Positions 1 to 64,000 of a stretch of 64,000 bases of DNA are shown here, piece after piece. The position numbers and the translations under genes were made by a program. The stretch covers positions 1-64,000 of the forward strand of contig JAQCEQ010000004.1 in assembly GCA_027618565.1 (NCBI GenBank). The letters are read 5' to 3'. Source of the DNA: Planctomycetota bacterium (GTDB lineage: Bacteria > Planctomycetota > Phycisphaerae > Phycisphaerales > SM1A02). Below the pieces are notes generated by a model. The model was not told where the DNA came from and did not search any database. It saw nothing but the letters and a program-made list of their open reading frames with translations. The stretch's first letter is position 1. Each line of letters starts with the position of its first letter.

Positions 1-105
1 AGTGGACTTGTCGGGCGCGCGCCCGCGACACTGAAAAAGCGAATTCCTATCAATCGGACCTTGAATGACGAAGTGCGGGGGATGACGTCCCGCACGGAAT
101 TCTGA
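1..105 (+). CDS. C-terminal tail of an upstream ORF (partial, unidentified)
   Basis: Frame 1 is open from the window edge to a TGA at 103-105 and gives 34 residues ending in NDEVRGMTSRTEF. It lies just ahead of the glycosyltransferase on the same strand, so it may be the end of another gene of the glycan cluster. The piece is too short to assign to a family, and chance openness in GC-rich DNA is possible. Confidence 0.3.
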   Translation, partial: SGLVGRAPATLKKRIPINRTLNDEVRGMTSRTEF

Positions 106-142
106 GCGCAACCCGTGGCGAAATCAGAGAAGGAATTGAATC

Positions 143-1834
143 TTGTCGCATTCCTCCCAATCCTCGAAACCCTCCACCGAAGCAGCGCAGCTCGTGGATG
201 GTGATACCCAGAGCAATGAGATGGCTTGCTCGGGCGATGGTCCGGGCGGTGGCATCGACGGATGCGGGACGCGGACGATCGGCATGAGCGACGCGTCGGG
301 AGTGTCGGACGCGGCCAACGGCGCCGACCAACCTCGCTGCGTGATGCTGGTCGCCAACCGCTTCACCCACGACACCCGTGTCGCCAAGGAAGCCGAATCG
401 GTTGCCAGCCTTGGCGTGGACGTGCACGTCATCGCCCTAGCGGGTGGCGGGCTTCCAGAGTTCGAGCCGCGCGGGACGGGCGGGCGGACCTATTCGATCC
501 ATCGCATTCGGCCGGGCAGCCGCTTGTCGGCCGTTGCGATCCTCATTCTCGCCCGATGGACGGAGTGGCCGCTGACCCATCGGCTTAAGCCCGACGACAC
601 GCCGTTCGTTCGACCGAGACCCGGACAGACGATGGCACCGCGTCTGGACTCTAGGGCGGGTTCCGACTCGGGAGCCAATTCGGGGGCGGCTCAAGGCGCC
701 AACGAAAACAAGAAGAGGAAGAGGCAAAAGGGCCAACTGCCGGTCACCCGTAGTTTGGGCGCGATCGTCACGTCGATCAAGAACTCCTGCAATCGCGCCC
801 TTCGGTGGGTTGCCCTGAGCGTTCCGAACACCGGGGTGGTGGCGACATGGCGTCCCATGATTTCCCGGGCCCTCTCGCTTCAGCCCGACGTCCTGCACGC
901 CAACGACCTGAACACCCTGCCTGCCGGCGCGGTGGTGGCAAGGCGGTGTCGTTGCGGTCTCGTCTACGACTCGCATGAACTTTGGCTGCACCGGAACATC
1001 GGCAGCCGCAGCCGATTCGTCGATCGGCTTGTATGGGGACGATTCGAGCGTTCCCTCATCGGTCGCTGCGATGCTGTGATCTCCGTTGCCGCAGGGATCT
1101 GCGAATGGTTGGCTAGGAAGTACGGCGTGCAGCACCCGCATCTGGTGCGTAATGCCCAGCCCTACGAGGCACCGCCGAAACGGGGGCGTGAGATCGCCGA
1201 CCGGATCGGCCTGACCGATGACGCGCCGATCTGCCTCTACGCCGGTGCGATCACGTTCAATCGCGGACTCGAGTTGCTCATTGAGGCGGCGGTCCACATG
1301 CCCGGCGTGCACATCGTGATCATGGGCTATGCGACCAACGCGGAGTACGAGAAGGGTCTTCTGTCGTTGGCTCGCGCCAACGGCACGTTGGATCGCGTCG
1401 TCCATTTCCTTCCCGCGGTGCCCCGCGAGGACTTGCTCGTATGGACCGCGTCGGCGGACCTGAGCGTCGTGCCCACCCAGGGCGTGTGCATGAGCTACCG
1501 CTTCGAGGCTAGCAACAAGATCTTCCAAAGCCTCATGGCGGGCGTTCCGTTAGCCATGAGCGATCACGAGGAGAAGCGGAGGCTGGTCGAGGAGTGGGGT
1601 GTCGGCGTCCTCTTCGACGAGCGCGATCCGAAGGCTATCGCCGATTGCGTGCTGCGATGCCTCGCCGACCGCGAAGGCATGGTAAGGATGCGCGAGAAGT
1701 GCCTCCTCGCCGCGCGGACGCTCAACTGGGAGCACGAGGAGGCCACGCTGCTGTCGATCTATCGCAGCGTGCTTGGGGCGCGCCGCATTGCCGCCGAGAC
1801 TAGCGTTCCTGCCCATAGCCAAATGCCGCATTGA
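143..1834 (+). CDS. GT4-family glycosyltransferase
   Basis: Predicted to move a sugar from a nucleotide donor onto a growing surface glycan at the cytoplasmic membrane. The protein has 563 residues. The first 65 or so are low-complexity, then a GT-B N-terminal Rossmann strand begins (VMLVANRFTHDTRVAKEAES). The acceptor domain contains LVYDSHELWLHRN. The donor domain contains PICLYAGAITFNRGLELLIE and the conserved acidic segment YRFEASNKIFQSLMAGVPL, which is the E-x7-E region of GT4 enzymes. The C-terminal helix LNWEHEEATLLSIYRSVL is also typical. The start is TTG at 143, chosen because AGAAGGA lies about nine bases upstream; ATG codons further in are alternatives. The 3' end overlaps the convergent sulfotransferase by 35 bases. 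Donor and acceptor sugars cannot be told. Confidence 0.85.
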   Translation: MSHSSQSSKPSTEAAQLVDGDTQSNEMACSGDGPGGGIDGCGTRTIGMSDASGVSDAANGADQPRCVMLVANRFTHDTRVAKEAESVASLGVDVHVIALAGGGLPEFEPRGTGGRTYSIHRIRPGSRLSAVAILILARWTEWPLTHRLKPDDTPFVRPRPGQTMAPRLDSRAGSDSGANSGAAQGANENKKRKRQKGQLPVTRSLGAIVTSIKNSCNRALRWVALSVPNTGVVATWRPMISRALSLQPDVLHANDLNTLPAGAVVARRCRCGLVYDSHELWLHRNIGSRSRFVDRLVWGRFERSLIGRCDAVISVAAGICEWLARKYGVQHPHLVRNAQPYEAPPKRGREIADRIGLTDDAPICLYAGAITFNRGLELLIEAAVHMPGVHIVIMGYATNAEYEKGLLSLARANGTLDRVVHFLPAVPREDLLVWTASADLSVVPTQGVCMSYRFEASNKIFQSLMAGVPLAMSDHEEKRRLVEEWGVGVLFDERDPKAIADCVLRCLADREGMVRMREKCLLAARTLNWEHEEATLLSIYRSVLGARRIAAETSVPAHSQMPH

Positions 1835-2669
1835 GTGCGCCGATGGCGGGCTCCGATGCGATTTCCCGCAGCCGGTCGGCGTGCCGGGGATCCTTCCAGC
1901 CGCTGACGCGAGCGACCGTGATCGGCTGGACGGTCATTGGCTGTCTTTCCGCCGAGGTCTTGGTCGTTGCCGATGGCGACTGATACCGATCGAGCATGCC
2001 CATATCAAAGGGCTCGCCGAGGAAGTCCAGTACCCTCCGCGCCGAGCTCGGCGGATCGGCAACGAAATCCTCGTATCGGACCACGAGGTGGCGAGGATGA
2101 CGGAAGTCACGAATGTGCCGCGCCGCCTCGCAGTATCGTTCGATCGAACAGTGATAGCCCCGAGCCTCGTCCAGCACCGAAGTGAGCACGCCGCGCGCGT
2201 CGCGCACGGTGCTGAGAAAGAAGAGCGGAGGTTGCTCTCTGCCGGAGCTCGAGACCAGCGCCCCGTCAAGAGCCGCGAGTCGCCCGTAGTGTTCGCAGTT
2301 GCGAGGCGACTTCTCCGCCCAGACGTCCTTGGCTATGCCGTGGGCAAAGACGAACGCGGCCATGAGCGCGTCGAAGCATTCGAGCTCGTTGTCCGCAGCC
2401 GCAATAATCGCCCGAACCGGTTCCAGTCCGATGTCCAGTACGCGGTCCGCACGACGTGCGGATCGTTCGAGCCCGGCGTGAGACTGGCGTTGCTTGAGCG
2501 GACGGAGAAAGAAGCCGGTCTCGTCCGGGCTCACGATCGTGCGCGAACCGTCGATCACCGTGCGCAGAAGTGACGAGCCCGAGCGGGGCATGCCACCGAT
2601 GATGAGTCGCTTGCGAAACCCGACGGCGGTGCCTTCGGACCCCGATGATGCGCGGTGACTACTCCTCAT
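1800..2669 (-). CDS. PAPS-dependent sulfotransferase
   Basis: Predicted to transfer sulfate from PAPS to a hydroxyl or amino group, probably on a glycan given the neighbours. It has 289 residues. The 5'-phosphosulfate loop is near the N-terminus (IIGGMPRSGSSLLRTVID). The region around STVRDARGVLTSVLDEARGY corresponds to the 3'-phosphate-binding motif, and a later VRYEDFVADP segment matches the family. The gene is last in a minus-strand run after the deacetylase-sulfotransferase fusion and the ABC-like fragment; its ATG overlaps the fragment's stop by 11 bases, so translation may be coupled. No clear ribosome-binding site marks the ATG, and a start nearer the P-loop is possible. The 3' end runs 35 bases into the end of the glycosyltransferase. 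Confidence 0.82.
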   Translation of the reverse strand: MRSSHRASSGSEGTAVGFRKRLIIGGMPRSGSSLLRTVIDGSRTIVSPDETGFFLRPLKQRQSHAGLERSARRADRVLDIGLEPVRAIIAAADNELECFDALMAAFVFAHGIAKDVWAEKSPRNCEHYGRLAALDGALVSSSGREQPPLFFLSTVRDARGVLTSVLDEARGYHCSIERYCEAARHIRDFRHPRHLVVRYEDFVADPPSSARRVLDFLGEPFDMGMLDRYQSPSATTKTSAERQPMTVQPITVARVSGWKDPRHADRLREIASEPAIGALNAAFGYGQER

Positions 2670-3102
2670 CGTCTACCGCGTCGTCCTCGATGTCGCTCGG
2701 GGCGTCTGAGCCGAATCGCGGTCTGAGGGTCGAGCGAACCGAGTCGTACCACGAGTGGGGGCCGATTCCAAGAACGCCCGACTCGTCGAGCAAGGCGACC
2801 CAAGCGGCCCCGGGCGGCGCTGGCCGTGAGGGTTCGATCAGCGGGAACAGAAGGCGCGGAGGCTCGCGGAGGAGGGCGATCGTCTCGGGTTCGGCTGTCC
2901 GCAGCACGGCCTCGCTCATCACCAGAACCGGACGATCGGCGAGGAGCGCGCCCAGGATCAGCCGACCACGCGGCGCATTACGATCGGCCGAATACTGTCC
3001 GACCCAATGGGTATGGCGCTGACGGTTGCGCTTCGTGTCGCCGAATGCGCTGAGAATTGATTGGTCATCGAGATTGACCCAGTTCGCGCCGCGCGTCACC
3101 AT
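2659..3102 (-). CDS. C-terminal half of a degenerate ABC-type ATP-binding domain
   Basis: The 147 residues read like an ABC ATPase from the Q-loop onward. IAMVTRGANWVNLDDQSIL (partly upstream of the ATG) resembles the Q-loop region, QYSADRNAPRGRLILGALLA sits where the LSGGQ signature and following helix lie, PVLVMSEAVL matches Walker B with Ser in place of the Mg-binding Asp, and WVALLDESGVLGIGPHSWYD matches the usual region after the H-loop. Walker A and the upstream half are missing; the frame is closed by a stop about 60 bases upstream. The acidic C-terminus (DIEDDAVDDEE) recalls the tail of the 628-residue ABC-like protein at 9344-11230. The gene overlaps both neighbours by a few bases. 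It could be the remnant of a lost exporter or a kept partner domain; ATP hydrolysis is very unlikely. Confidence 0.55.
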   Translation of the reverse strand: MVTRGANWVNLDDQSILSAFGDTKRNRQRHTHWVGQYSADRNAPRGRLILGALLADRPVLVMSEAVLRTAEPETIALLREPPRLLFPLIEPSRPAPPGAAWVALLDESGVLGIGPHSWYDSVRSTLRPRFGSDAPSDIEDDAVDDEE

Positions 3103-5219
3103 CGCGATCGAGGGCGGCGAGACCAGATCGGGGCCGCAGCCAGCGCGAGGGGCGCGGACTTATCGAACAGCGGCAGCATTTCCAAACGAAGGGACCTGAG
3201 GTGAATCCGCGGCGTGTTCGCCGGCGTCGGCGACTTCGGGATATACAACGCCAGATTGAACCGCTGCGCGTCCGGCCTCACGCGAAACGTGAAATCGATG
3301 CGATCGCCGGCGGCTGGCGCGGGCTGGCACGGGCCGAGCAGTTGGAGCGATCGCTTCTCCAGCAGATCGCCGGCGCGGTCGTACATCAGGCAGAACAGCG
3401 TCGCCTCGTTGGCGTCGATGCTCGCGTCGAGCGAGCCGCGATAGTAATGCCCCGGTTGCGTGGCCCACCCCGCGACTTTCTTCAGACGATTCCAGGCGGC
3501 GCCGGCGAACAGCACGTGCGCATGCCGCTCCGGGTCGGGGACGATCTTGATCGACCCGTTGACGGCGCTGGCGCGGCACCCGACGAGCGACAGGTGCTCG
3601 GGGACCTGTCCGCCGCCGAACGACGTTTGGGTGACAAGCTGGGGCGTGGCGTTGGCGACGCCGGCGTGGAGGATGGCGGCCAGGGTCTCGTCGATGAGGC
3701 CGCTGCGCACTCCCGCCGTACGCGTCCCGACGTAGCCCAGCTTTTCCAGGATCGGATCGCAGATGCCGTGATACGTTCGCACCAGGGCTTCGGCCCAGTC
3801 GTCGTAATGCGGGAAGATATCTCTTCGGCCGACGTTGATTTTCTTCTCGTGCTCCACCACGGTCAGCCGCGGGTAAACCGCGATTCCCATGTCGCGGAGT
3901 TGCTCGATCAGATATTTCAGGTCGCGCACCATGCGCTCGAAGACCAGCGTCCGATGCGCCGCATCGAGCAGCGTCTCGTTGGTCAGCCGGGCATACCAGC
4001 AGGCTTTTTCGAAGCGGGAGAGACGATCCCACCCGTCCAGCGGCAACGGAGGATGCCGGCGGTCCTCCGGCGTGTCGTACCAGTCCCGATTCAGGACCGA
4101 TCGCACAACGTCCTTTGGATCGCGGACCAGATGGACGAAAATTCCTTCAGGGAAAATGTATCGCAGCGTCGGCAGAAAGCGGTCGAGGTAGACATTGGCC
4201 TCGCCCTGGTCGCCGCTCTGTGTTTCCATATACGCTCGCGTCTGTCCCAGCAGGTCCTTCACTTCCGCGGTGTCCTTGACGAGATCAGCGAAGTTCACTC
4301 CCGTGCGCTTGGCCGCGATGAGCTTTCCGTCGCGATATGCGTGGTTGAGCATGAACTCGTGGCGCGCCGTCAAGCTGGTCGCGCGATCGAGGAAATTTGC
4401 CAGCCATTGGGATCCCGATCGCGCGGTTGAGAGAAAGAAATAATACTTCTGCGGCCCGCGCCAGTAGATCGGGTGCATGAGGATCTGCGCGCGTCCACTG
4501 GTCAGCGGATGGTCGAGCGGGTCGTCGCTGCGGTTCCAGTCCCCGCCGCTGTCCGTGAAATACTGGTCGTGCGGCACGTGCCAGGCGTGGTATTCCAGGC
4601 CGAGTTGCTGCATGGAGACCGACCAAAGCGCAAGGCGCCGGCCATCGGCGTTCCGCTTGATCGCGTTGATCGCCGGATACTGGATGCGGTCCTGCTCGCC
4701 TTCAACGCGAACGCCCTCGGCGGTGCGGCCGGACTCCTCGGTCGTGGGGTCGGCAGGACGCAGCTCTCGAAAAATCCAGTAGTTGATGAACCCGCGTTCA
4801 TAGCATTCCCGGTCCCCGTGCGCCGCCGTGCCGATGATCCGAACGCCCGCCTGCCGGAGCGGTTCGAGCAACTCGGCCAAACGTTGTCCGACGTCGGAAA
4901 CCTGCCCCTGCACCCATTCGGTCAGCACGTTGACATGCAGCCCGACCTCGTGCCCGAATTCCTGGATCTGGAGGCATTTCTGCGCCAGCCGCGGGTCGTT
5001 CCAATACGGCGCGGTGTGCAGCAGGAAATACGTCGCGCGCACTCCGCGCTGGTGCTCCCAATGGCTCATTTCCATCGCGAAATCGAGATCGTAATCCACG
5101 TCGTGCCGCAGCGCCACCAGCCGTTTGCTCTGGCGGTCCTGGTGCAGCTCGCCGACCGTCACCGTCTGGCCAAAGTGATCGAGGTAATCGTAATAACGGG
5201 CGTTGATGGACATATGCAT
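3096..5219 (-). CDS. Fusion: NodB/WbmS-like deacetylase + sulfotransferase + C-terminal beta domain
   Basis: A 707-residue protein with three parts. Residues about 35-255 are a polysaccharide-deacetylase-like domain with RHDVDYD (Asp40 and Asp42) and GHEVGLH (His90 and His95) as likely metal and catalytic positions, ending at LMHPIYW. Residues about 257-500 are a PAPS sulfotransferase with the P-loop FFLSTARSGSQWLANFL and the 3'-phosphate motif VHLVRDPKDVVRSVLNRDW. Residues about 540-690 look like a beta-sandwich of carbohydrate-binding type, which is only a guess from composition. The fusion suggests removal of an acetyl group and sulfation on the same sugar, as in N-sulfation; this is inference. 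ATG at 5219 is preceded by a possible GGGAGAG-type sequence. A truncated glycosyltransferase end lies directly upstream on the same strand. Confidence 0.75.
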   Translation of the reverse strand: MHMSINARYYDYLDHFGQTVTVGELHQDRQSKRLVALRHDVDYDLDFAMEMSHWEHQRGVRATYFLLHTAPYWNDPRLAQKCLQIQEFGHEVGLHVNVLTEWVQGQVSDVGQRLAELLEPLRQAGVRIIGTAAHGDRECYERGFINYWIFRELRPADPTTEESGRTAEGVRVEGEQDRIQYPAINAIKRNADGRRLALWSVSMQQLGLEYHAWHVPHDQYFTDSGGDWNRSDDPLDHPLTSGRAQILMHPIYWRGPQKYYFFLSTARSGSQWLANFLDRATSLTARHEFMLNHAYRDGKLIAAKRTGVNFADLVKDTAEVKDLLGQTRAYMETQSGDQGEANVYLDRFLPTLRYIFPEGIFVHLVRDPKDVVRSVLNRDWYDTPEDRRHPPLPLDGWDRLSRFEKACWYARLTNETLLDAAHRTLVFERMVRDLKYLIEQLRDMGIAVYPRLTVVEHEKKINVGRRDIFPHYDDWAEALVRTYHGICDPILEKLGYVGTRTAGVRSGLIDETLAAILHAGVANATPQLVTQTSFGGGQVPEHLSLVGCRASAVNGSIKIVPDPERHAHVLFAGAAWNRLKKVAGWATQPGHYYRGSLDASIDANEATLFCLMYDRAGDLLEKRSLQLLGPCQPAPAAGDRIDFTFRVRPDAQRFNLALYIPKSPTPANTPRIHLRSLRLEMLPLFDKSAPLALAAAPIWSRRPRSRW

Positions 5220-5252
5220 TTCTCCCTCTACCCAAGGGGAGAGGGGACAAAT

Positions 5253-5336
5253 TCACCGTAACGAACGATACAGCTCCAGCAGCTTGGCCGACTCGTTTTC
5301 CCAGTTGAAGACATCGGCGGCGGCGAAGACGGATTT
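5253..5336 (-). pseudogene. Remnant of a glycosyltransferase C-terminus
   Basis: On the minus strand the frame ending in TGA at 5253-5255 encodes KSVFAAADVFNWENESAKLL followed by ELYRSLR. This matches the closing helix of GT4 enzymes; the intact glycosyltransferase at 143-1834 ends with LNWEHEEATLLSIYRSVL. An in-frame stop lies immediately upstream at 5337-5339, so only about 27 codons survive. The piece sits 33 bases ahead of the deacetylase-sulfotransferase fusion on the same strand, as the end of the preceding operon gene would. It marks a breakpoint near 5337, after which a plus-strand gene set begins. Confidence 0.55.
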
Positions 5337-5421
5337 TCACCCAACCTGTGGTACAATCCGCGACTTGACCGGATCGTGTGACTGTATATACGGCACGAAC
5401 GCGCTTTGAGAAAGGATCTGC

Positions 5422-6351
5422 ATGGCCGGCGACGGAGCCTGCATTGACTCACGACCGATGTTGTTTCCCTGTGGGATGTCCCGATCGGGCACCACGCTGC
5501 TGGCGACGGTGCTCGACTCGCATAGCCAAGTCTCGCTGGGATACGAACTTATCCCCCCGGCGCTGCCCGGACCGGCGGAGCTGCTGGCGGCGCTGGACAG
5601 GGGCCTGAAGTTATCGGACGGCGACTTTTCGACCGCGGGAAAGGCCCTTCGCAAGTCCGGTGAAAACGACGCCGGTCTGTTCATCACCCGCTGTTGTCGC
5701 GCCGGAATCGACGCCGACGACACCCGCCGCATCCTCACCGGCCTGCGCGACGAGGGTCTGACCAGAATCGCAACGTTCCGCGAACGCCTGACAGTCGCGT
5801 GGCGCATCGCCAAGGCCGGCCAGCAGAAGACCGGCGCCCAGCTCTTCGGCTTCAAGCTCAACATCCCTTCATACGAACAGTCGTACCAGTTTTTCCCCGG
5901 CGGATATTTCATCTACATCCTGCGCGACCCGCGCGACGTCGTTGCCTCGCACCGCGAGCGCGAGTTCGATCGTACGATGGAAGAAATCTGTAGCGCGTGG
6001 ATGAACTACACCGAAGCGTTCGAGAAGTTCAACAAAGCGCATCCGAAGATCAGCGTGCTGGTGCGCTACGAAGACCTTGTCTCTGACCCGCGCGCGACGA
6101 TTGGCCGGATGTTCAGCATTCTGCCGATTCCGCTGGAGGAGCAGGTCTTCCGCTTCTACGACTCCAAGGCCACCAAGCGGATCGCGAACCACCCGAACGC
6201 CGAAAATCTGCAAAAAGACTTCTTCAGCACGAGCGTGGCTCGCTGGGAAAAGGATTTGTCGGATGACGATGTTGCCCAGATCACCGCCCGATGTGGGGGG
6301 AAGATGGCGCAGTACGAGTATCCAACTGTCAAGGCATCCTCTGTGGGATGA
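5422..6351 (+). CDS. PAPS-dependent sulfotransferase (tandem copy 1)
   Basis: Predicted to sulfate a glycan or other acceptor using PAPS. It has 309 residues. The N-terminal loop PMLFPCGMSRSGTTLLATVL is the 5'-phosphosulfate motif and YILRDPRDVVASHRERE is the 3'-phosphate motif; VLVRYEDLVSDP follows at the expected distance. The ATG at 5422 has AAAGGA a few bases upstream, which supports this start. It is a close paralogue of the gene at 6514: both share FPCG(M/I)SRSGTTLLATVLD, RDPRD(V/I) and the ending pattern NAENLQKDFFSTS versus NTENLKKGFFTDS. Copies 1 and 2 are separated only by an inverted repeat. It reads away from the minus-strand fusion gene. Confidence 0.85.
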   Translation: MAGDGACIDSRPMLFPCGMSRSGTTLLATVLDSHSQVSLGYELIPPALPGPAELLAALDRGLKLSDGDFSTAGKALRKSGENDAGLFITRCCRAGIDADDTRRILTGLRDEGLTRIATFRERLTVAWRIAKAGQQKTGAQLFGFKLNIPSYEQSYQFFPGGYFIYILRDPRDVVASHREREFDRTMEEICSAWMNYTEAFEKFNKAHPKISVLVRYEDLVSDPRATIGRMFSILPIPLEEQVFRFYDSKATKRIANHPNAENLQKDFFSTSVARWEKDLSDDDVAQITARCGGKMAQYEYPTVKASSVG

Positions 6352-6366
6352 AGAGATTCGCAGCTA

Positions 6367-6496
6367 AAACTCGAATGACGAATGACGAATGACGAATCAA
6401 GCTCGAAACGAAGCAATCGGGAGCCTCGCCCTCCCAACTTCGCAGTTTTGAGCATTTGAACATTCGAATTTGATTCGTCATTCGTCATTCGAGTTT
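6367..6496. repeat. Imperfect inverted repeat, MITE-like, built on GAATGAC units
   Basis: The left arm (6367-6400) reads AAACTCGAATGACGAATGAC followed by a third heptamer copy and AATCAA. The right arm (6470-6496) is the exact reverse complement of the arm with two heptamer copies, so the arms match over 27 bases apart from one extra 7-base unit on the left. Pairing continues inward with CAAGCTCGAA against TTCGAATTTG, and the centre holds a small GGGAG...CTCCC hairpin. Intergenic repeats built on this unit occur in planctomycete genomes as far as I recall. No transposase is present, so it would be a non-autonomous element. It lies in the gap between the two paralogous sulfotransferases. Confidence 0.7.
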
Positions 6497-6513
6497 CGTC
6501 ATTAATCAACAAG

Positions 6514-7485
6514 ATGCTGCTCCGTCGATTGATTCACGATTACATCCTCCCGGTCAGAATCATCAGCGAAGAGCCGATGGTCTTTCCGTGCGGGATTTCG
6601 CGCTCGGGTACGACGCTGCTGGCGACGGTGCTCGACGCGCACAGCAAGATATGCCTGGGCTACGAGCTTCTCCCGCCGCCGCTGGCGGGGGTCGAGACGG
6701 TCCTGGGCAAGCTGCGCGATGGAATGACGCTCGCCCACAACGATTTCGCGCGGGCGGGGTCGCATCTGCGCAAAGGCGGCGACAAGGACATCGGCCAATG
6801 GCTCAGCCGCTGCCATCGAGCCGGCACCACTGCCGAAGATGTCGAAGAGGTCCTGAAAACGTTGATCGGCCAGGGAAGGACCGGCCTGACCACGATGGAA
6901 GAGCGCCTGCGACTCTGCACGATGGTCGTGCAAAAACCGCAAAAGCGAAACGGCTCGCTGCTCAGCGGGTTCAAGTACAGCGGGCACCGTTTCGACGACA
7001 GAATCGCGGCGTTCCCCAACGCCTCGTTCATCTACATCCTCCGCGACCCGCGCGACATCATCGTTTCCATGCGCGAGCGCGAATTTGACCGTACTCTGAG
7101 TCAGATCTGCGGCGACTGGAACCGGCACCTGCACAGCTTCGAGACGTTTCTGGCCAGGCATCCGAAGCAGGCGGCAATGATCCGATATGAAGATCTGGTC
7201 AGCCAGCCGATCGAGACGATCGGGAATTTTTTTTCCGTCCTGCCGGTCAATCCGGAACCTGCGGTGTACGAATTTCAGAACTCCACGGCGACGGTGCTCA
7301 ACAGCCGGCACCCCAACACCGAGAATTTGAAGAAGGGCTTTTTCACGGACAGCATCGGCCGCTGGCGGACGCAGCTTCAGGCGCCTGACGTCGCCGCGAT
7401 CGAGCGCGAGTGTCAGCGGGACATGCCTCGGCACGGATATGACCTGAGTTCGACGAATCACAAACCCATGACCACAGCAACCTAA
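6514..7485 (+). CDS. PAPS-dependent sulfotransferase (tandem copy 2)
   Basis: A 323-residue sulfotransferase and a paralogue of the gene just upstream. The phosphosulfate loop is PMVFPCGISRSGTTLLATVL, the 3'-phosphate motif is YILRDPRDIIVSMRERE, and MIRYEDLVSQPIETIGNF follows. The start is uncertain. ATG at 6514 adds a 21-residue leader that the sister protein lacks in this form, and the DNA just upstream is the inverted repeat with no evident ribosome-binding site; the ATG at 6577, just before VFPCG, is possible. It is followed after 12 bases by the deacetylase gene, consistent with one operon through the ABC-like gene. Sulfation of a different position than copy 1 is plausible but not shown. 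Confidence 0.83.
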   Translation: MLLRRLIHDYILPVRIISEEPMVFPCGISRSGTTLLATVLDAHSKICLGYELLPPPLAGVETVLGKLRDGMTLAHNDFARAGSHLRKGGDKDIGQWLSRCHRAGTTAEDVEEVLKTLIGQGRTGLTTMEERLRLCTMVVQKPQKRNGSLLSGFKYSGHRFDDRIAAFPNASFIYILRDPRDIIVSMREREFDRTLSQICGDWNRHLHSFETFLARHPKQAAMIRYEDLVSQPIETIGNFFSVLPVNPEPAVYEFQNSTATVLNSRHPNTENLKKGFFTDSIGRWRTQLQAPDVAAIERECQRDMPRHGYDLSSTNHKPMTTAT

Positions 7486-7497
7486 CAGACCACCGCG

Positions 7498-8346
7498 ATG
7501 GCAAAGTACCCGACGTACAAACTGCCCTGGGCAAAAATCACCGCCCAGAAGCTCCTGTTCAGCCGCCGGCGGAAGTACAACCCCGACGACTATCAGAAGC
7601 TGCTCGAACCATACATGAAGACCCACGAGAGCCTCCGCCTGCGGGATTACGTGCGCGAAAAGAGCCTCGACGGACGCAAGATCCTGATCATCCGCCACGA
7701 TGTCGATCACGATCACCTGACTGCGGTGAAGATCGCCAGGTGGGAGCGCGACCGCGGCCTTAACACGACGTACTGCCTTCTCCATACGGCGTGGTACTAC
7801 GGCGAGCTGACTGACGGGCGCTATCGTCACACGCAAGATGTCCTCGACGCCGCCCAGCAGATCGTCGAGCTTGGGCATGAGGTGAACTTTCACAATAACC
7901 TCGTGGTGCTGGCGCTGACCGAAGGCATCGACCCGCGGGCGATGCTCCGCGAGGAGCTGGATTTTTTCCGCAGTTACGGCGTTCCCATCGTCGGCACCAG
8001 CACGCACGGCGATGCCCTTTGCCGCGAGCTCAACTTCCGCAACTGGGAACTGTTCAAGGAATGCTGCGATGACCGCTTCGGCGGGCCGCGAACGGTTGCG
8101 TTCAAGAAGCCGACTGGCGGCCAGTCGTCGATTGAGCTCGGCAAGCTGTCGATGTTCGATTTCGGCCTTGAATACGAGGCCTACGACATCGCCCGCGATC
8201 TCTACCACACGGACAGCGGCGGAAACCTCCGCCTCCGGGAAAACACCCGCGGTCGAAAGGACTTTGGAAGAACGGACAAGGAATCCGGCCAAGTCGTCGG
8301 CGTGCTCACGCACCCGATATGGTGGGATTTCAACGATGCCCGGTAA
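7498..8346 (+). CDS. NodB/WbmS-like polysaccharide deacetylase family protein
   Basis: Predicted to remove an acyl group from an amino sugar, with a divalent metal. It has 282 residues and no signal peptide, so it probably acts in the cytoplasm on a precursor. RHDVDHDH (Asp68 and Asp70) and GHEVNFHNN supply the Asp-His-His type metal site, PIVGTSTHGD follows, and LTHPIWW closes the domain. It is a paralogue of the first 255 residues of the fusion at 3096-5219: compare RHDVDYD, LLHTA, GTAAHGD, HTDSGGNLR versus FTDSGGDWN, and HPIYW. The stop overlaps the probable start of the FkbM gene by 11 bases, pointing to coupled translation. Confidence 0.75.
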   Translation: MAKYPTYKLPWAKITAQKLLFSRRRKYNPDDYQKLLEPYMKTHESLRLRDYVREKSLDGRKILIIRHDVDHDHLTAVKIARWERDRGLNTTYCLLHTAWYYGELTDGRYRHTQDVLDAAQQIVELGHEVNFHNNLVVLALTEGIDPRAMLREELDFFRSYGVPIVGTSTHGDALCRELNFRNWELFKECCDDRFGGPRTVAFKKPTGGQSSIELGKLSMFDFGLEYEAYDIARDLYHTDSGGNLRLRENTRGRKDFGRTDKESGQVVGVLTHPIWWDFNDAR

Positions 8347-9340
8347 AGGAATGAAATGTTTTTATGATCTACTGGTCTACAGAGTCGATCGCTTCCTCGA
8401 CGCGCATTTTTTGAAGCGGTTTGAACCCGCCGTGCGGCCGAAGCTGGTGCGCCTGGCGGAGCTGCGCGGGGAGACGCCGAAAGAGGTGGTGCGCAGGTTC
8501 AGGAAAAAGAAGATCCGGCGCATTCCGCCGAGCATTCTCAAGCACACGCATATCCTGCTTGCTGCCAAGTTCGTCGAAGCCGGCGAACGCGAGGGCGTGC
8601 CGTTCGTTCGTCTGGAGAACGGGCGGATTTTCTACGGGCACCCGTCGCGCAAGCAGCACGAGCGCGAATTCGCGTTTCTCGCCGACAAGCTCTCGCCTTG
8701 CCTGACGCCGTGGACGTACCTGACCGCCAAGGACGTTGCCATCCGCTATCTGCACGACAAGTGGTATCCGGAGAAATACCTCCCCGGCCCCGGCGGGACG
8801 ATCGTCGAGGTCGGCGCTTACGTCGGTCACAAGACGATGCGATTCGTCGATCAGCACGTCACGACCAGCGGCAAGGTGCTGGCGATCGAGGTCATGCCGG
8901 AGAACATCCCGATCCTGAAGCGCAACATCGCCGACAACGGGATGCAGGCGTGTATCGATGTGATGCACTGCGGCGTTTGGCGCGAGCCGGGGCGGCTCGC
9001 GGTCAAAGGAATGGGCCGGCAGCGCAATTCGCTGGTCAGCATCGATCATCTCGACCGCGAAAACGAGGCGGTGGTCCCCACGGATACGCTCGACAATATC
9101 CTCGTCAAATGGGACCAGCCAAAGGTCGATTTCATGATCATCACGGTCAACGGCGCCGAGATCGAGGTGCTACAGGGCCTGGACAAACAGCTTCACCGGA
9201 TCAAGGTCCTGTACATCGCGGCCCATTTCAAGCGCGACGGCAAGCCAACGCGCGACATTTGCCTTGATATGCTCCGCAAGAAGGGGTGCAAAATCTTGAA
9301 TGAAGGCCAGGACGCGGGCATCTATGCGCAGTGCTCTTGA
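8336..9340 (+). CDS. FkbM-family methyltransferase
   Basis: Predicted SAM-dependent O-methyltransferase, commonly found in surface-glycan and polyketide clusters. From ATG 8336 it has 334 residues. The SAM-binding part is GGTIVEVGAYVGHKTMRFV followed by KVLAIEVMPENIPILKRNI, which carries the acidic end of strand beta-2. The later VDFMIITVNGAEIEVLQGL matches the FkbM pattern DxxxIDVEGxExxVLxG, but with Thr-Val-Asn-Gly in place of the usual Asp-Val-Glu-Gly, so the catalytic details may differ. The frame stays open much further upstream, but that stretch is inside the deacetylase gene and is not used here. ATG 8336 overlaps the previous stop; ATG 8351 is an alternative. The N-terminal 120 residues are not recognised. 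Confidence 0.72.
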   Translation: MPGKGMKCFYDLLVYRVDRFLDAHFLKRFEPAVRPKLVRLAELRGETPKEVVRRFRKKKIRRIPPSILKHTHILLAAKFVEAGEREGVPFVRLENGRIFYGHPSRKQHEREFAFLADKLSPCLTPWTYLTAKDVAIRYLHDKWYPEKYLPGPGGTIVEVGAYVGHKTMRFVDQHVTTSGKVLAIEVMPENIPILKRNIADNGMQACIDVMHCGVWREPGRLAVKGMGRQRNSLVSIDHLDRENEAVVPTDTLDNILVKWDQPKVDFMIITVNGAEIEVLQGLDKQLHRIKVLYIAAHFKRDGKPTRDICLDMLRKKGCKILNEGQDAGIYAQCS

Positions 9341-9343
9341 GGC

Positions 9344-11230
9344 ATGACGGAACGCCGAATGAATTCAGAAACCTCATCTGCTGTTCCGCACTCCGAGCCT
9401 TCCGCCGCGACTGCGCCGGATGCCGATGCGAATCTCCACTTCGATGCCGGGACGAAGCTGTCGCGCTACACCGCGTTCCTTCGCTGGATGGCATCTGATG
9501 CGTTCTGGCGCTTCCGCTGGCTGGTTATCGGCGTCATCGCCGCCGGCGCGGCGGCGGTGGCGCTTCAGATCAAAGCCATCGCGCTCACCATCTACTACAC
9601 GCATCTGTTCGAGGACAACAAAACCTTTACGCTCTTCGGCCACAGCTATCACCCACGGGAATCGATGGCGCTGCTGCTGGGATTTGGCAGCGCGGTGTTG
9701 GTGGCGCTGGTCATCTCGGCCGTGCTACAGTATGCGTCGCGCGTATGGACGCTGTTGCTCCGGCGCCGCTACGCCGAGTTCTGCTCGATCCGAGTGCTGG
9801 CGATCCTGAAAGGCGCGCCGCACACCGTGCCCGGCAGCCCGTTGCGGTTCGACGACGCCACTGCCACGGCGTTGGTGCGCAGCGAATCGCTGTATTGCGG
9901 CAGAATGGTTTCCATCGCCGTCGGCGTCGTCACACCGGCCATCTGTTTCATCGCCTCCGTCGGCGTGCTGTTCTACGTTCATTGGACGCTGACGCTCCTG
10001 CTCGTCGGGATGATCGGCGTCTGCTCGATTTTTCTCTATCGGGTCAACGTGAAGGGCGCGCTCTATTCGCACCTGGCGGAAAAGCACGGCCGCGGCGCCG
10101 TCGCCGAATACCGCAGGATCGTCCAGGCCCACAAGTCGGCCATCATCGTTCAGCGCGACTTCGACGCTGAAACCTCGGTGCGCTCCGACCCGATCAAGAA
10201 CTATTTCGACGCTTACATGGTCCGCCTGCGCGTCGTCGCCGACAGTGAATTGATCGGCAATATCTTTCTCGGCGTCGTGCTGGCCATCAGCATGGTCGCG
10301 CTGGGCCGCGGCGCGATCCTGCGCGGCAGCGGCTGGGAAGGCATGGTTGCCTATCTCGTCGCGTTGCGCTACGCGCTTGTGACATTCCGCGGTGGCGTGC
10401 GGACGATCACGTCGTTCAACCGCTTTTATCCGCAGGTGCGGCGATACTTCGATTTCGTCCGCTGGTCAGTTGAATCCGACGCCCCGCCCGCGCCGCTGCC
10501 CGCCAGCGTCGGGCTGCGATGCCCGTCGCCGAAATTGGAAGGCTCGCTTCGCAAGTTCATCATCGATTCCCATGGCCGGATCGCGCTGTGCGCCCCGATT
10601 GATTTGAATCGTTACACCTTGCCGTTCATCATCCGCTGCATGATCGGAAACGACCCTTCGCTGGTTCGCTCGATCGTTGCCAGCGCCGCGTGGGCGACGT
10701 CGTCGTTCCGATTTCCGCCCGGCCCGATCAGCCGGTCCCCCGGATTCGACGACCCGTCTTTCCAAAGAGATTTCGACGCTCTGGCCGCCGGCAGCGGGCT
10801 GGAGCAGAAAATCGCCGATCAGTTGTCCCAAGGCCTCGCGACTCCCATGCCCGAAGTCGACCGCGACGGGATCAATCCTGCCATCAAGTTTCTTTTCAGC
10901 CTCGTCCCCGTGTTTCGCTCACGGGCCAGTTGGGTTTTTCTCGACGGAAACGATCTGGCGGCGCTTGAAGTCGATGCGCGGAAGCAAGTCCTGGACCGCC
11001 TGGCGGGACGGGTCACGGTCATTCTTTACAACGAAAGCCTGGCCGGCGTCGGCCAATCCGGCGAGCAGGTCGTCGCGGTCCACGACGCCGCCGAACAGAT
11101 CGCCCTCGGGCCGATCTCCTGGTTCAACGAGCATCGCGGGCAAATCCAGCAGATCGTGCTGACCGCCATCCCCTCGCGCAAGGCCCGTATCGACGATGAC
11201 GACGACGACGATACGGACGACGACACGTAA
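9344..11230 (+). CDS. ABC-exporter-like membrane protein with degenerate ATPase domain
   Basis: A 628-residue protein with the layout of an ABC exporter half-transporter. Residues about 45-375 hold roughly six membrane segments (for example 58-75, 108-129, 188-212, 214-232, 302-320, 333-347), with long helices between. Residues about 390-610 follow the ABC ATPase fold but have lost its motifs: at the Walker A site HGRIALCAPIDLNRYTLPFI has Arg423 where the Lys should be and no glycines; QGLATPMPEVDRDGINPAIK replaces the signature; ASWVFLDGNDLAALE keeps Asp534 but has Gly for the catalytic Glu; VTVILYNES lacks the switch His. The C-terminus is a run of aspartates (617-628). It probably does not hydrolyse ATP itself. 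A heterodimer with an active partner, a scaffold, or decay towards a pseudogene are all possible; the intact 628-codon frame argues against simple decay. Confidence 0.65.
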   Translation: MTERRMNSETSSAVPHSEPSAATAPDADANLHFDAGTKLSRYTAFLRWMASDAFWRFRWLVIGVIAAGAAAVALQIKAIALTIYYTHLFEDNKTFTLFGHSYHPRESMALLLGFGSAVLVALVISAVLQYASRVWTLLLRRRYAEFCSIRVLAILKGAPHTVPGSPLRFDDATATALVRSESLYCGRMVSIAVGVVTPAICFIASVGVLFYVHWTLTLLLVGMIGVCSIFLYRVNVKGALYSHLAEKHGRGAVAEYRRIVQAHKSAIIVQRDFDAETSVRSDPIKNYFDAYMVRLRVVADSELIGNIFLGVVLAISMVALGRGAILRGSGWEGMVAYLVALRYALVTFRGGVRTITSFNRFYPQVRRYFDFVRWSVESDAPPAPLPASVGLRCPSPKLEGSLRKFIIDSHGRIALCAPIDLNRYTLPFIIRCMIGNDPSLVRSIVASAAWATSSFRFPPGPISRSPGFDDPSFQRDFDALAAGSGLEQKIADQLSQGLATPMPEVDRDGINPAIKFLFSLVPVFRSRASWVFLDGNDLAALEVDARKQVLDRLAGRVTVILYNESLAGVGQSGEQVVAVHDAAEQIALGPISWFNEHRGQIQQIVLTAIPSRKARIDDDDDDDTDDDT

Positions 11231-11346
11231 GAAAAAAGATTGAAGTCTCCTCCGGCTCACGTCCAATAATCCCAAACAGGTCTTGCGCGACATGGATGCC
11301 GCGCAGCAAGTACAGGAATTGGACTGAACTGAACCGGAGGTTCATT

Positions 11347-11544
11347 GTGAAAAGCAGGTTGATTTACGGGGTGGCGTTGTTGTCGTTGGCGGTTGTGGCA
11401 GCAACGGGATGCGCGAAGAAGGGGAACACTGCGGGAACGAATGGCTCGGCGTTGGACATCTCGTCCCCGCCGCCGGCCGTCGCCTACGAGCCGCCCGTCG
11501 CCGACCCGGTCACGGTCATCGGTGCTTGGGGGACGGCTGGCTGA
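11347..11544 (+). CDS. Small lipoprotein, probably truncated
   Basis: The start is GTG at 11347 with GGAGG seven bases upstream. The 65 residues begin with KSRLIYGVALLSLAVVAATG and a Cys, a lipoprotein-type signal, then a short Pro-rich segment (SSPPPAVAYEPPVADPV). The reading frame ends abruptly with VTVIGAWGTAG. Planctomycete lipoproteins with this kind of start usually continue into a LysM-type domain, which is missing here. The end coincides with the change of DNA signature near 11.5 kb, so the gene may have been cut by a rearrangement or assembly junction. Function unknown. Confidence 0.5.
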   Translation: MKSRLIYGVALLSLAVVAATGCAKKGNTAGTNGSALDISSPPPAVAYEPPVADPVTVIGAWGTAG

Positions 11545-11567
11545 ACTCGCTGTCCGCGCGCTTCGCA

Positions 11568-11607
11568 CAAAAAATAGCCCCGCCGCGGAGGTGGGCCGCG
11601 ACGGGGC
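11568..11607 (-). terminator. Rho-independent terminator, minus strand
   Basis: On the minus strand a 12-bp stem (GCCCCGTCGCGG with CCGCGGCGGGGC, one mismatch) is followed by TATTTTTTG. It would end transcripts that read leftward through the structured stretch from nrdJ. Confidence 0.7.
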
Positions 11608-11966
11608 ACAGGAGGATCCCGAAGCCGACCATGGCTTCGGGGGTGACCAGGCCCGAAGGCCCGATCATGGATTGGCTGCGGTGGGGATGACCCTGTGGTC
11701 TGTGGTCACACGGCGCCGGCCGGATCCCATCCTTGGGTCTCCTCAGCACGCCGAGGGCCGGACGAAACGAGCTCCTTGCTTGTCCGGCCAGTGCGAACGA
11801 GTGTCCATTCACTCGCCGACCATCTGTCTCCTTGGGGGCACCCCCACCGCATGTGCGTGGGGCAAGAATCGGAGTCCTGCCACACGCGGTTCTGGATTGG
11901 CGGTCACGACCCAACCAGCGTCCTGCCGGTTGGATGCGTGCGGCCGTGAGTGTGTTGTTGCGTCGA
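11608..11966 (-). other. Gene-free stretch with consecutive hairpins, possible structured RNA
   Basis: No convincing gene is present. Four further near-perfect hairpins follow the terminator stem: 11618-11641 (CCCGAAGCC, six-base loop, GGCTTCGGG), 11756-11789 (GGCCGGAC with GTCCGGCC), 11798-11815 (CGAGTG, TCCATT, CACTCG) and 11842-11862 (CCCCACCGCA, TG, TGCGTGGGG with one bulge). With the terminator at 11568 the natural reading is a minus-strand RNA of up to about 390 bases located directly after nrdJ. I could not match it to RNase P, tmRNA, SRP or 6S RNA: no AGGAAAGUCC, tag reading frame or SRP tetraloop region was found. A structured nrdJ 3' untranslated region is the alternative. Confidence 0.4.
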
Positions 11967-14900
11967 TCACGAGCACCCCATGCTCTGCCCGCAGTTCACG
12001 CACTTGTAGCACGTGCCATTGCGGATGGTGATGGAGCCGCAGGCATCGCAGGCGGGCGCATCGCCCATCATGCCTTGGTTGGCGGCGTCAAGGGCCGACC
12101 GAGGCACTCTCGCGGATGACGCTGCTGGTGAAGTCACGCTCGCTCGGTGCGCGCCAGCGCCGCCCGCGACCGCCCCAGCCCGAGCAACGGCCCAGAGCGC
12201 CGGTCCACCGGCTGATGGTGTGCCGGATGAAGTCGCGCGTGAGGGCGAGGTTGCGGCGCCGTTCGAGGTCGGCGAGTTCGATGTGGCTGGCGTGGTCCGG
12301 CCCGTTGCCGGCTCGACGATCGTCGTTCCCATGCGATCCTTGCATGTCGTGTCCTCCGTGACGGTTCCGGCGGGGCCGGCCGCGGGTGTGTGCATCGCGG
12401 GTGCGTTGCTGGACGGGACCTTGGCGGGAGTGGCGCGCGGGGGCGCGTTCTCGTCGCGGTATCCCTCGATGAATTCCATGCCGAGCCAGCGGAAGATGTA
12501 GTCCACCAGGCTCTTGGCAAACGGAATGTCGTTGTTGGTGGTCATGCCCATCGGCTCAAACCGCTGGTGGGCGAACTTCTTGACCAGGCTCTCGACCGGG
12601 ACGCCGTACTGCAGCGCCACGCTGATGGCCGTGCCAAGCGAGTCCATCAGTCCGCCGATGGTGGAGCCTTCCTTGGCCATCGTGATGAAGAGTTCGCCGG
12701 GGCGGCCATCTTCATAGAGGCCGACGATGAGGTATCCCTCATGCCCCGCCACATTGAATTTATGGGTGAGGGAACTTCGCGTGTCCGGCAGGCGGCGGCG
12801 CATCGGCTTCTCGACGATGCGTTCCACGATGCGTTCAATGATCTGGGGCTCTGGAATCACCATGGGGGCGAGCCCCTCGGTGTCCTCCGCCTCGCGCTCG
12901 ACCTTGGAGTCCTCGGTGGCCTTGTCGGCGCCGGAGTTGAGCGGCTGGCTCAACTTGCACCCATCGCGATACAGCGCGTTCGCCTTCAAGCCAAGTTCCC
13001 AGCTCATCCGGTAGCAGGCACCGATGTCAGCGACCACGGCCTCATTGGGGAGGTTGATTGTCTTGCTGATGGCGCCGGAGATGAACGGCTGCGACGCCGC
13101 CATCATGAGGATGTGTCCCTCTGGTCGGATGAAGCGCTGTCCCAGGCATCCACAGCGGTTGGCGCAGTCAAAGACCGGGAGGTGCTCTCCCTTGAGTCCC
13201 GGCGCACCCTCCACCGTCAGCGTTCCACAGATCGTGCGGTTGAGCGTGTCGATCTGCGCGCGCGTGAGTCCGAGCGCCCGCAGGCCATCGAACTTCTTGT
13301 CCGCGCGCGCAGCCTCCGGCGAGAGGCCTTGCGCAAGGATGATCCGCTCGGGCATCGACCAGGACGAGAACGAAAAGGAGACCTCGGGGACACCAGGAAG
13401 CGTGTTCTCGATCGCGACCAACTCCTCGTTGGTGTAGCCCTTGCCCACCAGCCACTCGCGCAGCGTGGGAGCGCCTGCCTCTGACAGCCCATCGGCCGCC
13501 GGCACGCGCGCGTCCAGCGACATCGTGCCCATCACATACGCCAAGATGGCGTCCGATTGCTGCTGTGGGTAGCCCAAGGCCTTGAGCGCGGGGCGCACGG
13601 ACTGGTTGGCGATCTTGAAGTACCCGCCGCCCGCCAGCTTCTTGTACTTGGTGAGCGCGAAGTCCGGCTCCACGCCCGTCGTATCGCAATCCATCAGGAG
13701 GCCGATGGTGCCGGTCGGCGCGATCACGGTGGTCTGCGCGTTGCGGAATCCGTGGCGCTCGCCGAGGGAGACCGTCTCGTCCCAGGACCGGACGGCGGCC
13801 TCCAGGAGTCCCGTCGCGTTGGCGATGTTGATCTTGCCGCCCGCAAAGAGCGCGTGGTCGATCGGCACCGGCCGAATCCGGAGCGACTCCCACTCGGGGC
13901 TGATGCGATTGAGCCCCTTGGCCGCTCGACGATGATTGCGCATGACGCGCAGCATGGAATCACGGTTGGCGTTGTAGCCGGCGAACGCGCCAAGCTGCCC
14001 AGCCAACTCCGCGCTGGTGGCGTAGGAGCGACCGGTGAGCAGGGCACTCACTGTCGCGCAGACGGCGCGGGCCTCGTCGCTGTCGTAGGGGATGCCCGCC
14101 TGCATGAGCATCGCGCCCAGGTTGGCAAAGCCGAGGCCAAGCGTGCGGTACTTCCAGGAGAGCTCTGCAATCTCGCGGCTGGGGAACGCGGCCATCAGCA
14201 CCGAGATCTCCAGTACCACCGTCCAGAGCCGGATCGCGTGCTCGTAGCCGGGGATGTCGAAGGTGCGAGTCTCAGAGTTGTAGAAGGTGATCAGGTTCAG
14301 CGACGCCAGGTTGCACGCCGTGTTGTCCAGGAACATGTACTCGCTGCACGGGTTGCTGGCGTTGATTCGACCGCCCTGGGGGCAGGTGTGCCAGGCGTTG
14401 ATGGTCGAGTCAAACTGGACGCCGGGATCCGCGCAGCGCCACGCGGCAAAGTTCACTTGCTCCCAGAGGTCCGTCGCACGGATGGTCTTGTGGACCGTCC
14501 CGTCGGTACGGCGGGTGAGCGTCCAGGAGTCGTTGCGCTCCACGGACTCCATGAACTCGTCCGAAATCCGGATCGAGTTGTTGGAGTTCTGGCCCGAGAC
14601 CGTCATGTAGGCCTCGCCGTTGAAGTCGTAGTCAAGCGAGAGGTTCAGCTTCGCCGCCAGCTCGCGGTGCTCGGGGGCGATGTGCTTCATTCCCTCTACC
14701 AAGGCCGCCACCTTGATTTCCTCGCGGACCTTCCAGTTCACGAAGGTCTCGATATCCGGGTGATCCACGTCCAGGCACACCATCTTGGCTGCACGACGCG
14801 TGGTGCCGCCCGACTTGATCGCGGCTGCGGCGCGGTCGCCGATCTTGAGGAATGACATCAGACCGCTGCTCTTGCCGCCGCCCGAGAGCGGCTCGTTCTC

Positions 14901-15569
14901 GCCGCGCAGGTTGGAGAAGTTGGTGCCGGTGCCGGACCCGTACTTGAAGAGCCGCGCCTCGCGCGTCCAGAGGTCCATGATGCCGCCCTCCTTCACCAGG
15001 TCGTCGCTGATCGACTGGATGAAGCAGGCGTGCGGCTGAGGGTGGGTGTAGGCGTCGTCGGCCAGCCGAGGCTGGCCGGTGGTCGGATCGGAAATCCAGT
15101 GGCCCTGGGCCGGGCCGTTGATCCCGTAGGCCCAGTGGAGCCCGGTGTTGAACCACTGGGGGCTGTTGGGAGCGGCCATCTGCCGCAGCATCATGAACGC
15201 GATCTCGTCGTAGAACGCCTCGGCGTCCTCGGTGGTCTCGAAGTAGCCGTGCTTCTCGCCCCAGTGCCGCCAGCAACCCGCCAGACGGTGCACCACCTGC
15301 CGGACGCTGCGCTCAGGGCCAAAGACGAACTGCCCATCCTTGACGAGCGGCGTGCCCTCTTCGGTCAATTGCGGCACGCCGGCCTTGCGGAAGTACTTGC
15401 TCACGACGATGTCCGTCGCCAGCTGGCTCCACTCCTTGGGAATCTCGGCATCGCGCATCTCGAAGACGGTGCTGCCGTCCGCGTTGGAGATCTTGCTTGA
15501 GCGGCGAGTCCACTCAACCGAACTGTAGACATCCTTGCCTGCAGTGGTGAAACGACGGGTGACCTTCAT
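11967..15569 (-). CDS. nrdJ: Class II (adenosylcobalamin-dependent) ribonucleotide reductase
   Basis: Reduces ribonucleotides to deoxyribonucleotides with a B12 radical. From ATG 15569 it has 1200 residues; this start is chosen because AGGAAGGA lies 11 bases upstream and MKVTRRFTTAGKDVYSSVEW is family-like, although the frame is open to 15803. Core motifs include YGSGTGTNFSNLRGENEPLS, INASNPCSEYMFLDNTACNL, APTGTIGLLMDCDTTGVEPD and KLAGGGYFKI. Near the C-terminus a low-complexity Ala/Ser/Pro/Thr linker of about 130 residues leads to CDACGSITIRNGTCYKCVNC, the Cys-rich tail that shuttles reducing power. The gene stands alone on the minus strand, with two NrdR-like boxes about 640 bases upstream and a structured stretch downstream. 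Confidence 0.93.
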   Translation of the reverse strand: MKVTRRFTTAGKDVYSSVEWTRRSSKISNADGSTVFEMRDAEIPKEWSQLATDIVVSKYFRKAGVPQLTEEGTPLVKDGQFVFGPERSVRQVVHRLAGCWRHWGEKHGYFETTEDAEAFYDEIAFMMLRQMAAPNSPQWFNTGLHWAYGINGPAQGHWISDPTTGQPRLADDAYTHPQPHACFIQSISDDLVKEGGIMDLWTREARLFKYGSGTGTNFSNLRGENEPLSGGGKSSGLMSFLKIGDRAAAAIKSGGTTRRAAKMVCLDVDHPDIETFVNWKVREEIKVAALVEGMKHIAPEHRELAAKLNLSLDYDFNGEAYMTVSGQNSNNSIRISDEFMESVERNDSWTLTRRTDGTVHKTIRATDLWEQVNFAAWRCADPGVQFDSTINAWHTCPQGGRINASNPCSEYMFLDNTACNLASLNLITFYNSETRTFDIPGYEHAIRLWTVVLEISVLMAAFPSREIAELSWKYRTLGLGFANLGAMLMQAGIPYDSDEARAVCATVSALLTGRSYATSAELAGQLGAFAGYNANRDSMLRVMRNHRRAAKGLNRISPEWESLRIRPVPIDHALFAGGKINIANATGLLEAAVRSWDETVSLGERHGFRNAQTTVIAPTGTIGLLMDCDTTGVEPDFALTKYKKLAGGGYFKIANQSVRPALKALGYPQQQSDAILAYVMGTMSLDARVPAADGLSEAGAPTLREWLVGKGYTNEELVAIENTLPGVPEVSFSFSSWSMPERIILAQGLSPEAARADKKFDGLRALGLTRAQIDTLNRTICGTLTVEGAPGLKGEHLPVFDCANRCGCLGQRFIRPEGHILMMAASQPFISGAISKTINLPNEAVVADIGACYRMSWELGLKANALYRDGCKLSQPLNSGADKATEDSKVEREAEDTEGLAPMVIPEPQIIERIVERIVEKPMRRRLPDTRSSLTHKFNVAGHEGYLIVGLYEDGRPGELFITMAKEGSTIGGLMDSLGTAISVALQYGVPVESLVKKFAHQRFEPMGMTTNNDIPFAKSLVDYIFRWLGMEFIEGYRDENAPPRATPAKVPSSNAPAMHTPAAGPAGTVTEDTTCKDRMGTTIVEPATGRTTPATSNSPTSNGAATSPSRATSSGTPSAGGPALWAVARAGAVAGGAGAHRASVTSPAASSARVPRSALDAANQGMMGDAPACDACGSITIRNGTCYKCVNCGQSMGCS

Positions 15570-16380
15570 GGAATCTGGAATCCTTCCTGAGAGCGGAACG
15601 GGGGGAGCTTCATCGGGATGCTTGCCTGAACAGGGGAACGGGCTGGGGGACTGGACGGGTGGATGGGGGGCTGTGTGCGAGTGGATGCCTGGTTCGCGCG
15701 AACGCGACCGATGGCGCGCATGATCCTTCATGCACGCTGGTGCGCCTTTGATCCGGGTCCGGCGGCAAACACGCGCAGGGCCGGGATCAATGGCGCCGAT
15801 CAATCAGTGGGGGGAGTGTCCGTGGGCAGAGTGGCCCAGGCCAGGAACATGGGTGGGTCGTTGCGAAATCCCGAGCGAGCGGACTCGCTGGATGTTGCGA
15901 CGGACGGGAATTGGAAAACTGGGGAGACAAGCCACACCACGATCCTCCTCAGGTGCCCTGGCACCCGATGTCGTTGCTCTTCGCACTCACTCGCGGTGTG
16001 TCCCGCTCACGAGCCTGCGCATCGCATCGACGAACCGACCTCAGATCTCTGGACCCGAGATCGACCACCTGTGCCGGGCGAGCATCCTTGCCGTTCCGGC
16101 GGCCGATTCGGGCACCCACCGAAATGGGCTCCAGAATCGGCACATTCATCGGCGCCGCCCTCCGTGGGCGACGCACCCGACCCCACATACGGGTCAGGTC
16201 CGATCACCATACCACTAGGGGTTGTGGTTCCCATGGGTGTCCACCACAAATTGTTGGATTTTGTGTGCCAATCCCCTAACTGGGTGAGAACCATATTCTT
16301 ACGACTCTTTCCCCCATGGAGGCGGTTCCGACACGCTTTCCACATCCGTGGTGTGGGCTTCCTAGACTCGCCCCTTCGCC
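15570..16380. other. Long divergent intergenic region between nrdJ and the helicase gene
   Basis: About 810 bases without a clear gene. The part near 16.2 kb carries two NrdR-like palindromes. A short minus-strand frame at 15949-16149 (66 codons, ATG with GGAGGG about 11 bases upstream) starts MNVPILEPISVGARIGRRNG, but it uses many rare Arg codons and has no known relative, so it is not called as a gene. Plus-strand frames that run into the helicase gene look non-coding. If transcription of nrdJ starts near the boxes, its mRNA has a leader of about 600 bases. Confidence 0.5.
16212..16257 (-). promoter_or_regulatory. Two candidate NrdR boxes
   Basis: Box 1 (16212-16227) reads CCACTAGGGGTTGTGG, a near-palindrome. 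Box 2 (16244-16257) reads CCACAAATTGTTGG. Their centres are 31 bp apart, three helical turns, which is the spacing known for paired NrdR sites. The outer CCACNA/TNGTGG parts fit the NrdR consensus but box 1 has CCCC instead of the usual AT-rich centre. They lie 130-170 bases ahead of the helicase start and about 640 ahead of nrdJ. Confidence 0.45.
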
Positions 16381-18762
16381 ATGGACGGTGCCATCGAGAG
16401 ATTTCAACCCAAAGACGGGGTTGCGGACGGGCTCACCGAGCCGCAGCGACGCGCGGTCGTGCATGGCGACGGACCGCTCTTGGTGTTGGCGGGACCGGGA
16501 TCCGGAAAGACGCGCGTCATCACGCGGAGAATCGCTTCGCTCATCGCTCGCGGCGTTCCAGCGTGGTCAATCCTCGCGCTCACGTTCACCAACAAGGCCG
16601 CACGCGAGATGGCGGAGCGCGTGGAATCATTGGTGCCGGCCGACACGCCTGGCCGCCGCGGCCTCACGGTGTCGACCTTCCACTCCTGGTGTGCGCGACT
16701 GCTTCGCCAGTTTGGCCCCACCAGTCCTGCGGCACGACATGTGACGGGACCGCTCGAGTCGGGATTCACGATCCTGGATGCCGCCGATGCCCGCGCTAGC
16801 GCCAAGAAGGCGGTGAAGGCGGCTGGCCTGGATCCGAAGAATTTCACACCCGCCTGGGCGATGGGCTACATCAGCGAGCAGAAGAACCGGCTGCGCACGG
16901 CGACGCAATGCCAGGAGGAAGCGCAGGACTTCGTGGCGCGCACCGCCGCGAAGGTCTTCCTTGAGTACGAGCTCATCTTGGGGCGAGCGAATGCGCTGGA
17001 CTTTGACGACCTCCTGGTCCGGACCGCGTGGATGCTGATCCAGGACGAGACGGTGCGGAGTGCGGTGCAGGATCGATTTCGCCACCTCTTGGTGGACGAG
17101 TACCAGGACACCAACCATGCCCAGTTCGTGATCGCCCGGATGGTCGCCCAGAAACACGGCAACATCTGCGTGGTCGGAGACCCTGACCAGTCGATCTACG
17201 GCTGGCGAGGAGCGGACATCTCCAACATCCTGGAGTTTGAGGAGGCGTGGCCAGGCACGGCTATCGTGGCGCTGGGCGACAACTTCCGCAGCACGGAGCC
17301 GATCGTGGCCACGGCGGATTGCCTCATCAGGCACAACCTCGCGCGGCGCGAGCGCCCACTCTTCAGCATGGTTGGGGCGGGGGAGCCGGTGAGGCGTGTC
17401 GGCTGCGGAGATGACCGTGACGAGGCGCGCGTCGTGGTGCAGTCGATGCTGGATTCGCTTGCGGCCGGAACGCCATGCCGGGAGATGGCGGTGCTGTACC
17501 GGATGAATGCGCTCAGCCGTGCGATCGAAGAAGAGTGCCTGCGTAGGGAGCTCCCGTATGTCGTCGCGCGCGGAACCGCGTTCTACGAACGCGCGGAAGT
17601 GCGGACGATCCTGTCTTACTTGCGCGTGCTGGCCAACCCCGCGGATGACATGGCGCTGCAGCGCGCCGCGCAGAACCCGTCGCGCGGAATCGGGGACTCC
17701 GGGTTTGCAAAACTGTCGGCGTATGCCGCGATGCACGGCACCTCCGTTCGTGCGGTCCTGGGCAAGGCGCGTGCCGCCGGTGTTGCGGCTCGGACCGCCA
17801 AGGCGTGCGAGGGCTTCGCTGCCGAACTGGACGCGCTCTCGCTGAGGCTCTCCGGTGCTGGGTGGGATGCCAATGGCACCTGCCGGCTGGGACCGTTTGT
17901 CATGGACTTGATCGAAGTGAGCGGGCTTCGGATCGCGGTCATCAAGGACTCCGCCGACGAGGAGGAAGGCGACGAGCGCAGCGCCAACCTCACTGAAGTG
18001 GCCAACGCGGCAGCGGAGACACCTGTGCCGGTACGTCCCGATGCGGCTGCTGACGCGGACGCCGGCACGCTGGCGCTGGCGCGCGCGGTGGACCTCACGC
18101 TCATGGGCGCCTTGCGCGCGTACCTGGAGCGGGTGGCGCTGGTGGCGGACGCGGACATGGTGGACCCGGAGCGCGGCGCGGTCACGCTCATGTCGCTGCA
18201 CGCGGCGAAGGGACTGGAGTTTGACAAGGTGTCGATCATCGGGATCGAGCAGGGCATCCTTCCGCATGAGCGATCGCTGTCGCACCCGGACAAGTTGGAA
18301 GAAGAGCGGCGATTGCTCTATGTCGGCATCAGTCGCGCTCGGCGCGACCTCACGCTCTCCAGCGCCGCGCTCCGGACCCGCAACGGCATCCGGCTCCCCA
18401 CGATCCCGTCGATCTTTGACCAGGAACTCCCCGAGGACCATCTCAAGCGCGAAGGCAACACGGGTGGGTGTGCGGGGTGGGGGCGCGGCGACATCGACGA
18501 CGAACCATCCGGCCCCGTGGGCTCCCGCACGAGCCCACGAGCGCTCCCGGGGCGTCGGATTGTGGCGCTGGGCCACGCCGATGCCACCGCGGAGCCCGAC
18601 GGCCTCGGCACCGGCGCGTTGGTCCGCCACTTCCAGTTCGGCGTTGGGCGCGTGGAGGCGGTCTTTCGCGAGGGAGGTCGTTCCAAGGCCCGCGTCGCCT
18701 TCCGCACCGCCGGCGTGAGGACACTGGTCCTGGACTTCGTGAAACTCCAGGTGATCGGCTGA
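16381..18762 (+). CDS. UvrD/PcrA-family ATP-dependent DNA helicase
   Basis: A superfamily 1A 3'-5' helicase for repair and replication-fork clearance. It has 793 residues. All motifs are visible: Q-motif LTEPQRRAV; Walker A LVLAGPGSGKTRVITRRIA; motif Ia LTFTNKAAREM; Walker B LLVDEYQDTNHAQF; motif III VVGDPDQSIYGWRGAD; motif IV LGDNFRSTEPIV; motif V LMSLHAAKGLEFDKV; motif VI EERRLLYVGISRARRDL. The C-terminus (LVRHFQFGVGRVEAVFREGG...) resembles the small C-terminal domain seen in PcrA/UvrD. The start is ATG 16381. Which of uvrD or pcrA applies cannot be decided from one copy. Its 3' end faces the peptidase gene with a 34-base gap. Confidence 0.92.
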   Translation: MDGAIERFQPKDGVADGLTEPQRRAVVHGDGPLLVLAGPGSGKTRVITRRIASLIARGVPAWSILALTFTNKAAREMAERVESLVPADTPGRRGLTVSTFHSWCARLLRQFGPTSPAARHVTGPLESGFTILDAADARASAKKAVKAAGLDPKNFTPAWAMGYISEQKNRLRTATQCQEEAQDFVARTAAKVFLEYELILGRANALDFDDLLVRTAWMLIQDETVRSAVQDRFRHLLVDEYQDTNHAQFVIARMVAQKHGNICVVGDPDQSIYGWRGADISNILEFEEAWPGTAIVALGDNFRSTEPIVATADCLIRHNLARRERPLFSMVGAGEPVRRVGCGDDRDEARVVVQSMLDSLAAGTPCREMAVLYRMNALSRAIEEECLRRELPYVVARGTAFYERAEVRTILSYLRVLANPADDMALQRAAQNPSRGIGDSGFAKLSAYAAMHGTSVRAVLGKARAAGVAARTAKACEGFAAELDALSLRLSGAGWDANGTCRLGPFVMDLIEVSGLRIAVIKDSADEEEGDERSANLTEVANAAAETPVPVRPDAAADADAGTLALARAVDLTLMGALRAYLERVALVADADMVDPERGAVTLMSLHAAKGLEFDKVSIIGIEQGILPHERSLSHPDKLEEERRLLYVGISRARRDLTLSSAALRTRNGIRLPTIPSIFDQELPEDHLKREGNTGGCAGWGRGDIDDEPSGPVGSRTSPRALPGRRIVALGHADATAEPDGLGTGALVRHFQFGVGRVEAVFREGGRSKARVAFRTAGVRTLVLDFVKLQVIG

Positions 18763-18796
18763 CGGCGGTGTGCGAGATCAGGGCGCGGCACGAGCG

Positions 18797-20971
18797 TCAG
18801 CGTTCGCCGCAGAGTCCCGTCTGCCACATCACAAACGACCACTGGTCGACCTCGTCACGCACTCGAAGGGCGAGCGGCTTGCCCGCACCGTGGCCGGCAT
18901 CGCGGTCCACCCACAGCAAGATAGGGTCGTCTGGCCCGTTGGTCGCCTGCGCCTGCATGAGGGCCGCCATCTTGCGTGCGTGCAGCGGGTGGACGCGAGA
19001 GTCGTTCTCTCCCGCGGTAAAGAGCACCGCGGGGTACGGCGTGCCAGCCGTGACGTTCTGGTAGGGGCTGTAGGCCTGCAACACCCGGAATCCCTCGGGA
19101 GTCTCGCTGGATCCATACTCCGGCACCCAGTACTTGGCGATGAGGAACTGGTGGAAGCGGAGCATGTCCAGGAGGGGGACGGCACTGATGGCGCAGGCAA
19201 AGAGTTCTGGTCGTTGCGTCACTGCGACGCCGGTGAGCAGCCCTCCATTGGAGCCGCCCTCCACGGCGAGGTGTGACGCGTCGGTCCATCGATCGGAGAC
19301 CAACGCGCCCGCGACCGCGTAGAGGTCGTCGAACACATTCTGCTTGTTCGCCTGCATTCCCGCTCGGTGCCAAGCCTCGCCGTACTCGCTTCCTCCGCGC
19401 AGGTTGGCCACCACAGAGATGCCGCCGCGCTCCAGCCAGGGCAGCATGGTCGCCTGGAATGCCGGGGTCAGCGAGACATTGAAGCCACCGTAGGCGTAGA
19501 GCAGTGTCGGATTCGCCCCCGTGGCTGTGACATCCTTCCATCGCACCATGAAGTACGGGATCTTCGTGCCGTCCTTGCTGGGAGTGAAGTGCTGGGTGAC
19601 CTGGATGGAAGAGAGGTCGGCGAGGACTTCCGTCTTGGCCCACACGGACGGGTTGGCCTTCGGACCGTCGTACGAGAGGATCGTCCGCGGGCTGTTGTAC
19701 GAGGTGTAGAAGGCGAAGAAGTTCCCGTGCTCGTCGCTGGTCGAGACGCTCGCCGTCCCGATTCCCGGTAGGTGAACTGATCCGGTGCGCTGTCCCTCGG
19801 GCGAGTGGATCGTGACCTCGCTGTGCACATCAGCCTCCCACGACACCAGCATCGCGTGCTTCGTCCGCCCGGCACCATCCAGCACGGCGCTCCCTTCCGG
19901 GACGATCGTCTTCCAGGAGGCCTGTTCGGGAGTTCCCCACGCCACTGAAACGAGCCGGCCGCGAGGGCTCTCAAACGTGGTCTTCATCACGAAGCGCCCA
20001 GACTCGGAGAACTGCGGCTCAAACCGCCCGTCCAGGCCGACCGCGACTGGGATGCGATTGAGTTCGTTGCCCGCGATCCACGCGGGCGCGTCCGCGATCC
20101 AGAGGTCGTTCCGCTGCCAGCCGTCGGAGAGCCCCACAAGAAACCACTTCCCATCGTCGGTGATGCCAGCCCACGGGATGCGACTGGGTTCGGTTTGCTT
20201 CACGATCACCCGGTCGCCTGCCGCGTCTTGGCCCAGGACATGCCAGCGGCTCTCGCGGCTGTACGGGTCCTTGATGTCGCGCAGGCCGCTGTACACGAAC
20301 GCCCGCTTGTCGGGATTCCATCCCCCAAAGCTCGCCTTGCCGGTGATCACGTCTGGCAGGGCGTCGCCGGTGTCGACGCGCAGGATGCGAAGCTCGCTCA
20401 ATTCACTTCCCGACTGGCTGGTGCCGTAGGCGAGCAGCGATCCATCCTTGGTTGGCTCCCACCAATCCAGGCTGATGAGGCCCGCTTCGCTCAGCGCGTT
20501 GGGGTCGATGAGCACACGAGCCGCAGTCTTGGGATCCTCGCCGGCCTTCACCACCTTGAGGACAGGCTGGTTCTGGGTGCCGGTGCGCTCGGTGAAGAAC
20601 ACAAGTTCTCCCGCCATCTTTGGCAGACCGACGCCACGCAGCTGCATGAGCGTGGTGAGCTCGCCCGTGAGTGCCTCGCGGCAGGGGAGCGAGTCCAAGA
20701 CGGTCCGCGTATGTTCGTTCTGGAGGTCCGTCCACGACTTGACCTCGGGCGAGTCCTGCTCAAGCGCCTCCAGCCAACGGTACGGGTCGGACACCGAGGT
20801 GCCGTGGTAGGTGTCGACGACAGGTTCGGTTCGCGTAGTCGGGGGAGTGGATGCCGACGCGTTCGTGCGTTGAGCCGGCGCGGCGACGGAAGTGGGGGCC
20901 GAGTGCTCCGATGGCTGGCAGCCAAGGAGGATGCCGACGCACACAAACCACGAGAGAGTGCTGGCAGGCAT
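18797..20971 (-). CDS. Prolyl oligopeptidase family (S9A) lipoprotein
   Basis: Serine peptidase that cleaves short peptides after proline. It has 724 residues. The N-terminus TLSWFVCVGILLGC is a lipoprotein signal with lipobox LLGC, so the enzyme is exported and lipid-anchored. The N-terminal region includes YHGTSVSDPYRWLEALEQDS, the family's opening, followed by the propeller. The catalytic domain carries GGSNGGLLTG (Ser near residue 574), FTAGENDSRVHPLHARKMAA (Asp) and DRDAGHGAGKP (His). It is the last gene of the run hutI-map-serA-this gene, 15 bases after serA, which suggests a role in peptide use. Confidence 0.92.
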   Translation of the reverse strand: MPASTLSWFVCVGILLGCQPSEHSAPTSVAAPAQRTNASASTPPTTRTEPVVDTYHGTSVSDPYRWLEALEQDSPEVKSWTDLQNEHTRTVLDSLPCREALTGELTTLMQLRGVGLPKMAGELVFFTERTGTQNQPVLKVVKAGEDPKTAARVLIDPNALSEAGLISLDWWEPTKDGSLLAYGTSQSGSELSELRILRVDTGDALPDVITGKASFGGWNPDKRAFVYSGLRDIKDPYSRESRWHVLGQDAAGDRVIVKQTEPSRIPWAGITDDGKWFLVGLSDGWQRNDLWIADAPAWIAGNELNRIPVAVGLDGRFEPQFSESGRFVMKTTFESPRGRLVSVAWGTPEQASWKTIVPEGSAVLDGAGRTKHAMLVSWEADVHSEVTIHSPEGQRTGSVHLPGIGTASVSTSDEHGNFFAFYTSYNSPRTILSYDGPKANPSVWAKTEVLADLSSIQVTQHFTPSKDGTKIPYFMVRWKDVTATGANPTLLYAYGGFNVSLTPAFQATMLPWLERGGISVVANLRGGSEYGEAWHRAGMQANKQNVFDDLYAVAGALVSDRWTDASHLAVEGGSNGGLLTGVAVTQRPELFACAISAVPLLDMLRFHQFLIAKYWVPEYGSSETPEGFRVLQAYSPYQNVTAGTPYPAVLFTAGENDSRVHPLHARKMAALMQAQATNGPDDPILLWVDRDAGHGAGKPLALRVRDEVDQWSFVMWQTGLCGER

Positions 20972-20986
20972 GCCGCCGATGCTAGG

Positions 20987-22225
20987 CTACACCCGCATCA
21001 CGCGCATCCGAATGGTCTCTGGCATGGCCGCGAGTGCCTGCAGCACGGCGCGGTCTCGGACCAGCTCGGTGTCCAGGATCACATACGAGGTCTCGCGGGT
21101 CGACTGCAGGAATTCTGCGTTGATGTTCACGCTCTGTGCCGCGAGGAGCGTATGCATGCGACCCAGCACGCCCGGCACATTGCGGTGGACATGCATGATT
21201 CGCGTCTCACCCTCGCGAAGGCGAGGAAGGTCGACACCCGGGAAGTTCACCGCGCTGCTGGTCGACCCGGTGCGCCAGTACGCCGCCAGTTTTTCGGCGA
21301 CTTCGACGGCGATCGCTTCTTGCGCCTCCGCGGTGCTGCCCCCGATGTGCGGCGTGAGGATGACGTTCTCCAATCCCTGCAGCGGCGAAGCGAAGACCTC
21401 GCCATTCTTGGACGGCTCTTCTGGGAAGACATCGGCCGCCAGGCCCCCGAGGCGCCCATCGCGAAGGGCGGTGGCGACGGCGGCGTAGTCCACCACCGTG
21501 CCACGAGCATTGTTGATCAGGTGGGCGCCCTTGCGCATCAAGGACACTTGGGCAGCACCCACCATCCCTTCTGTGATCGGCGTGGCCGGGACATGGAGCG
21601 TCACGATGTCACTCTCGCGAAGCAGCTCCTCAAGTGTGGCGCACGACTGCGCATTGCCCAGCGGCAGCTTGCGGGCGATGTCGAAGTACCGCACGCGCAT
21701 GCCCATCGCTTCCGCAAGCACGCTCACTTGGGACCCGATGTGGCCGTATCCCACGATCCCCAGGGTGCGCCCACGGACTTCGTGGGAGCCGGCGGCGCTC
21801 TTGTCCCACTCGCCGCGGTGGAGCTTGCTGGATTGCGCGAAGGTGCGCCGGCAGAGCGTCACCACTTCGGCAATCGTCAGTTCTGCCACGCTTCTGGTGT
21901 TGGCAAAGGGCGCGTTGAAGACTGGCACCCCGTGCACCTCCGCGGCGTGGAGGTCCACCTGGTTGCTGCCGATGCAGAAGCACCCGATCGCCAGGATGCC
22001 GCCCGGAGACTGAATCTCGCTGGCTCGAATCGTGGACTTGCTTCGGATCCCCACGACCTGTGCACGGCTTGCCGCGCTGCGCAGGGCCTCGCCCTCCAAC
22101 GCCCCGGGCACGCGTTCGACTCGGAACCCGGACTCGGCCAAGATGCCGTCAGCCACCGTGTGGATGCTCTCCGCCAAGATGGCCAGCGGCGCGTCGTGTT
22201 CGTCCAGTGCAGCAATCGGGCTCAT
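20987..22225 (-). CDS. serA: D-3-phosphoglycerate dehydrogenase
   Basis: First step of serine synthesis: 3-phosphoglycerate to 3-phosphohydroxypyruvate with NAD. It has 412 residues. The NAD-binding domain has GRTLGIVGYGHIGSQVSVLA; catalytic residues sit in NNARGTVVDYAAVATALRDG (Arg), VFPEEPSKNGEVF (Glu) and LTPHIGGSTAEAQEAI (His). A C-terminal ACT domain follows (HVHRNVPGVLGRMHTLLAAQ, NINAEFLQS), the site for serine feedback. The length fits the short ACT-bearing form of E. coli type. Its ATG overlaps the stop of map (ATGA), so translation is probably coupled. Confidence 0.93.
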   Translation of the reverse strand: MSPIAALDEHDAPLAILAESIHTVADGILAESGFRVERVPGALEGEALRSAASRAQVVGIRSKSTIRASEIQSPGGILAIGCFCIGSNQVDLHAAEVHGVPVFNAPFANTRSVAELTIAEVVTLCRRTFAQSSKLHRGEWDKSAAGSHEVRGRTLGIVGYGHIGSQVSVLAEAMGMRVRYFDIARKLPLGNAQSCATLEELLRESDIVTLHVPATPITEGMVGAAQVSLMRKGAHLINNARGTVVDYAAVATALRDGRLGGLAADVFPEEPSKNGEVFASPLQGLENVILTPHIGGSTAEAQEAIAVEVAEKLAAYWRTGSTSSAVNFPGVDLPRLREGETRIMHVHRNVPGVLGRMHTLLAAQSVNINAEFLQSTRETSYVILDTELVRDRAVLQALAAMPETIRMRVMRV

Positions 22226-23034
22226 CCGAGTATCTCCGGGAGTTCAAAGAGGCCTTGGGTGAGGTTGATGGGTCCACCCGGCGTGATGAGGACATTGGCT
22301 TCGTAATGCACGCTCATCGACCCGTCCGCCGTGCGCAGCGGCCACTGTTGGCCCACCGACGTGGTCTCGGTGGCACCCACGCTGATCATCGGCTCCACCG
22401 CGAGCAGCATGCCGGGCTCCACCTGCTCGAAGGCCTCGCGCCACTCGCCGGGATAGGAGGGAACGACATTGGACACGTACGGAGGGGCGTGCAGCGATCG
22501 CCCGTAGCCGTGGCCGCCGAGCCCGCGGATGAGGCAGAGGCCGCGCTCTCGCTCGACATGCCCTTGCACGGCGCGCGCAAAGTCGATCAGCGGTCGTCCC
22601 GGCTGCAGCGCCGCGATGCCTCGTCGCAGGCTCTCGCGACCGGCGTCCATGAGTGCCGTGCCGACGGCGTCGCGCGAGACGATGGCGTAGGTCCACGCGG
22701 CATCGCCGATCCAGCCTCGGTGCTTGACGCCGACGTCCACGCTGAGCAGGTCACCGGCGCGCAAAGGGGCGGCGGACATGTCGTGCGTGCCGTGCACCAC
22801 GCAGTCGTTGAGGCTCAGGCAGGTGTGGCTGGGAAAGGGAGGATGCCCGCGAACGCGGTAGCCCTTGAAGCAACTGACGCAATCGAGGTCTTCCAGTTGG
22901 TCGGCGCAGAACTGGTCCACCTGCGCCAGCGTGACGCCTGGACAGAGCATCCCCACCAGCCGCCGGTGGATCTCCACGACGCAGGCCGCTGCCTGCGTGG
23001 CGCCGTCGATGTCCTGGTCAGCAAGCATCGGCAT
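22222..23034 (-). CDS. map: Methionine aminopeptidase, type I
   Basis: Removes the N-terminal methionine from new proteins using two metal ions. From ATG 23034 it has 270 residues (ATG 23028 is equally possible). Metal ligands are visible in LLSVDVGVKHRGWIGDAAWT (two Asp), GHGYGRSLHAPPYV (His), LAVEPMISVG (Glu) and VHYEANVLIT (Glu); LNDCVVHGTHD carries the substrate-binding His. The frame is open further upstream, but that part lies within hutI in another frame. It starts 13 bases after hutI and overlaps serA by four bases. Confidence 0.93.
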   Translation of the reverse strand: MPMLADQDIDGATQAAACVVEIHRRLVGMLCPGVTLAQVDQFCADQLEDLDCVSCFKGYRVRGHPPFPSHTCLSLNDCVVHGTHDMSAAPLRAGDLLSVDVGVKHRGWIGDAAWTYAIVSRDAVGTALMDAGRESLRRGIAALQPGRPLIDFARAVQGHVERERGLCLIRGLGGHGYGRSLHAPPYVSNVVPSYPGEWREAFEQVEPGMLLAVEPMISVGATETTSVGQQWPLRTADGSMSVHYEANVLITPGGPINLTQGLFELPEILG

Positions 23035-23047
23035 TGGGGGGTGGAAG

Positions 23048-24307
23048 TTAGCGGGGATCAGCGCTCGTCGCGGCAGCGACCAGGGCTGCATCGCAGCCAC
23101 TGACCCCCATCGGAGACACCACCAGCGCAGGCGCGCCGCCCGCCAGCTCCAGGACGCAGGCTCGTTCATCCGGAGCGTCCACGACCTGAAGCCTCGCTGC
23201 CTTGCCGACATGGAGCGCCCCAGTGTCTGACTCCAACCCCAGGAGATGCGCCGCATTCCAGGTGGCGGCGGTGATCGCTTCCTCCGGTGTCAATCCCATG
23301 TGGCGCACGGCGAGCGCCGCAGCGAAGGCCACGCTTGGCGTGGGAGCACTTCCGGGATTCCAGTTGCTGGCAATGGCGATCGCCCCACCCATGTCGATGA
23401 AGGCCCGGCCCCGCATGTACGGCGTGGACAACGCGAATGGACTTGCGGGAAGCCCGACGCCGATCGTGCCGCTCTCCGCCACGCATCGCAAGTCGTCGTC
23501 CGTCGAGGCCTCCAAGTGGTCGATCGACTTCGCGCGCATGCGGACGGCGTGAGGAACCAGGCCTGTGGACGTGAACTGGTCGGTGTGGACGCGGAGCGGG
23601 CAGCCAAGCCCGGCCGCGCGCTCCAGGAGCCGAAGCGAATCATCGACGGACCACGCGCCCTTCTCGCAGAAGAGGTCGCAGGAGATCCCCGGTACCGCAC
23701 GCGCCGCTGCCGGCAGGGCGCGATCGATGCACTCGCGCACCCAATCGGGATGCTCGGGGTCGAGGGCGTGCGCACCGAGGTAGGTGGGGATCACTGGCAT
23801 CCCGGGCATCGATGTTCCCGCTGAGAGGATCGACCGCAGCATCTTGGACTCGGCATCGACGCTGAGCCCATACCCCGTCTTCACTTCACAGGCGACCGTT
23901 CCCAGCGCCAGCATTCGATGAAGCCGCCGGACCAGCAGGGCTGTCAGGTGCTCCGCCGTCGCGGCGCGAACGCTCCGCACCGTGCTCATGATGCCACCTC
24001 CGGAGGCCAAGATCTCGAGGTACGGGACCCCTGAGAGCTTGCGAGCCCACTCGTTGCTTCGATCACCGGCCCAGCAGGCGTGGGTGTGGCAATCCACCCA
24101 TCCCGGGAGGATCGTGCGCCCCTGGAGATCGATCGATCTCATTCCCGCCGGCGGGTCGCCGGCGGTGCACTCGGTGATCGTGCCGTGGTCGATCGCCACG
24201 AAGCCGCGTGGAATCGTGCCAAGGTCGCACAGTTGTGTTCCCCTTCGGACCCCGAGATCCATCGGTCGCATCGTCACGATGCGCGCGTTGGAGAGGGCGT
24301 AGGTCAT
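23048..24307 (-). CDS. hutI: Imidazolonepropionase
   Basis: Third step of histidine breakdown: imidazolone propionate to N-formimino-glutamate. From ATG 24307 it has 419 residues. The amidohydrolase metal and substrate sites are LPGWVDCHTHACWAGDRSNE, EVKTGYGLSVDAESKML, PLRVHTDQFTSTGL, KSIDHLEAS and ASNWNPGSAP. The frame could start at 24367, but that would overlap the divergent STAS gene. No hutH, hutU or hutG is visible in the window; the gene instead heads a run with map, serA and a peptidase. A related amidohydrolase role is possible, but the motif match to HutI is close. Confidence 0.88.
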   Translation of the reverse strand: MTYALSNARIVTMRPMDLGVRRGTQLCDLGTIPRGFVAIDHGTITECTAGDPPAGMRSIDLQGRTILPGWVDCHTHACWAGDRSNEWARKLSGVPYLEILASGGGIMSTVRSVRAATAEHLTALLVRRLHRMLALGTVACEVKTGYGLSVDAESKMLRSILSAGTSMPGMPVIPTYLGAHALDPEHPDWVRECIDRALPAAARAVPGISCDLFCEKGAWSVDDSLRLLERAAGLGCPLRVHTDQFTSTGLVPHAVRMRAKSIDHLEASTDDDLRCVAESGTIGVGLPASPFALSTPYMRGRAFIDMGGAIAIASNWNPGSAPTPSVAFAAALAVRHMGLTPEEAITAATWNAAHLLGLESDTGALHVGKAARLQVVDAPDERACVLELAGGAPALVVSPMGVSGCDAALVAAATSADPR

Positions 24308-24348
24308 CCCGATACTGTACGGCGGCGCATTGGTACGCTTGGTCTCCC

Positions 24349-24732
24349 ATGTCCGGCTCGCTTCCACCTGAATCGACCTCCGCGTACTCGAAGATCTCCT
24401 GGAATGGTGCGACGCTTCGCATTGCTCCCCGGGGTCCGCACGTGGGCCAGAAGGAAGCTCCCGTGCTGGCCAACGAAGTGGAACCCTACTTCAAGGAGAT
24501 CGGCAAGGGATTGCGACATGTGGTGCTGGAACTGTCCAGCGTGCAGTTCATGAGTTCCATGGGGTTGGGTTTCCTCATCAACTGCCGGACCGCCGCGAAC
24601 AATGCAGGTGCGACGCCCATCGTCGTCGGTGCCAACAAGGAACTCAAGGGACTCCTGTCGATGATGAAGATCGACAAGTTCTTCAAGTTTGCGGCGGATG
24701 AGTCGGAGCTCAAGGGGCTCCTGGGCAAGTAG
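24349..24732 (+). CDS. STAS-domain protein (anti-sigma factor antagonist type)
   Basis: A 127-residue single-domain protein of the SpoIIAA/RsbV type, which bind anti-sigma kinases and are switched by phosphorylation of a serine. HVVLELSSVQFMSSMGLGFL holds the likely Ser before MGLG, and the following NNAGATPIVVGANKELKGLL and MMKIDKFFKFAADESELKGL are the usual later strands and helices. No kinase or sigma factor is nearby, so its partner is not known. It is read divergently from hutI across 41 bases. Confidence 0.8.
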   Translation: MSGSLPPESTSAYSKISWNGATLRIAPRGPHVGQKEAPVLANEVEPYFKEIGKGLRHVVLELSSVQFMSSMGLGFLINCRTAANNAGATPIVVGANKELKGLLSMMKIDKFFKFAADESELKGLLGK

Positions 24733-24753
24733 CAGTCGACCCACGGACCGCGT

Positions 24754-25731
24754 TCAGCGCCGGGCGGAGGCGGAGCCGATGATCCAGTCGGCGGCTCCCT
24801 GTTCGTCATCGCCTGGCGCAAACCCGGACTCTTGGCGCACCGTCACGGTCCTGACGATGTCGGAGGGGCGAAGTCGCCGGTACTCGGCCACGGTGCCGCC
24901 AGCATGGTCGATGTGGAAGTGCCCGGCAAGGTGCACGACTCGACCCTTCGACCGCGCGGCGGCGGCCGACCGAGACATCGTCGCGTCCCAGACCAGCTGG
25001 GCGCGGAGTGCCCGGTCCAGTTCTTCCTCCGTGACGAGGACCTCCTCGGCGTCCTCGACCTCCTCTGCGGCCGGTGCATCCTCCGGCTCCTTGGCGCCCT
25101 CTGCGAGTTCTTCGCGGGATCGAACCATCAGCTCGCGCAGGTCCTCGCGGTATTCCGGGTGGTCCCAAGCGGGGACATCGAACTGCGCGCGCACTGGGTC
25201 ATCCCACGCGGGGAGTCCCTCGTAGCCGTCTGCCAGTGCCTGCCGCACGAACTCCCGCGGGCAGTTCGCCGCGACGACGGTGCCGCCTCGTCGCACCGCC
25301 GCATTCAGGATCGGCTGGTACCAGGCCACCCACGATCCCTCGCCAGCCCACGAGGTGCTTCCGGTGCTGGCCATGAAGTCGGCCGTCGAGAGGTCACGGA
25401 CGATCCACGCGTCGACATCCGGCTGCTCGTCGCGTTCCAGCATCTCCAGGCTGAGGACGCCGCCTCCCCACGACACGAAGAGTTCATCCACGATCTGCCG
25501 CTGGAGTGCGTGGCCCGCGCCGTCGTCATGCTCTTCGCCCAGAAAGACGGCGTCGGCGCCACGGAGGTCAGCGAGCATCTCCTGCCACGAGGCCGGGGTG
25601 CCATCACCCCGCCAGACGTGCGACTGAGTGGGGTTCACGGCTACTGGCCGGACGGCCGACGGCGACACGCAGCCCTGGAGGGTCGCCACAATGGCCACCA
25701 AAAGCGGCCCAATTCCTGAGAAAGTTCGCAT
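24754..25731 (-). CDS. ChaN-like lipoprotein
   Basis: ChaN-family proteins are outer lipoproteins linked to haem or iron uptake in proteobacteria; the role here is open. It has 325 residues. The signal GIGPLLVAIVATLQGC ends in lipobox LQGC. Family hallmarks are DAVFLGEEHDDGAGHALQRQ (Glu-His pair), VLSLEMLERD, and the C-terminal VHLAGHFHIDHAGGTVAEYR. A highly acidic insert (EEVEDAEEVLVTEEELDR) interrupts the helical part. It converges with the STAS gene and diverges from the M14 peptidase gene 28 bases away. Confidence 0.8.
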   Translation of the reverse strand: MRTFSGIGPLLVAIVATLQGCVSPSAVRPVAVNPTQSHVWRGDGTPASWQEMLADLRGADAVFLGEEHDDGAGHALQRQIVDELFVSWGGGVLSLEMLERDEQPDVDAWIVRDLSTADFMASTGSTSWAGEGSWVAWYQPILNAAVRRGGTVVAANCPREFVRQALADGYEGLPAWDDPVRAQFDVPAWDHPEYREDLRELMVRSREELAEGAKEPEDAPAAEEVEDAEEVLVTEEELDRALRAQLVWDATMSRSAAAARSKGRVVHLAGHFHIDHAGGTVAEYRRLRPSDIVRTVTVRQESGFAPGDDEQGAADWIIGSASARR

Positions 25732-25759
25732 CGGCGGCGGATGAGCCTACATTCCCTCC

Positions 25760-28000
25760 ATGCGCGCCGCTCCACGACATGCAGCAGTGATCACGACCGG
25801 TCTGGCCATCATCGGTTCGCTCACCACGGTGACCGTCGCCGACAGCGTTGTCCGTGTCTCACCATCGACCGCACGGGAGTTGCGCGTGGTCCTGGAAGCC
25901 GCGACGGACACATGGTCCCACGGTGTCGGCCCTGGGCCGATCGATGTGGTGGTGGATGAGCGTGGTCGCGCCATGCTGGATGCACTCGACATTCCTTACT
26001 GCGTGATGATCGAAGACCTGGAGGCGCTGGTGGAGGACGAGCGAGTACGCCTGTCGCAGCAGGACGGCGGCCTCGCGGGTACGAACTTCTTCGCCGACTT
26101 CCGGCCCATCGAGGTCATCCACGCCCGGCTGGCGGAGATGGCGCAAGGGTCTGGCGGGATTGCCACGGAGGTGCTGGTCGGCCACACCTTGGAAGGGCGG
26201 GAGATCCGCGGCCTGCAGATCGCGGTGGCCGCGCCCGGCGTGGAACGCCCGGCACTCTTCATCAATGGATGCCAGCACGCGCGCGAGTGGGCCACGCCTC
26301 CCACGTGCCTCTGGATTGCCGAGCGCCTGATCACCGGGTGGCAATCCGGCGACCCCGCGATCAGCGATGTCTTGGCGACGTTCGATGTGTATGTCGTGCC
26401 CGTGGTGAACGCCGACGGCTATGTCCACACCTGGGGACCCGAGCGGCTGTGGCGCAAGAATCGCCGCAACAACGGCGACGGCACCTTTGGGATTGACCTC
26501 AATCGCAACTGGGGATTCATGTGGGGCGGGCCCGGCTCCAGCGGGACCACCTCCAGCGAGACCTACCGCGGTCCGTCGCCCTGGTCCGAGCCAGAGACGC
26601 AGGCGATGCGCGACTTCATCCTCGCGAGGCCGGAGATCGTCGCTGCCATCGACTTCCACTCCTACAGCCAGCTGATCCTCTGGCCCTACGGCTTCACCGC
26701 CGCGCAGGTGCCTGCCAATGCCAGCGTGTACCAGGCCAGCACGAATGCGATGGAGCAGGCCATCGAGGCAACCCATGGCACGCCCTACACCACGGGACCC
26801 ATCGCCCCCACGCTCTATGTGGCGGACGGGAGCAGCGTGGACTGGATCCACGAGCAGGGCTCAGCCGCAGCGTGGACGATCGAGGTCCGCGACACGGGCA
26901 GCTACGGATTCGTGATGCCGCCAAGTGAAATCGTTCCCAATGCCGAGGAGAACTTCGACGCGTTCCTCGCGATGGGGACGTGGTTCGCGCATCACCCCGT
27001 CTTCGTGGAGCTTCCCAATCCGCTGCCGACGGCGATTGCGCCCAGCACGCCGCATCCCTTGACCGCAACGGTGTTCACGCAGTTTGGCACGATGAACGTG
27101 GCGCCGGAATTGCGCTACTCCTGGGGAGGTGCGCCGGAGCAGTCCGTTCCAGCGATTTCCGGCGATGGAGTGCATTGGACCGCATCGCTTCCGCCCTTCC
27201 CGTGCGGAAGCGAAGTGGCCTGGCGATTCGCAGCCAGCGCCGCAGGCGTCACCGTGTTCGCTCCGGCCGCGGGCGTGATCACCACCCCCATCCTCAGCGA
27301 AACGGTCGTGGCCGAGAACAACGCTGAGCAGCCGGACGGCTGGACGGCGGGGGCGGTGGGTGACACGGCGACCGCGGGGCTTTGGGCTCGCGCCGAGCCT
27401 CAGGGAACAGCGGCCCAGCCCGGTGCCGACCACTCGGATCCCGGTACCTCCTGCTGGGTCACGGGTCCACTTGCCGGTTCCTCGCTTGGCACCCACGACG
27501 TGGACGGCGGCGTGACCACGCTCGCCACTAGTGCCTTCGACGGTCGCGATGGAGCCAGCGTGTCGTTCTGGATGTGGTATTCCAACAACCGAGGTTCTGC
27601 ACCCGCCTCAGACACCTTCCCCATCGAGATTTCCGGCGACGATGGCGCGACATGGCAGCCTCTCGAGACCATCCCCGCGAATGGCAGCACCAACGCGTGG
27701 GTCTTCAAGTCGTATGAGATCGCCTCGATTGCGTCACCGACCGCCGCCATGCGGCTTCGATTCCGCGCCCAGGACCTTGGCAGCGGATCGATTGTCGAGG
27801 CGGCGATCGATGACTTCCAGGTGTCCATCTCGGGCTGTCCATCGTCCGAGGGTGACCTGAACGGCGATGGCTCTGTCAACGGCGCGGACCTCGCGTTGCT
27901 CCTGGGCGCGTGGGGCAACTCCGCCGCGGGCGACTTGGACGGCAACGGGTCCACGGATGGCGCAGACTTGGCGCTGCTCCTGGGTGCCTGGACGCTGTGA
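25760..28000 (+). CDS. Secreted M14 zinc carboxypeptidase with dockerin-like C-terminus
   Basis: A 746-residue exported peptidase. It has an N-terminal signal (RHAAVITTGLAIIGSLTTVT). The carboxypeptidase A-type catalytic domain shows zinc ligands in INGCQHAREWATPP (His173, Glu176) and IDFHSYSQLI (His), substrate residues in GIDLNRNWGFMWGG, and the catalytic Glu in AAWTIEVRDTGSYG. About 200 residues of beta-rich sequence with a jelly-roll look follow. The end carries two calcium-loop repeats, DLNGDGSVNGADLALLLGAW and DLDGNGSTDGADLALLLGAW, a Phycisphaerae signature of unknown docking partner. Its stop overlaps the GTG of the next gene. Confidence 0.88.
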   Translation: MRAAPRHAAVITTGLAIIGSLTTVTVADSVVRVSPSTARELRVVLEAATDTWSHGVGPGPIDVVVDERGRAMLDALDIPYCVMIEDLEALVEDERVRLSQQDGGLAGTNFFADFRPIEVIHARLAEMAQGSGGIATEVLVGHTLEGREIRGLQIAVAAPGVERPALFINGCQHAREWATPPTCLWIAERLITGWQSGDPAISDVLATFDVYVVPVVNADGYVHTWGPERLWRKNRRNNGDGTFGIDLNRNWGFMWGGPGSSGTTSSETYRGPSPWSEPETQAMRDFILARPEIVAAIDFHSYSQLILWPYGFTAAQVPANASVYQASTNAMEQAIEATHGTPYTTGPIAPTLYVADGSSVDWIHEQGSAAAWTIEVRDTGSYGFVMPPSEIVPNAEENFDAFLAMGTWFAHHPVFVELPNPLPTAIAPSTPHPLTATVFTQFGTMNVAPELRYSWGGAPEQSVPAISGDGVHWTASLPPFPCGSEVAWRFAASAAGVTVFAPAAGVITTPILSETVVAENNAEQPDGWTAGAVGDTATAGLWARAEPQGTAAQPGADHSDPGTSCWVTGPLAGSSLGTHDVDGGVTTLATSAFDGRDGASVSFWMWYSNNRGSAPASDTFPIEISGDDGATWQPLETIPANGSTNAWVFKSYEIASIASPTAAMRLRFRAQDLGSGSIVEAAIDDFQVSISGCPSSEGDLNGDGSVNGADLALLLGAWGNSAAGDLDGNGSTDGADLALLLGAWTL

Positions 28001-30039
28001 GCAACGCGGGCTGCGGGGCGGGCTGCGGGGCGGACGGATGGCTGGCCGAGGGCGGCGCGATTGCCGCGGCGATCCAGGGGTTCGAGGTCCGGGAGCAGCA
28101 GCTGGAGATGGCGCGCGCGGTCCGTGGCGCGCTGGAGGATCGAGCCACGCTGGTCGTGGAAGCCGGGACCGGCGTGGGCAAGAGCCTGGCCTACCTTGCG
28201 CCCGCCGTGGAGCGCATCATGCAGCACGGGGAGGTGATCGTCATCGCCACCAACACGATTACGCTCCAGGAACAGCTCATCGGGAAGGACATCCCGCTGC
28301 TGCAGCAGGTGTTCCCCGCCTCGTTTCGAGCCGTCTTGGTGAAGGGGCGGAACAACTATGTGAGCCTCCGGCGCCTCCAGATCGCCAGCGAACGATCGGT
28401 GCGGCTCTTCGCCGACGAGGATGCGCCGTCGCACTTGGAGGCCATCGAGGAGTGGGCGGTGTCGACACGGGATGGGTCCCTTGCCACGCTCCCCATCAAG
28501 CCCGACATGCGCATCTGGGAATCCGTCCAGAGCGACCACGGCAACTGCCTGGGCAAGCGCTGCCCCAACTACGAGCCCTGCTTCTACCAATCGGCCAGGC
28601 GCGAGATGGAGGGCGCCAACCTCCTGGTCTGCAATCACGCACTCTTCTTCAGTGACCTCGCGCTGCGCATGCAGGGGAATGGATTCCTCCCCGCGTACCA
28701 CCATGTCATCCTGGACGAAGCGCATGCGATGGAGGATGTCGCCAGCGACCACTTCGGCCTGTCCTTCAGCGAGGCTCGCGTCACGCACTTCCTCCGCACG
28801 CTCTGGTCGGCGCGCACCAAGCGGGGCATCCTGGCCTCGCTTCGCTCAGAGGGTGATGGTGGATGCATGTCGGAGGCGGTGCGCCTGGTGGGTGAGGCCC
28901 AGACTGCCGCCAACGACCTGTTTCACTCGATCGCCTCGTGGCGGCGCGAATCCAAGCTTGAGCGGCTGCGCGAGCCGCTGGGCGTGCACGATGCGCTCTC
29001 GGGTTCGCTCCAGGAACTCTCCGGCGCGCTGCGTGCGTGCCGAGACGCGGCGTCGTCCGAGGGTGACACCTTTGAGCTCAACGCCCAGGCCGATCGAGCC
29101 GCCTCGAGCGCCGATGCCCTCACGCAGATCCTGGCGCAGACGCAGCAAGGATGCGTCTACTGGGTCGAGGAGGGGAGGGCGGCACAGGCTCGTGCTGCGC
29201 GGGGGACGATCACGCTGCGCGCCGGGGTCATCGATGTGTCGCCCATCCTGCGCGAGCACCTCTTCACGCCCGAGCGCGGCGTCATCCTCACCAGCGCCAC
29301 GCTCTCCGTCGGCGAGGGCGACTTCACGCACTGCGCCACGCGCCTGGGATGCCAGGAGCCGCGCACCGTGCAGCTGGGCAGTCCCTTCAATTACCGCAGG
29401 CAGTGCCGGCTGGTCATCGATGTCTCGCTGGCGCGAACCGCGGCGGAGCGCGCCGGGGAGGTCCTCTCCAGCCGGATCGTCGACCATGCGCGAGCTACCG
29501 ACGGCGGGGCCTTCGTGCTCTTCACCAGCTACGCGATGCTGCAGGATGTCGCCTCCCGATGCCGCGAGGCATTCCGGCAGGACGACCGACCGCTCCTGGT
29601 CCACGGCGAGGACACCACCAGGACGGCGCTCCTGGAACAGTTCCGCCTGGATGAGCGCAGCGTCCTCCTGGGGACCACGAGTTTCTGGCAGGGGATCGAT
29701 GTCCGCGGGCGCGCACTCCGCAACGTGATCATCGCCAAGTTGCCCTTCGATGTCCCGGACCGTCCGCTGGTGGAGGCGCGAGCCGAGGCCATCCAGGCGA
29801 GCGGGGGAGATCCCTTCCGTGACGACGCGCTGCCTCGCGCCGTGCTCCGCTTCAAGCAAGGATTCGGACGCCTGATCCGTTCGCACCAGGACTCCGGCCA
29901 GGTCGTCGTGCTGGATCCCCGCATCCAGACCAAGTTCTACGGCAGGGCCTTCCTCGCGGCACTTCCCGAGGGCTTGGAGCCGGAGTTCGTCGGCATCGAA
30001 GAAGAGTCCGCGGAGCTGGAGACCTTCATCGACTTTTGA
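27997..30039 (+). CDS. DinG/XPD-type ATP-dependent helicase
   Basis: A superfamily 2 iron-sulfur DNA helicase, likely acting in repair or on R-loops. From GTG 27997 it has 680 residues; GTGA overlaps the previous stop. Motifs: Walker A LVVEAGTGVGKSLAYLAPAV; ATNTITLQEQLI; cysteines in GNCLGKRCPNYEPCF and later VCNHALF that may hold the 4Fe-4S cluster; DEAH box VILDEAHAMEDVA; ILTSATLS; and LLGTTSFWQGIDVRGRALRN with FKQGFGRLIR near the end. No exonuclease domain is fused. Its last 14 bases overlap the convergent membrane-protein gene. Naming it dinG rather than yoaA is not certain. Confidence 0.88.
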   Translation: MSNAGCGAGCGADGWLAEGGAIAAAIQGFEVREQQLEMARAVRGALEDRATLVVEAGTGVGKSLAYLAPAVERIMQHGEVIVIATNTITLQEQLIGKDIPLLQQVFPASFRAVLVKGRNNYVSLRRLQIASERSVRLFADEDAPSHLEAIEEWAVSTRDGSLATLPIKPDMRIWESVQSDHGNCLGKRCPNYEPCFYQSARREMEGANLLVCNHALFFSDLALRMQGNGFLPAYHHVILDEAHAMEDVASDHFGLSFSEARVTHFLRTLWSARTKRGILASLRSEGDGGCMSEAVRLVGEAQTAANDLFHSIASWRRESKLERLREPLGVHDALSGSLQELSGALRACRDAASSEGDTFELNAQADRAASSADALTQILAQTQQGCVYWVEEGRAAQARAARGTITLRAGVIDVSPILREHLFTPERGVILTSATLSVGEGDFTHCATRLGCQEPRTVQLGSPFNYRRQCRLVIDVSLARTAAERAGEVLSSRIVDHARATDGGAFVLFTSYAMLQDVASRCREAFRQDDRPLLVHGEDTTRTALLEQFRLDERSVLLGTTSFWQGIDVRGRALRNVIIAKLPFDVPDRPLVEARAEAIQASGGDPFRDDALPRAVLRFKQGFGRLIRSHQDSGQVVVLDPRIQTKFYGRAFLAALPEGLEPEFVGIEEESAELETFIDF

Positions 30040-31132
30040 GCCGCGCGGACGCGAGCGGCACCGCAATGATCACCGCCGTCGCGATCGTCAGCGTGATCGT
30101 GGCGCCTCCAAACACCCCGGGAACCGCCAGCCCGACGGCGGCGAGCGAGGTGGCGACCAGCAGCGCCGTCCGGTTCGAGCCCCCCAGAAAGACCAACGTC
30201 GGGAAAATCGTGGAGTACGCGCCAAGGAACCCCAGGTAGGCCACATCGAAGCTGTTCTCGATGACTCCCGCACCACGTGCGACCAGCCACGCGATGGCTG
30301 CCACCGCACCTCCGGCGACGCACGCCAGCGAGACCAACCGCCGCATCGCTCCAGGCGCCGAGACCGCGTCTAGCGCCTCCACGCACCGGGCATTGAGGAC
30401 CAGCGTGAAGATCACCTGAAAGACCACCCATACGCCCAGGAGCGGAGTCAAGTGCCACGATCCGCTTCCCGCCATCGACCCTGTGAGCGCCAGCGTGGCA
30501 GCAAAGAAAAGCCCGAACCAGCCAAAAGGCGCGGCGCTCCCGGCACGCTCACGCACCCAGTGAAAGGTCGGGTCGAGCAGGGGGCACGCCAGGAATCCAA
30601 GGGCGATGAATGGGCCCGCAGCCCACGCGGCCCGGCTTCCCAGGAGTGGTGTGGCTGCCGCATCGACCATGAACGACGCCGGGGAGAGGCACCACGCTGC
30701 CACGCCGAGGGCCGCACCCGCCGCGGCCCGCAGCATCCACGCGGCGGTACTCGGCTCACGCGAAGCACCCGTCGTCAGTGCGGCACCGATGACGATCACC
30801 ACCGCCGCCAGCCCCATCCCGTGCACGCCGGCATCGACCGATGGATCCAGGAACAACCGTGCCAGGAAGAACGCCTGGAAGGCGATCGTCCACAGCGCAA
30901 AGACCACGATCCCGTTGCGCAGCCGCCTCGCCAGCGCCACGCCTCGCTTCCCTGACACGATCCACCCAAACGCCGTGCAGCCGATCACATTGGGGATGGC
31001 GAAGAGCCAGAAGCCTGTCCAGCCAAAGAGCTTGATGAGGAGCACCGGCAAGAAGAGCCCGATGCACCAGGTCCAGCTGGAGGTGAGCACCAGCCCCCAG
31101 CCGATCGAGGCCAGCGCACGGTCAATCCGCAC
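30026..31132 (-). CDS. Polytopic membrane protein of unknown function
   Basis: A 368-residue protein with about ten hydrophobic helices, starting at the GTG at 31132. The first helices contain SSWTWCIGLFLPVLLIKLFG and GFWLFAIPNVIGCTAFGWIV, a layout seen in secondary transporters, but no family signature could be fixed. GGSNRTALLVATS occurs between two late helices. The start overlaps the stop of the FmdB-like gene by 11 bases and the end overlaps dinG by 14. A transport role is a guess from topology alone. Confidence 0.6.
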   Translation of the reverse strand: MRIDRALASIGWGLVLTSSWTWCIGLFLPVLLIKLFGWTGFWLFAIPNVIGCTAFGWIVSGKRGVALARRLRNGIVVFALWTIAFQAFFLARLFLDPSVDAGVHGMGLAAVVIVIGAALTTGASREPSTAAWMLRAAAGAALGVAAWCLSPASFMVDAAATPLLGSRAAWAAGPFIALGFLACPLLDPTFHWVRERAGSAAPFGWFGLFFAATLALTGSMAGSGSWHLTPLLGVWVVFQVIFTLVLNARCVEALDAVSAPGAMRRLVSLACVAGGAVAAIAWLVARGAGVIENSFDVAYLGFLGAYSTIFPTLVFLGGSNRTALLVATSLAAVGLAVPGVFGGATITLTIATAVIIAVPLASARLKSR

Positions 31133-31403
31133 TGATCATGTCGGGCCCCTGGCCCGCCTTCTTCTCCATGACGCCATCTCCGGCGCGCTCGTACTTGGTG
31201 AAGCCAAGGCGCTCCAGGTTGGAATTGGAGAATCGACCCTTGTCGGTCATGGTCTGCACCTGTGGCAAGACGGGCACGCGCTGGATCGGCTCGCCGGTCT
31301 GGGGATGCTGCGTGAGCGCGTCCTCCGTGATGCGCTGGAAGACCTCAAAGGTGTCTCCAAGCGAGCCGTCCGGCTTCACGACCGCGTAGACATAGGTGGG
31401 CAT
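31122..31403 (-). CDS. FmdB-like small protein lacking the zinc-ribbon cysteines
   Basis: A protein of 93 residues starting MPTYVYAVVKPDGSLGDTFE. FmdB-family proteins start MPTYxYxC and have four Cys in a zinc ribbon; here the same frame (FEVFQRITEDALTQHPQTGE then PIQRV) is kept but there is no Cys at any of the four positions. The C-terminal part (GRFSNSNLERLGFTKYERAG) is not recognised. ATG 31403 gives the family-like start and overlaps the previous stop as TGATG; ATG 31412 adds three residues. It lies between a TIM-barrel epimerase and a membrane protein. Confidence 0.55.
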   Translation of the reverse strand: MPTYVYAVVKPDGSLGDTFEVFQRITEDALTQHPQTGEPIQRVPVLPQVQTMTDKGRFSNSNLERLGFTKYERAGDGVMEKKAGQGPDMISAD

Positions 31404-32233
31404 CAGCGGCACTCCCTCTCGACGACGGCCTTCGCGGCGGCGATGTCTTCCTCACGGCAGGACCCCGCCTCTCGCTCAATCACCAGTTGGAGCGCGGTGG
31501 TGGCGGAGGCGATGACCGCCAGGAACGCACTCCAGTCCACGGCACCCTTGCCGACGGGGACTTCGGTTCCCCACGCGCCGGCCTCAGCGGCGGGAATGGC
31601 ATCCTTGATGTGCACCTGCACGATGCGCGGCAGGAGCCGCCGTGCCGATGCCACCGGATCGCCCTTGCCGTAGAGAATCATGTTCGCGGGATCGAAATTG
31701 ACGCCTGCGGAGGGGCGATCCAGGTCGTCCAGCGCCTTGGAGAGCGTGTCCGCCGTCTCTTGTCCCGTCTCAAAGGCAAGGCTGACGCCACGCGTGGCGA
31801 AGTGGTCGATGAGCGTGCGGAGGCGTCCCAGCATCGCCTCTCGATCCGCGCCCGCATCGTGCGGGATGAAACCCGCATGGAAGGTCACCAAGGTGAGCCC
31901 CAGCGATGCCGCGATGTCTGCGGTTCGCAGAGCACGGTCCAGCGTGGCCGGCCATGTCTCGTCGGGCCGAACCCCGCCGGTGCGGGCGATCGATCCAAGC
32001 GTGGAGTAGTCCTCGCCCACCGTCTGCATCATGCCACTCACCGCATGGACGCCTTCGTCCACGAAGATGTTGCCGACATCGCACCAGGTGGCCCCGTCCT
32101 CTAGGAGCGGCAGCAGCGCCAACTGGACTCTGGGGATGCCAAGGCACCGGAGCGTCGCCGCCAGCTCTCGAGGGCCGTCCGGACGGAGGCTCCAGGAGCA
32201 CACGGCGAGTCGCTCAGATGCTGGGTTGGGCAT
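31403..32233 (-). CDS. Sugar phosphate isomerase/epimerase (xylose isomerase-like TIM barrel)
   Basis: A 276-residue protein from ATG 32233. It fits the AP-endonuclease/xylose-isomerase-like barrel: LAVCSWSLRPDGPRELAATL at the first strand, LVTFHAGFIPHDAGADREAM, VSLAFETGQETADTLSKALD (metal Glu), VNFDPANMILYGKGDP (Asp), IVQVHIKDAIPA (His and Asp) and LVIEREAGSC (Glu). These residues form the usual divalent metal site. The substrate is unknown. It heads a run of three overlapping minus-strand genes and lies back-to-back with the DUF4442 gene. Confidence 0.82.
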   Translation of the reverse strand: MPNPASERLAVCSWSLRPDGPRELAATLRCLGIPRVQLALLPLLEDGATWCDVGNIFVDEGVHAVSGMMQTVGEDYSTLGSIARTGGVRPDETWPATLDRALRTADIAASLGLTLVTFHAGFIPHDAGADREAMLGRLRTLIDHFATRGVSLAFETGQETADTLSKALDDLDRPSAGVNFDPANMILYGKGDPVASARRLLPRIVQVHIKDAIPAAEAGAWGTEVPVGKGAVDWSAFLAVIASATTALQLVIEREAGSCREEDIAAAKAVVERECR

Positions 32234-32260
32234 CGAGTCAATGGTACAAATGCATGTCGT

Positions 32261-34932
<2,672 letters not shown>

Positions 34933-34944
34933 CCGAAGCGTGTC

Positions 34945-35391
34945 TCAGGGAAGCGTTGGCGTGGATCCCGGGAGGACCGATGGCGCGTCCACGGCGGTGC
35001 GTTCGATGCCGCCGTCCTCGGTCAGCGTCACTCGATACCACGCTGGCGAGGCCCCCTCGGCCGATCGGGCGAGCACGACCACTCGACCCTCCTCCATCAC
35101 CGGCCCCACGGCGAATGAACACCCACCCTCGAGCAACTCGATCTTCGTGGTGGAGTCGTCATCGCTCAGGAGCGTCCGCTCCAGGCTCCATCGCCCGGCG
35201 CCGGGCTTGGAGGCATGTCCCTCCACGACCATGACCCACTCGCAGTTGGCAGACCGGACCGAATCGAGGTGCACGCTGCGCCAGCCCGGAAAGAGCTGGC
35301 CGCCCACCATCCACGCTAATCCAGTCGCGAGCGCGACGAACACCGCGATCTTGAAGGCAAGGCTGCGAAGGGCGAGGGCGAGCTGTCCCAT
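34945..35391 (-). CDS. Hypothetical membrane-anchored protein
   Basis: A 148-residue protein with one N-terminal hydrophobic helix (LAFKIAVFVALATGLAWMVG) and a soluble remainder with alternating beta-type sequence (CEWVMVVEGHASKPGAGRWS, RVVVLARSAEGASPAWYRVT). It probably has its C-terminal part outside the cytoplasm. ATG 35391 is preferred over the GTG at 35400. It is the last gene of a minus-strand run after ilvC and uppP, 80 bases from uppP, and ends 12 bases from the end of ligA. No family recognised. Confidence 0.6.
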   Translation of the reverse strand: MGQLALALRSLAFKIAVFVALATGLAWMVGGQLFPGWRSVHLDSVRSANCEWVMVVEGHASKPGAGRWSLERTLLSDDDSTTKIELLEGGCSFAVGPVMEEGRVVVLARSAEGASPAWYRVTLTEDGGIERTAVDAPSVLPGSTPTLP

Positions 35392-35471
35392 GGGGAACAC
35401 AGCATTCTAGGGTTTTCAGCCCTCAGCCGCGAGGGGGCGTCACCCGTTGGTCGCGAAGGTGGCTCGGCTGC

Positions 35472-36353
35472 CTAGAGGCTGACCCAGCCAGCAAGCAACG
35501 CGGTTCCCAGCACCCCCGCCAGGATCACGCGCCACCACCCGAACGGGGCGATGCCTCCGCGCGAGAGGTACGCCACCATCCACTTGACGCTCAGGAGCGC
35601 GGCAAAGTATGCGGCCGCCGTTCCCAGCACGATCATCCACCATCCCCCGAGCTGCGACACGGCATCCGGCGCGTCGACCAGTCTGCGCAACTTCCACACG
35701 CACGCACCACCGAGCGTGGGAAGCGCCAGGAGGAAGCTGAACTCCGCGCTCTCCTTCGCTCGCATGCCCACCCCCAGCCCACCAAGGATGCTGGTCATCG
35801 AGCGGCTGGTTCCCGGCCACATGGCCAGGCACTGCGCGAGTCCAACCAAGAGAGCCCGCGCGGGGCCAAGCGTGTCGCCACTGTGCCCGCGGCCCTGCGC
35901 AAGAGAACTTCGCTCCCGGACGCTCGGGCTGACCATGATCATCGCGACGCCGCCGATCGCCAGGGCCGCCAGGATGGGCACGGGGTGGAAGAGTCGCGCC
36001 TCAAGCGTGTCCTCCAGGAGGGGTCCCAGGATCGCGGCTGGCAGGAACGCGATCACCAGGTTCCTCGCCAGCACGATGTCGTATCGATGGTTGGGGCCAA
36101 ATCGCATCAGCCCCACCGTGGCGAAGCACGCGCGGGTCATCGCGCACACGCGCGACCAGTACAGGCGAAGGACCGCCAGGATCGCGCCGCCCTGGATCAC
36201 GATGCTGAAGGCATCAACGGCATGCCTTGAAGCCAGCGAGTCTCGCAGCCCGAGCAGCTGTGCCGTCAGGATCAGGTGTCCCGTCGAGGACACCGGCAGG
36301 TACTCGGTCACCCCCTCGACCAGGCCCAGGATCAGCGCGTCCAGCCAAGTCAC
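35472..36353 (-). CDS. uppP: Undecaprenyl-diphosphate phosphatase
   Basis: Recycles the lipid carrier for peptidoglycan and surface glycans by removing one phosphate from undecaprenyl diphosphate. It has 293 residues and about eight membrane helices. The two family motifs are present: ILGLVEGVTEYLPVSSTGHL near the N-terminus and AQCLAMWPGTSRSMTSILGG in the second half, which together make the active site. It starts at GTG 36353, overlapping the ilvC stop (GTGA). The presence of a carrier-recycling enzyme fits both cell-wall synthesis and the glycan cluster. Confidence 0.93.
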   Translation of the reverse strand: MTWLDALILGLVEGVTEYLPVSSTGHLILTAQLLGLRDSLASRHAVDAFSIVIQGGAILAVLRLYWSRVCAMTRACFATVGLMRFGPNHRYDIVLARNLVIAFLPAAILGPLLEDTLEARLFHPVPILAALAIGGVAMIMVSPSVRERSSLAQGRGHSGDTLGPARALLVGLAQCLAMWPGTSRSMTSILGGLGVGMRAKESAEFSFLLALPTLGGACVWKLRRLVDAPDAVSQLGGWWMIVLGTAAAYFAALLSVKWMVAYLSRGGIAPFGWWRVILAGVLGTALLAGWVSL

Positions 36354-37399
36354 TGGTGAATGGGCTCCTGCAAGGGCATTGCGCGTGGAAGGTACATGGA
36401 TCTGACCTCGTCGCCCACCCGCTCCATGTCGCTTGCGGCCTGTTCGGCGCGCGCGGCCCGAAGCTCGGCGCCGCCCGCGGCGGCATCGTCCAGGAATCGC
36501 CCGAAGAACCGACCCGATTCAACTTCGGCCAGGAGCGTGGCCATGCCAGTTCGCAGTTCGTCGAGCGGGAGCGTCGAGGCGGCATGATCGATCCCAGCCT
36601 CCGCGGTGTCGCTGATCGCGCGCCGCATCCCCGCGATTCCCTTGGTGTAGACCAAGTCGCCGATCTGCTTGAGTTCCTGAATGCACTCGATGTACGCCAC
36701 ACGCGGGTCCACTCCCGCGGCGACCAGTGTGTCAAACGAGGTGCGCATGAGCGCGACCAATCCGCCGCACAGGATCGCCTGCTCTCCAAAGATGTCCGCC
36801 ACGGCCTCGTCGCGAAAGGTCGTCTGGATCACGCCCGCCCTCGTGCACCCGATGCCGTCGGCCCAGGCCATGGCCAAGGCGTGCGCGCGTGCGCGGTCTC
36901 CCTCGGGGGCTTCGACCGCGACCATCGCGGGAATGCCAAGCCCGGCGAGAAACCTCTCGCGGAGCGTCGTCCCGGGGCCCTTGGGGGCGACGAGCACGAA
37001 TGCTCGGTCGTCTGGGCGGCGCACGATGCCAAAGTGAACGGAAGCACCATGAAGGAATCCGACCACCGTCGATGGTGGCAGGAGGGGCGAGACTCTCGCC
37101 CAGACTGCGGCGTGAACCTGGTCCGGTACCGCGAGGATCACGAGGTCGGGTCTGGTAAGCGCCTCGGCGAGGTCGACCACCCGGAAGCCAGACTTCGCCG
37201 CGAGAGCAAGAGCAGCCGAGTTGGGGCGCCCGGTCACAGTGACCCCCCAGCCGCTCTCAAGAAGGTTTCCTGCGTGTGCCGAGCCTTGGTTCCCAAACCC
37301 GATAACACAGGCGAGCGGGGAAGGCCGTTCCGGCGGGGAATTCCGATCCCTGCGGTACAGATCCCCCGTGGTTTCACCAGTTTGTGTCGAACCTGGCAT
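36350..37399 (-). CDS. ilvC: Ketol-acid reductoisomerase
   Basis: Second step of valine and isoleucine synthesis, an NADPH-dependent rearrangement of acetolactate. From ATG 37399 it has 349 residues; ATG 37435 gives 361 and neither has a clear ribosome-binding site. The NAD(P) domain has LACVIGFGNQGSAHAGNLLE and VLVAPKGPGTTLRERF (catalytic Lys). The knotted domain has TTFRDEAVADIFGEQAILCG (Asp, Glu) and IECIQELKQIGDLVYTKGIA (second Glu). Length is that of class I enzymes. It is read divergently from the PilZ gene and coupled to uppP by a four-base overlap. Confidence 0.92.
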   Translation of the reverse strand: MPGSTQTGETTGDLYRRDRNSPPERPSPLACVIGFGNQGSAHAGNLLESGWGVTVTGRPNSAALALAAKSGFRVVDLAEALTRPDLVILAVPDQVHAAVWARVSPLLPPSTVVGFLHGASVHFGIVRRPDDRAFVLVAPKGPGTTLRERFLAGLGIPAMVAVEAPEGDRARAHALAMAWADGIGCTRAGVIQTTFRDEAVADIFGEQAILCGGLVALMRTSFDTLVAAGVDPRVAYIECIQELKQIGDLVYTKGIAGMRRAISDTAEAGIDHAASTLPLDELRTGMATLLAEVESGRFFGRFLDDAAAGGAELRAARAEQAASDMERVGDEVRSMYLPRAMPLQEPIHQ

Positions 37400-37518
37400 C
37401 GATTCTTGAGGATAGCGGGGGGTGCAGTTGCCCATTTTTCAGTTTGTGGCATAGTTCAGTTTGAATTCGCGCTGCTCATGCCTCCCGGGTGAGTAGCCGA
37501 TAATAAGGCAGTCGTTCG

Positions 37519-37932
37519 ATGATCATGGACCCCCAGGACCTCAGAGCCGACCAGCGGTTCCGCGCCAACGCGCCATACACGCGCGTGGTCGTGCATCCCG
37601 AGGCACCCGCGGGCTCGAGGGTTGCGGCGATCGCCGAGTCCAAGCCAAGCACCGAGGGGATGGAGGGCCACGCCTACGACGTCTCGGCGCACGGACTCCG
37701 TTTTGAGCTGGACCAGGCGGTTCCCACCGGATCCCGGATCGACTTTGAACTGGAGCTCCCCGGCTGCGTGCGGGCGATCCGTGGCAAGGGGCGTGTCGTG
37801 CGGGTTTTCTCCGACGAGGACGACCCTGGACCGCGCCGCATGGCCGCACACATCGAGGAGTTCGAGAGCGAACACGACCGAATGCGGCTTGCCGCGCATT
37901 TGGAAGATCACTGGATCAAAGCTGAGGCGTAG
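37519..37932 (+). CDS. PilZ-domain protein
   Basis: A 137-residue single-domain protein predicted to bind cyclic di-GMP. RADQRFRANAPY supplies the RxxxR motif and GHAYDVSAHGLRFELDQAVP supplies D-x-S-x-x-G at the expected distance; IDFELELPGCVRAIRGKGRV completes the barrel. Such proteins control motility, exopolysaccharide or adhesion, and the target here is not evident. ATG 37519 is used; a second ATG lies two codons later. The gap of 177 bases to rnc holds no clear feature. Confidence 0.8.
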   Translation: MIMDPQDLRADQRFRANAPYTRVVVHPEAPAGSRVAAIAESKPSTEGMEGHAYDVSAHGLRFELDQAVPTGSRIDFELELPGCVRAIRGKGRVVRVFSDEDDPGPRRMAAHIEEFESEHDRMRLAAHLEDHWIKAEA

Positions 37933-38109
37933 GCCCCGCAGCGATCCAACGGAGGATTGATCGGCGACGAGCGCCAACGCGTTCGTGGTTAGGATGACGG
38001 AGGCGAATGCACCGGCTGCCCCCATCGTGGGGGTGCCCGGCACATCCGCCCCCAGAGCGCGACCCGAGCGGTCGCTGAAACCACCGGGCTGCGGTGGGCC
38101 ACCAGGACG

Positions 38110-38967
38110 GTGGCGGAGTCTTGGATCGTGCTGTCGGACGAACAACTGATTGCGGAAGTCGAGCGGATCACGGGCTATCGCTTCGCGCGTCCGGACTTGG
38201 TGCGGCAAGCATTCGTGCATGCCTCTGCCGCCCCGACGCCGGGGGAGAGCAACGAGCGGCTGGAGTTCCTTGGCGATGCGGCGCTTGGTTTCGTCGCCTG
38301 CGAGATGCTCTATGAGTCCCTCTCGCACTTGCCTGAGGGAGAACTCACCAAGATCAAGTCGCTCATCGTCAGCCGCGCGGTGTGCGCGCAGATCGCCGAG
38401 GAACTGGATCTCTGTGCCATGCTCTCGGTGGGGAAGGGGATGAACGCATCGGCGCTCCCGCAGTCGGTCAAGGCCGCGGTCCTGGAGAGCGTGCTGGGAG
38501 CGATCCTGATCGAGGCGGGCATAGATCCGGTCAGGCAGTTTGTACGGCGATTGCTGGAGCCACAAGTCCAGCGTGCCTGCAAGGCGGGGCACCACCGCAA
38601 CTTCAAGAGCGTGCTGCAACAGGTGAGCCAGCTTCGAGGCGAGGGAAATCCCTGCTACCGACTGCTGGATGAGCGAGGTCCCGATCACGACAAGGCATTT
38701 GAAGTGGCGGTCGAAATGGGTGCCGTGAGATATGCCCCCAGGTGGGCTCGGAGCAAGCGCGAGGCCGAGCAGGCGGCCGCGGAGGCAACGCTGCGGGCGC
38801 TGGGGATCGTCGTGGACAGCCCCGAGGGAGAGCCTGAGGTGGATTGGTCGGCGATGCCGGTGGCCCCCGACGAGGGCGATCAGGGATCCAATCCAGACGG
38901 TGAAGACAACCATCGAATGATGTCGGATGACACTTCGTCCACGGGACCCGAGGCGTCAGCGGCGTAG
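38110..38967 (+). CDS. rnc: Ribonuclease III
   Basis: Cuts double-stranded RNA in rRNA and mRNA processing. It has 285 residues from GTG 38110. The RNase III domain carries the signature NERLEFLGDAALGFVACEML (metal Glu and Asp) and LESVLGAILIEAG (second acidic pair). The double-stranded-RNA-binding domain covers about 155-225 (NFKSVLQQVSQLRG, KREAEQAAAEATLRALG). The acidic tail after residue 230 is extra to most family members. Its last 88 bases lie over the end of the convergent aroK gene, which is an unusually long antisense overlap; the domain-free tail makes up this overlap. Confidence 0.93.
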   Translation: MAESWIVLSDEQLIAEVERITGYRFARPDLVRQAFVHASAAPTPGESNERLEFLGDAALGFVACEMLYESLSHLPEGELTKIKSLIVSRAVCAQIAEELDLCAMLSVGKGMNASALPQSVKAAVLESVLGAILIEAGIDPVRQFVRRLLEPQVQRACKAGHHRNFKSVLQQVSQLRGEGNPCYRLLDERGPDHDKAFEVAVEMGAVRYAPRWARSKREAEQAAAEATLRALGIVVDSPEGEPEVDWSAMPVAPDEGDQGSNPDGEDNHRMMSDDTSSTGPEASAA

Positions 38968-39434
38968 TCCGCGACCTCGCGATAGAACGGCTCGCGCAGC
39001 TGGAGCAGTTGGGGGAGTTCCGCCAGGAGGTCGTGTCCCAGGATCGTCGGGCGGTCGCCGGCGTCTCGACGCAGTCGGTCCCGAAGCACCTCGACCGGCA
39101 CGGCGAGCCAGACGACCCGTGTCGATGTCTTTGCTTGCGCGAGAAGTTCACGCGCCCGGGGAATCGTGGGGAGTCCGCCGCCGGTCGCGATGATGGTTCC
39201 ACCCGCAGCGGCGCGATCCAGCGCCAGCGAGAGTGCCGTCACTTCCGCCAGACGCCAGCCAGCTTCTCCCGATGTCCGAAAGGCCTCTGCGGGGCTGGCC
39301 ACCCCCAGCTGCGCGCACGCCATGGCATCGGTATCGACGCATCGCCGGCCAAGTTCCCGAGCGAGCTGCGCCCCGACGACAGACTTTCCTGAACCCCGCA
39401 TGCCGACCAGGACCAGCGTCCCGGCGTTGGACAT
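38880..39434 (-). CDS. aroK: Shikimate kinase
   Basis: Phosphorylates shikimate on the way to aromatic amino acids. It has 184 residues. Walker A is LVLVGMRGSGKSVVGAQLA; shikimate-binding residues are in CVDTDAMACAQLG (Asp-x-Asp) and EAFRTSGEAGWR (Arg); TIIATGGGLPT holds the Gly triplet; and RDAGDRPTILGHD is the lid with its Arg. The ATG overlaps the stop of rpmH by one base (TGATG). The 3' end overlaps rnc by 88 bases. Confidence 0.92.
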   Translation of the reverse strand: MSNAGTLVLVGMRGSGKSVVGAQLARELGRRCVDTDAMACAQLGVASPAEAFRTSGEAGWRLAEVTALSLALDRAAAGGTIIATGGGLPTIPRARELLAQAKTSTRVVWLAVPVEVLRDRLRRDAGDRPTILGHDLLAELPQLLQLREPFYREVADYAADASGPVDEVSSDIIRWLSSPSGLDP

Positions 39435-39568
39435 CAGCGCGGGCTGATCCGGCGCCCCAGGCGGCGCTTCCGGTTGATGATCTTGCGCCCCTTGGCCGTC
39501 CCCATGCGGGCACGGAACCCCACGGAGCGGACCTTCTTGATGCGGCTAATTCTGTGGGGGTAGTGCAT
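39434..39568 (-). CDS. rpmH: Ribosomal protein bL34
   Basis: A 44-residue basic protein read MHYPHRISRIKKVRSVGFRA then RMGTAKGRKIINRKRRLGRR and ISPR. The core GFRARM...GRKIINRKRRLGR is the bL34 hallmark. It differs from the common KRTYQPS start, as planctomycete copies tend to. The usual partner rnpA is not next to it; instead aroK follows with overlapping stop and start (TGATG). It lies 72 bases downstream of phoU. Confidence 0.93.
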   Translation of the reverse strand: MHYPHRISRIKKVRSVGFRARMGTAKGRKIINRKRRLGRRISPR

Positions 39569-39640
39569 GGGGGGCTCCGAATCGAGCAGGGAAGTGTACC
39601 CCAGGAGCCACGCGACCGCAAGAACCCGCAGGGACCGGGC

Positions 39641-40294
39641 TCAGGCCGGGGCGTGCCGCACGTTTTCGCCCTCCACGAGGAAGATCACGTCCTCGGCCGC
39701 CGCCACGGCGGTGTCGGCAATGCGCTCGAACCGTTGGGCGATGGCCATCCAATGAATGGCGCAATCCAATTCGTGCTCGGTCCCGCGGAATCGCTCCCGA
39801 AGGTCGATGAGCACCGCCTTCTGGAGGTCATCCACGCGGTCGTCGGCGTTTCGGAGGCGCCGGCAGAGGACGGGATCGGAGTCGGCGTACGCGGCGATGA
39901 CATCCGAGAGCATGGTCCGCGCGGCCATCCCCAGTTCCACGATGAGCGCCGGCGGCTCCGCGTCCATGTGAGCCAGCTTTCGAGAGCGCTTGGCGACGCC
40001 CTTCACCAGGTCCCCGATGCGCTCAAACTCCGTGCAGATCCGGATCGATGCCAGGATGGCGCGCAGGTCGCCCGCCACTGGGTGGGCCAGCGCCAGAAGC
40101 TTGACGGCGGATGCCTCAATCTTGGTGTCGTAGGCGTCGATGTCGTCGTCACCGCGCACCACCGCGGTCGCTCCGGCCTCGTCATGGTGGAGGAGGGACT
40201 GGATCGAGGCGGCGAGTCGCTGTTCCACGAGCGCACCCATGGCAAGGATCTCGCGGCGGAGTTCGAGGAGTTGCTGGTTGAGGTCGATGGCCAT
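39641..40294 (-). CDS. phoU: Phosphate-signalling regulator PhoU
   Basis: Dampens PhoR-PhoB signalling through contact with the Pst transporter. From ATG 40294 it has 217 residues, nearly all helical, with the two three-helix repeats of the family: LRREILAMGALVEQRLAASI, VRGDDDIDAYDTKIEASAVK, ILASIRICTEFERIGDLVKG, then RRLRNADDRVDDLQKAVLID and HWMAIAQRFERIADTAVAAA. The acidic DDDID and ERIxD positions are the metal-binding sites. The frame opens further upstream but MAIDLNQQLLELR is the family-like start. It lies 67 bases after pstB. Confidence 0.93.
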   Translation of the reverse strand: MAIDLNQQLLELRREILAMGALVEQRLAASIQSLLHHDEAGATAVVRGDDDIDAYDTKIEASAVKLLALAHPVAGDLRAILASIRICTEFERIGDLVKGVAKRSRKLAHMDAEPPALIVELGMAARTMLSDVIAAYADSDPVLCRRLRNADDRVDDLQKAVLIDLRERFRGTEHELDCAIHWMAIAQRFERIADTAVAAAEDVIFLVEGENVRHAPA

Positions 40295-40361
40295 AGGTGG
40301 TGTGGGTCGGAAGTCTTGGAGGCGGGAGGTCAGGGTGAGCGAGGGTGCTGTGGAACGGGCA

Positions 40362-41261
40362 TCAGCCGAATCGGCCGGTGACATAGTCCTCAGTCTGCTT
40401 CGTGGCAGGCTTGGTGAAGATCACTTCGGTCTCGTTTTCCTCGATGAGGCTTCCCTCGAAGAAGAATGCGGTACGGTCTGAAACGCGGGATGCTTGCTGC
40501 ATGTTGTGGGTCACGATGACGATGGTGTAGGTGTGGCTCAATTGCGCGATGAGCTCTTCCACGCTCGCGGTGGACTTGGGGTCCAGCGCCGAGCAGGGCT
40601 CGTCCATGAGCAGGACCTCGGGATCGACCGCAATCGCGCGCGCGATGCACAGGCGCTGCTGCTGCCCCCCCGAGAGCCCCAGCGCGCTTGCTGAAAGTCG
40701 ATCCTTGACCTCATTCCAGAGTGCGGCGCCGCGGAGGCTTCGCTCCACCAGGTCATCCAGGTCGGCGCGCTTGTAGATCCGGTGGAGTCGAGCGCCGAAA
40801 GCGACATTGTCATAGATCGACTTCGGGAACGGATTCGGCTTCTGGAACACCATGCCCACGCGTCGGCGAAGGTCCACGACATCCAGCGTCCGGTCCAGGA
40901 TGTCCTCGCCGTCCAGGAGCAACTCACCGGCAGCCTTGGCGCCTGGAATCGTGTCATTCATCCGGTTCATCCATCGCAGGAAGGTGCTCTTGCCGCAGCC
41001 CGAAGGACCGATGAGCGCCGTCACCGCCTGTCGAGGGACCCGCAGCGAGATTGACTTGAGCGCTTGGAAGTTGCCGTAGAAGCCATCGAAGTTCCTGGCC
41101 TCCAGGCACACAGCCGTGGATGCACCGGTGGGCTCAACCGCCGGCGCCCCCATTGGTCCGTTGGCGGTCGGTCGCTCGGTCGAGTTCATCGGGGAGGGTT
41201 GGCTCATTCGCGATGGGTGGAGGGGCGTGGCACGGGAAGCGGTCGCCGCGGGCGGTGTCAT
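40362..41261 (-). CDS. pstB: Phosphate ABC transporter ATP-binding protein
   Basis: Drives phosphate import. From ATG 41261, which overlaps the pstA stop (ATGA), it has 299 residues with an N-terminal extension of about 40; ATGs at 41207 and 41189 are alternatives. The ATPase motifs are intact: Walker [22 protein letters not shown]-loop [19 protein letters not shown], signature [19 protein letters not shown], Walker [17 protein letters not shown] and H-loop [16 protein letters not shown]. It serves as an in-window contrast to the degraded ABC domains at 2.7-3.1 and 10.5-11.2 kb. Confidence 0.95.
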
Positions 41262-42208
41262 TGCAGTGGCTTCTGGAGTCGGAGCCGCAGGGCCACGGCG
41301 GTGCCATTGAACACGATCAGCAGCCCCAGCTGCACCAGGATGGCCGCGGCCGCGATGGAATGGAAGCCAGCCTGAGGTCGTCCGGCCCAGTTGAAGATCT
41401 GGAGCGGCAGGACGGTAAAGCTGCTCATGAGGTTCTCGGGAGTCCTGAAAATGAGCAGCGCCGCGCCGACGACGAGGAGTGGCGCCGCCTCGCCGATGGC
41501 CCGGCTGATGGCCAGGATCGTCCCCGTGAGGATCGTCGGGATGGCCGCCGGCAGCGTCAGGCGCCAGACCGTCTGCCATGTCGTCGCCCCCATCGCGAGG
41601 GAGCCTTGGCGAATCGTGCCGGGCACGCTTCGGATCGCCTCCTGGCTGGAGACGATGATCATCGGGAGGATGACCAGCATCAGGGTGAGCCCCGCGGCCA
41701 GCACGCTTGGGCCGAAGGGGAGCTGGAGGAACCAGAAGCTCTCGCTGTTGCCCAGGACCACAGGATCGTCGGAGCGGAACAGCCCAAACATCCGCGAGAA
41801 TGCGGTGAGCCCGATGATGCCGTAGACAATCGAAGGCACGCCGGCCAGGTTGGTGATGTTGAGCTGGATGAACCGCGTGAGCCGATTCTTGGGAGCAAAT
41901 TCCTCCAGGTACAGCGCGGTGCCGACGCCGATGGGTATGGCCGTCAGGGCGCAGGTCACCACGACCCAGAGGCTGCCAAAGAGCGCAGCCTTGATGCCTG
42001 CCTTGTCCGGCTTGCGGCTGGCGAAGGAGTCCAGGAAGTCCCAGGAGAGTCGATCCCACCCGTCAAACGCGACTGACATCAGCAGCACGCACAGCACCAC
42101 CACCGCCGAAGTCGTGGCCAGCAGGCACAGCGCGAGGAACGCGCGGTTGCGGAGCAGGAGCCGCGCCGGGGAGACAGGGGTGCCTGGGATGGAGGAGATG
42201 TCGCTCAT
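41258..42208 (-). CDS. pstA: Phosphate ABC transporter permease PstA
   Basis: A 316-residue inner-membrane permease with about six helices. The binding-protein-dependent permease loop is [20 protein letters not shown] followed by [20 protein letters not shown], which contacts PstB. The N-terminal part has [20 protein letters not shown]. It overlaps pstC upstream and pstB downstream by four bases each. Confidence 0.94.
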
Positions 42209-43188
42209 TCGTACTCCTCACGGAAGCGCTTGAGGATCACAGCACCGCCCCAGGCGAGCGCGAGCGTGATGAGGAAGAGCGTGGCAGCAACGGCATACGC
42301 CGACTGGTACTCCACGCCGCCGGCCGGGGCGTCGCCGAGGAAGATCTGCACCATGTAGCCCGTCATGGTCTGTGACTGCGATGCTGGATTCATCGTCAGC
42401 TGCGGGACACTGCCGGCTGCCAGCGCCACGATCATTGTCTCTCCCACGGCACGAGTGACCGCCAGCAGGCACGCGGCCACGATGCCGCTGAGTGCTGCAG
42501 GGAGCACCACGCGGACGCTGGTGTCAAACTTGGTGCTTCCCAGCGCGTAGGCGCCGTCGCGCAGCGAGCGCGGGACCGAGCGAAGCGCGTCCTCGCTGAG
42601 CGAGCACACGATGGGCAGGATCATGATTCCCACGGCGATGCCGGCCGAGAGCGCGTTGTAGGTCCCGAAGACTTCTTCGCCCGTCGCCCATCGCGCCACG
42701 CGCTGCAGGATGTCGGGCGTGATGAAGGTGAGCGCGAAGAAGCCGTAGACCACCGTCGGGACGCCGGCGAGGAGTTCCAGGGTGGCCTTGAGTGGGGTGC
42801 GCAGCCATCGAGGCGCGTACTCGCTGAGGAAGATCGCGATGATGAGCCCCAGCGGCAGCGCCACCAGCGCGGCGATGCCAGTGATGAGAAGCGTCCCGGA
42901 GACGAGTGGGAGCACGCCAAACTTCGGCTGGGCGCCCAGGAGCGGGCTCCACTCGGTGCCCGTCACAAACTGGCCCAGCGAGATCTCGGGGTGGTCTGGG
43001 AGCATGAAGAAGGTGAAGGCCTCGATCGCCAGCACGACCATGATGGCCGCCGTGGTCGCCACCGAGAGGAGCGCCGTCCCAAAGAGCGTTTGCCGCACGA
43101 TGGCCTCGCTTCGCAGTCGCGAACGGCGAGAAACAAGCCGCCCTCGGCGTGCGGCGTGCGACAGGCTGATCTGGTCGGAGGGGGACAT
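42205..43188 (-). CDS. pstC: Phosphate ABC transporter permease PstC
   Basis: A 327-residue permease and the partner of PstA. It has about six helices and the coupling loop EDALRSVPRSLRDGAYALGS then TKFDTSVRVVLPAALSGIVA. FLSEYAPRWLRTPLKATLEL and LAGVPTVVYGFFAL are typical of PstC. It follows pstS after 41 bases and overlaps pstA by four (ATGA). Confidence 0.94.
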   Translation of the reverse strand: MSPSDQISLSHAARRGRLVSRRSRLRSEAIVRQTLFGTALLSVATTAAIMVVLAIEAFTFFMLPDHPEISLGQFVTGTEWSPLLGAQPKFGVLPLVSGTLLITGIAALVALPLGLIIAIFLSEYAPRWLRTPLKATLELLAGVPTVVYGFFALTFITPDILQRVARWATGEEVFGTYNALSAGIAVGIMILPIVCSLSEDALRSVPRSLRDGAYALGSTKFDTSVRVVLPAALSGIVAACLLAVTRAVGETMIVALAAGSVPQLTMNPASQSQTMTGYMVQIFLGDAPAGGVEYQSAYAVAATLFLITLALAWGGAVILKRFREEYE

Positions 43189-43229
43189 CGGGCTCGGAAC
43201 GGTGGCGAGCGTGAGGGGGCTTGGTCACC

Positions 43230-44189
43230 TCACTGGTAGGTCGTCGCAAAGGGAGTGGTGACGCTCTCGCCGGCGGTGGTGGTGAACTGCGTGCCCTTGC
43301 GACCGGCGGTCCAGTTCTTCGCGGCCTTGCCGTACAACGCCGCCGGGAACTTCACGTAGCCAACCTCGCCGGCCAGTTCGGGTGCCTGCGCAAGGTAGAA
43401 GTCGACGAACGCCTTCACTTGCGGCTGCGAGGCAGCCTTGGCATTGACATAGATGAAGAGCGGTCTGCTGAAGGGCGCATAGGTTCCGTTCTCGATGGTG
43501 GCGACGGAGGGGGAGACCCCGTTGACCTTCACGGCGGTCAGCTTGTCGGTGTTCTCGAAGTAGTAGGCACAGCCGAAGAAGCCGATGGCGTACTTGTTGC
43601 CGCTGACGCCCAGCACCAGCGCGTTGTCGTCCTCGGAGACGCTCATGTCGGAGCGAGCCTTGCCGTCCCTCCCCAGAACGACTTCCTTGAAGTAGTCAAA
43701 GGTGCCAGAATCGGTGCCGGGGGAGTAGACCAGGATCGGCTCGGCTGGCCAGGCAGGATTGACATCCCTCCAGGTCTTGGCCGTGTTCTCGGTGGAGAAG
43801 ATGCGCTTGAGGTTGTCGACGGTGAGGTCGGTCGCCCAGGTGTTTTGCGTGTTCACCACGACCGTGAGGCCGTCGTAGGCCACGGGGATCTCGATGAACT
43901 CGATGCCGTTCTTCGCGGCAAGTTGCATCTCGGATGGCTTGATCGGGCGCGATGCGTCGGCGATGTCGATTTCCCCCGCGCAGAATCGCTTGAAGCCTCC
44001 ACCGGTGCCGCTCACGCCGACGGTTACATTGACATTGGGCTGCTCGGCGGCGAACTCCTCGGCCACCGCTTCCGTGATCGGGAAGACGGTGCTGGAACCA
44101 TCGATGCGGATGTTGCCCTTGAGGTCACCCAGGGCCAGGGCCGTGGTGGCGATCGCGAGCGTGGAGAGGAGCGCAGTCATCGGATGCAT
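43230..44189 (-). CDS. pstS: Periplasmic phosphate-binding protein PstS
   Basis: Captures phosphate and delivers it to PstCA. It has 319 residues with a signal peptide ([17 protein letters not shown]). The mature start [20 protein letters not shown] contains the phosphate-binding Ser-Ser-Thr loop; later [20 protein letters not shown] and [17 protein letters not shown] supply more ligands. A candidate Pho box lies 67-84 bases upstream. It is the first gene of the pst cluster and 163 bases downstream of phoR. Confidence 0.94.
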
Positions 44190-44255
44190 GGAGAGTCCCT
44201 TTCTGGAGAGTGGATGGAGAGTGGACGAGTCTGCAGAGCATCATCCCTTGCTCCC

Positions 44256-44273
44256 GTTCAGGTTGTGTTCAGG
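44256..44273 (-). promoter_or_regulatory. Candidate Pho box upstream of pstS
   Basis: GTTCAGG occurs twice (44256-44262 and 44267-44273, plus-strand reading) with an exact 11-bp period, read CCTGAAC...CCTGAAC on the pstS strand. PhoB-type regulators bind 11-bp direct repeats, and the known Streptomyces repeats are GTTCACC-like. It lies in the only sizeable gap of the phoR-pstS run. Confidence 0.5.
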
Positions 44274-44352
44274 AGTGGCCCACGGATCGAGAAAGGTGGC
44301 GCCGCGATGAGAAAGGGAGCCGATGGGGCGCCGTGGAACCTGTTATCAGACC

Positions 44353-45741
44353 TCACCATGAGCGAGGGGTTCCTGCAGGGATCCGAAGCGAAAACGTTGA
44401 CCCCGAACCGACCGTGCTGGCAACCGTCACATCGCCGCCGTGGAGCTTGGCGATGTGCTTCACGATCGCCAGCCCAAGCCCGGTGCCACCCAGTTCCCGA
44501 CTCCGGGCGGAGTCCACTCGGTAGAACCGCTCGAACAGTCGTGGTAGGTGTTCCGCGCCGATACCCGGGCCATGGTCGGACACGTCGATGGACAGCCACT
44601 CTGCCGCCACTCGCGCGCTGACAGTCACCGTCGCGCCGGTGGGGCTGTATGTGATCGCGTTGGACACGAGGTTGGTGATGACCTGCGCGAGCAGCGTCTC
44701 GTTTCCATTGACGCAGAGGAGCGGGTCGCACTCGCACGCGAGAGTGACCGACCGGGCCTCTGCGGTCGGTGACAGCGTCTCGCGCACCTCGGAGAGGACG
44801 GCCGCGATCGGCACGGACGAGAACTCAAGCGTGCGCTGCGATGCGGGCGACTCCAGGAACGAAAGGGCCAGAATATCCTCGATGAGCGTGGCCAGCCGCG
44901 CCGCGTTCCGGGCGATGATCTCGGTGAATCGCCTGACCTGTGCCTGGTCCGGCTTGTCCATGCCCAGGAGCGTCTCGGCGTAGCCGCGGATGCTGGTGAT
45001 CGGTGTGCGAAGCTCGTGGCTGACATTGGCGGCAAAATCCGTGCGCAGCGCCTCCAGTCGCTTCAGCCGCGTGATGTCGTCAAAGACAAGGAGCGCTCCT
45101 TGGGGACCGCGAGCGCCTCGGAGGGGCTCCGCGGCAGCGAGGTAGACGCGCGCGGCATCGCCCAGGCGCAGCTCCGTTGGTGCCACTTCGCCATCCCTGA
45201 GGCACCGGCGGATGAGGTCATGCACGGCGGGTTCGCGAACCACTTCCTCCACAACGCGGCCCCGCCATCCCTCGGGCTGCAGGCAAAAGAGCACCTCGGC
45301 GACACGATTGGCTCGGACCAGCCGATGATGCGCGTCCACCACCAACAGCCCGTGCCCGATGACTTCCAGCGTGCGGCGCAGGTCATCCAGCTCGGTCTCC
45401 ACTTGTGCGCCCTGCGCGGCGTCGTGGTCAAAGATGCGCTGGATGGCACGGGCCAGCCGGGCGGTCTCGGGGCAATCGACATCGATCCTCGTCGATTTCG
45501 AGCCGGTCGGGAGCGATTCCACATGCGTGGTCAGCCGTCGCAGGGAGCGGTGGACGCGCGCGGTGCGGACGGACGCGAACGCCAACGCCGTGCCGGCGGC
45601 GAGGATCGCGGCCACCCATGTCCAGCCAGCCATCGCCGTGGCGATCGTGCCAACGAGCGCGGCGGTGCCGATGAGCGCCCACTTCGTTTCGAGCGAGGGG
45701 CGACGGTCGATTGGAGTTTCGGGAGTGTGCTCGGCGTCCAT
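44353..45741 (-). CDS. phoR: Phosphate-regulon sensor histidine kinase
   Basis: Membrane-bound kinase that phosphorylates PhoB when phosphate is low. It has 462 residues: two N-terminal helices (WALIGTAALVGTIATAMAGW, VAAILAAGTALAFASVRTA), a linker, a PAS domain (about 125-220, GHGLLVVDAHHRLVRANRVA), the HisKA dimerisation segment with the phosphorylated His in FAANVSHELRTPITSIRGYA, and the ATPase domain with N-box NLVSNAITYSPTGA, G1 DHGPGIGAEHL and G2 ELGGTGLGLAIVKHIAKLHG. It lies 11 bases downstream of phoB. The name phoR rests on the motif set and on the pst neighbours. Confidence 0.92.
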   Translation of the reverse strand: MDAEHTPETPIDRRPSLETKWALIGTAALVGTIATAMAGWTWVAAILAAGTALAFASVRTARVHRSLRRLTTHVESLPTGSKSTRIDVDCPETARLARAIQRIFDHDAAQGAQVETELDDLRRTLEVIGHGLLVVDAHHRLVRANRVAEVLFCLQPEGWRGRVVEEVVREPAVHDLIRRCLRDGEVAPTELRLGDAARVYLAAAEPLRGARGPQGALLVFDDITRLKRLEALRTDFAANVSHELRTPITSIRGYAETLLGMDKPDQAQVRRFTEIIARNAARLATLIEDILALSFLESPASQRTLEFSSVPIAAVLSEVRETLSPTAEARSVTLACECDPLLCVNGNETLLAQVITNLVSNAITYSPTGATVTVSARVAAEWLSIDVSDHGPGIGAEHLPRLFERFYRVDSARSRELGGTGLGLAIVKHIAKLHGGDVTVASTVGSGSTFSLRIPAGTPRSW

Positions 45742-45752
45742 ACCGGCGATCG

Positions 45753-46490
45753 TCAGTCGGTGGCGAACGACGGCTCGCGCTCACCAACTTCGCTGAAACG
45801 ATACCCAACGCCGCGGACGGTTTCGATGGAGGGGCCGATGTCGCCCAACTTGCGGCGGATCGCGGTGATATGCACGTCCACCGTGCGCGAAGAGAGGATC
45901 GTGTTGCGGCCGTGGACGGCCGCGATGATCTGGTCCCGGGTGCGCACGAATCCCGGGCGGCACGCGAGGTAGTGGAGCAGCTGGAACTCCGTAATCGTGA
46001 GGTCCGTGGGCTTCCCGTCGACGGTCACCAGATGCCGTCCAAGGTCGATGCAGAGCCGGCTGTCGTAGAGGGAGAGGCGGTCGGCGCGCACGCCAGGATC
46101 GCTCTCGCGCTTCACCCGTCGGAGGGCGGCTCGCACGCGGGCCACCAGCACCCGCGGGGAAAAAGGCTTTGTGACATAGTCGTCGGCGCCCGCCTCCAAC
46201 CCCGCGACGATGTCCGCCTCGGATCCCTTCGCGGTCACCATGATGATCGGCGTTGCCGCGGTCTCGGTCGCAGCACGCACTCGCTGGCACACCTGAAGTC
46301 CGGAGAGGTCGGGGAGCATCAGGTCCAGGAGGATCACGGTGGGCGGCGCGGCCTTGATCAGCACCAGCCCGCGCCGGCCGCTGCCCGCGATCTGGACGCG
46401 GAGCTTCATCTGCTCCAGGTGAAATCGAATGAGCTCGGCAATTTCCGGCTCGTCCTCAACGACGATGGCTGTTTCGATTCCTGTAGTCAC
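45753..46490 (-). CDS. phoB: Phosphate-regulon response regulator
   Basis: OmpR/PhoB-type regulator of 245 residues. The receiver has the acidic pair in AIVVEDEPEIAELIRFHLEQ, the phosphorylated Asp in VILLDLMLPDLSGLQ, the Thr in IIMVTAKGSEAD and the Lys in DDYVTKPFSPR. The C-terminal winged helix (LTITEFQLLHYLACRPGFVR, SSRTVDVHITAIRRKLG, IETVRGVGYRFSE) binds DNA. It is preceded after 47 bases by anmK on the same strand. A GTTCAGG half-site with a weak second copy lies at 46536-46553, at the end of anmK. Confidence 0.92.
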   Translation of the reverse strand: MTTGIETAIVVEDEPEIAELIRFHLEQMKLRVQIAGSGRRGLVLIKAAPPTVILLDLMLPDLSGLQVCQRVRAATETAATPIIMVTAKGSEADIVAGLEAGADDYVTKPFSPRVLVARVRAALRRVKRESDPGVRADRLSLYDSRLCIDLGRHLVTVDGKPTDLTITEFQLLHYLACRPGFVRTRDQIIAAVHGRNTILSSRTVDVHITAIRRKLGDIGPSIETVRGVGYRFSEVGEREPSFATD

Positions 46491-46537
46491 GGTGGGAATG
46501 GTGGCAGGGTCAGGTGGTCACGGTATGTGCGTTTCGT

Positions 46538-47728
46538 TCAGGTCGCGTGAGGGTCGGTCGATTCAGCGGCAGAAGGTCGGATTTCGGCGCCGTCGACAAG
46601 GTGGAACGAGCGTCGGCCGGTCACGCTGGCGAGCGTGACGCCGTGCAGCCCCCGGCAGGCACCGAGCACGGCCCACGCGGCGGACTCGCGGGCACGTGCT
46701 GGCACGCCGGCGGCGTCGGTGAAGTGCACGGGGATGCCGAGTCGTCGCTCGAGCTGCTGGATCAACACCGCATGCCGCGCACCGCCCCCGGCGACGAGGC
46801 AGTCGGCGGGCGTGGCGGCGCCGGTTCGTGCCGCGATTCGGTTGATCTGGTTGGTGATCGTGGAAGCCACTGCAACGGCGGCGGAAGCGAGGAGATCCGC
46901 TGTGCCGAGCGCCTGAACCTTTCCCGAGGCGAGGGCAGCGGCGACCGAGCGGCGAGCATCGCGCTCCGAGGAGGTGCCAAGCGAGCCTTCACCCGACGGG
47001 GTCAGCGTTGCGATGAGGTCCTCCACGAATGAAGCCTGCGGCGTGCCGCTCCCGGCCACGCTCCCGTCACGATCGAAGGGAGCGCCAAGAACCTCCCGGG
47101 ACAGTCCATCCAGGAACTGGCAGCACGCGCAGAGGTCGCCTCCCTGGACAAGCCCTGCCCCCGATGCGGCGTGTGCCGTTGCAGCAGGGAGCATCGTGAC
47201 ATTGGCAAAGCCACCCAGATTCAGGACGGCGCGTGGCGACGGTGCGCGCAGCAACACCCAGTCGGCAAAGGGTACGAGCGGCGCGCCCTGGCCGCCTTCG
47301 GCGAGATCAGCGGCGCGAAGGTCGTAGACAACGCGCGTTCGGAACGCCGCGGCAATCGACCAGGGGTCGCACAACGGCCACGACAAGGGCGGCGCATGCA
47401 CCAGCGTCTGCCCATGAAGCGCGATGAGGTCCGGCGTCCCGTGCCGGTCGACCAGTGGGCGGATCGCCTCGATCGTGGCGTGTGAGGCGTCGCGAGCCAG
47501 CAGCGCGAACTCGTGTGCGGCCAACGGGCGCTGTTCCCGAGCCATCCGAAGGCGCGTCCCGAGCGATTCGCCGCCCGACTGGCGGAGGGTTTCCAGCGAC
47601 ACCGACGCATCGTCGATGAATCGACCCGTCAGCGCGGCGGTGTCCACCTCCACCAGCGCAGCATCGACCCCGTCGCAGCTGGTGCCAGTCATGCATCCGA
47701 TGGCGCGGATCGGCGTGTTCTGGCTCAT
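46538..47728 (-). CDS. anmK: Anhydro-N-acetylmuramic acid kinase
   Basis: Recycles peptidoglycan fragments by phosphorylating and opening 1,6-anhydro-MurNAc. From ATG 47728 it has 396 residues. The ATP-binding N-terminus is AIGCMTGTSCDGVDAALVEV, ALHGQTLVHAPP and VVYDLRAADLAEGGQGAPLV (catalytic Asp and Arg region) follow, PRAVLNLGGFANVTMLP comes next, and DCLVAGGGARHAVLIQQLER closes the sugar kinase fold. It supports the presence of peptidoglycan turnover in this organism. It is divergent from the UDP-glucuronate decarboxylase gene across 36 bases. Confidence 0.9.
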   Translation of the reverse strand: MSQNTPIRAIGCMTGTSCDGVDAALVEVDTAALTGRFIDDASVSLETLRQSGGESLGTRLRMAREQRPLAAHEFALLARDASHATIEAIRPLVDRHGTPDLIALHGQTLVHAPPLSWPLCDPWSIAAAFRTRVVYDLRAADLAEGGQGAPLVPFADWVLLRAPSPRAVLNLGGFANVTMLPAATAHAASGAGLVQGGDLCACCQFLDGLSREVLGAPFDRDGSVAGSGTPQASFVEDLIATLTPSGEGSLGTSSERDARRSVAAALASGKVQALGTADLLASAAVAVASTITNQINRIAARTGAATPADCLVAGGGARHAVLIQQLERRLGIPVHFTDAAGVPARARESAAWAVLGACRGLHGVTLASVTGRRSFHLVDGAEIRPSAAESTDPHAT

Positions 47729-47764
47729 GGCGGCATTGTCCTCGACCGATAGACTTCCTGCCGT

Positions 47765-48736
47765 ATGCCAAAGCGAATCCTCGTGACAGGCGGAGCCGGG
47801 TTTCTCGGCTCCCACCTCTGTGAGCGGCTCCTAGACCAGGGCCACGAGGTCATCGCCCTCGACAACCTGTTCACCAGCCAGCGCTCCAACATCGAGCACC
47901 TCCTTGGGCAGACGCGGTTTGAATTCGTCCGGCACGATGTGACCGAGCCGTTCTCCTTTGAGGTGGACGAGATCTACAACCTCGCGTGCCCCGCGGCTCC
48001 GGGCCACTACCAATACAACCCGATACGGACCATGAAGACCAGCTTCATGGGAACCATGCACGCGCTCGGGCTGGCCAAGCGCGTGAGGGCGAAGATCCTG
48101 CAGGCGTCGACGAGCGAGGTCTATGGCGACCCCGAGGTGCACCCGCAGCCAGAGTCGTACCGCGGGCTGGTGAACCCGATCGGCCCCCGCGCCTGCTACG
48201 ACGAGGGGAAGCGTGCGGCGGAAACGCTGATGTTCGATTACCACCGCACGCACAAGGTGAAGATCAAGGTGGCGCGCATCTTCAACACCTACGGCCCTCG
48301 CATGCACCCGTTTGACGGCCGCGTGGTGAGCAATTTCATCCGTCAGGCCTTGGCGGGGGAGACCATCACGATGTACGGCGATGGCCTGCAGACGCGCTCG
48401 TTCTGCTATCGGGACGATCTCGTCGAAGCCATGATCCGGATGATGGAGACCGATGACTCCGTCACCGGCCCGATCAACATCGGCAACCCAGACGAGTTCA
48501 CGATCCTCGACCTGGCCAAGAAGGTCGTGTCGATCGCCGGATCATCAAGCAAGGTGGAGACTGGTCGACCGCTCCCGCCGGATGACCCCAAGCAGCGTTG
48601 TCCTGACATCTCGCTCGCGAGAAAAGTCCTGGGCTGGGAGCCGAAGATCAAGTTGGATGCGGGGCTCAAAAAGACCATCGACTGGTTCCGAACCGTCGAC
48701 TTCACGGGGGTCCGCGCGCCGACGCCAAACTATTGA
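47765..48736 (+). CDS. UDP-glucuronate decarboxylase (UDP-xylose synthase)
   Basis: Converts UDP-glucuronate to UDP-xylose with bound NAD. It has 323 residues of extended SDR type. The NAD motif is [20 protein letters not shown]; the active site is [20 protein letters not shown] (Thr/Ser, Glu) with the Tyr-Lys pair in [39 protein letters not shown] is the uxs-type specificity region, and [18 protein letters not shown] is usual. Soluble, without the membrane anchor of animal enzymes. The product could feed surface glycan synthesis. Confidence 0.9.
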
Positions 48737-48854
48737 CGCTTGGCCAAGTAAGAGTTATCGGACTAAGAGTGGCCGTCCTCGTGGGACTGGGGCACTAGGA
48801 CATGGAAAAACGGGGTCGAGTGAGTCAGGATGAAAATGTGAAGGTACTTTGGGG

Positions 48855-48882
48855 TTGACACCGAACAGATGTTCGGTATCCT
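48855..48882 (+). promoter_or_regulatory. recA promoter with embedded LexA box
   Basis: TTGACA at 48855-48860 and TATCCT at 48877-48882 are spaced by 16 bp and make a good sigma-70-type promoter. The spacer holds CCGAACAGATGTTCGG (48861-48876), a perfect-arm copy of the Gram-positive type SOS box CGAAC-N4-GTTCG. LexA bound there would block RNA polymerase directly. A second half-site CCGAACAG lies at 48891-48898. The recA start is about 56 bases downstream. Confidence 0.8.
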
Positions 48883-48937
48883 TACAAACACCGAACAGCC
48901 CGTTGGGCAGAAACACCATATACAAGGAATGGACACC

Positions 48938-50248
48938 ATGGCCATCAGCAAGGACGCCCCAATCTCGACCGTCACCCCCAAGAAGCCCGGAATCGCCGTG
49001 AGCTCGACTACAACAACAACGCCAACCGATCGTGGTGTGCGATTGGGTGGTTCAGTCTCCCCAGCATCCAACGAAACCAATTCCGTGAGCAAGTCCACCC
49101 CGTCATCCTCGTCTGCCGTGGAACCCAAGACTCCCTCAACCAGTGCTGCTGACGCCCACGCCACCGCAGGACTGTCCGAGATGGCGGGTGACCGAAAGAA
49201 CAGCGCGGGCATGGATAAGAAGGGCAAGTTGAAGGCACTTGAGGCCGCGCTTGGCCAGATCGAGAAGAACTATGGCAAGGGCGCCATCATGCGCCTGGAT
49301 GGCGAGAACATCCCGCGGATCCCCAGCGTCTCCAGCGGCACACTGAGTCTGGACCTCGCATTGGGCGGCCGAGGACTGCCGCGCGGGCGCATCATCGAGA
49401 TCTTTGGCCCAGAGTCGAGCGGCAAGACGACGCTCGCGCTGACGGTCTTGGCCAACGCGCAGCGATTGGGTGGGACGGCCGCCTTCATCGACGCGGAGCA
49501 CGCCTTGGATCCCTCGTGGGCTAAGCGCCTGGGCGTCAATGTGGATGACATGCTGCTCTCGCAGCCAGACACGGGGGAACAAGCACTGGAAATCTGCGAG
49601 ATGTTGGTGCGTTCCAATGCCGTCGACATTGTCGTCATCGATTCCGTCGCGGCACTCATTCCAAGAGCCGAGATCGAGGGCGAGATGGGAGACTCTCATG
49701 TTGGTCTCCAGGCTCGACTCATGAGCCAGGCACTCCGCAAGCTCACTGGCGCCGTCGCCAAGAGCGAGACCATCGTGATCTTCATTAACCAGCTTCGCGA
49801 AAAGATCGGGGTGATGTTCGGCAGTCCCGAGACCACCACCGGCGGCCGCGCACTTAAGTTCTATTCCAGCGTGCGCATCGACATCCGCCGCATTGGTGCC
49901 ATCAAGGACGGCGAGCAGAATGTCGGCAATCGTGTCCGCGCGAAGGTGGTGAAGAACAAGGTTGCGCCTCCGTTCCGCGAGGCGGAATTCGACATCATGT
50001 TCAATGAAGGCATCAGCGTCTCGGGTGATCTGGTGGACCTGGGAGTGACCGAAGGAGTGATTCAGAAGTCCGGCGCGTGGTTCGCTGCGGGCGACCTCAA
50101 GTTGGGGCAGGGACGTGAGGCGGCCAAGGAGTTCGTGCGCAACAACCCAGAATTCGCGGCGGATGTCCGAAGGAAGATCCTCGCCAAGCGATTCCCCGCG
50201 GCCAAGCAGGGCGCGACGCCGGCGCAGGGCGACGGGCTGAAGAACTGA
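48938..50248 (+). CDS. recA: RecA recombinase with N-terminal extension
   Basis: Strand-exchange protein and co-protease for LexA. From ATG 48938 (AAGGA nine bases upstream) it has 436 residues; an upstream in-frame ATG at 48869 lies inside the promoter and is not used. The first 90 or so residues are a Ser/Thr/Pro-rich extension without recognisable fold. The RecA core begins at [20 protein letters not shown], with Walker [20 protein letters not shown] near 156, Walker [17 protein letters not shown]1 [20 protein letters not shown], and L2 [20 protein letters not shown]. The C-terminus is shorter and less acidic than in E. coli. Expected to be DNA-damage inducible. Confidence 0.96.
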
Positions 50249-50335
50249 ACGGCCGTCCGCCCCGTCCTTACGAACCGGCCTGGCGTTAGTTGAGTCATGG
50301 TCGTCCCGAGGTCGTGCTATGCTGCGCGGTTCGAC

Positions 50336-50421
50336 GCGGGTGTGGCGGAATTGGCAGACGCGCAAGATTCAGGTTCTTGTGGGAGTAAAATCCCGTGGAG
50401 GTTCGATCCCTCTCATCCGCA
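50336..50421 (+). tRNA. tRNA-Leu (anticodon CAG)
   Basis: An 86-base class II tRNA. The acceptor stem GCGGGTG pairs with CATCCGC (one G-U), the D-arm contains GGCGGAATTGGCAGACGCGC, the anticodon stem CAAGA/TCTTG encloses TTCAGGT (anticodon CAG, codon CUG), the long variable arm is GGGAGTAAAATCCC and the T-arm contains GGTTCGATCCC. The discriminator is A and CCA is not encoded. A TATGCT box 13 bases upstream may be its -10 element. A terminator follows directly. Confidence 0.95.
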
Positions 50422-50429
50422 TCTGAACG

Positions 50430-50470
50430 AGGCCCTGTTGAGCCGGTACGCCGGCTCACCGGGGCCTTTT
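50430..50470 (+). terminator. Rho-independent terminator after tRNA-Leu
   Basis: AGGCCCTGTTGAGCCG, a four-base GTAC loop, CGGCTCACCGGGGCCT and then TTT form a long interrupted stem (AGGCCC/GGGCCT outside, GAGCCG/CGGCTC inside). It would end the tRNA transcript. The gap up to 50574 then holds two imperfect copies of ACGGCGG(T/C)TCA without further known features. Confidence 0.8.
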
Positions 50471-50574
50471 CACACCGGCTCACGGCGGTTCACTAGGAAC
50501 CACGGCGGCTCAGGGTGAGTCACACCGTTTCATCTCGGGAGGTTGCCGAGGGGCCACGCAGCTAGCCTGCCCCC

Positions 50575-51873
50575 GTGCACACGCCAGCACTTGCCTCGAA
50601 GGGATTTGTGGGGTTCTGCGTCGTGCAGTTTTTCGGGGCCGCCAACGACAACATTCTCAAGCAGATCTTGCTCTTTTCTCTCGCCACGGGTGGACTGTGG
50701 GAAAACCGGCTCGGTCCCGGGAGCCAGGGGTATGTGGGACTGGCTCTCACCGTTCCGTTCGTCCTGTTCTCGCCGTGGTTTGGGCAGTTTTCGGACAAGT
50801 GGTCCAAGAGCCGGGTGACCTGGGCTGTCAAGGTCTGGGAAGTCCTCATCGCCCTCACGGCGTGGCTCGCATTTTTCCTTGGCGTTCCCTGGTTCGCGCT
50901 CCTGTGCATGGTGCTCCTCGCCACGCAGAGTGCGCTCTATGGCCCTGCGAAGTACGGCATCATCCCGGAGCTGGTGCGTCCCGACCAGCTTGGCCCGGCA
51001 TCGGGATTGGTCAACATGCTCACGAATGTGGCGATCATCGGCGGCACCGCGCTGGCTGGGCCGGTGGCCGCCGCCTACGGCAGGGGCGAGACTTGGGCTC
51101 CGGGACTCACGTTGTGCGTCGTTGCACTCATCGGGCTGGTGGGCTGCCTGGCGCTCCCACCCTTGCGCGCACATGCGCCATCGATCCAGATCCATCCCAA
51201 CATCGTTCCCTGCTTGGTCCGCAGCCAACTCGACCTCTTTCGCACGCCAGTGTTCCTGGTGGCCCTGATCGACGGGGGCTTCTATTTCATCGGCATGCTT
51301 GGAATCTTGGCGCTCCCGGACTTTCAGGCATCAAGCGCAGGAGGGCTCTCCATCGACCAGATCACGATTGCGCTGGTGGCGATGTCGCTGGCGGTTGGTG
51401 TCGGCGGCGTCCTGGCGGGATGGCTATGCCGCGCTCGGATTCGTCCCTCGCTGGTTCCGATCGGCTGTGTGCTCATGGCGCTGGGCTTTGGGGCCGTCGG
51501 GGCGTTCCCGATTCACCCGGTTCGCCTGTTGGCCTGGCTGGCGATTGGCGGGCTGGGGGCCGGCGCGGTCATCGTCGCCGTGCAGACCATGCTCCTCCTC
51601 ATGATCTCGCCGCACGAGCGGGGTCGTGTGCTTGGTGCCGTGAACACGCTCAGTTTCCTGTTCATGGCGGGAGCCAGCGTCCTCTACATCGGGCTGCGGC
51701 ACGAGTCCCTCGGTGGATTCTCTGCACAGCGCGTGTTCGTGGTGTGCGCCGTGCTGTCCGTACCAGGGCTCTTCGCAGCAGGCGCACTCACCCGCCGGCT
51801 CCGTGGGACACTGCGCATGCTCGAGCACGATCAGCCACCCTCGACGGGACTCAAGGCCCAAGCGCACGGATGA
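50575..51873 (+). CDS. LplT-like MFS transporter
   Basis: A 432-residue major facilitator protein with about 12 helices, starting at GTG 50575. LplT-type proteins flip lysophospholipids across the inner membrane. Family-like segments are CVVQFFGAANDNILKQILLF at helix 1, FGQFSDKWSKSRVTW in the loop 2-3, and ALYGPAKYGIIPELVRPDQL followed by ASGLVNMLTNVAIIGGTALA. No acyltransferase domain is fused, unlike in some relatives. The substrate is not proven. The stop overlaps the cysteine desulfurase start (ATGA). Confidence 0.82.
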   Translation: MHTPALASKGFVGFCVVQFFGAANDNILKQILLFSLATGGLWENRLGPGSQGYVGLALTVPFVLFSPWFGQFSDKWSKSRVTWAVKVWEVLIALTAWLAFFLGVPWFALLCMVLLATQSALYGPAKYGIIPELVRPDQLGPASGLVNMLTNVAIIGGTALAGPVAAAYGRGETWAPGLTLCVVALIGLVGCLALPPLRAHAPSIQIHPNIVPCLVRSQLDLFRTPVFLVALIDGGFYFIGMLGILALPDFQASSAGGLSIDQITIALVAMSLAVGVGGVLAGWLCRARIRPSLVPIGCVLMALGFGAVGAFPIHPVRLLAWLAIGGLGAGAVIVAVQTMLLLMISPHERGRVLGAVNTLSFLFMAGASVLYIGLRHESLGGFSAQRVFVVCAVLSVPGLFAAGALTRRLRGTLRMLEHDQPPSTGLKAQAHG

Positions 51874-53087
51874 ACTCGGTCTACCTGGACAACAATGCGA
51901 CCACGCAGCCGCTCCCAGAGGTGGTCGTGGCGATGCAGGAGTCACTCGCGCAATCGTGGGCCAATCCCTCCAGCACGCATCGCCCTGGACTGGCTGCCCG
52001 CCACGAGGTGGAGCGCGCACGGGCCAGTGTGGCAACGCTCCTCGGCTGTCCTGAAAAGTCGGTCGTGTTCACTTCTGGTGCGACGGAGAGTGTGGTGGCG
52101 GCGATTCTTGGAGCCTGGCGTGCGCACCAGAGTGTGTCACGCTCGGCACGCTCCAGTGGCGAGGTTGCGGGTGGCGTCATCCTGGTCGCCGCGACGGAAC
52201 ACGCCGCGGTCTTGGGTGCCGTCGAGACTGCGGAATCCCTGGGCGCGAGGGCGATTCGCGTGCCGGTCGGGATCGACGGACTGGTTGATCGGCATGTCCT
52301 GGAGCGGCTCCTTGGTGCCGAGCCCGTCGCGTGCGTCTCCATCGCGCTTGCGAACAACGAGACGGGCGTCCTCCAGCCTCTCGCGGAGCTCGTGCCGATC
52401 ATCCGCCGCGCAGCGCCCAACACGCTCATTCACACGGACGCCACGCAGGCCGTCGGGAAGGTCCCGGTCGACCTCGCCAGGCTTGGTGTGGACCTGCTCT
52501 CCTGCAGTGCGCACAAGTTCCATGGGCCCAAAGGCGTCGGGGCGCTGGCGATCCGCCCGGGTGTGGTGATCGAGCCGATGCTCCCCGGCGTGCAAGAGCG
52601 TGGCCGACGGGGCGGCACGGAATGCGTGCACAACATCGTGGGCATGGGAGTGGCCGCGGTCGCGGCGAGTGCGGCGATGGCAGATCCTTGTGGTTGCAGC
52701 CCACTGCTGCGGGATCGATTCGAGTCACGCGTCATTGGGACACTGCAATCCCGCATTCCCTCGATCCGCGTCGTGATCCACGGTGTGGCCTCTCCGCGGC
52801 TCTGGAACACGTCGTCGATCGGGTTTGAAGGACTGGAAGCCGAGTCGATCGTCTTGGCACTCTCGGAGCGTGGAATCGCCATCGGTGCCGGGGCGGCGTG
52901 TGCGAGCGGCTCGCTGGAACCGTCACCCGCGCTCCTGGCGATGGGCATTCAGGAGTCACTGGCGCACGGTTCGGTGCGCGTGAGTCTGTCCAGGTTTTCT
53001 ACCCGGGAGGAGATCGACCGATGCGCCGACTCCCTCGCCGAGGTCGTGGCAACGCTCGCGGATTCCTCTGGCGTGCTCCGGCGATGA
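51870..53087 (+). CDS. Cysteine desulfurase (IscS/NifS family)
   Basis: PLP enzyme that takes sulfur from cysteine for Fe-S clusters or tRNA thiolation. It has 405 residues. VYLDNNATTQPLPEVVVAMQ opens the fold, FTSGATESVVAAILGAW holds the cofactor loop, VSIALANNETGVLQPLAE and HTDATQAVGKVPVDLARLGV follow, SCSAHKFHGPKGVGAL carries the PLP Lys, and GAGAACASGSLEPSPALLAM holds the catalytic Cys in the loop typical of group I enzymes. No iscU or sufB is adjacent. It is translationally coupled to the LplT-like gene. Confidence 0.92.
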   Translation: MNSVYLDNNATTQPLPEVVVAMQESLAQSWANPSSTHRPGLAARHEVERARASVATLLGCPEKSVVFTSGATESVVAAILGAWRAHQSVSRSARSSGEVAGGVILVAATEHAAVLGAVETAESLGARAIRVPVGIDGLVDRHVLERLLGAEPVACVSIALANNETGVLQPLAELVPIIRRAAPNTLIHTDATQAVGKVPVDLARLGVDLLSCSAHKFHGPKGVGALAIRPGVVIEPMLPGVQERGRRGGTECVHNIVGMGVAAVAASAAMADPCGCSPLLRDRFESRVIGTLQSRIPSIRVVIHGVASPRLWNTSSIGFEGLEAESIVLALSERGIAIGAGAACASGSLEPSPALLAMGIQESLAHGSVRVSLSRFSTREEIDRCADSLAEVVATLADSSGVLRR

Positions 53088-53135
53088 TCCCGTGATGTCC
53101 GCTTGACGTGGCGGGGTTTTCCCTACGATGCTTGG

Positions 53136-54587
53136 ATGCGCCCAAGTTATTGCCGTCCGTTCTGGCCCACCCTCCTCGCCATGTTCGCCTTCTGCGCCGT
53201 CACCGCTTCTGCGGACCGCAGCGCGACGGCGGTACCGCAGTCGTCACAGCAGGGGCAGGGGCCGATTCCCGGCGCCAACGGAACCATGGACCTCAACTGG
53301 CTCCAGAACGAGATGACCAATTGGGGCGAGTGGGGTCGAATCGATCCGTGGGGATCGGTCTGGCGCCCACACGGCACGCCGTCGTGGTGGCAGCCGTACA
53401 CGCGTGGGCATTGGGCCTGGTGTTTCCCCGGCGGCGTCGTCTGGAGCGGCGATGAGCCGTGGAGTTGGCTCACTGACCACTACGGTCGATGGAACTACGA
53501 CCAAGAAGAGGGGTGGTACTGGATCCCCGACGACGAGTGGGCGCCGGCCTGGGTCTGCTGGGCGGGATGCGGGAAGTACGTCGGCTGGGCGCCGCTCCCA
53601 CCCACGAACCCGGCGAACTCGGGCACGGGCACCGACGGGGGCGGGCCAACCGACGCGAACCAGACCGTCCCCGCCGATGCCAACGGGATCTGCATGATTC
53701 CCGCTTGGGAGTGGAACTTCGTGGACCGCCAGCGACTTTCCAGCGGCGAGATGGCGCAGATCATCGTGCCGCGCGCCTCCAACGCCAACATGCTGGCTCG
53801 AAGCGTGCCACTGACCAACTTCACGCACGAGCAGGGGATCATCGGAAGCCAGCCGTTCAGCCCGGAGATGATCCGCCAGATCCCTGGCTGGTCGATCCCC
53901 GCAACGCCCGCGATCCTGGTCACCACTCCCGCACAAGCGCGGCAGACTCGGGTCAACGGGATGGTGCCGCTCTTCATGCCGGTTTTTTCGGGCTCGGGCT
54001 TCCCGATGCAGGAGCACTTCGATGGGAACCTCCCGCGCCACCCCAGCACGCTCCCCGACGATGGCGTGAACAACCCGTATGTCCCGGCGCCGCTGGAGCA
54101 GTGGAACCCGACGGCTCCGGCCGTGCCGCAGACACCGTGGGAACCGTACGCGCCGATTACTGCGCGGGCGCAAGCGGCAGAACCGGTCGCTCCCGTCCAG
54201 CCTCATGGCGGCGTCCAGCGCGCACAACCCGCCGAGCGCGCCCAGCCCGCGATGCCGGCCTCGGCGATGAACAATTACCTGCAGGAGCGCCAGCAAATGG
54301 AGGCGTTCCACCGCGGGCAGATGCAGCGGCTCCAGTTGTGGCAGGACTACGTCGGGCAGAATCAGCCTTATGGTCCGATGACCGACGAGCAGCGGGCGCA
54401 GGCGCAAGGCAGCGAGCGCGCCGAGTACATGCGCCAAGTTGCGCGGCAGCGGGACGCAGTCGATGGCCGCTATGACGGAGACAGCCCGTTTGGATTGGTC
54501 CCCTCAAACGCGGGACCTGCGCCGGGCGTCGCTGAAGAGGCGGGCGCCGGGTTCGCGGGTGGTGGCGGCGGCGCGGTCGGGAAGTGA
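53136..54587 (+). CDS. Secreted DUF6600-type protein
   Basis: A 483-residue exported protein (signal WPTLLAMFAFCAVTASA). Residues about 50-175 have the Trp-rich repeats of DUF6600: WWQPYTRGHWAWCFPGGVVW, DEPWSWLTDHYGRWNYDQEE, GWYWIPDDEWAPAWVCW and KYVGWAPLPP. The rest is Pro/Gln/Ala-rich with a helical segment (NNYLQERQQMEAFHRGQMQR) and a Gly-rich end. Function of the family is unknown; surface or envelope structure is a guess. ATG 53136 is chosen because the signal peptide begins there; a TTG at 53103 is upstream in frame. Confidence 0.75.
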   Translation: MRPSYCRPFWPTLLAMFAFCAVTASADRSATAVPQSSQQGQGPIPGANGTMDLNWLQNEMTNWGEWGRIDPWGSVWRPHGTPSWWQPYTRGHWAWCFPGGVVWSGDEPWSWLTDHYGRWNYDQEEGWYWIPDDEWAPAWVCWAGCGKYVGWAPLPPTNPANSGTGTDGGGPTDANQTVPADANGICMIPAWEWNFVDRQRLSSGEMAQIIVPRASNANMLARSVPLTNFTHEQGIIGSQPFSPEMIRQIPGWSIPATPAILVTTPAQARQTRVNGMVPLFMPVFSGSGFPMQEHFDGNLPRHPSTLPDDGVNNPYVPAPLEQWNPTAPAVPQTPWEPYAPITARAQAAEPVAPVQPHGGVQRAQPAERAQPAMPASAMNNYLQERQQMEAFHRGQMQRLQLWQDYVGQNQPYGPMTDEQRAQAQGSERAEYMRQVARQRDAVDGRYDGDSPFGLVPSNAGPAPGVAEEAGAGFAGGGGGAVGK

Positions 54588-54612
54588 ATCGCGGACGCCA
54601 CGGGAACCAGCC

Positions 54613-56253
<1,641 letters not shown>

Positions 56254-56321
56254 GGGGGTCGAAGCGTAACACCCGCCGCACCCGGCTTCGGGCAGGGAGG
56301 GTTCGTTAGACTGGCGTCCAC

Positions 56322-57416
56322 ATGGCCAACACTTCGCAGCTTGCACTCGCCGGGCAGTCCATCTGGCTGGACAACATCACCAGGGCCCTCCTGGACGACG
56401 GCACGATCGCCCGGTACATCGCCGAGTGGGATGTCGTGGGGTTGACCAGCAATCCGACGATCTTTGACCAGGCGATTTCCAAGAGCAGCACCTACGACGC
56501 ACAGATCCGGGAGCTGGCCGGGAAGGGGATGGATCCCGAGTCGATCTTCTTTGCGCTGGCCATCGACGACCTCCGCCGCGCCTGCGACCTGTTTGCGCCT
56601 GTTCACCGACGCACCGGCGGCATGGACGGCTGGGTGAGCCTTGAGGTGAGCCCCAAGCTGGCGTACGACACGGCTTCGACGGTCAAGCAGGCTTTGGCGC
56701 TGCACGCCAAGGCGGATCGCCCCAACTTGTTCATCAAGGTGCCGGGGACGCCGGAGGGACTGCCCGCCGTGGAGCAGCTGGCGGAGGCCGGCGTGCCGGT
56801 CAATGTCACGCTTCTCTTTGACGCTGCGCAATATCGAGCCGCGGCCAATGCATGGAATCGGGGCATCGCCAAGCGACTCGGCGCCGGCAAGGATCCAGTG
56901 GTGCACAGCGTGGCCAGCGTCTTCGTGTCGCGATGGGAGAAGCCCTGCACCGCTGCGCTCCAGGCGAGCGGCCACACGGAGCTCAAGGACACCGCTGGAA
57001 TCGCTGCCGGGCGTCGGTGCTGGGAGGAATATGTCTCGTTGATCACCAGCGACGCATGGCGCGCGCTTGCGGCGAAGGGTGCTACGCCTCAGCGGCTGTT
57101 GTTTGCCAGCACCAGCACCAAGGATCCCGCGCTCAGCCCCACGATGTATGTCGATGCACTCGCCGCGCCCAATACCGTGAACACGATGCCCGATGGGACG
57201 CTCAAGGCATTGGCCCAGAACGGTTCGATCACGGACATTCTCACCGCGGGAGACAAGCGGGGGAGTGATGCGCTCGCGAAGCTTGCCGCCGCAGGGATCG
57301 ACTTGAAGAAGACCGCCGCACAACTGCAATCGGAAGGGGCGGCTTCCTTCGTGAAGAGTTGGGATGACTTGATCTGTGCGATTGCCGCCAAGGCCTCCAG
57401 CGCTGCAACGGCGTGA
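56322..57416 (+). CDS. tal: Transaldolase
   Basis: Pentose phosphate enzyme moving a dihydroxyacetone unit through a lysine Schiff base. It has 364 residues. SIWLDNITRALLDDGTIARY and GLTSNPTIFDQAIS open the barrel; DGWVSLEVSPKLAYDTASTV holds the conserved Glu; NLFIKVPGTPEGLPAVEQLA carries the Schiff-base Lys; VNVTLLFDAAQYRAAANAW and RLLFASTSTKDPALSPTMYV complete it. Length and motifs match the long bacterial TalB-like subgroup found in actinobacteria and cyanobacteria. Confidence 0.94.
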   Translation: MANTSQLALAGQSIWLDNITRALLDDGTIARYIAEWDVVGLTSNPTIFDQAISKSSTYDAQIRELAGKGMDPESIFFALAIDDLRRACDLFAPVHRRTGGMDGWVSLEVSPKLAYDTASTVKQALALHAKADRPNLFIKVPGTPEGLPAVEQLAEAGVPVNVTLLFDAAQYRAAANAWNRGIAKRLGAGKDPVVHSVASVFVSRWEKPCTAALQASGHTELKDTAGIAAGRRCWEEYVSLITSDAWRALAAKGATPQRLLFASTSTKDPALSPTMYVDALAAPNTVNTMPDGTLKALAQNGSITDILTAGDKRGSDALAKLAAAGIDLKKTAAQLQSEGAASFVKSWDDLICAIAAKASSAATA

Positions 57417-57477
57417 GAATCCCAAGCGAAACGCGCGGACTCCTTGACTTTTCGCCCGTGGGGGCTACTCTGACGGG

Positions 57478-59739
57478 ATGCACTCCACGATGCTCGCCTT
57501 GCTGTCGTTCGCCATGTTTCAGGGGGGTGGTGCAGTCATACCTTCGGGAACCGTTCTGGCCAGCCACATCGCGAGGCTTGACGTCCCGCAGTTCGTGATT
57601 GATGAGGCTCAACAGGCGCGTTCCGTCCGCTGGCCGGACCTGCAACTCCCCGGCGGCGATGAAGTGACGCTGGTCCTGGGCCCGATCGCCGGGTACGCGC
57701 CGGATGCGACGCTGGAGATCGTGCGGGACCGTGATGCAGTTGGCGACCCGCTGAAGTCGCCCCAGGTGGTCACGCTCGACCCCAACACCTACGCGCCGAT
57801 CACCGCCCTCGCGGGCGTGGTGGACGGCGACCCATCGTCGCATGTGTTTGTCGGCCATGCACAGCTCCCGGACGGCAGCACGATGACGCACGGGTACATC
57901 GAGTCATCCGGTCGTCGCTGGATCATCTCGTCCGGGCCGGTGAGTGCTGGCGTCGAGGCCGGAGCACAGCCCACGATCATCTTTGAGCCGGCGGCGTTGC
58001 CGGAGGGCACGCTTCCCGCCAGCGACTTTTCATGTGAGGTTCGCGAGGCGTTCGACGGCGCGTCCGAAGCAGGAGCCGGAAACACTGACGGCGGCATCGC
58101 CGGCGGCGTGGGCGTGTGCCGGCAGATGCGCGTGGCCGTGGAGACCGATGTGGAGTTTCTTGCCAACCGTTTCGGCGGGAACACTCATGCGGCGAGCGCG
58201 TACATCGGACTGCTGTACGCCGCGATGAACGAGATCTACCAGCGCGATGTGCAGATCCACCCGTGGGTGGGCTACATCCGACTGTGGGAGACGGATGTTG
58301 ACTCCGATCCCTACTCGCTTGAGGTCGGCGATCGACTCGGGCAGTTTCGAAACTACTGGCAGAGCAACATGTCCGGCATCGCGCGGCATGAGGCACACAT
58401 CCTGTGCGGCATCGGCGGCGGCGGCGTGGCCTGGCTGCCCGCCGTGTGCAACTCGTGGAGCTACGCCGCCAGTTGCGTCGGCGGATACTTCCCGTACCCG
58501 CTGCTCAACAATAACTGGGACAACTGGGACGTGATGGTGGTTGCCCACGAAATGGGTCACAACGTCGGCGGCCCGCATACACACAACTCCGACCCGATCA
58601 TCGATGGCTGTGGCAGCGACCCGCAGGATTGCACCGCGGCGGACCTGGACATTGGGACCATCATGTCGTACTGCCACATCTGCGCGGGTGGCATGTCCAA
58701 CATTCGCCTGGAGTTAGCGCCGGGCACCATCGGCTACATCAACAACTACATCGCCTCGCTCAACTGCGGCCTCGAGGGCACGATTGCTCCACCCGCGGCC
58801 GTCAACGACCAGGCGCTCACGCTTCTGGGATCGGGTCCCGTCGACATCGACATTCTTGCCAATGACATCCCGGTGAACTGCTCGGCGGTGTCGCTGGCGC
58901 AGTACCAGACGGGGACGCCGACGGGCGGGCAAGTGAGCATCGTGATCGGCGGCGGTCCAGAGGGTCGACCCCTGCTTCGGTACACGCCAGCCGCGGGCTT
59001 CGTGGGCACGGACTCGTTCGTGTACCAAGTCTCCGAAGCAGGCGGTGTGGAGCTGGGTGCGGGAACCGTCTTCCTGACGATCAAGGAGCCGTGGGCTCCG
59101 ACGGCTCCCGTCGGCGATGTCGCCGGGCTTGCCGCGGCGTATTACCAGGGCTCCTGGAGCGCGCTTCCGGACTGGTCGCAACTCGTGCCGGTCCTCAACA
59201 CATGGGTCTCGCTGCTGGCTTACCAGTCGACGAGCGGGAACTTTGCCAACAGCGGCATGGTCGACAATGTCGGCGCCGTGTACACGGGCTGGATCAACAT
59301 TCCGCAGACAGGCTGGTGGAGCCTCTCGACCGAGAGCGACGATGGCTCGGCGCTGTGGATCGATGGCGTGCGTGTGGTCAACAACGACGGGCTCCACGGC
59401 ATGCAGAAGGTCGTGGGCACGGTGCCGCTTGCGGCTGGCAAGCACGCGATCCGCGTGGACTTCTTCGAGGCCGGCGGCGCCGCCGGGCTTCTCCTGCGTT
59501 GGCAGGGGCCTGGCTCAGGCGTGAGCGGTGATGGGAGCGAGCAGTTTGTTCCTGCGGTTCGACTCACACGCGGCGGCGCGCCTCGGCCGGGCGATGTGAA
59601 TGCGGACACGCTGGTCAACGGCGCGGACCTGAGCATCCTGCTTGCCCGATGGGGACTCCCCGGCCAGGGCGACTTGGACGGCAGCGGCTCGATCGATGGC
59701 GTGGATCTCGGAGTGCTGCTTGGCGACTGGACGGGCTGA
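57478..59739 (+). CDS. Secreted reprolysin-like M12 metalloprotease with PA14 and dockerin-like domains
   Basis: A 753-residue exported protein. Signal segment TMLALLSFAMFQGGGAVI, then a propeptide-like region. The metzincin zinc site is VVAHEMGHNVGGPHTHN (first His near residue 357) with the Met-turn in GTIMSYCHICAGGMSN. Next comes an Ig/cadherin-type module (NDQALTLLGSGPVDIDILAN, VGTDSFVYQVSEAG), a PA14-type domain (YTGWINIPQTGWWSLSTESD, DDGSALWIDGVRVVNNDG, GKHAIRVDFFEAGGAAGLLL) and at the end paired calcium-loop repeats (DVNADTLVNGADLSILLARW, DLDGSGSIDGVDLGVLLGDW). The last module is shared with the M14 peptidase at 25760. Confidence 0.88.
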   Translation: MHSTMLALLSFAMFQGGGAVIPSGTVLASHIARLDVPQFVIDEAQQARSVRWPDLQLPGGDEVTLVLGPIAGYAPDATLEIVRDRDAVGDPLKSPQVVTLDPNTYAPITALAGVVDGDPSSHVFVGHAQLPDGSTMTHGYIESSGRRWIISSGPVSAGVEAGAQPTIIFEPAALPEGTLPASDFSCEVREAFDGASEAGAGNTDGGIAGGVGVCRQMRVAVETDVEFLANRFGGNTHAASAYIGLLYAAMNEIYQRDVQIHPWVGYIRLWETDVDSDPYSLEVGDRLGQFRNYWQSNMSGIARHEAHILCGIGGGGVAWLPAVCNSWSYAASCVGGYFPYPLLNNNWDNWDVMVVAHEMGHNVGGPHTHNSDPIIDGCGSDPQDCTAADLDIGTIMSYCHICAGGMSNIRLELAPGTIGYINNYIASLNCGLEGTIAPPAAVNDQALTLLGSGPVDIDILANDIPVNCSAVSLAQYQTGTPTGGQVSIVIGGGPEGRPLLRYTPAAGFVGTDSFVYQVSEAGGVELGAGTVFLTIKEPWAPTAPVGDVAGLAAAYYQGSWSALPDWSQLVPVLNTWVSLLAYQSTSGNFANSGMVDNVGAVYTGWINIPQTGWWSLSTESDDGSALWIDGVRVVNNDGLHGMQKVVGTVPLAAGKHAIRVDFFEAGGAAGLLLRWQGPGSGVSGDGSEQFVPAVRLTRGGAPRPGDVNADTLVNGADLSILLARWGLPGQGDLDGSGSIDGVDLGVLLGDWTG

Positions 59740-59741
59740 CG

Positions 59742-60299
59742 TTAGCTACGAAGCCGCGGCAAGCCCGTCGCCTCGCGTCCGTCGTTGAGCATCGCGAAGG
59801 CGTGCTTCTCGTGGCGAATCAGGCGGCTGAGCTGGCTCATCGTGACGCCCAGCACCGCGGCCGCTCCGGCGATGTCAAATCGCCTCGCCGTCACCACATC
59901 CAGTGCCTCTGCAAGGAGCGCGGGGTAGTCCTGGTGCGTGGCGCTCACCGGGAGTTTGGAACCTTGGCGTCGACGACACCAGAGTGCGCTGGCCTTGTGG
60001 CGGTCGCGGTCCACAGCGGTCCGGCAGCGGATCGCCAGCTTGACACGGATGCGCCAGAGCGCGACGCGGCGGTTCTCGTGTTGGCTGCGTCGCTCGGTTG
60101 CTTGCGTCTCCAGGTCTGTCGCTACATGGCGAATCCAAACGGCGCTGTCCGTCTTGTTGCGATGCTGGCCGCCGGGTCCCGAGACGCGGCCGGTCTGGAT
60201 TTCGCACAGTGGGAGCAGGACTTCCGGCTCCAAGGTGGCAGGGTGCACGCCATCCACATACTTGGCGCGTGGGTCGGTGTAAGTCGGCGTGTAGGTCAT
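59742..60299 (-). CDS. Release-factor-like GGQ protein with C-terminal HTH-like segment
   Basis: A 185-residue protein. IQTGRVSGPGGQHRNKTDSA VWI is the peptidyl-tRNA hydrolysis loop of release factors, and ATERRSQHENRRVALWRIRV is the usual following basic helix. It lacks codon-reading domains 2 and 4, so it is closer to rescue factors such as ArfB. Unlike ArfB, the tail has a helix-turn-helix-like stretch (FDIAGAAAVLGVTMSQLSRL) in place of a plain basic tail. It may free stalled ribosomes. Its ATG overlaps the tsaD stop by four bases, and the stop lies 3 bases from the end of the protease gene. Confidence 0.8.
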   Translation of the reverse strand: MTYTPTYTDPRAKYVDGVHPATLEPEVLLPLCEIQTGRVSGPGGQHRNKTDSAVWIRHVATDLETQATERRSQHENRRVALWRIRVKLAIRCRTAVDRDRHKASALWCRRRQGSKLPVSATHQDYPALLAEALDVVTARRFDIAGAAAVLGVTMSQLSRLIRHEKHAFAMLNDGREATGLPRLRS

Positions 60300-61426
60300 G
60301 GGTGCGATCCTTGCAGGGGCCTGCCGCGGTGCCCACGCACCAGCGCGGAGACTGAGTGGGCGCTGAGGGATAAGTCGTCGCGCTCGCCCCGCGCCAGCCG
60401 GTGCGCACCGGCGGCGGCGATCATCGCGGCGTTGTCGGTGCAGTAGCGCGGCGGCGGCATCCGGACCGGGAGCCCAAGGTGCGCCCCGAGAGACTCGACG
60501 CGCTCGCGCAGCAGGCGATTGGCGCAGACGCCGCCGCCAATCACGATCGCGCGGGTTGGCTCGACCGCGCCGGCGGCTCCCAAGTCCTCGCGCTCCCGCT
60601 CCACGGCCTTGCGGATGCCTCGCACCAAGGCGTGAACGACCGCGTGCTGAAAACTGGCGGCCAGATCCGCGCGGCGCTGTTCCGTCAGCGGCTCGGGGGG
60701 AGCGGACTCCGCCACGCCGCGAGCATCCCGACGTGCCGGTGCCCCTCGCACGGCGTAGAGCAGCGCGGTCTTGTAGCCAGAGAAGCTGTAGCCCAGACCA
60801 TCCTGCACATGCGGCACCGAGAAGGTGAGGGCACGCGGATCGCCGCGCTCTGCCAGCTCCTCCAGGTGCGGCCCGCCTGGGTGCGGCAAGCCGAGGATCG
60901 CGGCGGCCTTGTCGAACGCTTCGCCCGCAGCGTCGTCCACGGTATGGCCGACCAGTCGAATCGATCCACCCGCCCCCAGCCGAAGGAGCGAGCTGTGTCC
61001 GCCGCTGGCCACCAATCCGATCGCGGGCAACGGTGTCGGCTCAGCGCCGATCTCCGCGGCGACCAGGTGCGCCACCACATGATCGACGCCGATGAGTGGC
61101 TTGCCCAGTGCCCACGCCAGACCCTTTGCCGCGCTCACGCCCACCAAGAGGGATCCGATGAGCCCGGGCTGCGTGGCCACGGCGATGCCATCGATGGAAT
61201 CCAGCGTGGCACCCGCGCGTGAGAGCGCCAGCCGAACGACCCCCAACCACCGCTCCGCATGGGCACGGCTGGCCGCCTCCGGAACAACGCCGCCCCACGG
61301 GGCATGGATCGATTCCTGCGAGGCCACCACGCTGGAGAGCTCACGGATCATGCCACTGGAAGGGCACCGCTCGACCACGCTGGCGGCGGTCTCGTCACAA
61401 CTGGTCTCGATTCCAAGCACGAGCAT
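60296..61426 (-). CDS. tsaD: tRNA N6-threonylcarbamoyladenosine transferase
   Basis: Transfers threonylcarbamoyl to A37 of tRNAs that read ANN codons, together with TsaB and TsaE. From ATG 61426 it has 376 residues. MLVLGIETSCDETAASVV opens the ASKHA fold, GGVVPEAASRAHAERWL and GLAWALGKPLIGVDHVVAHL hold the metal histidines, IGLVASGGHSSLLRLG and GEAFDKAAAILGLPHPGGPH follow, and AIVIGGGVCANRLLRERVES with RYCTDNAAMIAAAG end it. It is coupled to the release-factor-like gene. Confidence 0.95.
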   Translation of the reverse strand: MLVLGIETSCDETAASVVERCPSSGMIRELSSVVASQESIHAPWGGVVPEAASRAHAERWLGVVRLALSRAGATLDSIDGIAVATQPGLIGSLLVGVSAAKGLAWALGKPLIGVDHVVAHLVAAEIGAEPTPLPAIGLVASGGHSSLLRLGAGGSIRLVGHTVDDAAGEAFDKAAAILGLPHPGGPHLEELAERGDPRALTFSVPHVQDGLGYSFSGYKTALLYAVRGAPARRDARGVAESAPPEPLTEQRRADLAASFQHAVVHALVRGIRKAVEREREDLGAAGAVEPTRAIVIGGGVCANRLLRERVESLGAHLGLPVRMPPPRYCTDNAAMIAAAGAHRLARGERDDLSLSAHSVSALVRGHRGRPLQGSHP

Positions 61427-61462
61427 GGAGCGTGAGCGTAGCGCCCCTAGACTCCCCTCCTC

Positions 61463-62881
61463 ATGGAGCAAGGACCGCGCGCTGAAGTCAATCTCCAGAA
61501 GGAGTCCGCGGTCTTGGTGGCGGTGCACCTGGACGGCGAGTACCTCGACCCCGTCGATCCGCTGGCGGAACTGCGCGCGCTCGCCGATACCGCCGGCGTG
61601 CGAGTGGTGGCCACGGTGGAGCAGGCCAGGCGCCAGCCTGAGGGTCGCTCCTACATCGGCAAGGGGAAGTTGGAGGAGTTGGTGCGCGTGGTGGGGGAGA
61701 CCGGCGCCAAGGTGGTGATCTTTGACAACGAACTTGCGCCCAACCAGATCCAGGTCCTGGAGAAGGCCACCTCGTGCAAGGTGCTGGATCGCTCGGAACT
61801 CATCCTGGACATCTTCGCCAACCGCGCCACCACTCGTGAGGCAAGCCTGCAGGTGGAAATCGCCCAGCTGGAATATGTGGCTCCGCGCTTGCGCGCCATG
61901 TGGTCGCACCTGGGGCAGGTGACCGGCGGGGCTCCCGTCGGCGTGGGAACACGCGGCCCGGGCGAGCAGCAGATCGAGATCGACCGCCGGATCGTGAAGC
62001 GGCGGCTCACCACGCTCAAGCGGGAACTGGAGGATGTCCTCGCGCGTCGGGCGCGCGAAGTGGCCGCTCGTCGAGCCGAGCACTTCACCGCGTGCCTGGT
62101 GGGCTACACCAACGCCGGGAAGTCCAGCATCTTCAATGCGGTCACCGCGGGCGGTGCCTTTGCCAACGACCAGCTCTTCGCCACGCTCATGACGCGCGTG
62201 GAGCGATGGGATCTCGGGGAGGGGGACACCGTCCTGCTCGGCGACACGGTCGGCTTCATTCGCAACCTTCCGCACCACCTCGTGGCCAGCTTCCGCGCCA
62301 CGCTGGAGGATGCGATCCACGCGCATGTGTTGTTGGTGACCATTGACGCCTCAGATGTCAATTCTCACCAACATCTCAAGACGGTGATGGAGGTGCTCGA
62401 CGAGATCGGGGCCACCACCCAGCCACGGATGCTGGTGCTCAACAAGGTCGATCGACTGGACCAGGCGCGGCGTGCCGAACTGCTTCCGGCGTTGCGAGAG
62501 GCGGGTCGCGTGTGCCAGGGCACGTTCGTGGTCAGCGCATCGTCAGGCGAGGGACTCGCCCAGCTGGCCGCGGCGGTCAAGGTGATGCGCGAGGGCGATG
62601 TCCGCGAAGTGGAAGTCTGGCTCCCCACGACGCAGGGAAAGGCGCTGGACTTCCTGGAGCGCAGGGCCACCGTCCTTGACCGCAACTGGATGGACGACGG
62701 CGTGCGGATTACGCTCAAGGTCGGGCGAGGCCAACTGGAGCAACTGCTCGCTGGCGGCGTGCCCCTCCTCATCAACGGCACGCGCGGCAAGGAGGGGCTG
62801 GACCTCGCCTTCGGATCGGGGGGCGCGAACAACACCCCGGCGCGATCCGCCCCGCCGCACCAGCGGTTGCATCCGAAGTGA
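61463..62881 (+). CDS. hflX: Ribosome-associated GTPase HflX
   Basis: GTPase that splits stalled ribosomes under stress. It has 472 residues. The N-terminal domain contains GRSYIGKGKLEELVRVVGET and LQVEIAQLEYVAPRLRAMWS, then GVGTRGPGEQQIEIDRRIVK. The G domain has G1 CLVGYTNAGKSSIFNAVT, G3 LLGDTVGFIRNLPHHLVASF, G4 VLNKVDRLD and G5 VVSASSGEGL. A C-terminal domain of about 90 residues follows and ends in a Pro-rich tail. ATG 61463 lies 36 bases from the divergent tsaD start. Its role in ribosome rescue fits the nearby GGQ protein. Confidence 0.95.
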   Translation: MEQGPRAEVNLQKESAVLVAVHLDGEYLDPVDPLAELRALADTAGVRVVATVEQARRQPEGRSYIGKGKLEELVRVVGETGAKVVIFDNELAPNQIQVLEKATSCKVLDRSELILDIFANRATTREASLQVEIAQLEYVAPRLRAMWSHLGQVTGGAPVGVGTRGPGEQQIEIDRRIVKRRLTTLKRELEDVLARRAREVAARRAEHFTACLVGYTNAGKSSIFNAVTAGGAFANDQLFATLMTRVERWDLGEGDTVLLGDTVGFIRNLPHHLVASFRATLEDAIHAHVLLVTIDASDVNSHQHLKTVMEVLDEIGATTQPRMLVLNKVDRLDQARRAELLPALREAGRVCQGTFVVSASSGEGLAQLAAAVKVMREGDVREVEVWLPTTQGKALDFLERRATVLDRNWMDDGVRITLKVGRGQLEQLLAGGVPLLINGTRGKEGLDLAFGSGGANNTPARSAPPHQRLHPK

Positions 62882-62919
62882 TCGCGACCAAAGGTCATGG
62901 GGACGGAGCGACGACGCCC

Positions 62920-63813
62920 TCAGCGCTGACGCGAGAGCGCGCCCCGGACCTGATGGAGCAGCCGGAACTGGTCTTGGGCCAAACTCCACCGTGCCGCGCT
63001 GGCTCGGCGCTCGATCAAGATCGGCTCGCGTTCCCCGCGCTTGCCGGTCGTGGGCACCCAGAGCACGCCGGCACTCTCAGGTCGCGAGTCTCGCGCCCAG
63101 AATCCGTCGTCGCTGCGCCCGACGGCGACGCGTTCGCCACGGCGGGGGAATCGATCCCATCGCTCCATCGGGCGGCCATGCAAGGCGATGTCCAGCGCCA
63201 TCGCGCGGTCATGTGGCCCGAAGAGCGCGATGACGTTGGCCATCCGCGGCATGAACTGGGCGAACGCGCGGTCCAGCAGCCGGCGAATCCGTGCGGCGTC
63301 CAGGAAGGGGTCGGCCGAGGCACCCTGCACGAACTCGATCTCGCCATGCGAGTCGGCGACGGGACCGAGGATGCGCAACAGTGCGTGCGCATCCCGGGAA
63401 ATCGTGTCGCGCCCCGGAATGGCGAGGACATCGCCGATGGATCCCCGGCGGAGGAATTGCCCAAGCTGCGCACGAGCAGCGGCCGTTGGTCGGCCCAGGC
63501 GTCCGCCTGCAGGAAGGTCGGATCGATCCAGCCCCACCACCACGCCGCGGCGCAATGAAGCCATTGATTGCAGCCATGCGGGCACTCGCTGCGCAGGGGT
63601 CGCGGTGCCGCCGAGTTCCTTCACGTGCATCGCCAGCCGGGTGCCGCCACGCATCACGAGGAAGTCGCTGGTTCGGCCCGCAGGCCCAGGAATCTCTCGC
63701 GCCCAGAGGCATCGGCACTCGTCCAGGGCCGTGAGCATCCTCTCTTCAGAGAGCAGCGCGTCGCGCTGGCGCGCGGGGTTGCGCTGTCGATGCTCCGTGT
63801 GATGGCGCCTCAC
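62920..63813 (-). CDS. Uncharacterised protein, possibly nuclease-like fold
   Basis: A protein of 297 residues from GTG 63813 (or 272 from ATG 63738, MLTALDECRCLW). The segment GRTSDFLVMRGGTRLAMHVK has the spacing D-F-x(n)-HVK that can occur in PD-(D/E)XK nuclease folds, but that is weak. Later helical parts (GQFLRRGSIGDVLAIPGRDT, DAARIRRLLDRAFAQFMPRM) are not recognised. No membrane segment or signal is visible. It converges with hflX at a 38-base gap. Confidence 0.55.
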   Translation of the reverse strand: MRRHHTEHRQRNPARQRDALLSEERMLTALDECRCLWAREIPGPAGRTSDFLVMRGGTRLAMHVKELGGTATPAQRVPAWLQSMASLRRGVVVGLDRSDLPAGGRLGRPTAAARAQLGQFLRRGSIGDVLAIPGRDTISRDAHALLRILGPVADSHGEIEFVQGASADPFLDAARIRRLLDRAFAQFMPRMANVIALFGPHDRAMALDIALHGRPMERWDRFPRRGERVAVGRSDDGFWARDSRPESAGVLWVPTTGKRGEREPILIERRASAARWSLAQDQFRLLHQVRGALSRQR

Positions 63814-63931
63814 CGGTGCGCATTATCGGCGCTCGCCACGCGATTCACCGTCCCCCGGCGGGGAAAGATCCAATAATTCGGCTACGTCGCTGAAGTGGTC
63901 GTTCCAGCATCCCGATCCCATGGGACGGAGA

Positions 63932-64000
63932 ATGGCCATGCACGCAGACTGGATTATCACACCCACCGACCTGATGGACGCACCGAAGAGCGCCCGCCCC
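63932..64000 (+). CDS. Start of a gene cut by the window edge
   Basis: An open frame from ATG 63932 (or ATG 63938, which has GGACGGAG at a better distance) reads MAMHADWIITPTDLMDAPKS and continues off the window. It follows a 118-base gap after the divergent uncharacterised gene. Too short to assign. Confidence 0.4.
   Translation, partial: MAMHADWIITPTDLMDAPKSARP

Follow-up and report, generated by a model that had tools for sequence, protein, structure and literature searches.

The closest described counterpart of the locus reported here is human NDST1, an enzyme of heparan sulfate synthesis in which a deacetylase is followed by a sulfotransferase in a single chain. A search of open-access papers revealed no description of a bacterial NDST-like fusion. 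In Nod factor tailoring (NodB, NodH/NoeE), an amino-sugar oligomer is likewise deacetylated and sulfated. WbmS-like proteins occur in Bordetella O-antigen loci, i.e. in a surface-glycan context, and sulfated glycosaminoglycan-like material has reportedly been found in anammox granules. Pure cultures of Pontiella form a mainly N-sulfated, glycosaminoglycan-like exopolysaccharide for which enzymes were only suggested, and glycosaminoglycan-active sulfotransferases were stated as not known from prokaryotes (PMC7356697). In the production of heparin precursors in bacteria, expression of active NDST has been called the bottleneck (PMC13353177). SbmA/BacA finally represents a proton-driven, ABC-exporter-type transmembrane domain (TMD) which functions without a nucleotide-binding domain (NBD) (PMC13316013).

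The locus resembles several of these systems in part. Its fusion protein D shares with NDST1 the domain order, His/Asp-rich motifs and a barrel-like deacetylase domain, but the two are only 11% identical in the alignment and D gives no match to the NDST Pfam deacetylase family. D furthermore lacks the N-terminal domain of NDST (its deacetylase begins near residue 1) and the transmembrane (TM) anchor, carries a C-terminal carbohydrate-binding module (CBM)-like domain instead, and is a bacterial protein encoded beside a GT4 glycosyltransferase and a pseudo-ABC protein. Three further sulfotransferases (B, E and F) weakly match the Nod factor O-sulfotransferase NoeE (NCBIfam); however, NodA and NodC are missing among the window's nine proteins, the deacetylase lies outside the NodB Pfam family, and deacetylase and sulfotransferase are fused. 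PF13469-type sulfotransferases beside GT4 enzymes are shared with Pontiella (PMC7356697). Protein I, likened to SbmA by description, differs from this peptide importer by a degenerate NBD, an acidic tail and its linkage to glycan enzymes.

Gene content of the locus

The window, i.e. the analysed stretch of 64,000 nucleotides, opens contig C34 of a genome of 2.26 Mb that is 97% complete. Domains were assigned by Pfam/NCBIfam at E ≤ 0.01. Positions 143–11230 encode a GT4 glycosyltransferase, an FkbM methyltransferase and a protein resembling ABC exporters, together with four sulfotransferase (ST) domains of the PAPS type and two deacetylase (DAC) domains that are CE4-like and related to each other (Table 1). 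An earlier reading of the sequence alone had listed the same components, with the deacetylases labelled WbmS-like. The GT4 and FkbM enzymes are now confirmed by Pfam/NCBIfam, the four ST domains by PF13469 (in B, E and F, and below the cut-off in D), and the kinship of the two deacetylases by the homology of D and G; ORF C and the third, CBM-like domain of D are additions to that inventory. Four of the seven Sulfotransfer_3 matches of the genome lie inside 5.3 kb (C34:2004–7224), a clustering far above chance for 2.26 Mb. E and F are 47% identical, and F is separated from G by 12 bases. Because base 1 is a contig end, the cluster may extend beyond it. No TM segments were predicted in A–H, which fits a cytosolic PAPS-dependent reaction. 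Between I and the downstream ribonucleotide reductase-like gene, positions 11348–11541 hold a short ORF whose product has a lipoprotein-like signal (MKSRLIYGVALLSLAVVAATGC).

Table 1. Features of the window and the basis of their assignment
Feature	Position	Strand	Basis or context
Dispersed ~84-bp repeat end, core AAAAGCGAATTCCTATCAAT	1–57	+	Contig end, upstream of GT4 A
A, GT4 glycosyltransferase, 563 aa	143–1834	+	Pfam PF13439/PF13692; synteny
B, stand-alone PAPS-type sulfotransferase, 289 aa	1800–2669	-	PF13469, 68.8 bits (cut-off 27)
C, ORF of 147 aa, C-terminal remnant of a second exporter-like gene (D-linked type)	2659–3102	-	Profile, BLASTP
D, fusion DAC-ST-CBM-like, 707 aa	3096–5219	-	AlphaFold2, NDST1 alignment, full-length orthologues
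D aa 524–686, CBM29/CBM22-like beta-sandwich	3162–3650	-	Foldseek, VIA
D aa 256–500, PAPS sulfotransferase domain	3720–4454	-	VIA; weak PF13469
D aa 1–255, CE4-like deacetylase domain	4455–5219	-	RHDVD, GHEVGLH, HGD, LMHP; invariant columns
E, stand-alone sulfotransferase, 309 aa	5422–6351	+	PF13469, 68.4 bits
F, sulfotransferase, 323 aa	6514–7485	+	PF13469, 71.8 bits
G, CE4-like deacetylase, 282 aa	7498–8346	+	Similarity to Halochromatium fusion; alignment
H, FkbM-family methyltransferase	8351–9340	+	TIGR01444, 73.9 bits (cut-off 37.7); PF05050
I, pseudo-ABC exporter (PABC), 628 aa	9344–11230	+	Model, Foldseek, motif absence
Putative ribonucleotide reductase-like ORF	11967–15803	opposite to I	Read from sequence

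Architecture of the fusion protein D

The AlphaFold2 model of D (19 orthologues; pLDDT 85.7, pTM 0.83) consists of three domains. In the deacetylase domain H39, D40, D42, H90, H95, H134, D136 and H249 are invariant in the alignment of relatives, and the motifs RHDxD, GHE..H, HGD and L.HP are conserved in D and G, which are 33% identical over 246 aa (BLASTP, E 5e-28). Neither protein matches a deacetylase Pfam family at E ≤ 0.01, PF01522 (CE4/NodB) and NDST included; an hhalign comparison with a CE4 enzyme of the same genome gave a weak match (29% probability, 41 columns around GHE..H), and sequence-profile searches yielded no convincing solved relative of the DAC, Y or D families. Judged from their motifs, D and G are putative deacetylases.

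The sole Pfam match of D at E ≤ 0.01 is PF13469, scoring 23.8 bits alone and 27.8 bits with in-frame neighbours (cut-off 27). Structurally, the ST domain resembles the ST of CurM (VIA Z 14.4, rmsd 3.9 over 210 residues) and TPST1 (Z 14.3). The C-terminal domain resembles CBM29 (Foldseek E 1.4e-7) and, by VIA, CBM29/CBM22 (Z 13.2, rmsd 2.8 over 130 residues; 130–135 aligned). In the model this domain points to a glycan as substrate, a fold alone being no proof of carbohydrate binding. Foldseek further aligned the D model with human NDST1 (PDB 8cd0) over 629 columns (E 5.6e-5, probability 0.99, TM 0.23). An alignment of this length implies that both domains match in the same order, and the low overall TM is expected if the domains sit differently relative to one another. 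NDST1 was returned by Foldseek alone, whose list is without residue ranges; among the VIA matches of D, rows for ST and CBM dominate, and the DAC domain is barely represented. The earlier view that these enzymes are unrelated to those of heparan sulfate synthesis has thereby become doubtful, even though D is not matched by the Pfam NDST-deacetylase family.

Distribution, linkage and fusions in other genomes

Full-length or nearly full-length orthologues of D with 33–52% identity were found in Phycisphaerae/Planctomycetota MAGs, in Ca. Brocadia and its relatives, in Denitrovibrio (Deferribacterota), in a Thermodesulfovibrionia MAG (Nitrospirota), in a Coleofasciculus-labelled cyanobacterial MAG, in alphaproteobacterial MAGs (Hyphomicrobiales and one of Rhodobacteraceae) and in the cultured Halochromatium glycolicum DSM 11080. 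In samples of 391–396 genomes, taken from the class and from the phylum, about 1% contain strong matches. The cassette, previously considered for planctomycetes, is indeed present in Planctomycetota, but it is rare there and extends to several other phyla. In the tree of D the window protein is unplaced and two branches are very long, so that lateral transfer has to be argued solely from the patchy distribution and the repeats described below; a search for plasmid carriage of D gave nothing relevant.

The genetic linkage is conserved in other Phycisphaerae, where the sequence-only reading had suggested looking for it, and beyond. The A-type glycosyltransferase (GT4A) lies directly next to D in L067–L078 and L088, while PABC adjoins D in L075, L078, L080, L082 and L084 and lies within about 10 kb of it in L073, L074, L076, L083 and L088. 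PABC, D and GT4A are consecutive in a single-contig genome (L128), and D and PABC form one protein of 1311 aa in L077. The pairing of deacetylase and sulfotransferase recurs as fusions in at least three arrangements detected by profiles, namely ST-DAC (L083, L086), YDAC-ST (L062) and DAC..ST (L060), which bears out the significance earlier attached to it. In the ST-DAC proteins of Halochromatium and a Phycisphaerae MAG, an E/F-type ST is joined to a G-type DAC; the DAC half of the Halochromatium protein is 64% identical to G and its ST half 42% to E and 39% to F. Another family of deacetylase-like proteins, YDAC (hhalign 97% to DAC), is frequent in the cassettes and missing from the window. 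Its members have ca. 310 aa, the motifs QHDVD, GYHQN, PHGG and IHPQ and no Pfam match (e.g. L077 13999–14925, L076 12180–13142). YDAC is also fused to FkbM in L083 and L088, which implies that the deacetylases are not bound to sulfotransferases alone.

The neighbourhoods also offer hints to sulfate supply and acceptor. In Denitrovibrio (L073), genes for PAPS synthesis and recycling lie a few kb upstream of GT4A-D, namely those of CysD, of a CysNC that includes APS kinase and of an Inositol_P phosphatase resembling CysQ, and in a Hyphomicrobiales MAG (L079), whose D relative carries two copies of the CBM-like domain, a sulfate permease follows D directly. The genome under study has one APS kinase. 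Other neighbours point to amino or acidic sugars, in particular acetamido or nonulosonic ones: GFO_IDH+hexapeptide and DegT proteins (L072), NeuB, GNAT and cytidylyltransferase (L080, L085) and Wzy_C (L084). A nonulosonic acid as acceptor in the present organism was considered and rejected, since its genome lacks NeuB; the acceptor may differ between hosts. Elsewhere in the same genome, on a 6-kb contig (G000:C31; L109 1081–2825), a CE4 deacetylase gene with the motif SIDVEDW lies beside a formyltransferase-like gene and possibly belongs to a separate exopolysaccharide locus.

Proposed mechanism and alternatives

That the locus is a glycan-tailoring cassette which deacetylates and sulfates is well supported. 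It is best read as a mobile, membrane-anchored cassette that would deacetylate an amino-sugar glycan and subsequently sulfate it, most likely on nitrogen. Building on gene content, homology, domain order, fusions, linkage and the loss of ATPase motifs, we propose the following scenario, in which substrate, sulfated atom, order of steps and role of I are conditional. At the cytosolic side of the membrane, A would add a sugar to an amino-sugar glycan, which is probably lipid-linked. D might bind this glycan via its CBM-like domain, remove an N-acetyl group by its CE4-like domain and transfer sulfate from PAPS, most likely onto the freed amine, by its ST domain. F and G, encoded by two adjacent genes that are fused elsewhere, would perform a second deacetylate-then-sulfate step. 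O-sulfation would probably fall to B and E and methylation to H, and I, an ABC-exporter relative lacking a working ATPase, might tether the enzymes to the membrane or flip the product without ATP. Taken in full, with all roles as given, this scenario has in our judgement an even chance of being correct.

Sequence cannot separate an N- from an O-sulfotransferase, and N-sulfation, as suggested earlier for a polysaccharide, is favoured here as the most economical reading, given that DAC-ST fusions recur and that the domains are ordered as in NDST. The glycan part of that suggestion has gained from the CBM-like domain and the sulfation part from the sulfation genes beside relatives of D, whereas the nitrogen as sulfated atom is still deduced indirectly. 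Alternatively, the deacetylated amine could stay free or become otherwise substituted while all sulfotransferases act on hydroxyl groups, as in Nod factors. The NoeE resemblance of B, E and F is in line with this possibility, and several stand-alone sulfotransferases and the FkbM enzyme could act on hydroxyls. However, deacetylases and sulfotransferases are fused in varied orders and families, as fits consecutive action on one residue, and none of the window's nine proteins is matched to an N-acyltransferase by Pfam/NCBIfam. We therefore regard exclusive O-sulfation as rather unlikely. A lipid headgroup, a small molecule or a protein as target instead of a polysaccharide seems improbable: the sulfotransferases to which the ST domain is structurally closest, those of CurM (polyketide) and of tyrosylprotein, would suit such substrates, but the CBM-like domain shared by D and its relatives, the constant GT4 partner and the Wzy_C, NeuB and sugar-nucleotide neighbours argue for a glycan.

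Returning to deacetylation followed by N-sulfation, we tentatively suggest a bacterial NDST-like pathway in which a DAC-ST-CBM enzyme, a GT4 dedicated to it and an ABC-derived membrane scaffold with a dead ATPase, carried on a mobile cassette, produce an N-sulfated glycosaminoglycan-like surface polysaccharide. If this is true, the Ca. Brocadia cassette could explain the sulfated glycosaminoglycan-like material of anammox granules. The cassette provides specific candidate genes for bacterial N-sulfated glycans, including those of the cultured purple sulfur bacterium H. glycolicum DSM 11080, and a natural bacterial DAC-ST enzyme would bear on the bacterial production of heparin precursors.

The pseudo-ABC protein I and the remnant C

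Protein I gives a weak MsbA family match (Pfam/NCBIfam, E 1e-4). Its model contains six TM helices, a degenerate NBD (about aa 388–616) and an acidic tail, and the best Foldseek matches are MsbA structures (E 2e-12), the folds of both six-helix TMD and NBD being present. An ordinary ATP-driven exporter in a standard ABC-dependent surface polysaccharide locus would share this fold, but the Walker A lysine/serine and the LSGGQ signature occur in none of the eight NBD-bearing members (I and seven relatives), whereas two true ABC exporters from L070 keep both motifs in the same alignment. In the proteins of L061, L082, L083, L084 and L088 the NBD is mostly or wholly gone and the acidic C-terminus retained. 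Such an exporter is accordingly very improbable; the exporter-like fold recognized previously has stood, the ATPase motifs are absent, and I is probably not driven by ATP. The family would add another ABC exporter fold without ATPase. The Asp/Glu run that closes the pseudo-ABC proteins (11192–11227 in the window) persists even where the NBD is missing. A match of G010 to I (E 2e-8) was dropped, as the family profile gave no support.

Residues 49–147 of ORF C match the profile of the D-linked PABC subtype (E 5e-7), and C is 31–40% identical to the C-terminal ends of relatives of I (BLASTP). Since the D-linked PABC gene of L075 and L077 stands directly behind D, the place taken by C here, the window retains one intact copy (I) and one decayed copy. 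L074 offers a parallel, with a 120-aa fragment after D and a second, intact PABC copy.

Repeats and a sister contig

A chance or assembly-made gathering of unrelated tailoring enzymes in a hypervariable island, for which the contig end, the dispersed repeats, a sister contig of different structure and the patchy distribution could speak, is largely refuted by partners and fusions that recur in several phyla and by linkage in unrelated genomes, and we give it hardly any credence.

The repeat core AAAAGCGAATTCCTATCAAT has nine sites in the genome, compared with none for the reversed control. The sister contig L081 is 99.94% identical to window positions 3044–11282 and diverges beyond 11282 (L081 1–1291), where a repeat end directly after I is followed by another sulfotransferase ORF. 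Repeats and divergence suggest an island with variable edges, or else an assembly difference. L081 is filed under a Verrucomicrobia MAG (isolate casp150), as might result from misbinning plus strain variation or from an assembly difference. Altogether the repeat end was seen in at least ten places, namely at 1–57 of the window, at 1–68 and 1207–1290 of L081 and in C8, C11, C24, C18, C4, C12 and C50 of G000; several copies are located at the ends of contigs, and some immediately precede glycan genes, i.e. the GT4 gene A and sulfotransferase genes in C8 and L081.

Follow-up and report, generated by a model that had tools for sequence, protein, structure and literature searches.

A conserved Planctomycetota family of ABC-exporter-like proteins with a predicted inactive ATPase, encoded among sulfotransferase and glycosyltransferase genes

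The locus and its exporter-like protein

The window (the whole stretch of 64,000 nucleotides under analysis) begins with a gene for a GT4 glycosyltransferase (143..1834, + strand; PF13439, 3e-14), a recurrent neighbour of the protein described below, accompanied by three genes for sulfotransferases matching PF13469, at 1800..2669 on the − strand (1e-18, match at 2004-2606) and at 5422..6351 (1.4e-18) and 6514..7485 (1.3e-19) on the + strand. The gene at 3096..5219 (− strand) encodes a deacetylase-like domain, having conserved HDxD and H/D motifs, joined to a sulfotransferase domain that matches PF13469 at 6e-5, below the cut-off. This combination is conserved across Planctomycetota, being also found in L016, L019, L069 and L116, and it follows the same domain order (deacetylase then sulfotransferase) as the animal heparan sulfate NDST. 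A stand-alone deacetylase-like protein (7498..8346, + strand) shares the HDVD motif and 32% identity with the N-terminal domain of 3096..5219. The Pfam search gave no match for this protein and no significant match in the PDB was obtained for the deacetylase-like domain, whose putative deacetylase activity is suggested by its motifs. Next, an FkbM methyltransferase is encoded at 8012..9340 (+ strand; PF05050, 7e-13), its true start probably lying downstream of 8346.

The following gene (9344..11230, + strand) is an intact open reading frame encoding 628 amino acids, as the preliminary description had read it, and was recovered in the family search with an E-value of 2e-206. Its product is a pseudo-ABC exporter (hereafter pseudo-ABC), having a transmembrane domain (TMD), a pseudo-nucleotide-binding domain (pseudo-NBD) and an acidic tail. 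The AlphaFold2 model, built from the alignment of its relatives (pLDDT 84.4, pTM 0.80), possesses six long transmembrane helices followed by a C-terminal α/β domain similar to an NBD. The TMD (9446..10474, + strand; helices within residues 30-372 of the model) has the type IV ABC exporter fold, and Foldseek aligned the model over its full length to MsbA, TM287/288 and TmrAB (E 1e-13 to 8e-16). At the sequence level, the protein has a weak Pfam match to ABC_membrane (PF00664) and none to ABC_tran, and the MsbA model TIGR02203 matches the TMD at 1e-4, far below the cut-off of that model. Regarding the pseudo-NBD (10508..11191, + strand), a profile of 22 such domains matches the MsbA NBD at 8e-9, and hhalign relates them to intact NBDs with 95.9% probability, placing the sequence APIDLNRYT exactly over the Walker A sequence GPNGCGKTT. 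The six-helix exporter topology and the ABC ATPase outline previously proposed are therefore upheld by the model, the fold search and the profile comparison, including the ABC fold of the C-terminal part.

The preliminary description had also stated that every catalytic motif of the ATPase was lost, which holds for the Walker A glycines, the signature, the catalytic Glu and the switch His, all of them replaced, but not for the Walker B Asp, retained as D534. The reported residues were found at the same positions: APIDLNRYT at 417-425 (10592..10618, + strand, by the profile alignment), Gly at 535 and Asn at 563. An Arg occupies the position of the Walker A Lys, as in 70% of the relatives, and the Walker B Asp is present in 64% of them. 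The protein ends with the poly-Asp tail IDDDDDDDTDDDT (11189..11227, + strand), a trait common to the family, with Asp in 10 of its last 12 residues, in agreement with the Asp-rich ending noticed before. A phage origin of pseudo-ABC was considered and dropped, as the PHROGs search gave no match. Downstream, a small open reading frame (11296-11544, + strand) carries a lipoprotein-like signal, VAATGC, as seen by eye.

An old family with repeated reduction of the ATPase domain

Searches at the levels of family, order, class and phylum, taking the window's genome as reference, recovered more than 35 relatives. They are known from the sequences of their assemblies, and most share 16-36% identity with the window protein, the nearest having 36% identity over the TMD. 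Several families within Phycisphaerales are represented among their hosts, together with two further families of the same class, the lineage G705 and the family f69, identified as anammox bacteria by hydrazine synthase alpha in three of six genomes tested. The distribution is patchy: when 392 genomes were sampled throughout the phylum, 12 carried pseudo-ABC. None of the more than 35 relatives bears Walker A or the LSGGQ signature at the right place; by inspection, loose motif matches in L062, L044 and L097 fall away from these sites. One of these, L097, is a divergent second relative within a single genome (G469), lacking both the acidic tail and matching neighbours. A further exporter-like reading frame devoid of Walker A, possibly related to the family (L052, in G131), is truncated by the end of its contig.

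For the closer pairs of relatives where it could be computed, the window protein not being among them, dN/dS indicates purifying selection, with 0.14-0.32 overall, 0.19-0.45 for the C-terminal domain and the lowest values, 0.09-0.27, for the TMD, although some pairs approach saturation at synonymous sites. Conservation within the family is also strongest in the TMD, where Trp331 is invariant and Arg141, Arg150 and Arg360 are conserved, and the family alignment reveals conserved Trp and Gly residues close to the C-terminus of the pseudo-NBD. Pseudo-ABC is an old conserved family of Planctomycetota; a recent pseudogene is ruled out by the family-wide conservation and by dN/dS. No earlier description of such a family was found in the open-access literature searched, nor of a pseudo-ATPase exporter in sulfated-glycan loci, as the preliminary description had supposed.

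Besides its altered motifs, the ATPase domain also varies in extent. A full-size pseudo-NBD is kept in most relatives, the C-terminal region is much shorter in four of them (L048, L049, L051 and L056) and the NBD is nearly absent in two (L042 and L065), so that several stages of NBD loss stand side by side. The model of the short member L048 (alignment A3) had a pLDDT of 54, too low to be informative. In the TMD tree, pseudo and short forms group together apart from the intact exporters (SH-aLRT 95); when SbmA is included, the intact exporters are supported with 100/98 and the split of pseudo plus short forms with 75/90. The short and NBD-less forms are placed at separate points of the tree, giving six state changes in all, one of them being the change between intact and pseudo, which leaves about five reductions or losses of the NBD, an approximate number because several rows of the tree have long branches.

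Where the NBD was shortened or lost, both the TMD and the acidic tail were retained. This acidic ending is characteristic of the family: within the last 20 residues, 33 of 34 relatives bear 5-14 Asp or Glu, compared to a mean of 2.1 and a maximum of 7 acidic residues in 293 neighbouring proteins. The family as a whole, this common tail and a second, decayed copy in the window (see below) go beyond what had been noticed from the single gene. Since possession of an ATPase is what defines ABC transporters, a widespread family that keeps the membrane machine and discards the motor stepwise would illustrate the conversion of a primary transporter into a protein of another kind.

Glycan genes around pseudo-ABC

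Considering the genes within 8 kb of pseudo-ABC in 40 loci, sulfotransferases were found in 23, GT4 glycosyltransferases related to that of the window in 22, deacetylase-like or deacetylase-sulfotransferase proteins in 14, AsnB-type amidotransferases in nine, epimerases in seven and heparinase II/III-like proteins in three. The check previously recommended, counting motif loss together with neighbouring sulfotransferases, extends the observation from one gene to a family. Counting PF13469 proteins, 4 of about 7 lie within 10 kb of pseudo-ABC in the window's genome and 4 of about 8 in the anammox genome G747. For these two genomes and G013, a rough Poisson P for the clustering is near 1e-6 to 1e-7, a value that does not control for the general clustering of glycan genes; the excess was not significant in G010, G032 and G033. 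No sulfotransferase was detected within 8 kb in the loci L061, L063 and L064, where AsnB and epimerase are present. In one clade, the AsnB-type amidotransferase directly adjoins pseudo-ABC (L072, L074, L075, L080, L082, L083 and L088); these proteins have 682-714 amino acids where complete, and a NAD epimerase is often present too.

In G013, the deacetylase-sulfotransferase and pseudo-ABC form a single open reading frame of 1311 amino acids (L016:8974-12909), a fusion that occurs once, in one draft assembly. The genes for pseudo-ABC, deacetylase-sulfotransferase and GT4 adjoin each other again in G413, which belongs to a different family of the class; there, the deacetylase-sulfotransferase is 46% identical to that of the window (3096-5219). 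Other neighbours include a D-glucuronyl C5-epimerase (PF06662; L076:286-1773), one gene from the short pseudo-ABC L051; Wzz, a polysaccharide export protein and an initiating sugar transferase by L042; and Wzy-like proteins adjoining two copies from the anammox family f69. In this family, the pseudo-ABC genes of L109-L114 are located directly amid sulfotransferase and glycosyltransferase genes, making them candidate loci for the sulfated extracellular polymeric substances (EPS) of anammox granules, in which sulfated glycosaminoglycans (GAGs) have been reported, according to work cited in PMC10483923.

The clustering of sulfotransferases with glycosyltransferases seen here is the pattern by which a sulfated-glycan biosynthesis locus is recognized, and similar clusters of sulfotransferases with GT2/GT4 are described for the sulfated GAG-like EPS loci of Pontiella, also PVC bacteria, in a text that mentions neither an ABC transporter nor a flippase (PMC7356697). 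The gene content suggests that pseudo-ABC loci are engaged in sulfated-glycan assembly, with a hint of GAG-like products from a few enzymes (the C5-epimerase and the heparinase-like proteins). Pseudo-ABC would then point to candidate gene clusters in which bacteria make sulfated GAG-like polymers, a synthesis that is poorly understood, also in the anammox bacteria of wastewater granules, and its dead NBD and acidic tail offer a sequence handle for finding more of them.

Regarding membrane proteins, pseudo-ABC is the only one with at least four predicted transmembrane segments in most loci. Wzx flippases, which would carry out the corresponding step of an EPS pathway, have a MATE-like fold unrelated to ABC exporters; none of the Wzx type was found within about 18 kb of pseudo-ABC in those tested genomes that have large contigs, and MATE/MurJ-like proteins are encoded elsewhere in all of them.

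Possible roles of a non-hydrolysing ABC-fold protein

The fold, the neighbouring glycan genes and the conserved family are consistent with the first proposal of an ABC exporter that does not hydrolyse ATP and is encoded among sulfated-glycan genes, the absence of hydrolysis being predicted from motif loss. Tentatively, and with a confidence somewhat short of an even chance, we favour an ATP-independent ABC-fold membrane protein on which cytoplasmic tailoring enzymes dock and through whose TMD the glycan passes, in glycan assembly lines that are mostly sulfating. Two copies would form a dimer of six plus six helices, with the sulfotransferase, the deacetylase-sulfotransferase and the glycosyltransferases docking at its cytoplasmic face, by direct fusion in one species and elsewhere perhaps via the acidic tail. 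The docked enzymes would modify a lipid-linked glycan at the membrane, which could then cross the TMD in the absence of ATP hydrolysis at pseudo-ABC, driven by an ion gradient or by its removal and polymerisation on the far side. The pseudo-NBD would be a leftover dimer and docking surface, which lineages can shrink or drop.

This proposal is supported by the family-wide loss of Walker A and LSGGQ, the repeated NBD reductions with TMD and tail kept under low dN/dS, the sulfotransferase clustering with the G013 fusion and the G413 synteny, and the position of pseudo-ABC as usually the sole polytopic protein of a locus having no Wzx nearby. There is also a precedent in SbmA/SLiPT, a proton-driven, ATP-independent ABC-fold transporter lacking an NBD (PMC13316013). 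However, the Wzx-type flippases elsewhere in the genomes mean that a flippase role is not required, the acidic columns conserved in at least 60% of the sequences, as assessed by alignment, form no obvious SbmA-like ladder in the transmembrane helices, and the fusion comes from one draft assembly; L097 and the three loci with no sulfotransferase detected within 8 kb also count against the proposal.

Comparing pseudo-ABC with SbmA/BacA, both have the membrane fold of ABC exporters and no functional NBD, but SbmA, a peptide importer with TM0 helices and a glutamate ladder, has no NBD at all, whereas the window protein has a pseudo-NBD. The window protein has no Pfam match to SbmA_BacA and, in the tree, SbmA joins YddA and not the pseudo-ABC family, a placement that carries a long-branch warning. 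A more specific proposal, possible but less secure than the general one, is an origin separate from SbmA, giving an ATP-independent ABC-fold translocator for sulfated lipid-linked glycans, with the poly-acidic tail docking or regulating the sulfating enzymes. Meanwhile, type IV exporters such as MsbA, BmrA and TM287/288 share with pseudo-ABC the fold, the length, the six helices and a sequence-detectable NBD, but pseudo-ABC lacks their Walker A, signature, catalytic Glu and switch His, bears the acidic tail and, judged from these motifs, gives no sign of ATPase activity.

In a pure scaffold, the TMD would have given up transport and serve as a membrane anchor bringing sulfotransferases, deacetylases and glycosyltransferases together at the lipid-linked glycan, the flipping being left to a distinct Wzx or ABC system. 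The G013 fusion, the persistence of the acidic tail after NBD loss and the Wzx-type proteins elsewhere would all suit this reading, which is somewhat less likely than the favoured one; still, conservation is highest in the TMD, with its invariant Trp, conserved Arg residues and the lowest dN/dS, and mere anchoring would not require a complete exporter TMD. The available sequences do not separate transport with docked enzymes from a pure scaffold. The two roles advanced in the preliminary description, a scaffold for sulfotransferases or deacetylases and an export device powered otherwise, may both be true at once, the former being suggested by one natural fusion and by tight synteny.

The remaining role in that description, half of a heterodimer that does not itself hydrolyse ATP, is disfavoured; even with an intact partner exporter located at another place in the genome, it appears quite improbable. 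Such heterodimers with one degenerate site are well known, ATP being held at that site (PMC7756269), and the window's genome encodes two intact type IV exporters elsewhere. TmrAB, BmrCD and TM287/288 likewise combine a degenerate NBD with a partner having the working site. However, known degenerate partners keep Walker A and still bind ATP, whereas in pseudo-ABC the P-loop is gone, and some relatives have no NBD altogether. An adjacent intact ABC partner was sought and none was found in about 40 loci, where the only gene with both Walker A and signature encodes an unrelated SufC-like ABC ATPase (L072, approximately 7.5 kb off); in the 64-kb window, the only such gene lies at 40365-42062.

Slightly less plausible again would be a nucleotide or metabolite sensor, in which the TMD would be gated by a pseudo-NBD still binding a ligand such as a nucleotide or PAPS through the frequent Arg and the Walker B Asp. 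The conserved Trp and Gly near the C-terminus would agree with this, but the P-loop glycines and signature are gone and several lineages have a reduced domain or none.

Finally, a decaying pseudogene or sequence artefact, to which the motif loss and a decayed second copy might point, is hardly credible: the frames stay open in over 35 divergent relatives, dN/dS lies clearly below 1, and the tail and the synteny are shared. This second copy (2659..3102, − strand) is a remnant of 147 amino acids overlapping the end of the deacetylase-sulfotransferase gene, and it matches the pseudo-NBD profile (E 3.9e-9) and the full-length profile (E 3.7e-7). Its larger part corresponds to the second half of the pseudo-NBD and it has its own acidic end, DIEDDAVDDEE. 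At the same place, G106 has a full pseudo-ABC, G013 the fusion and G107 an N-terminal fragment with a full copy downstream, for which an assembly error is possible. Considering the window remnant and the G107 fragment, two-copy loci with one decayed copy seem to recur.
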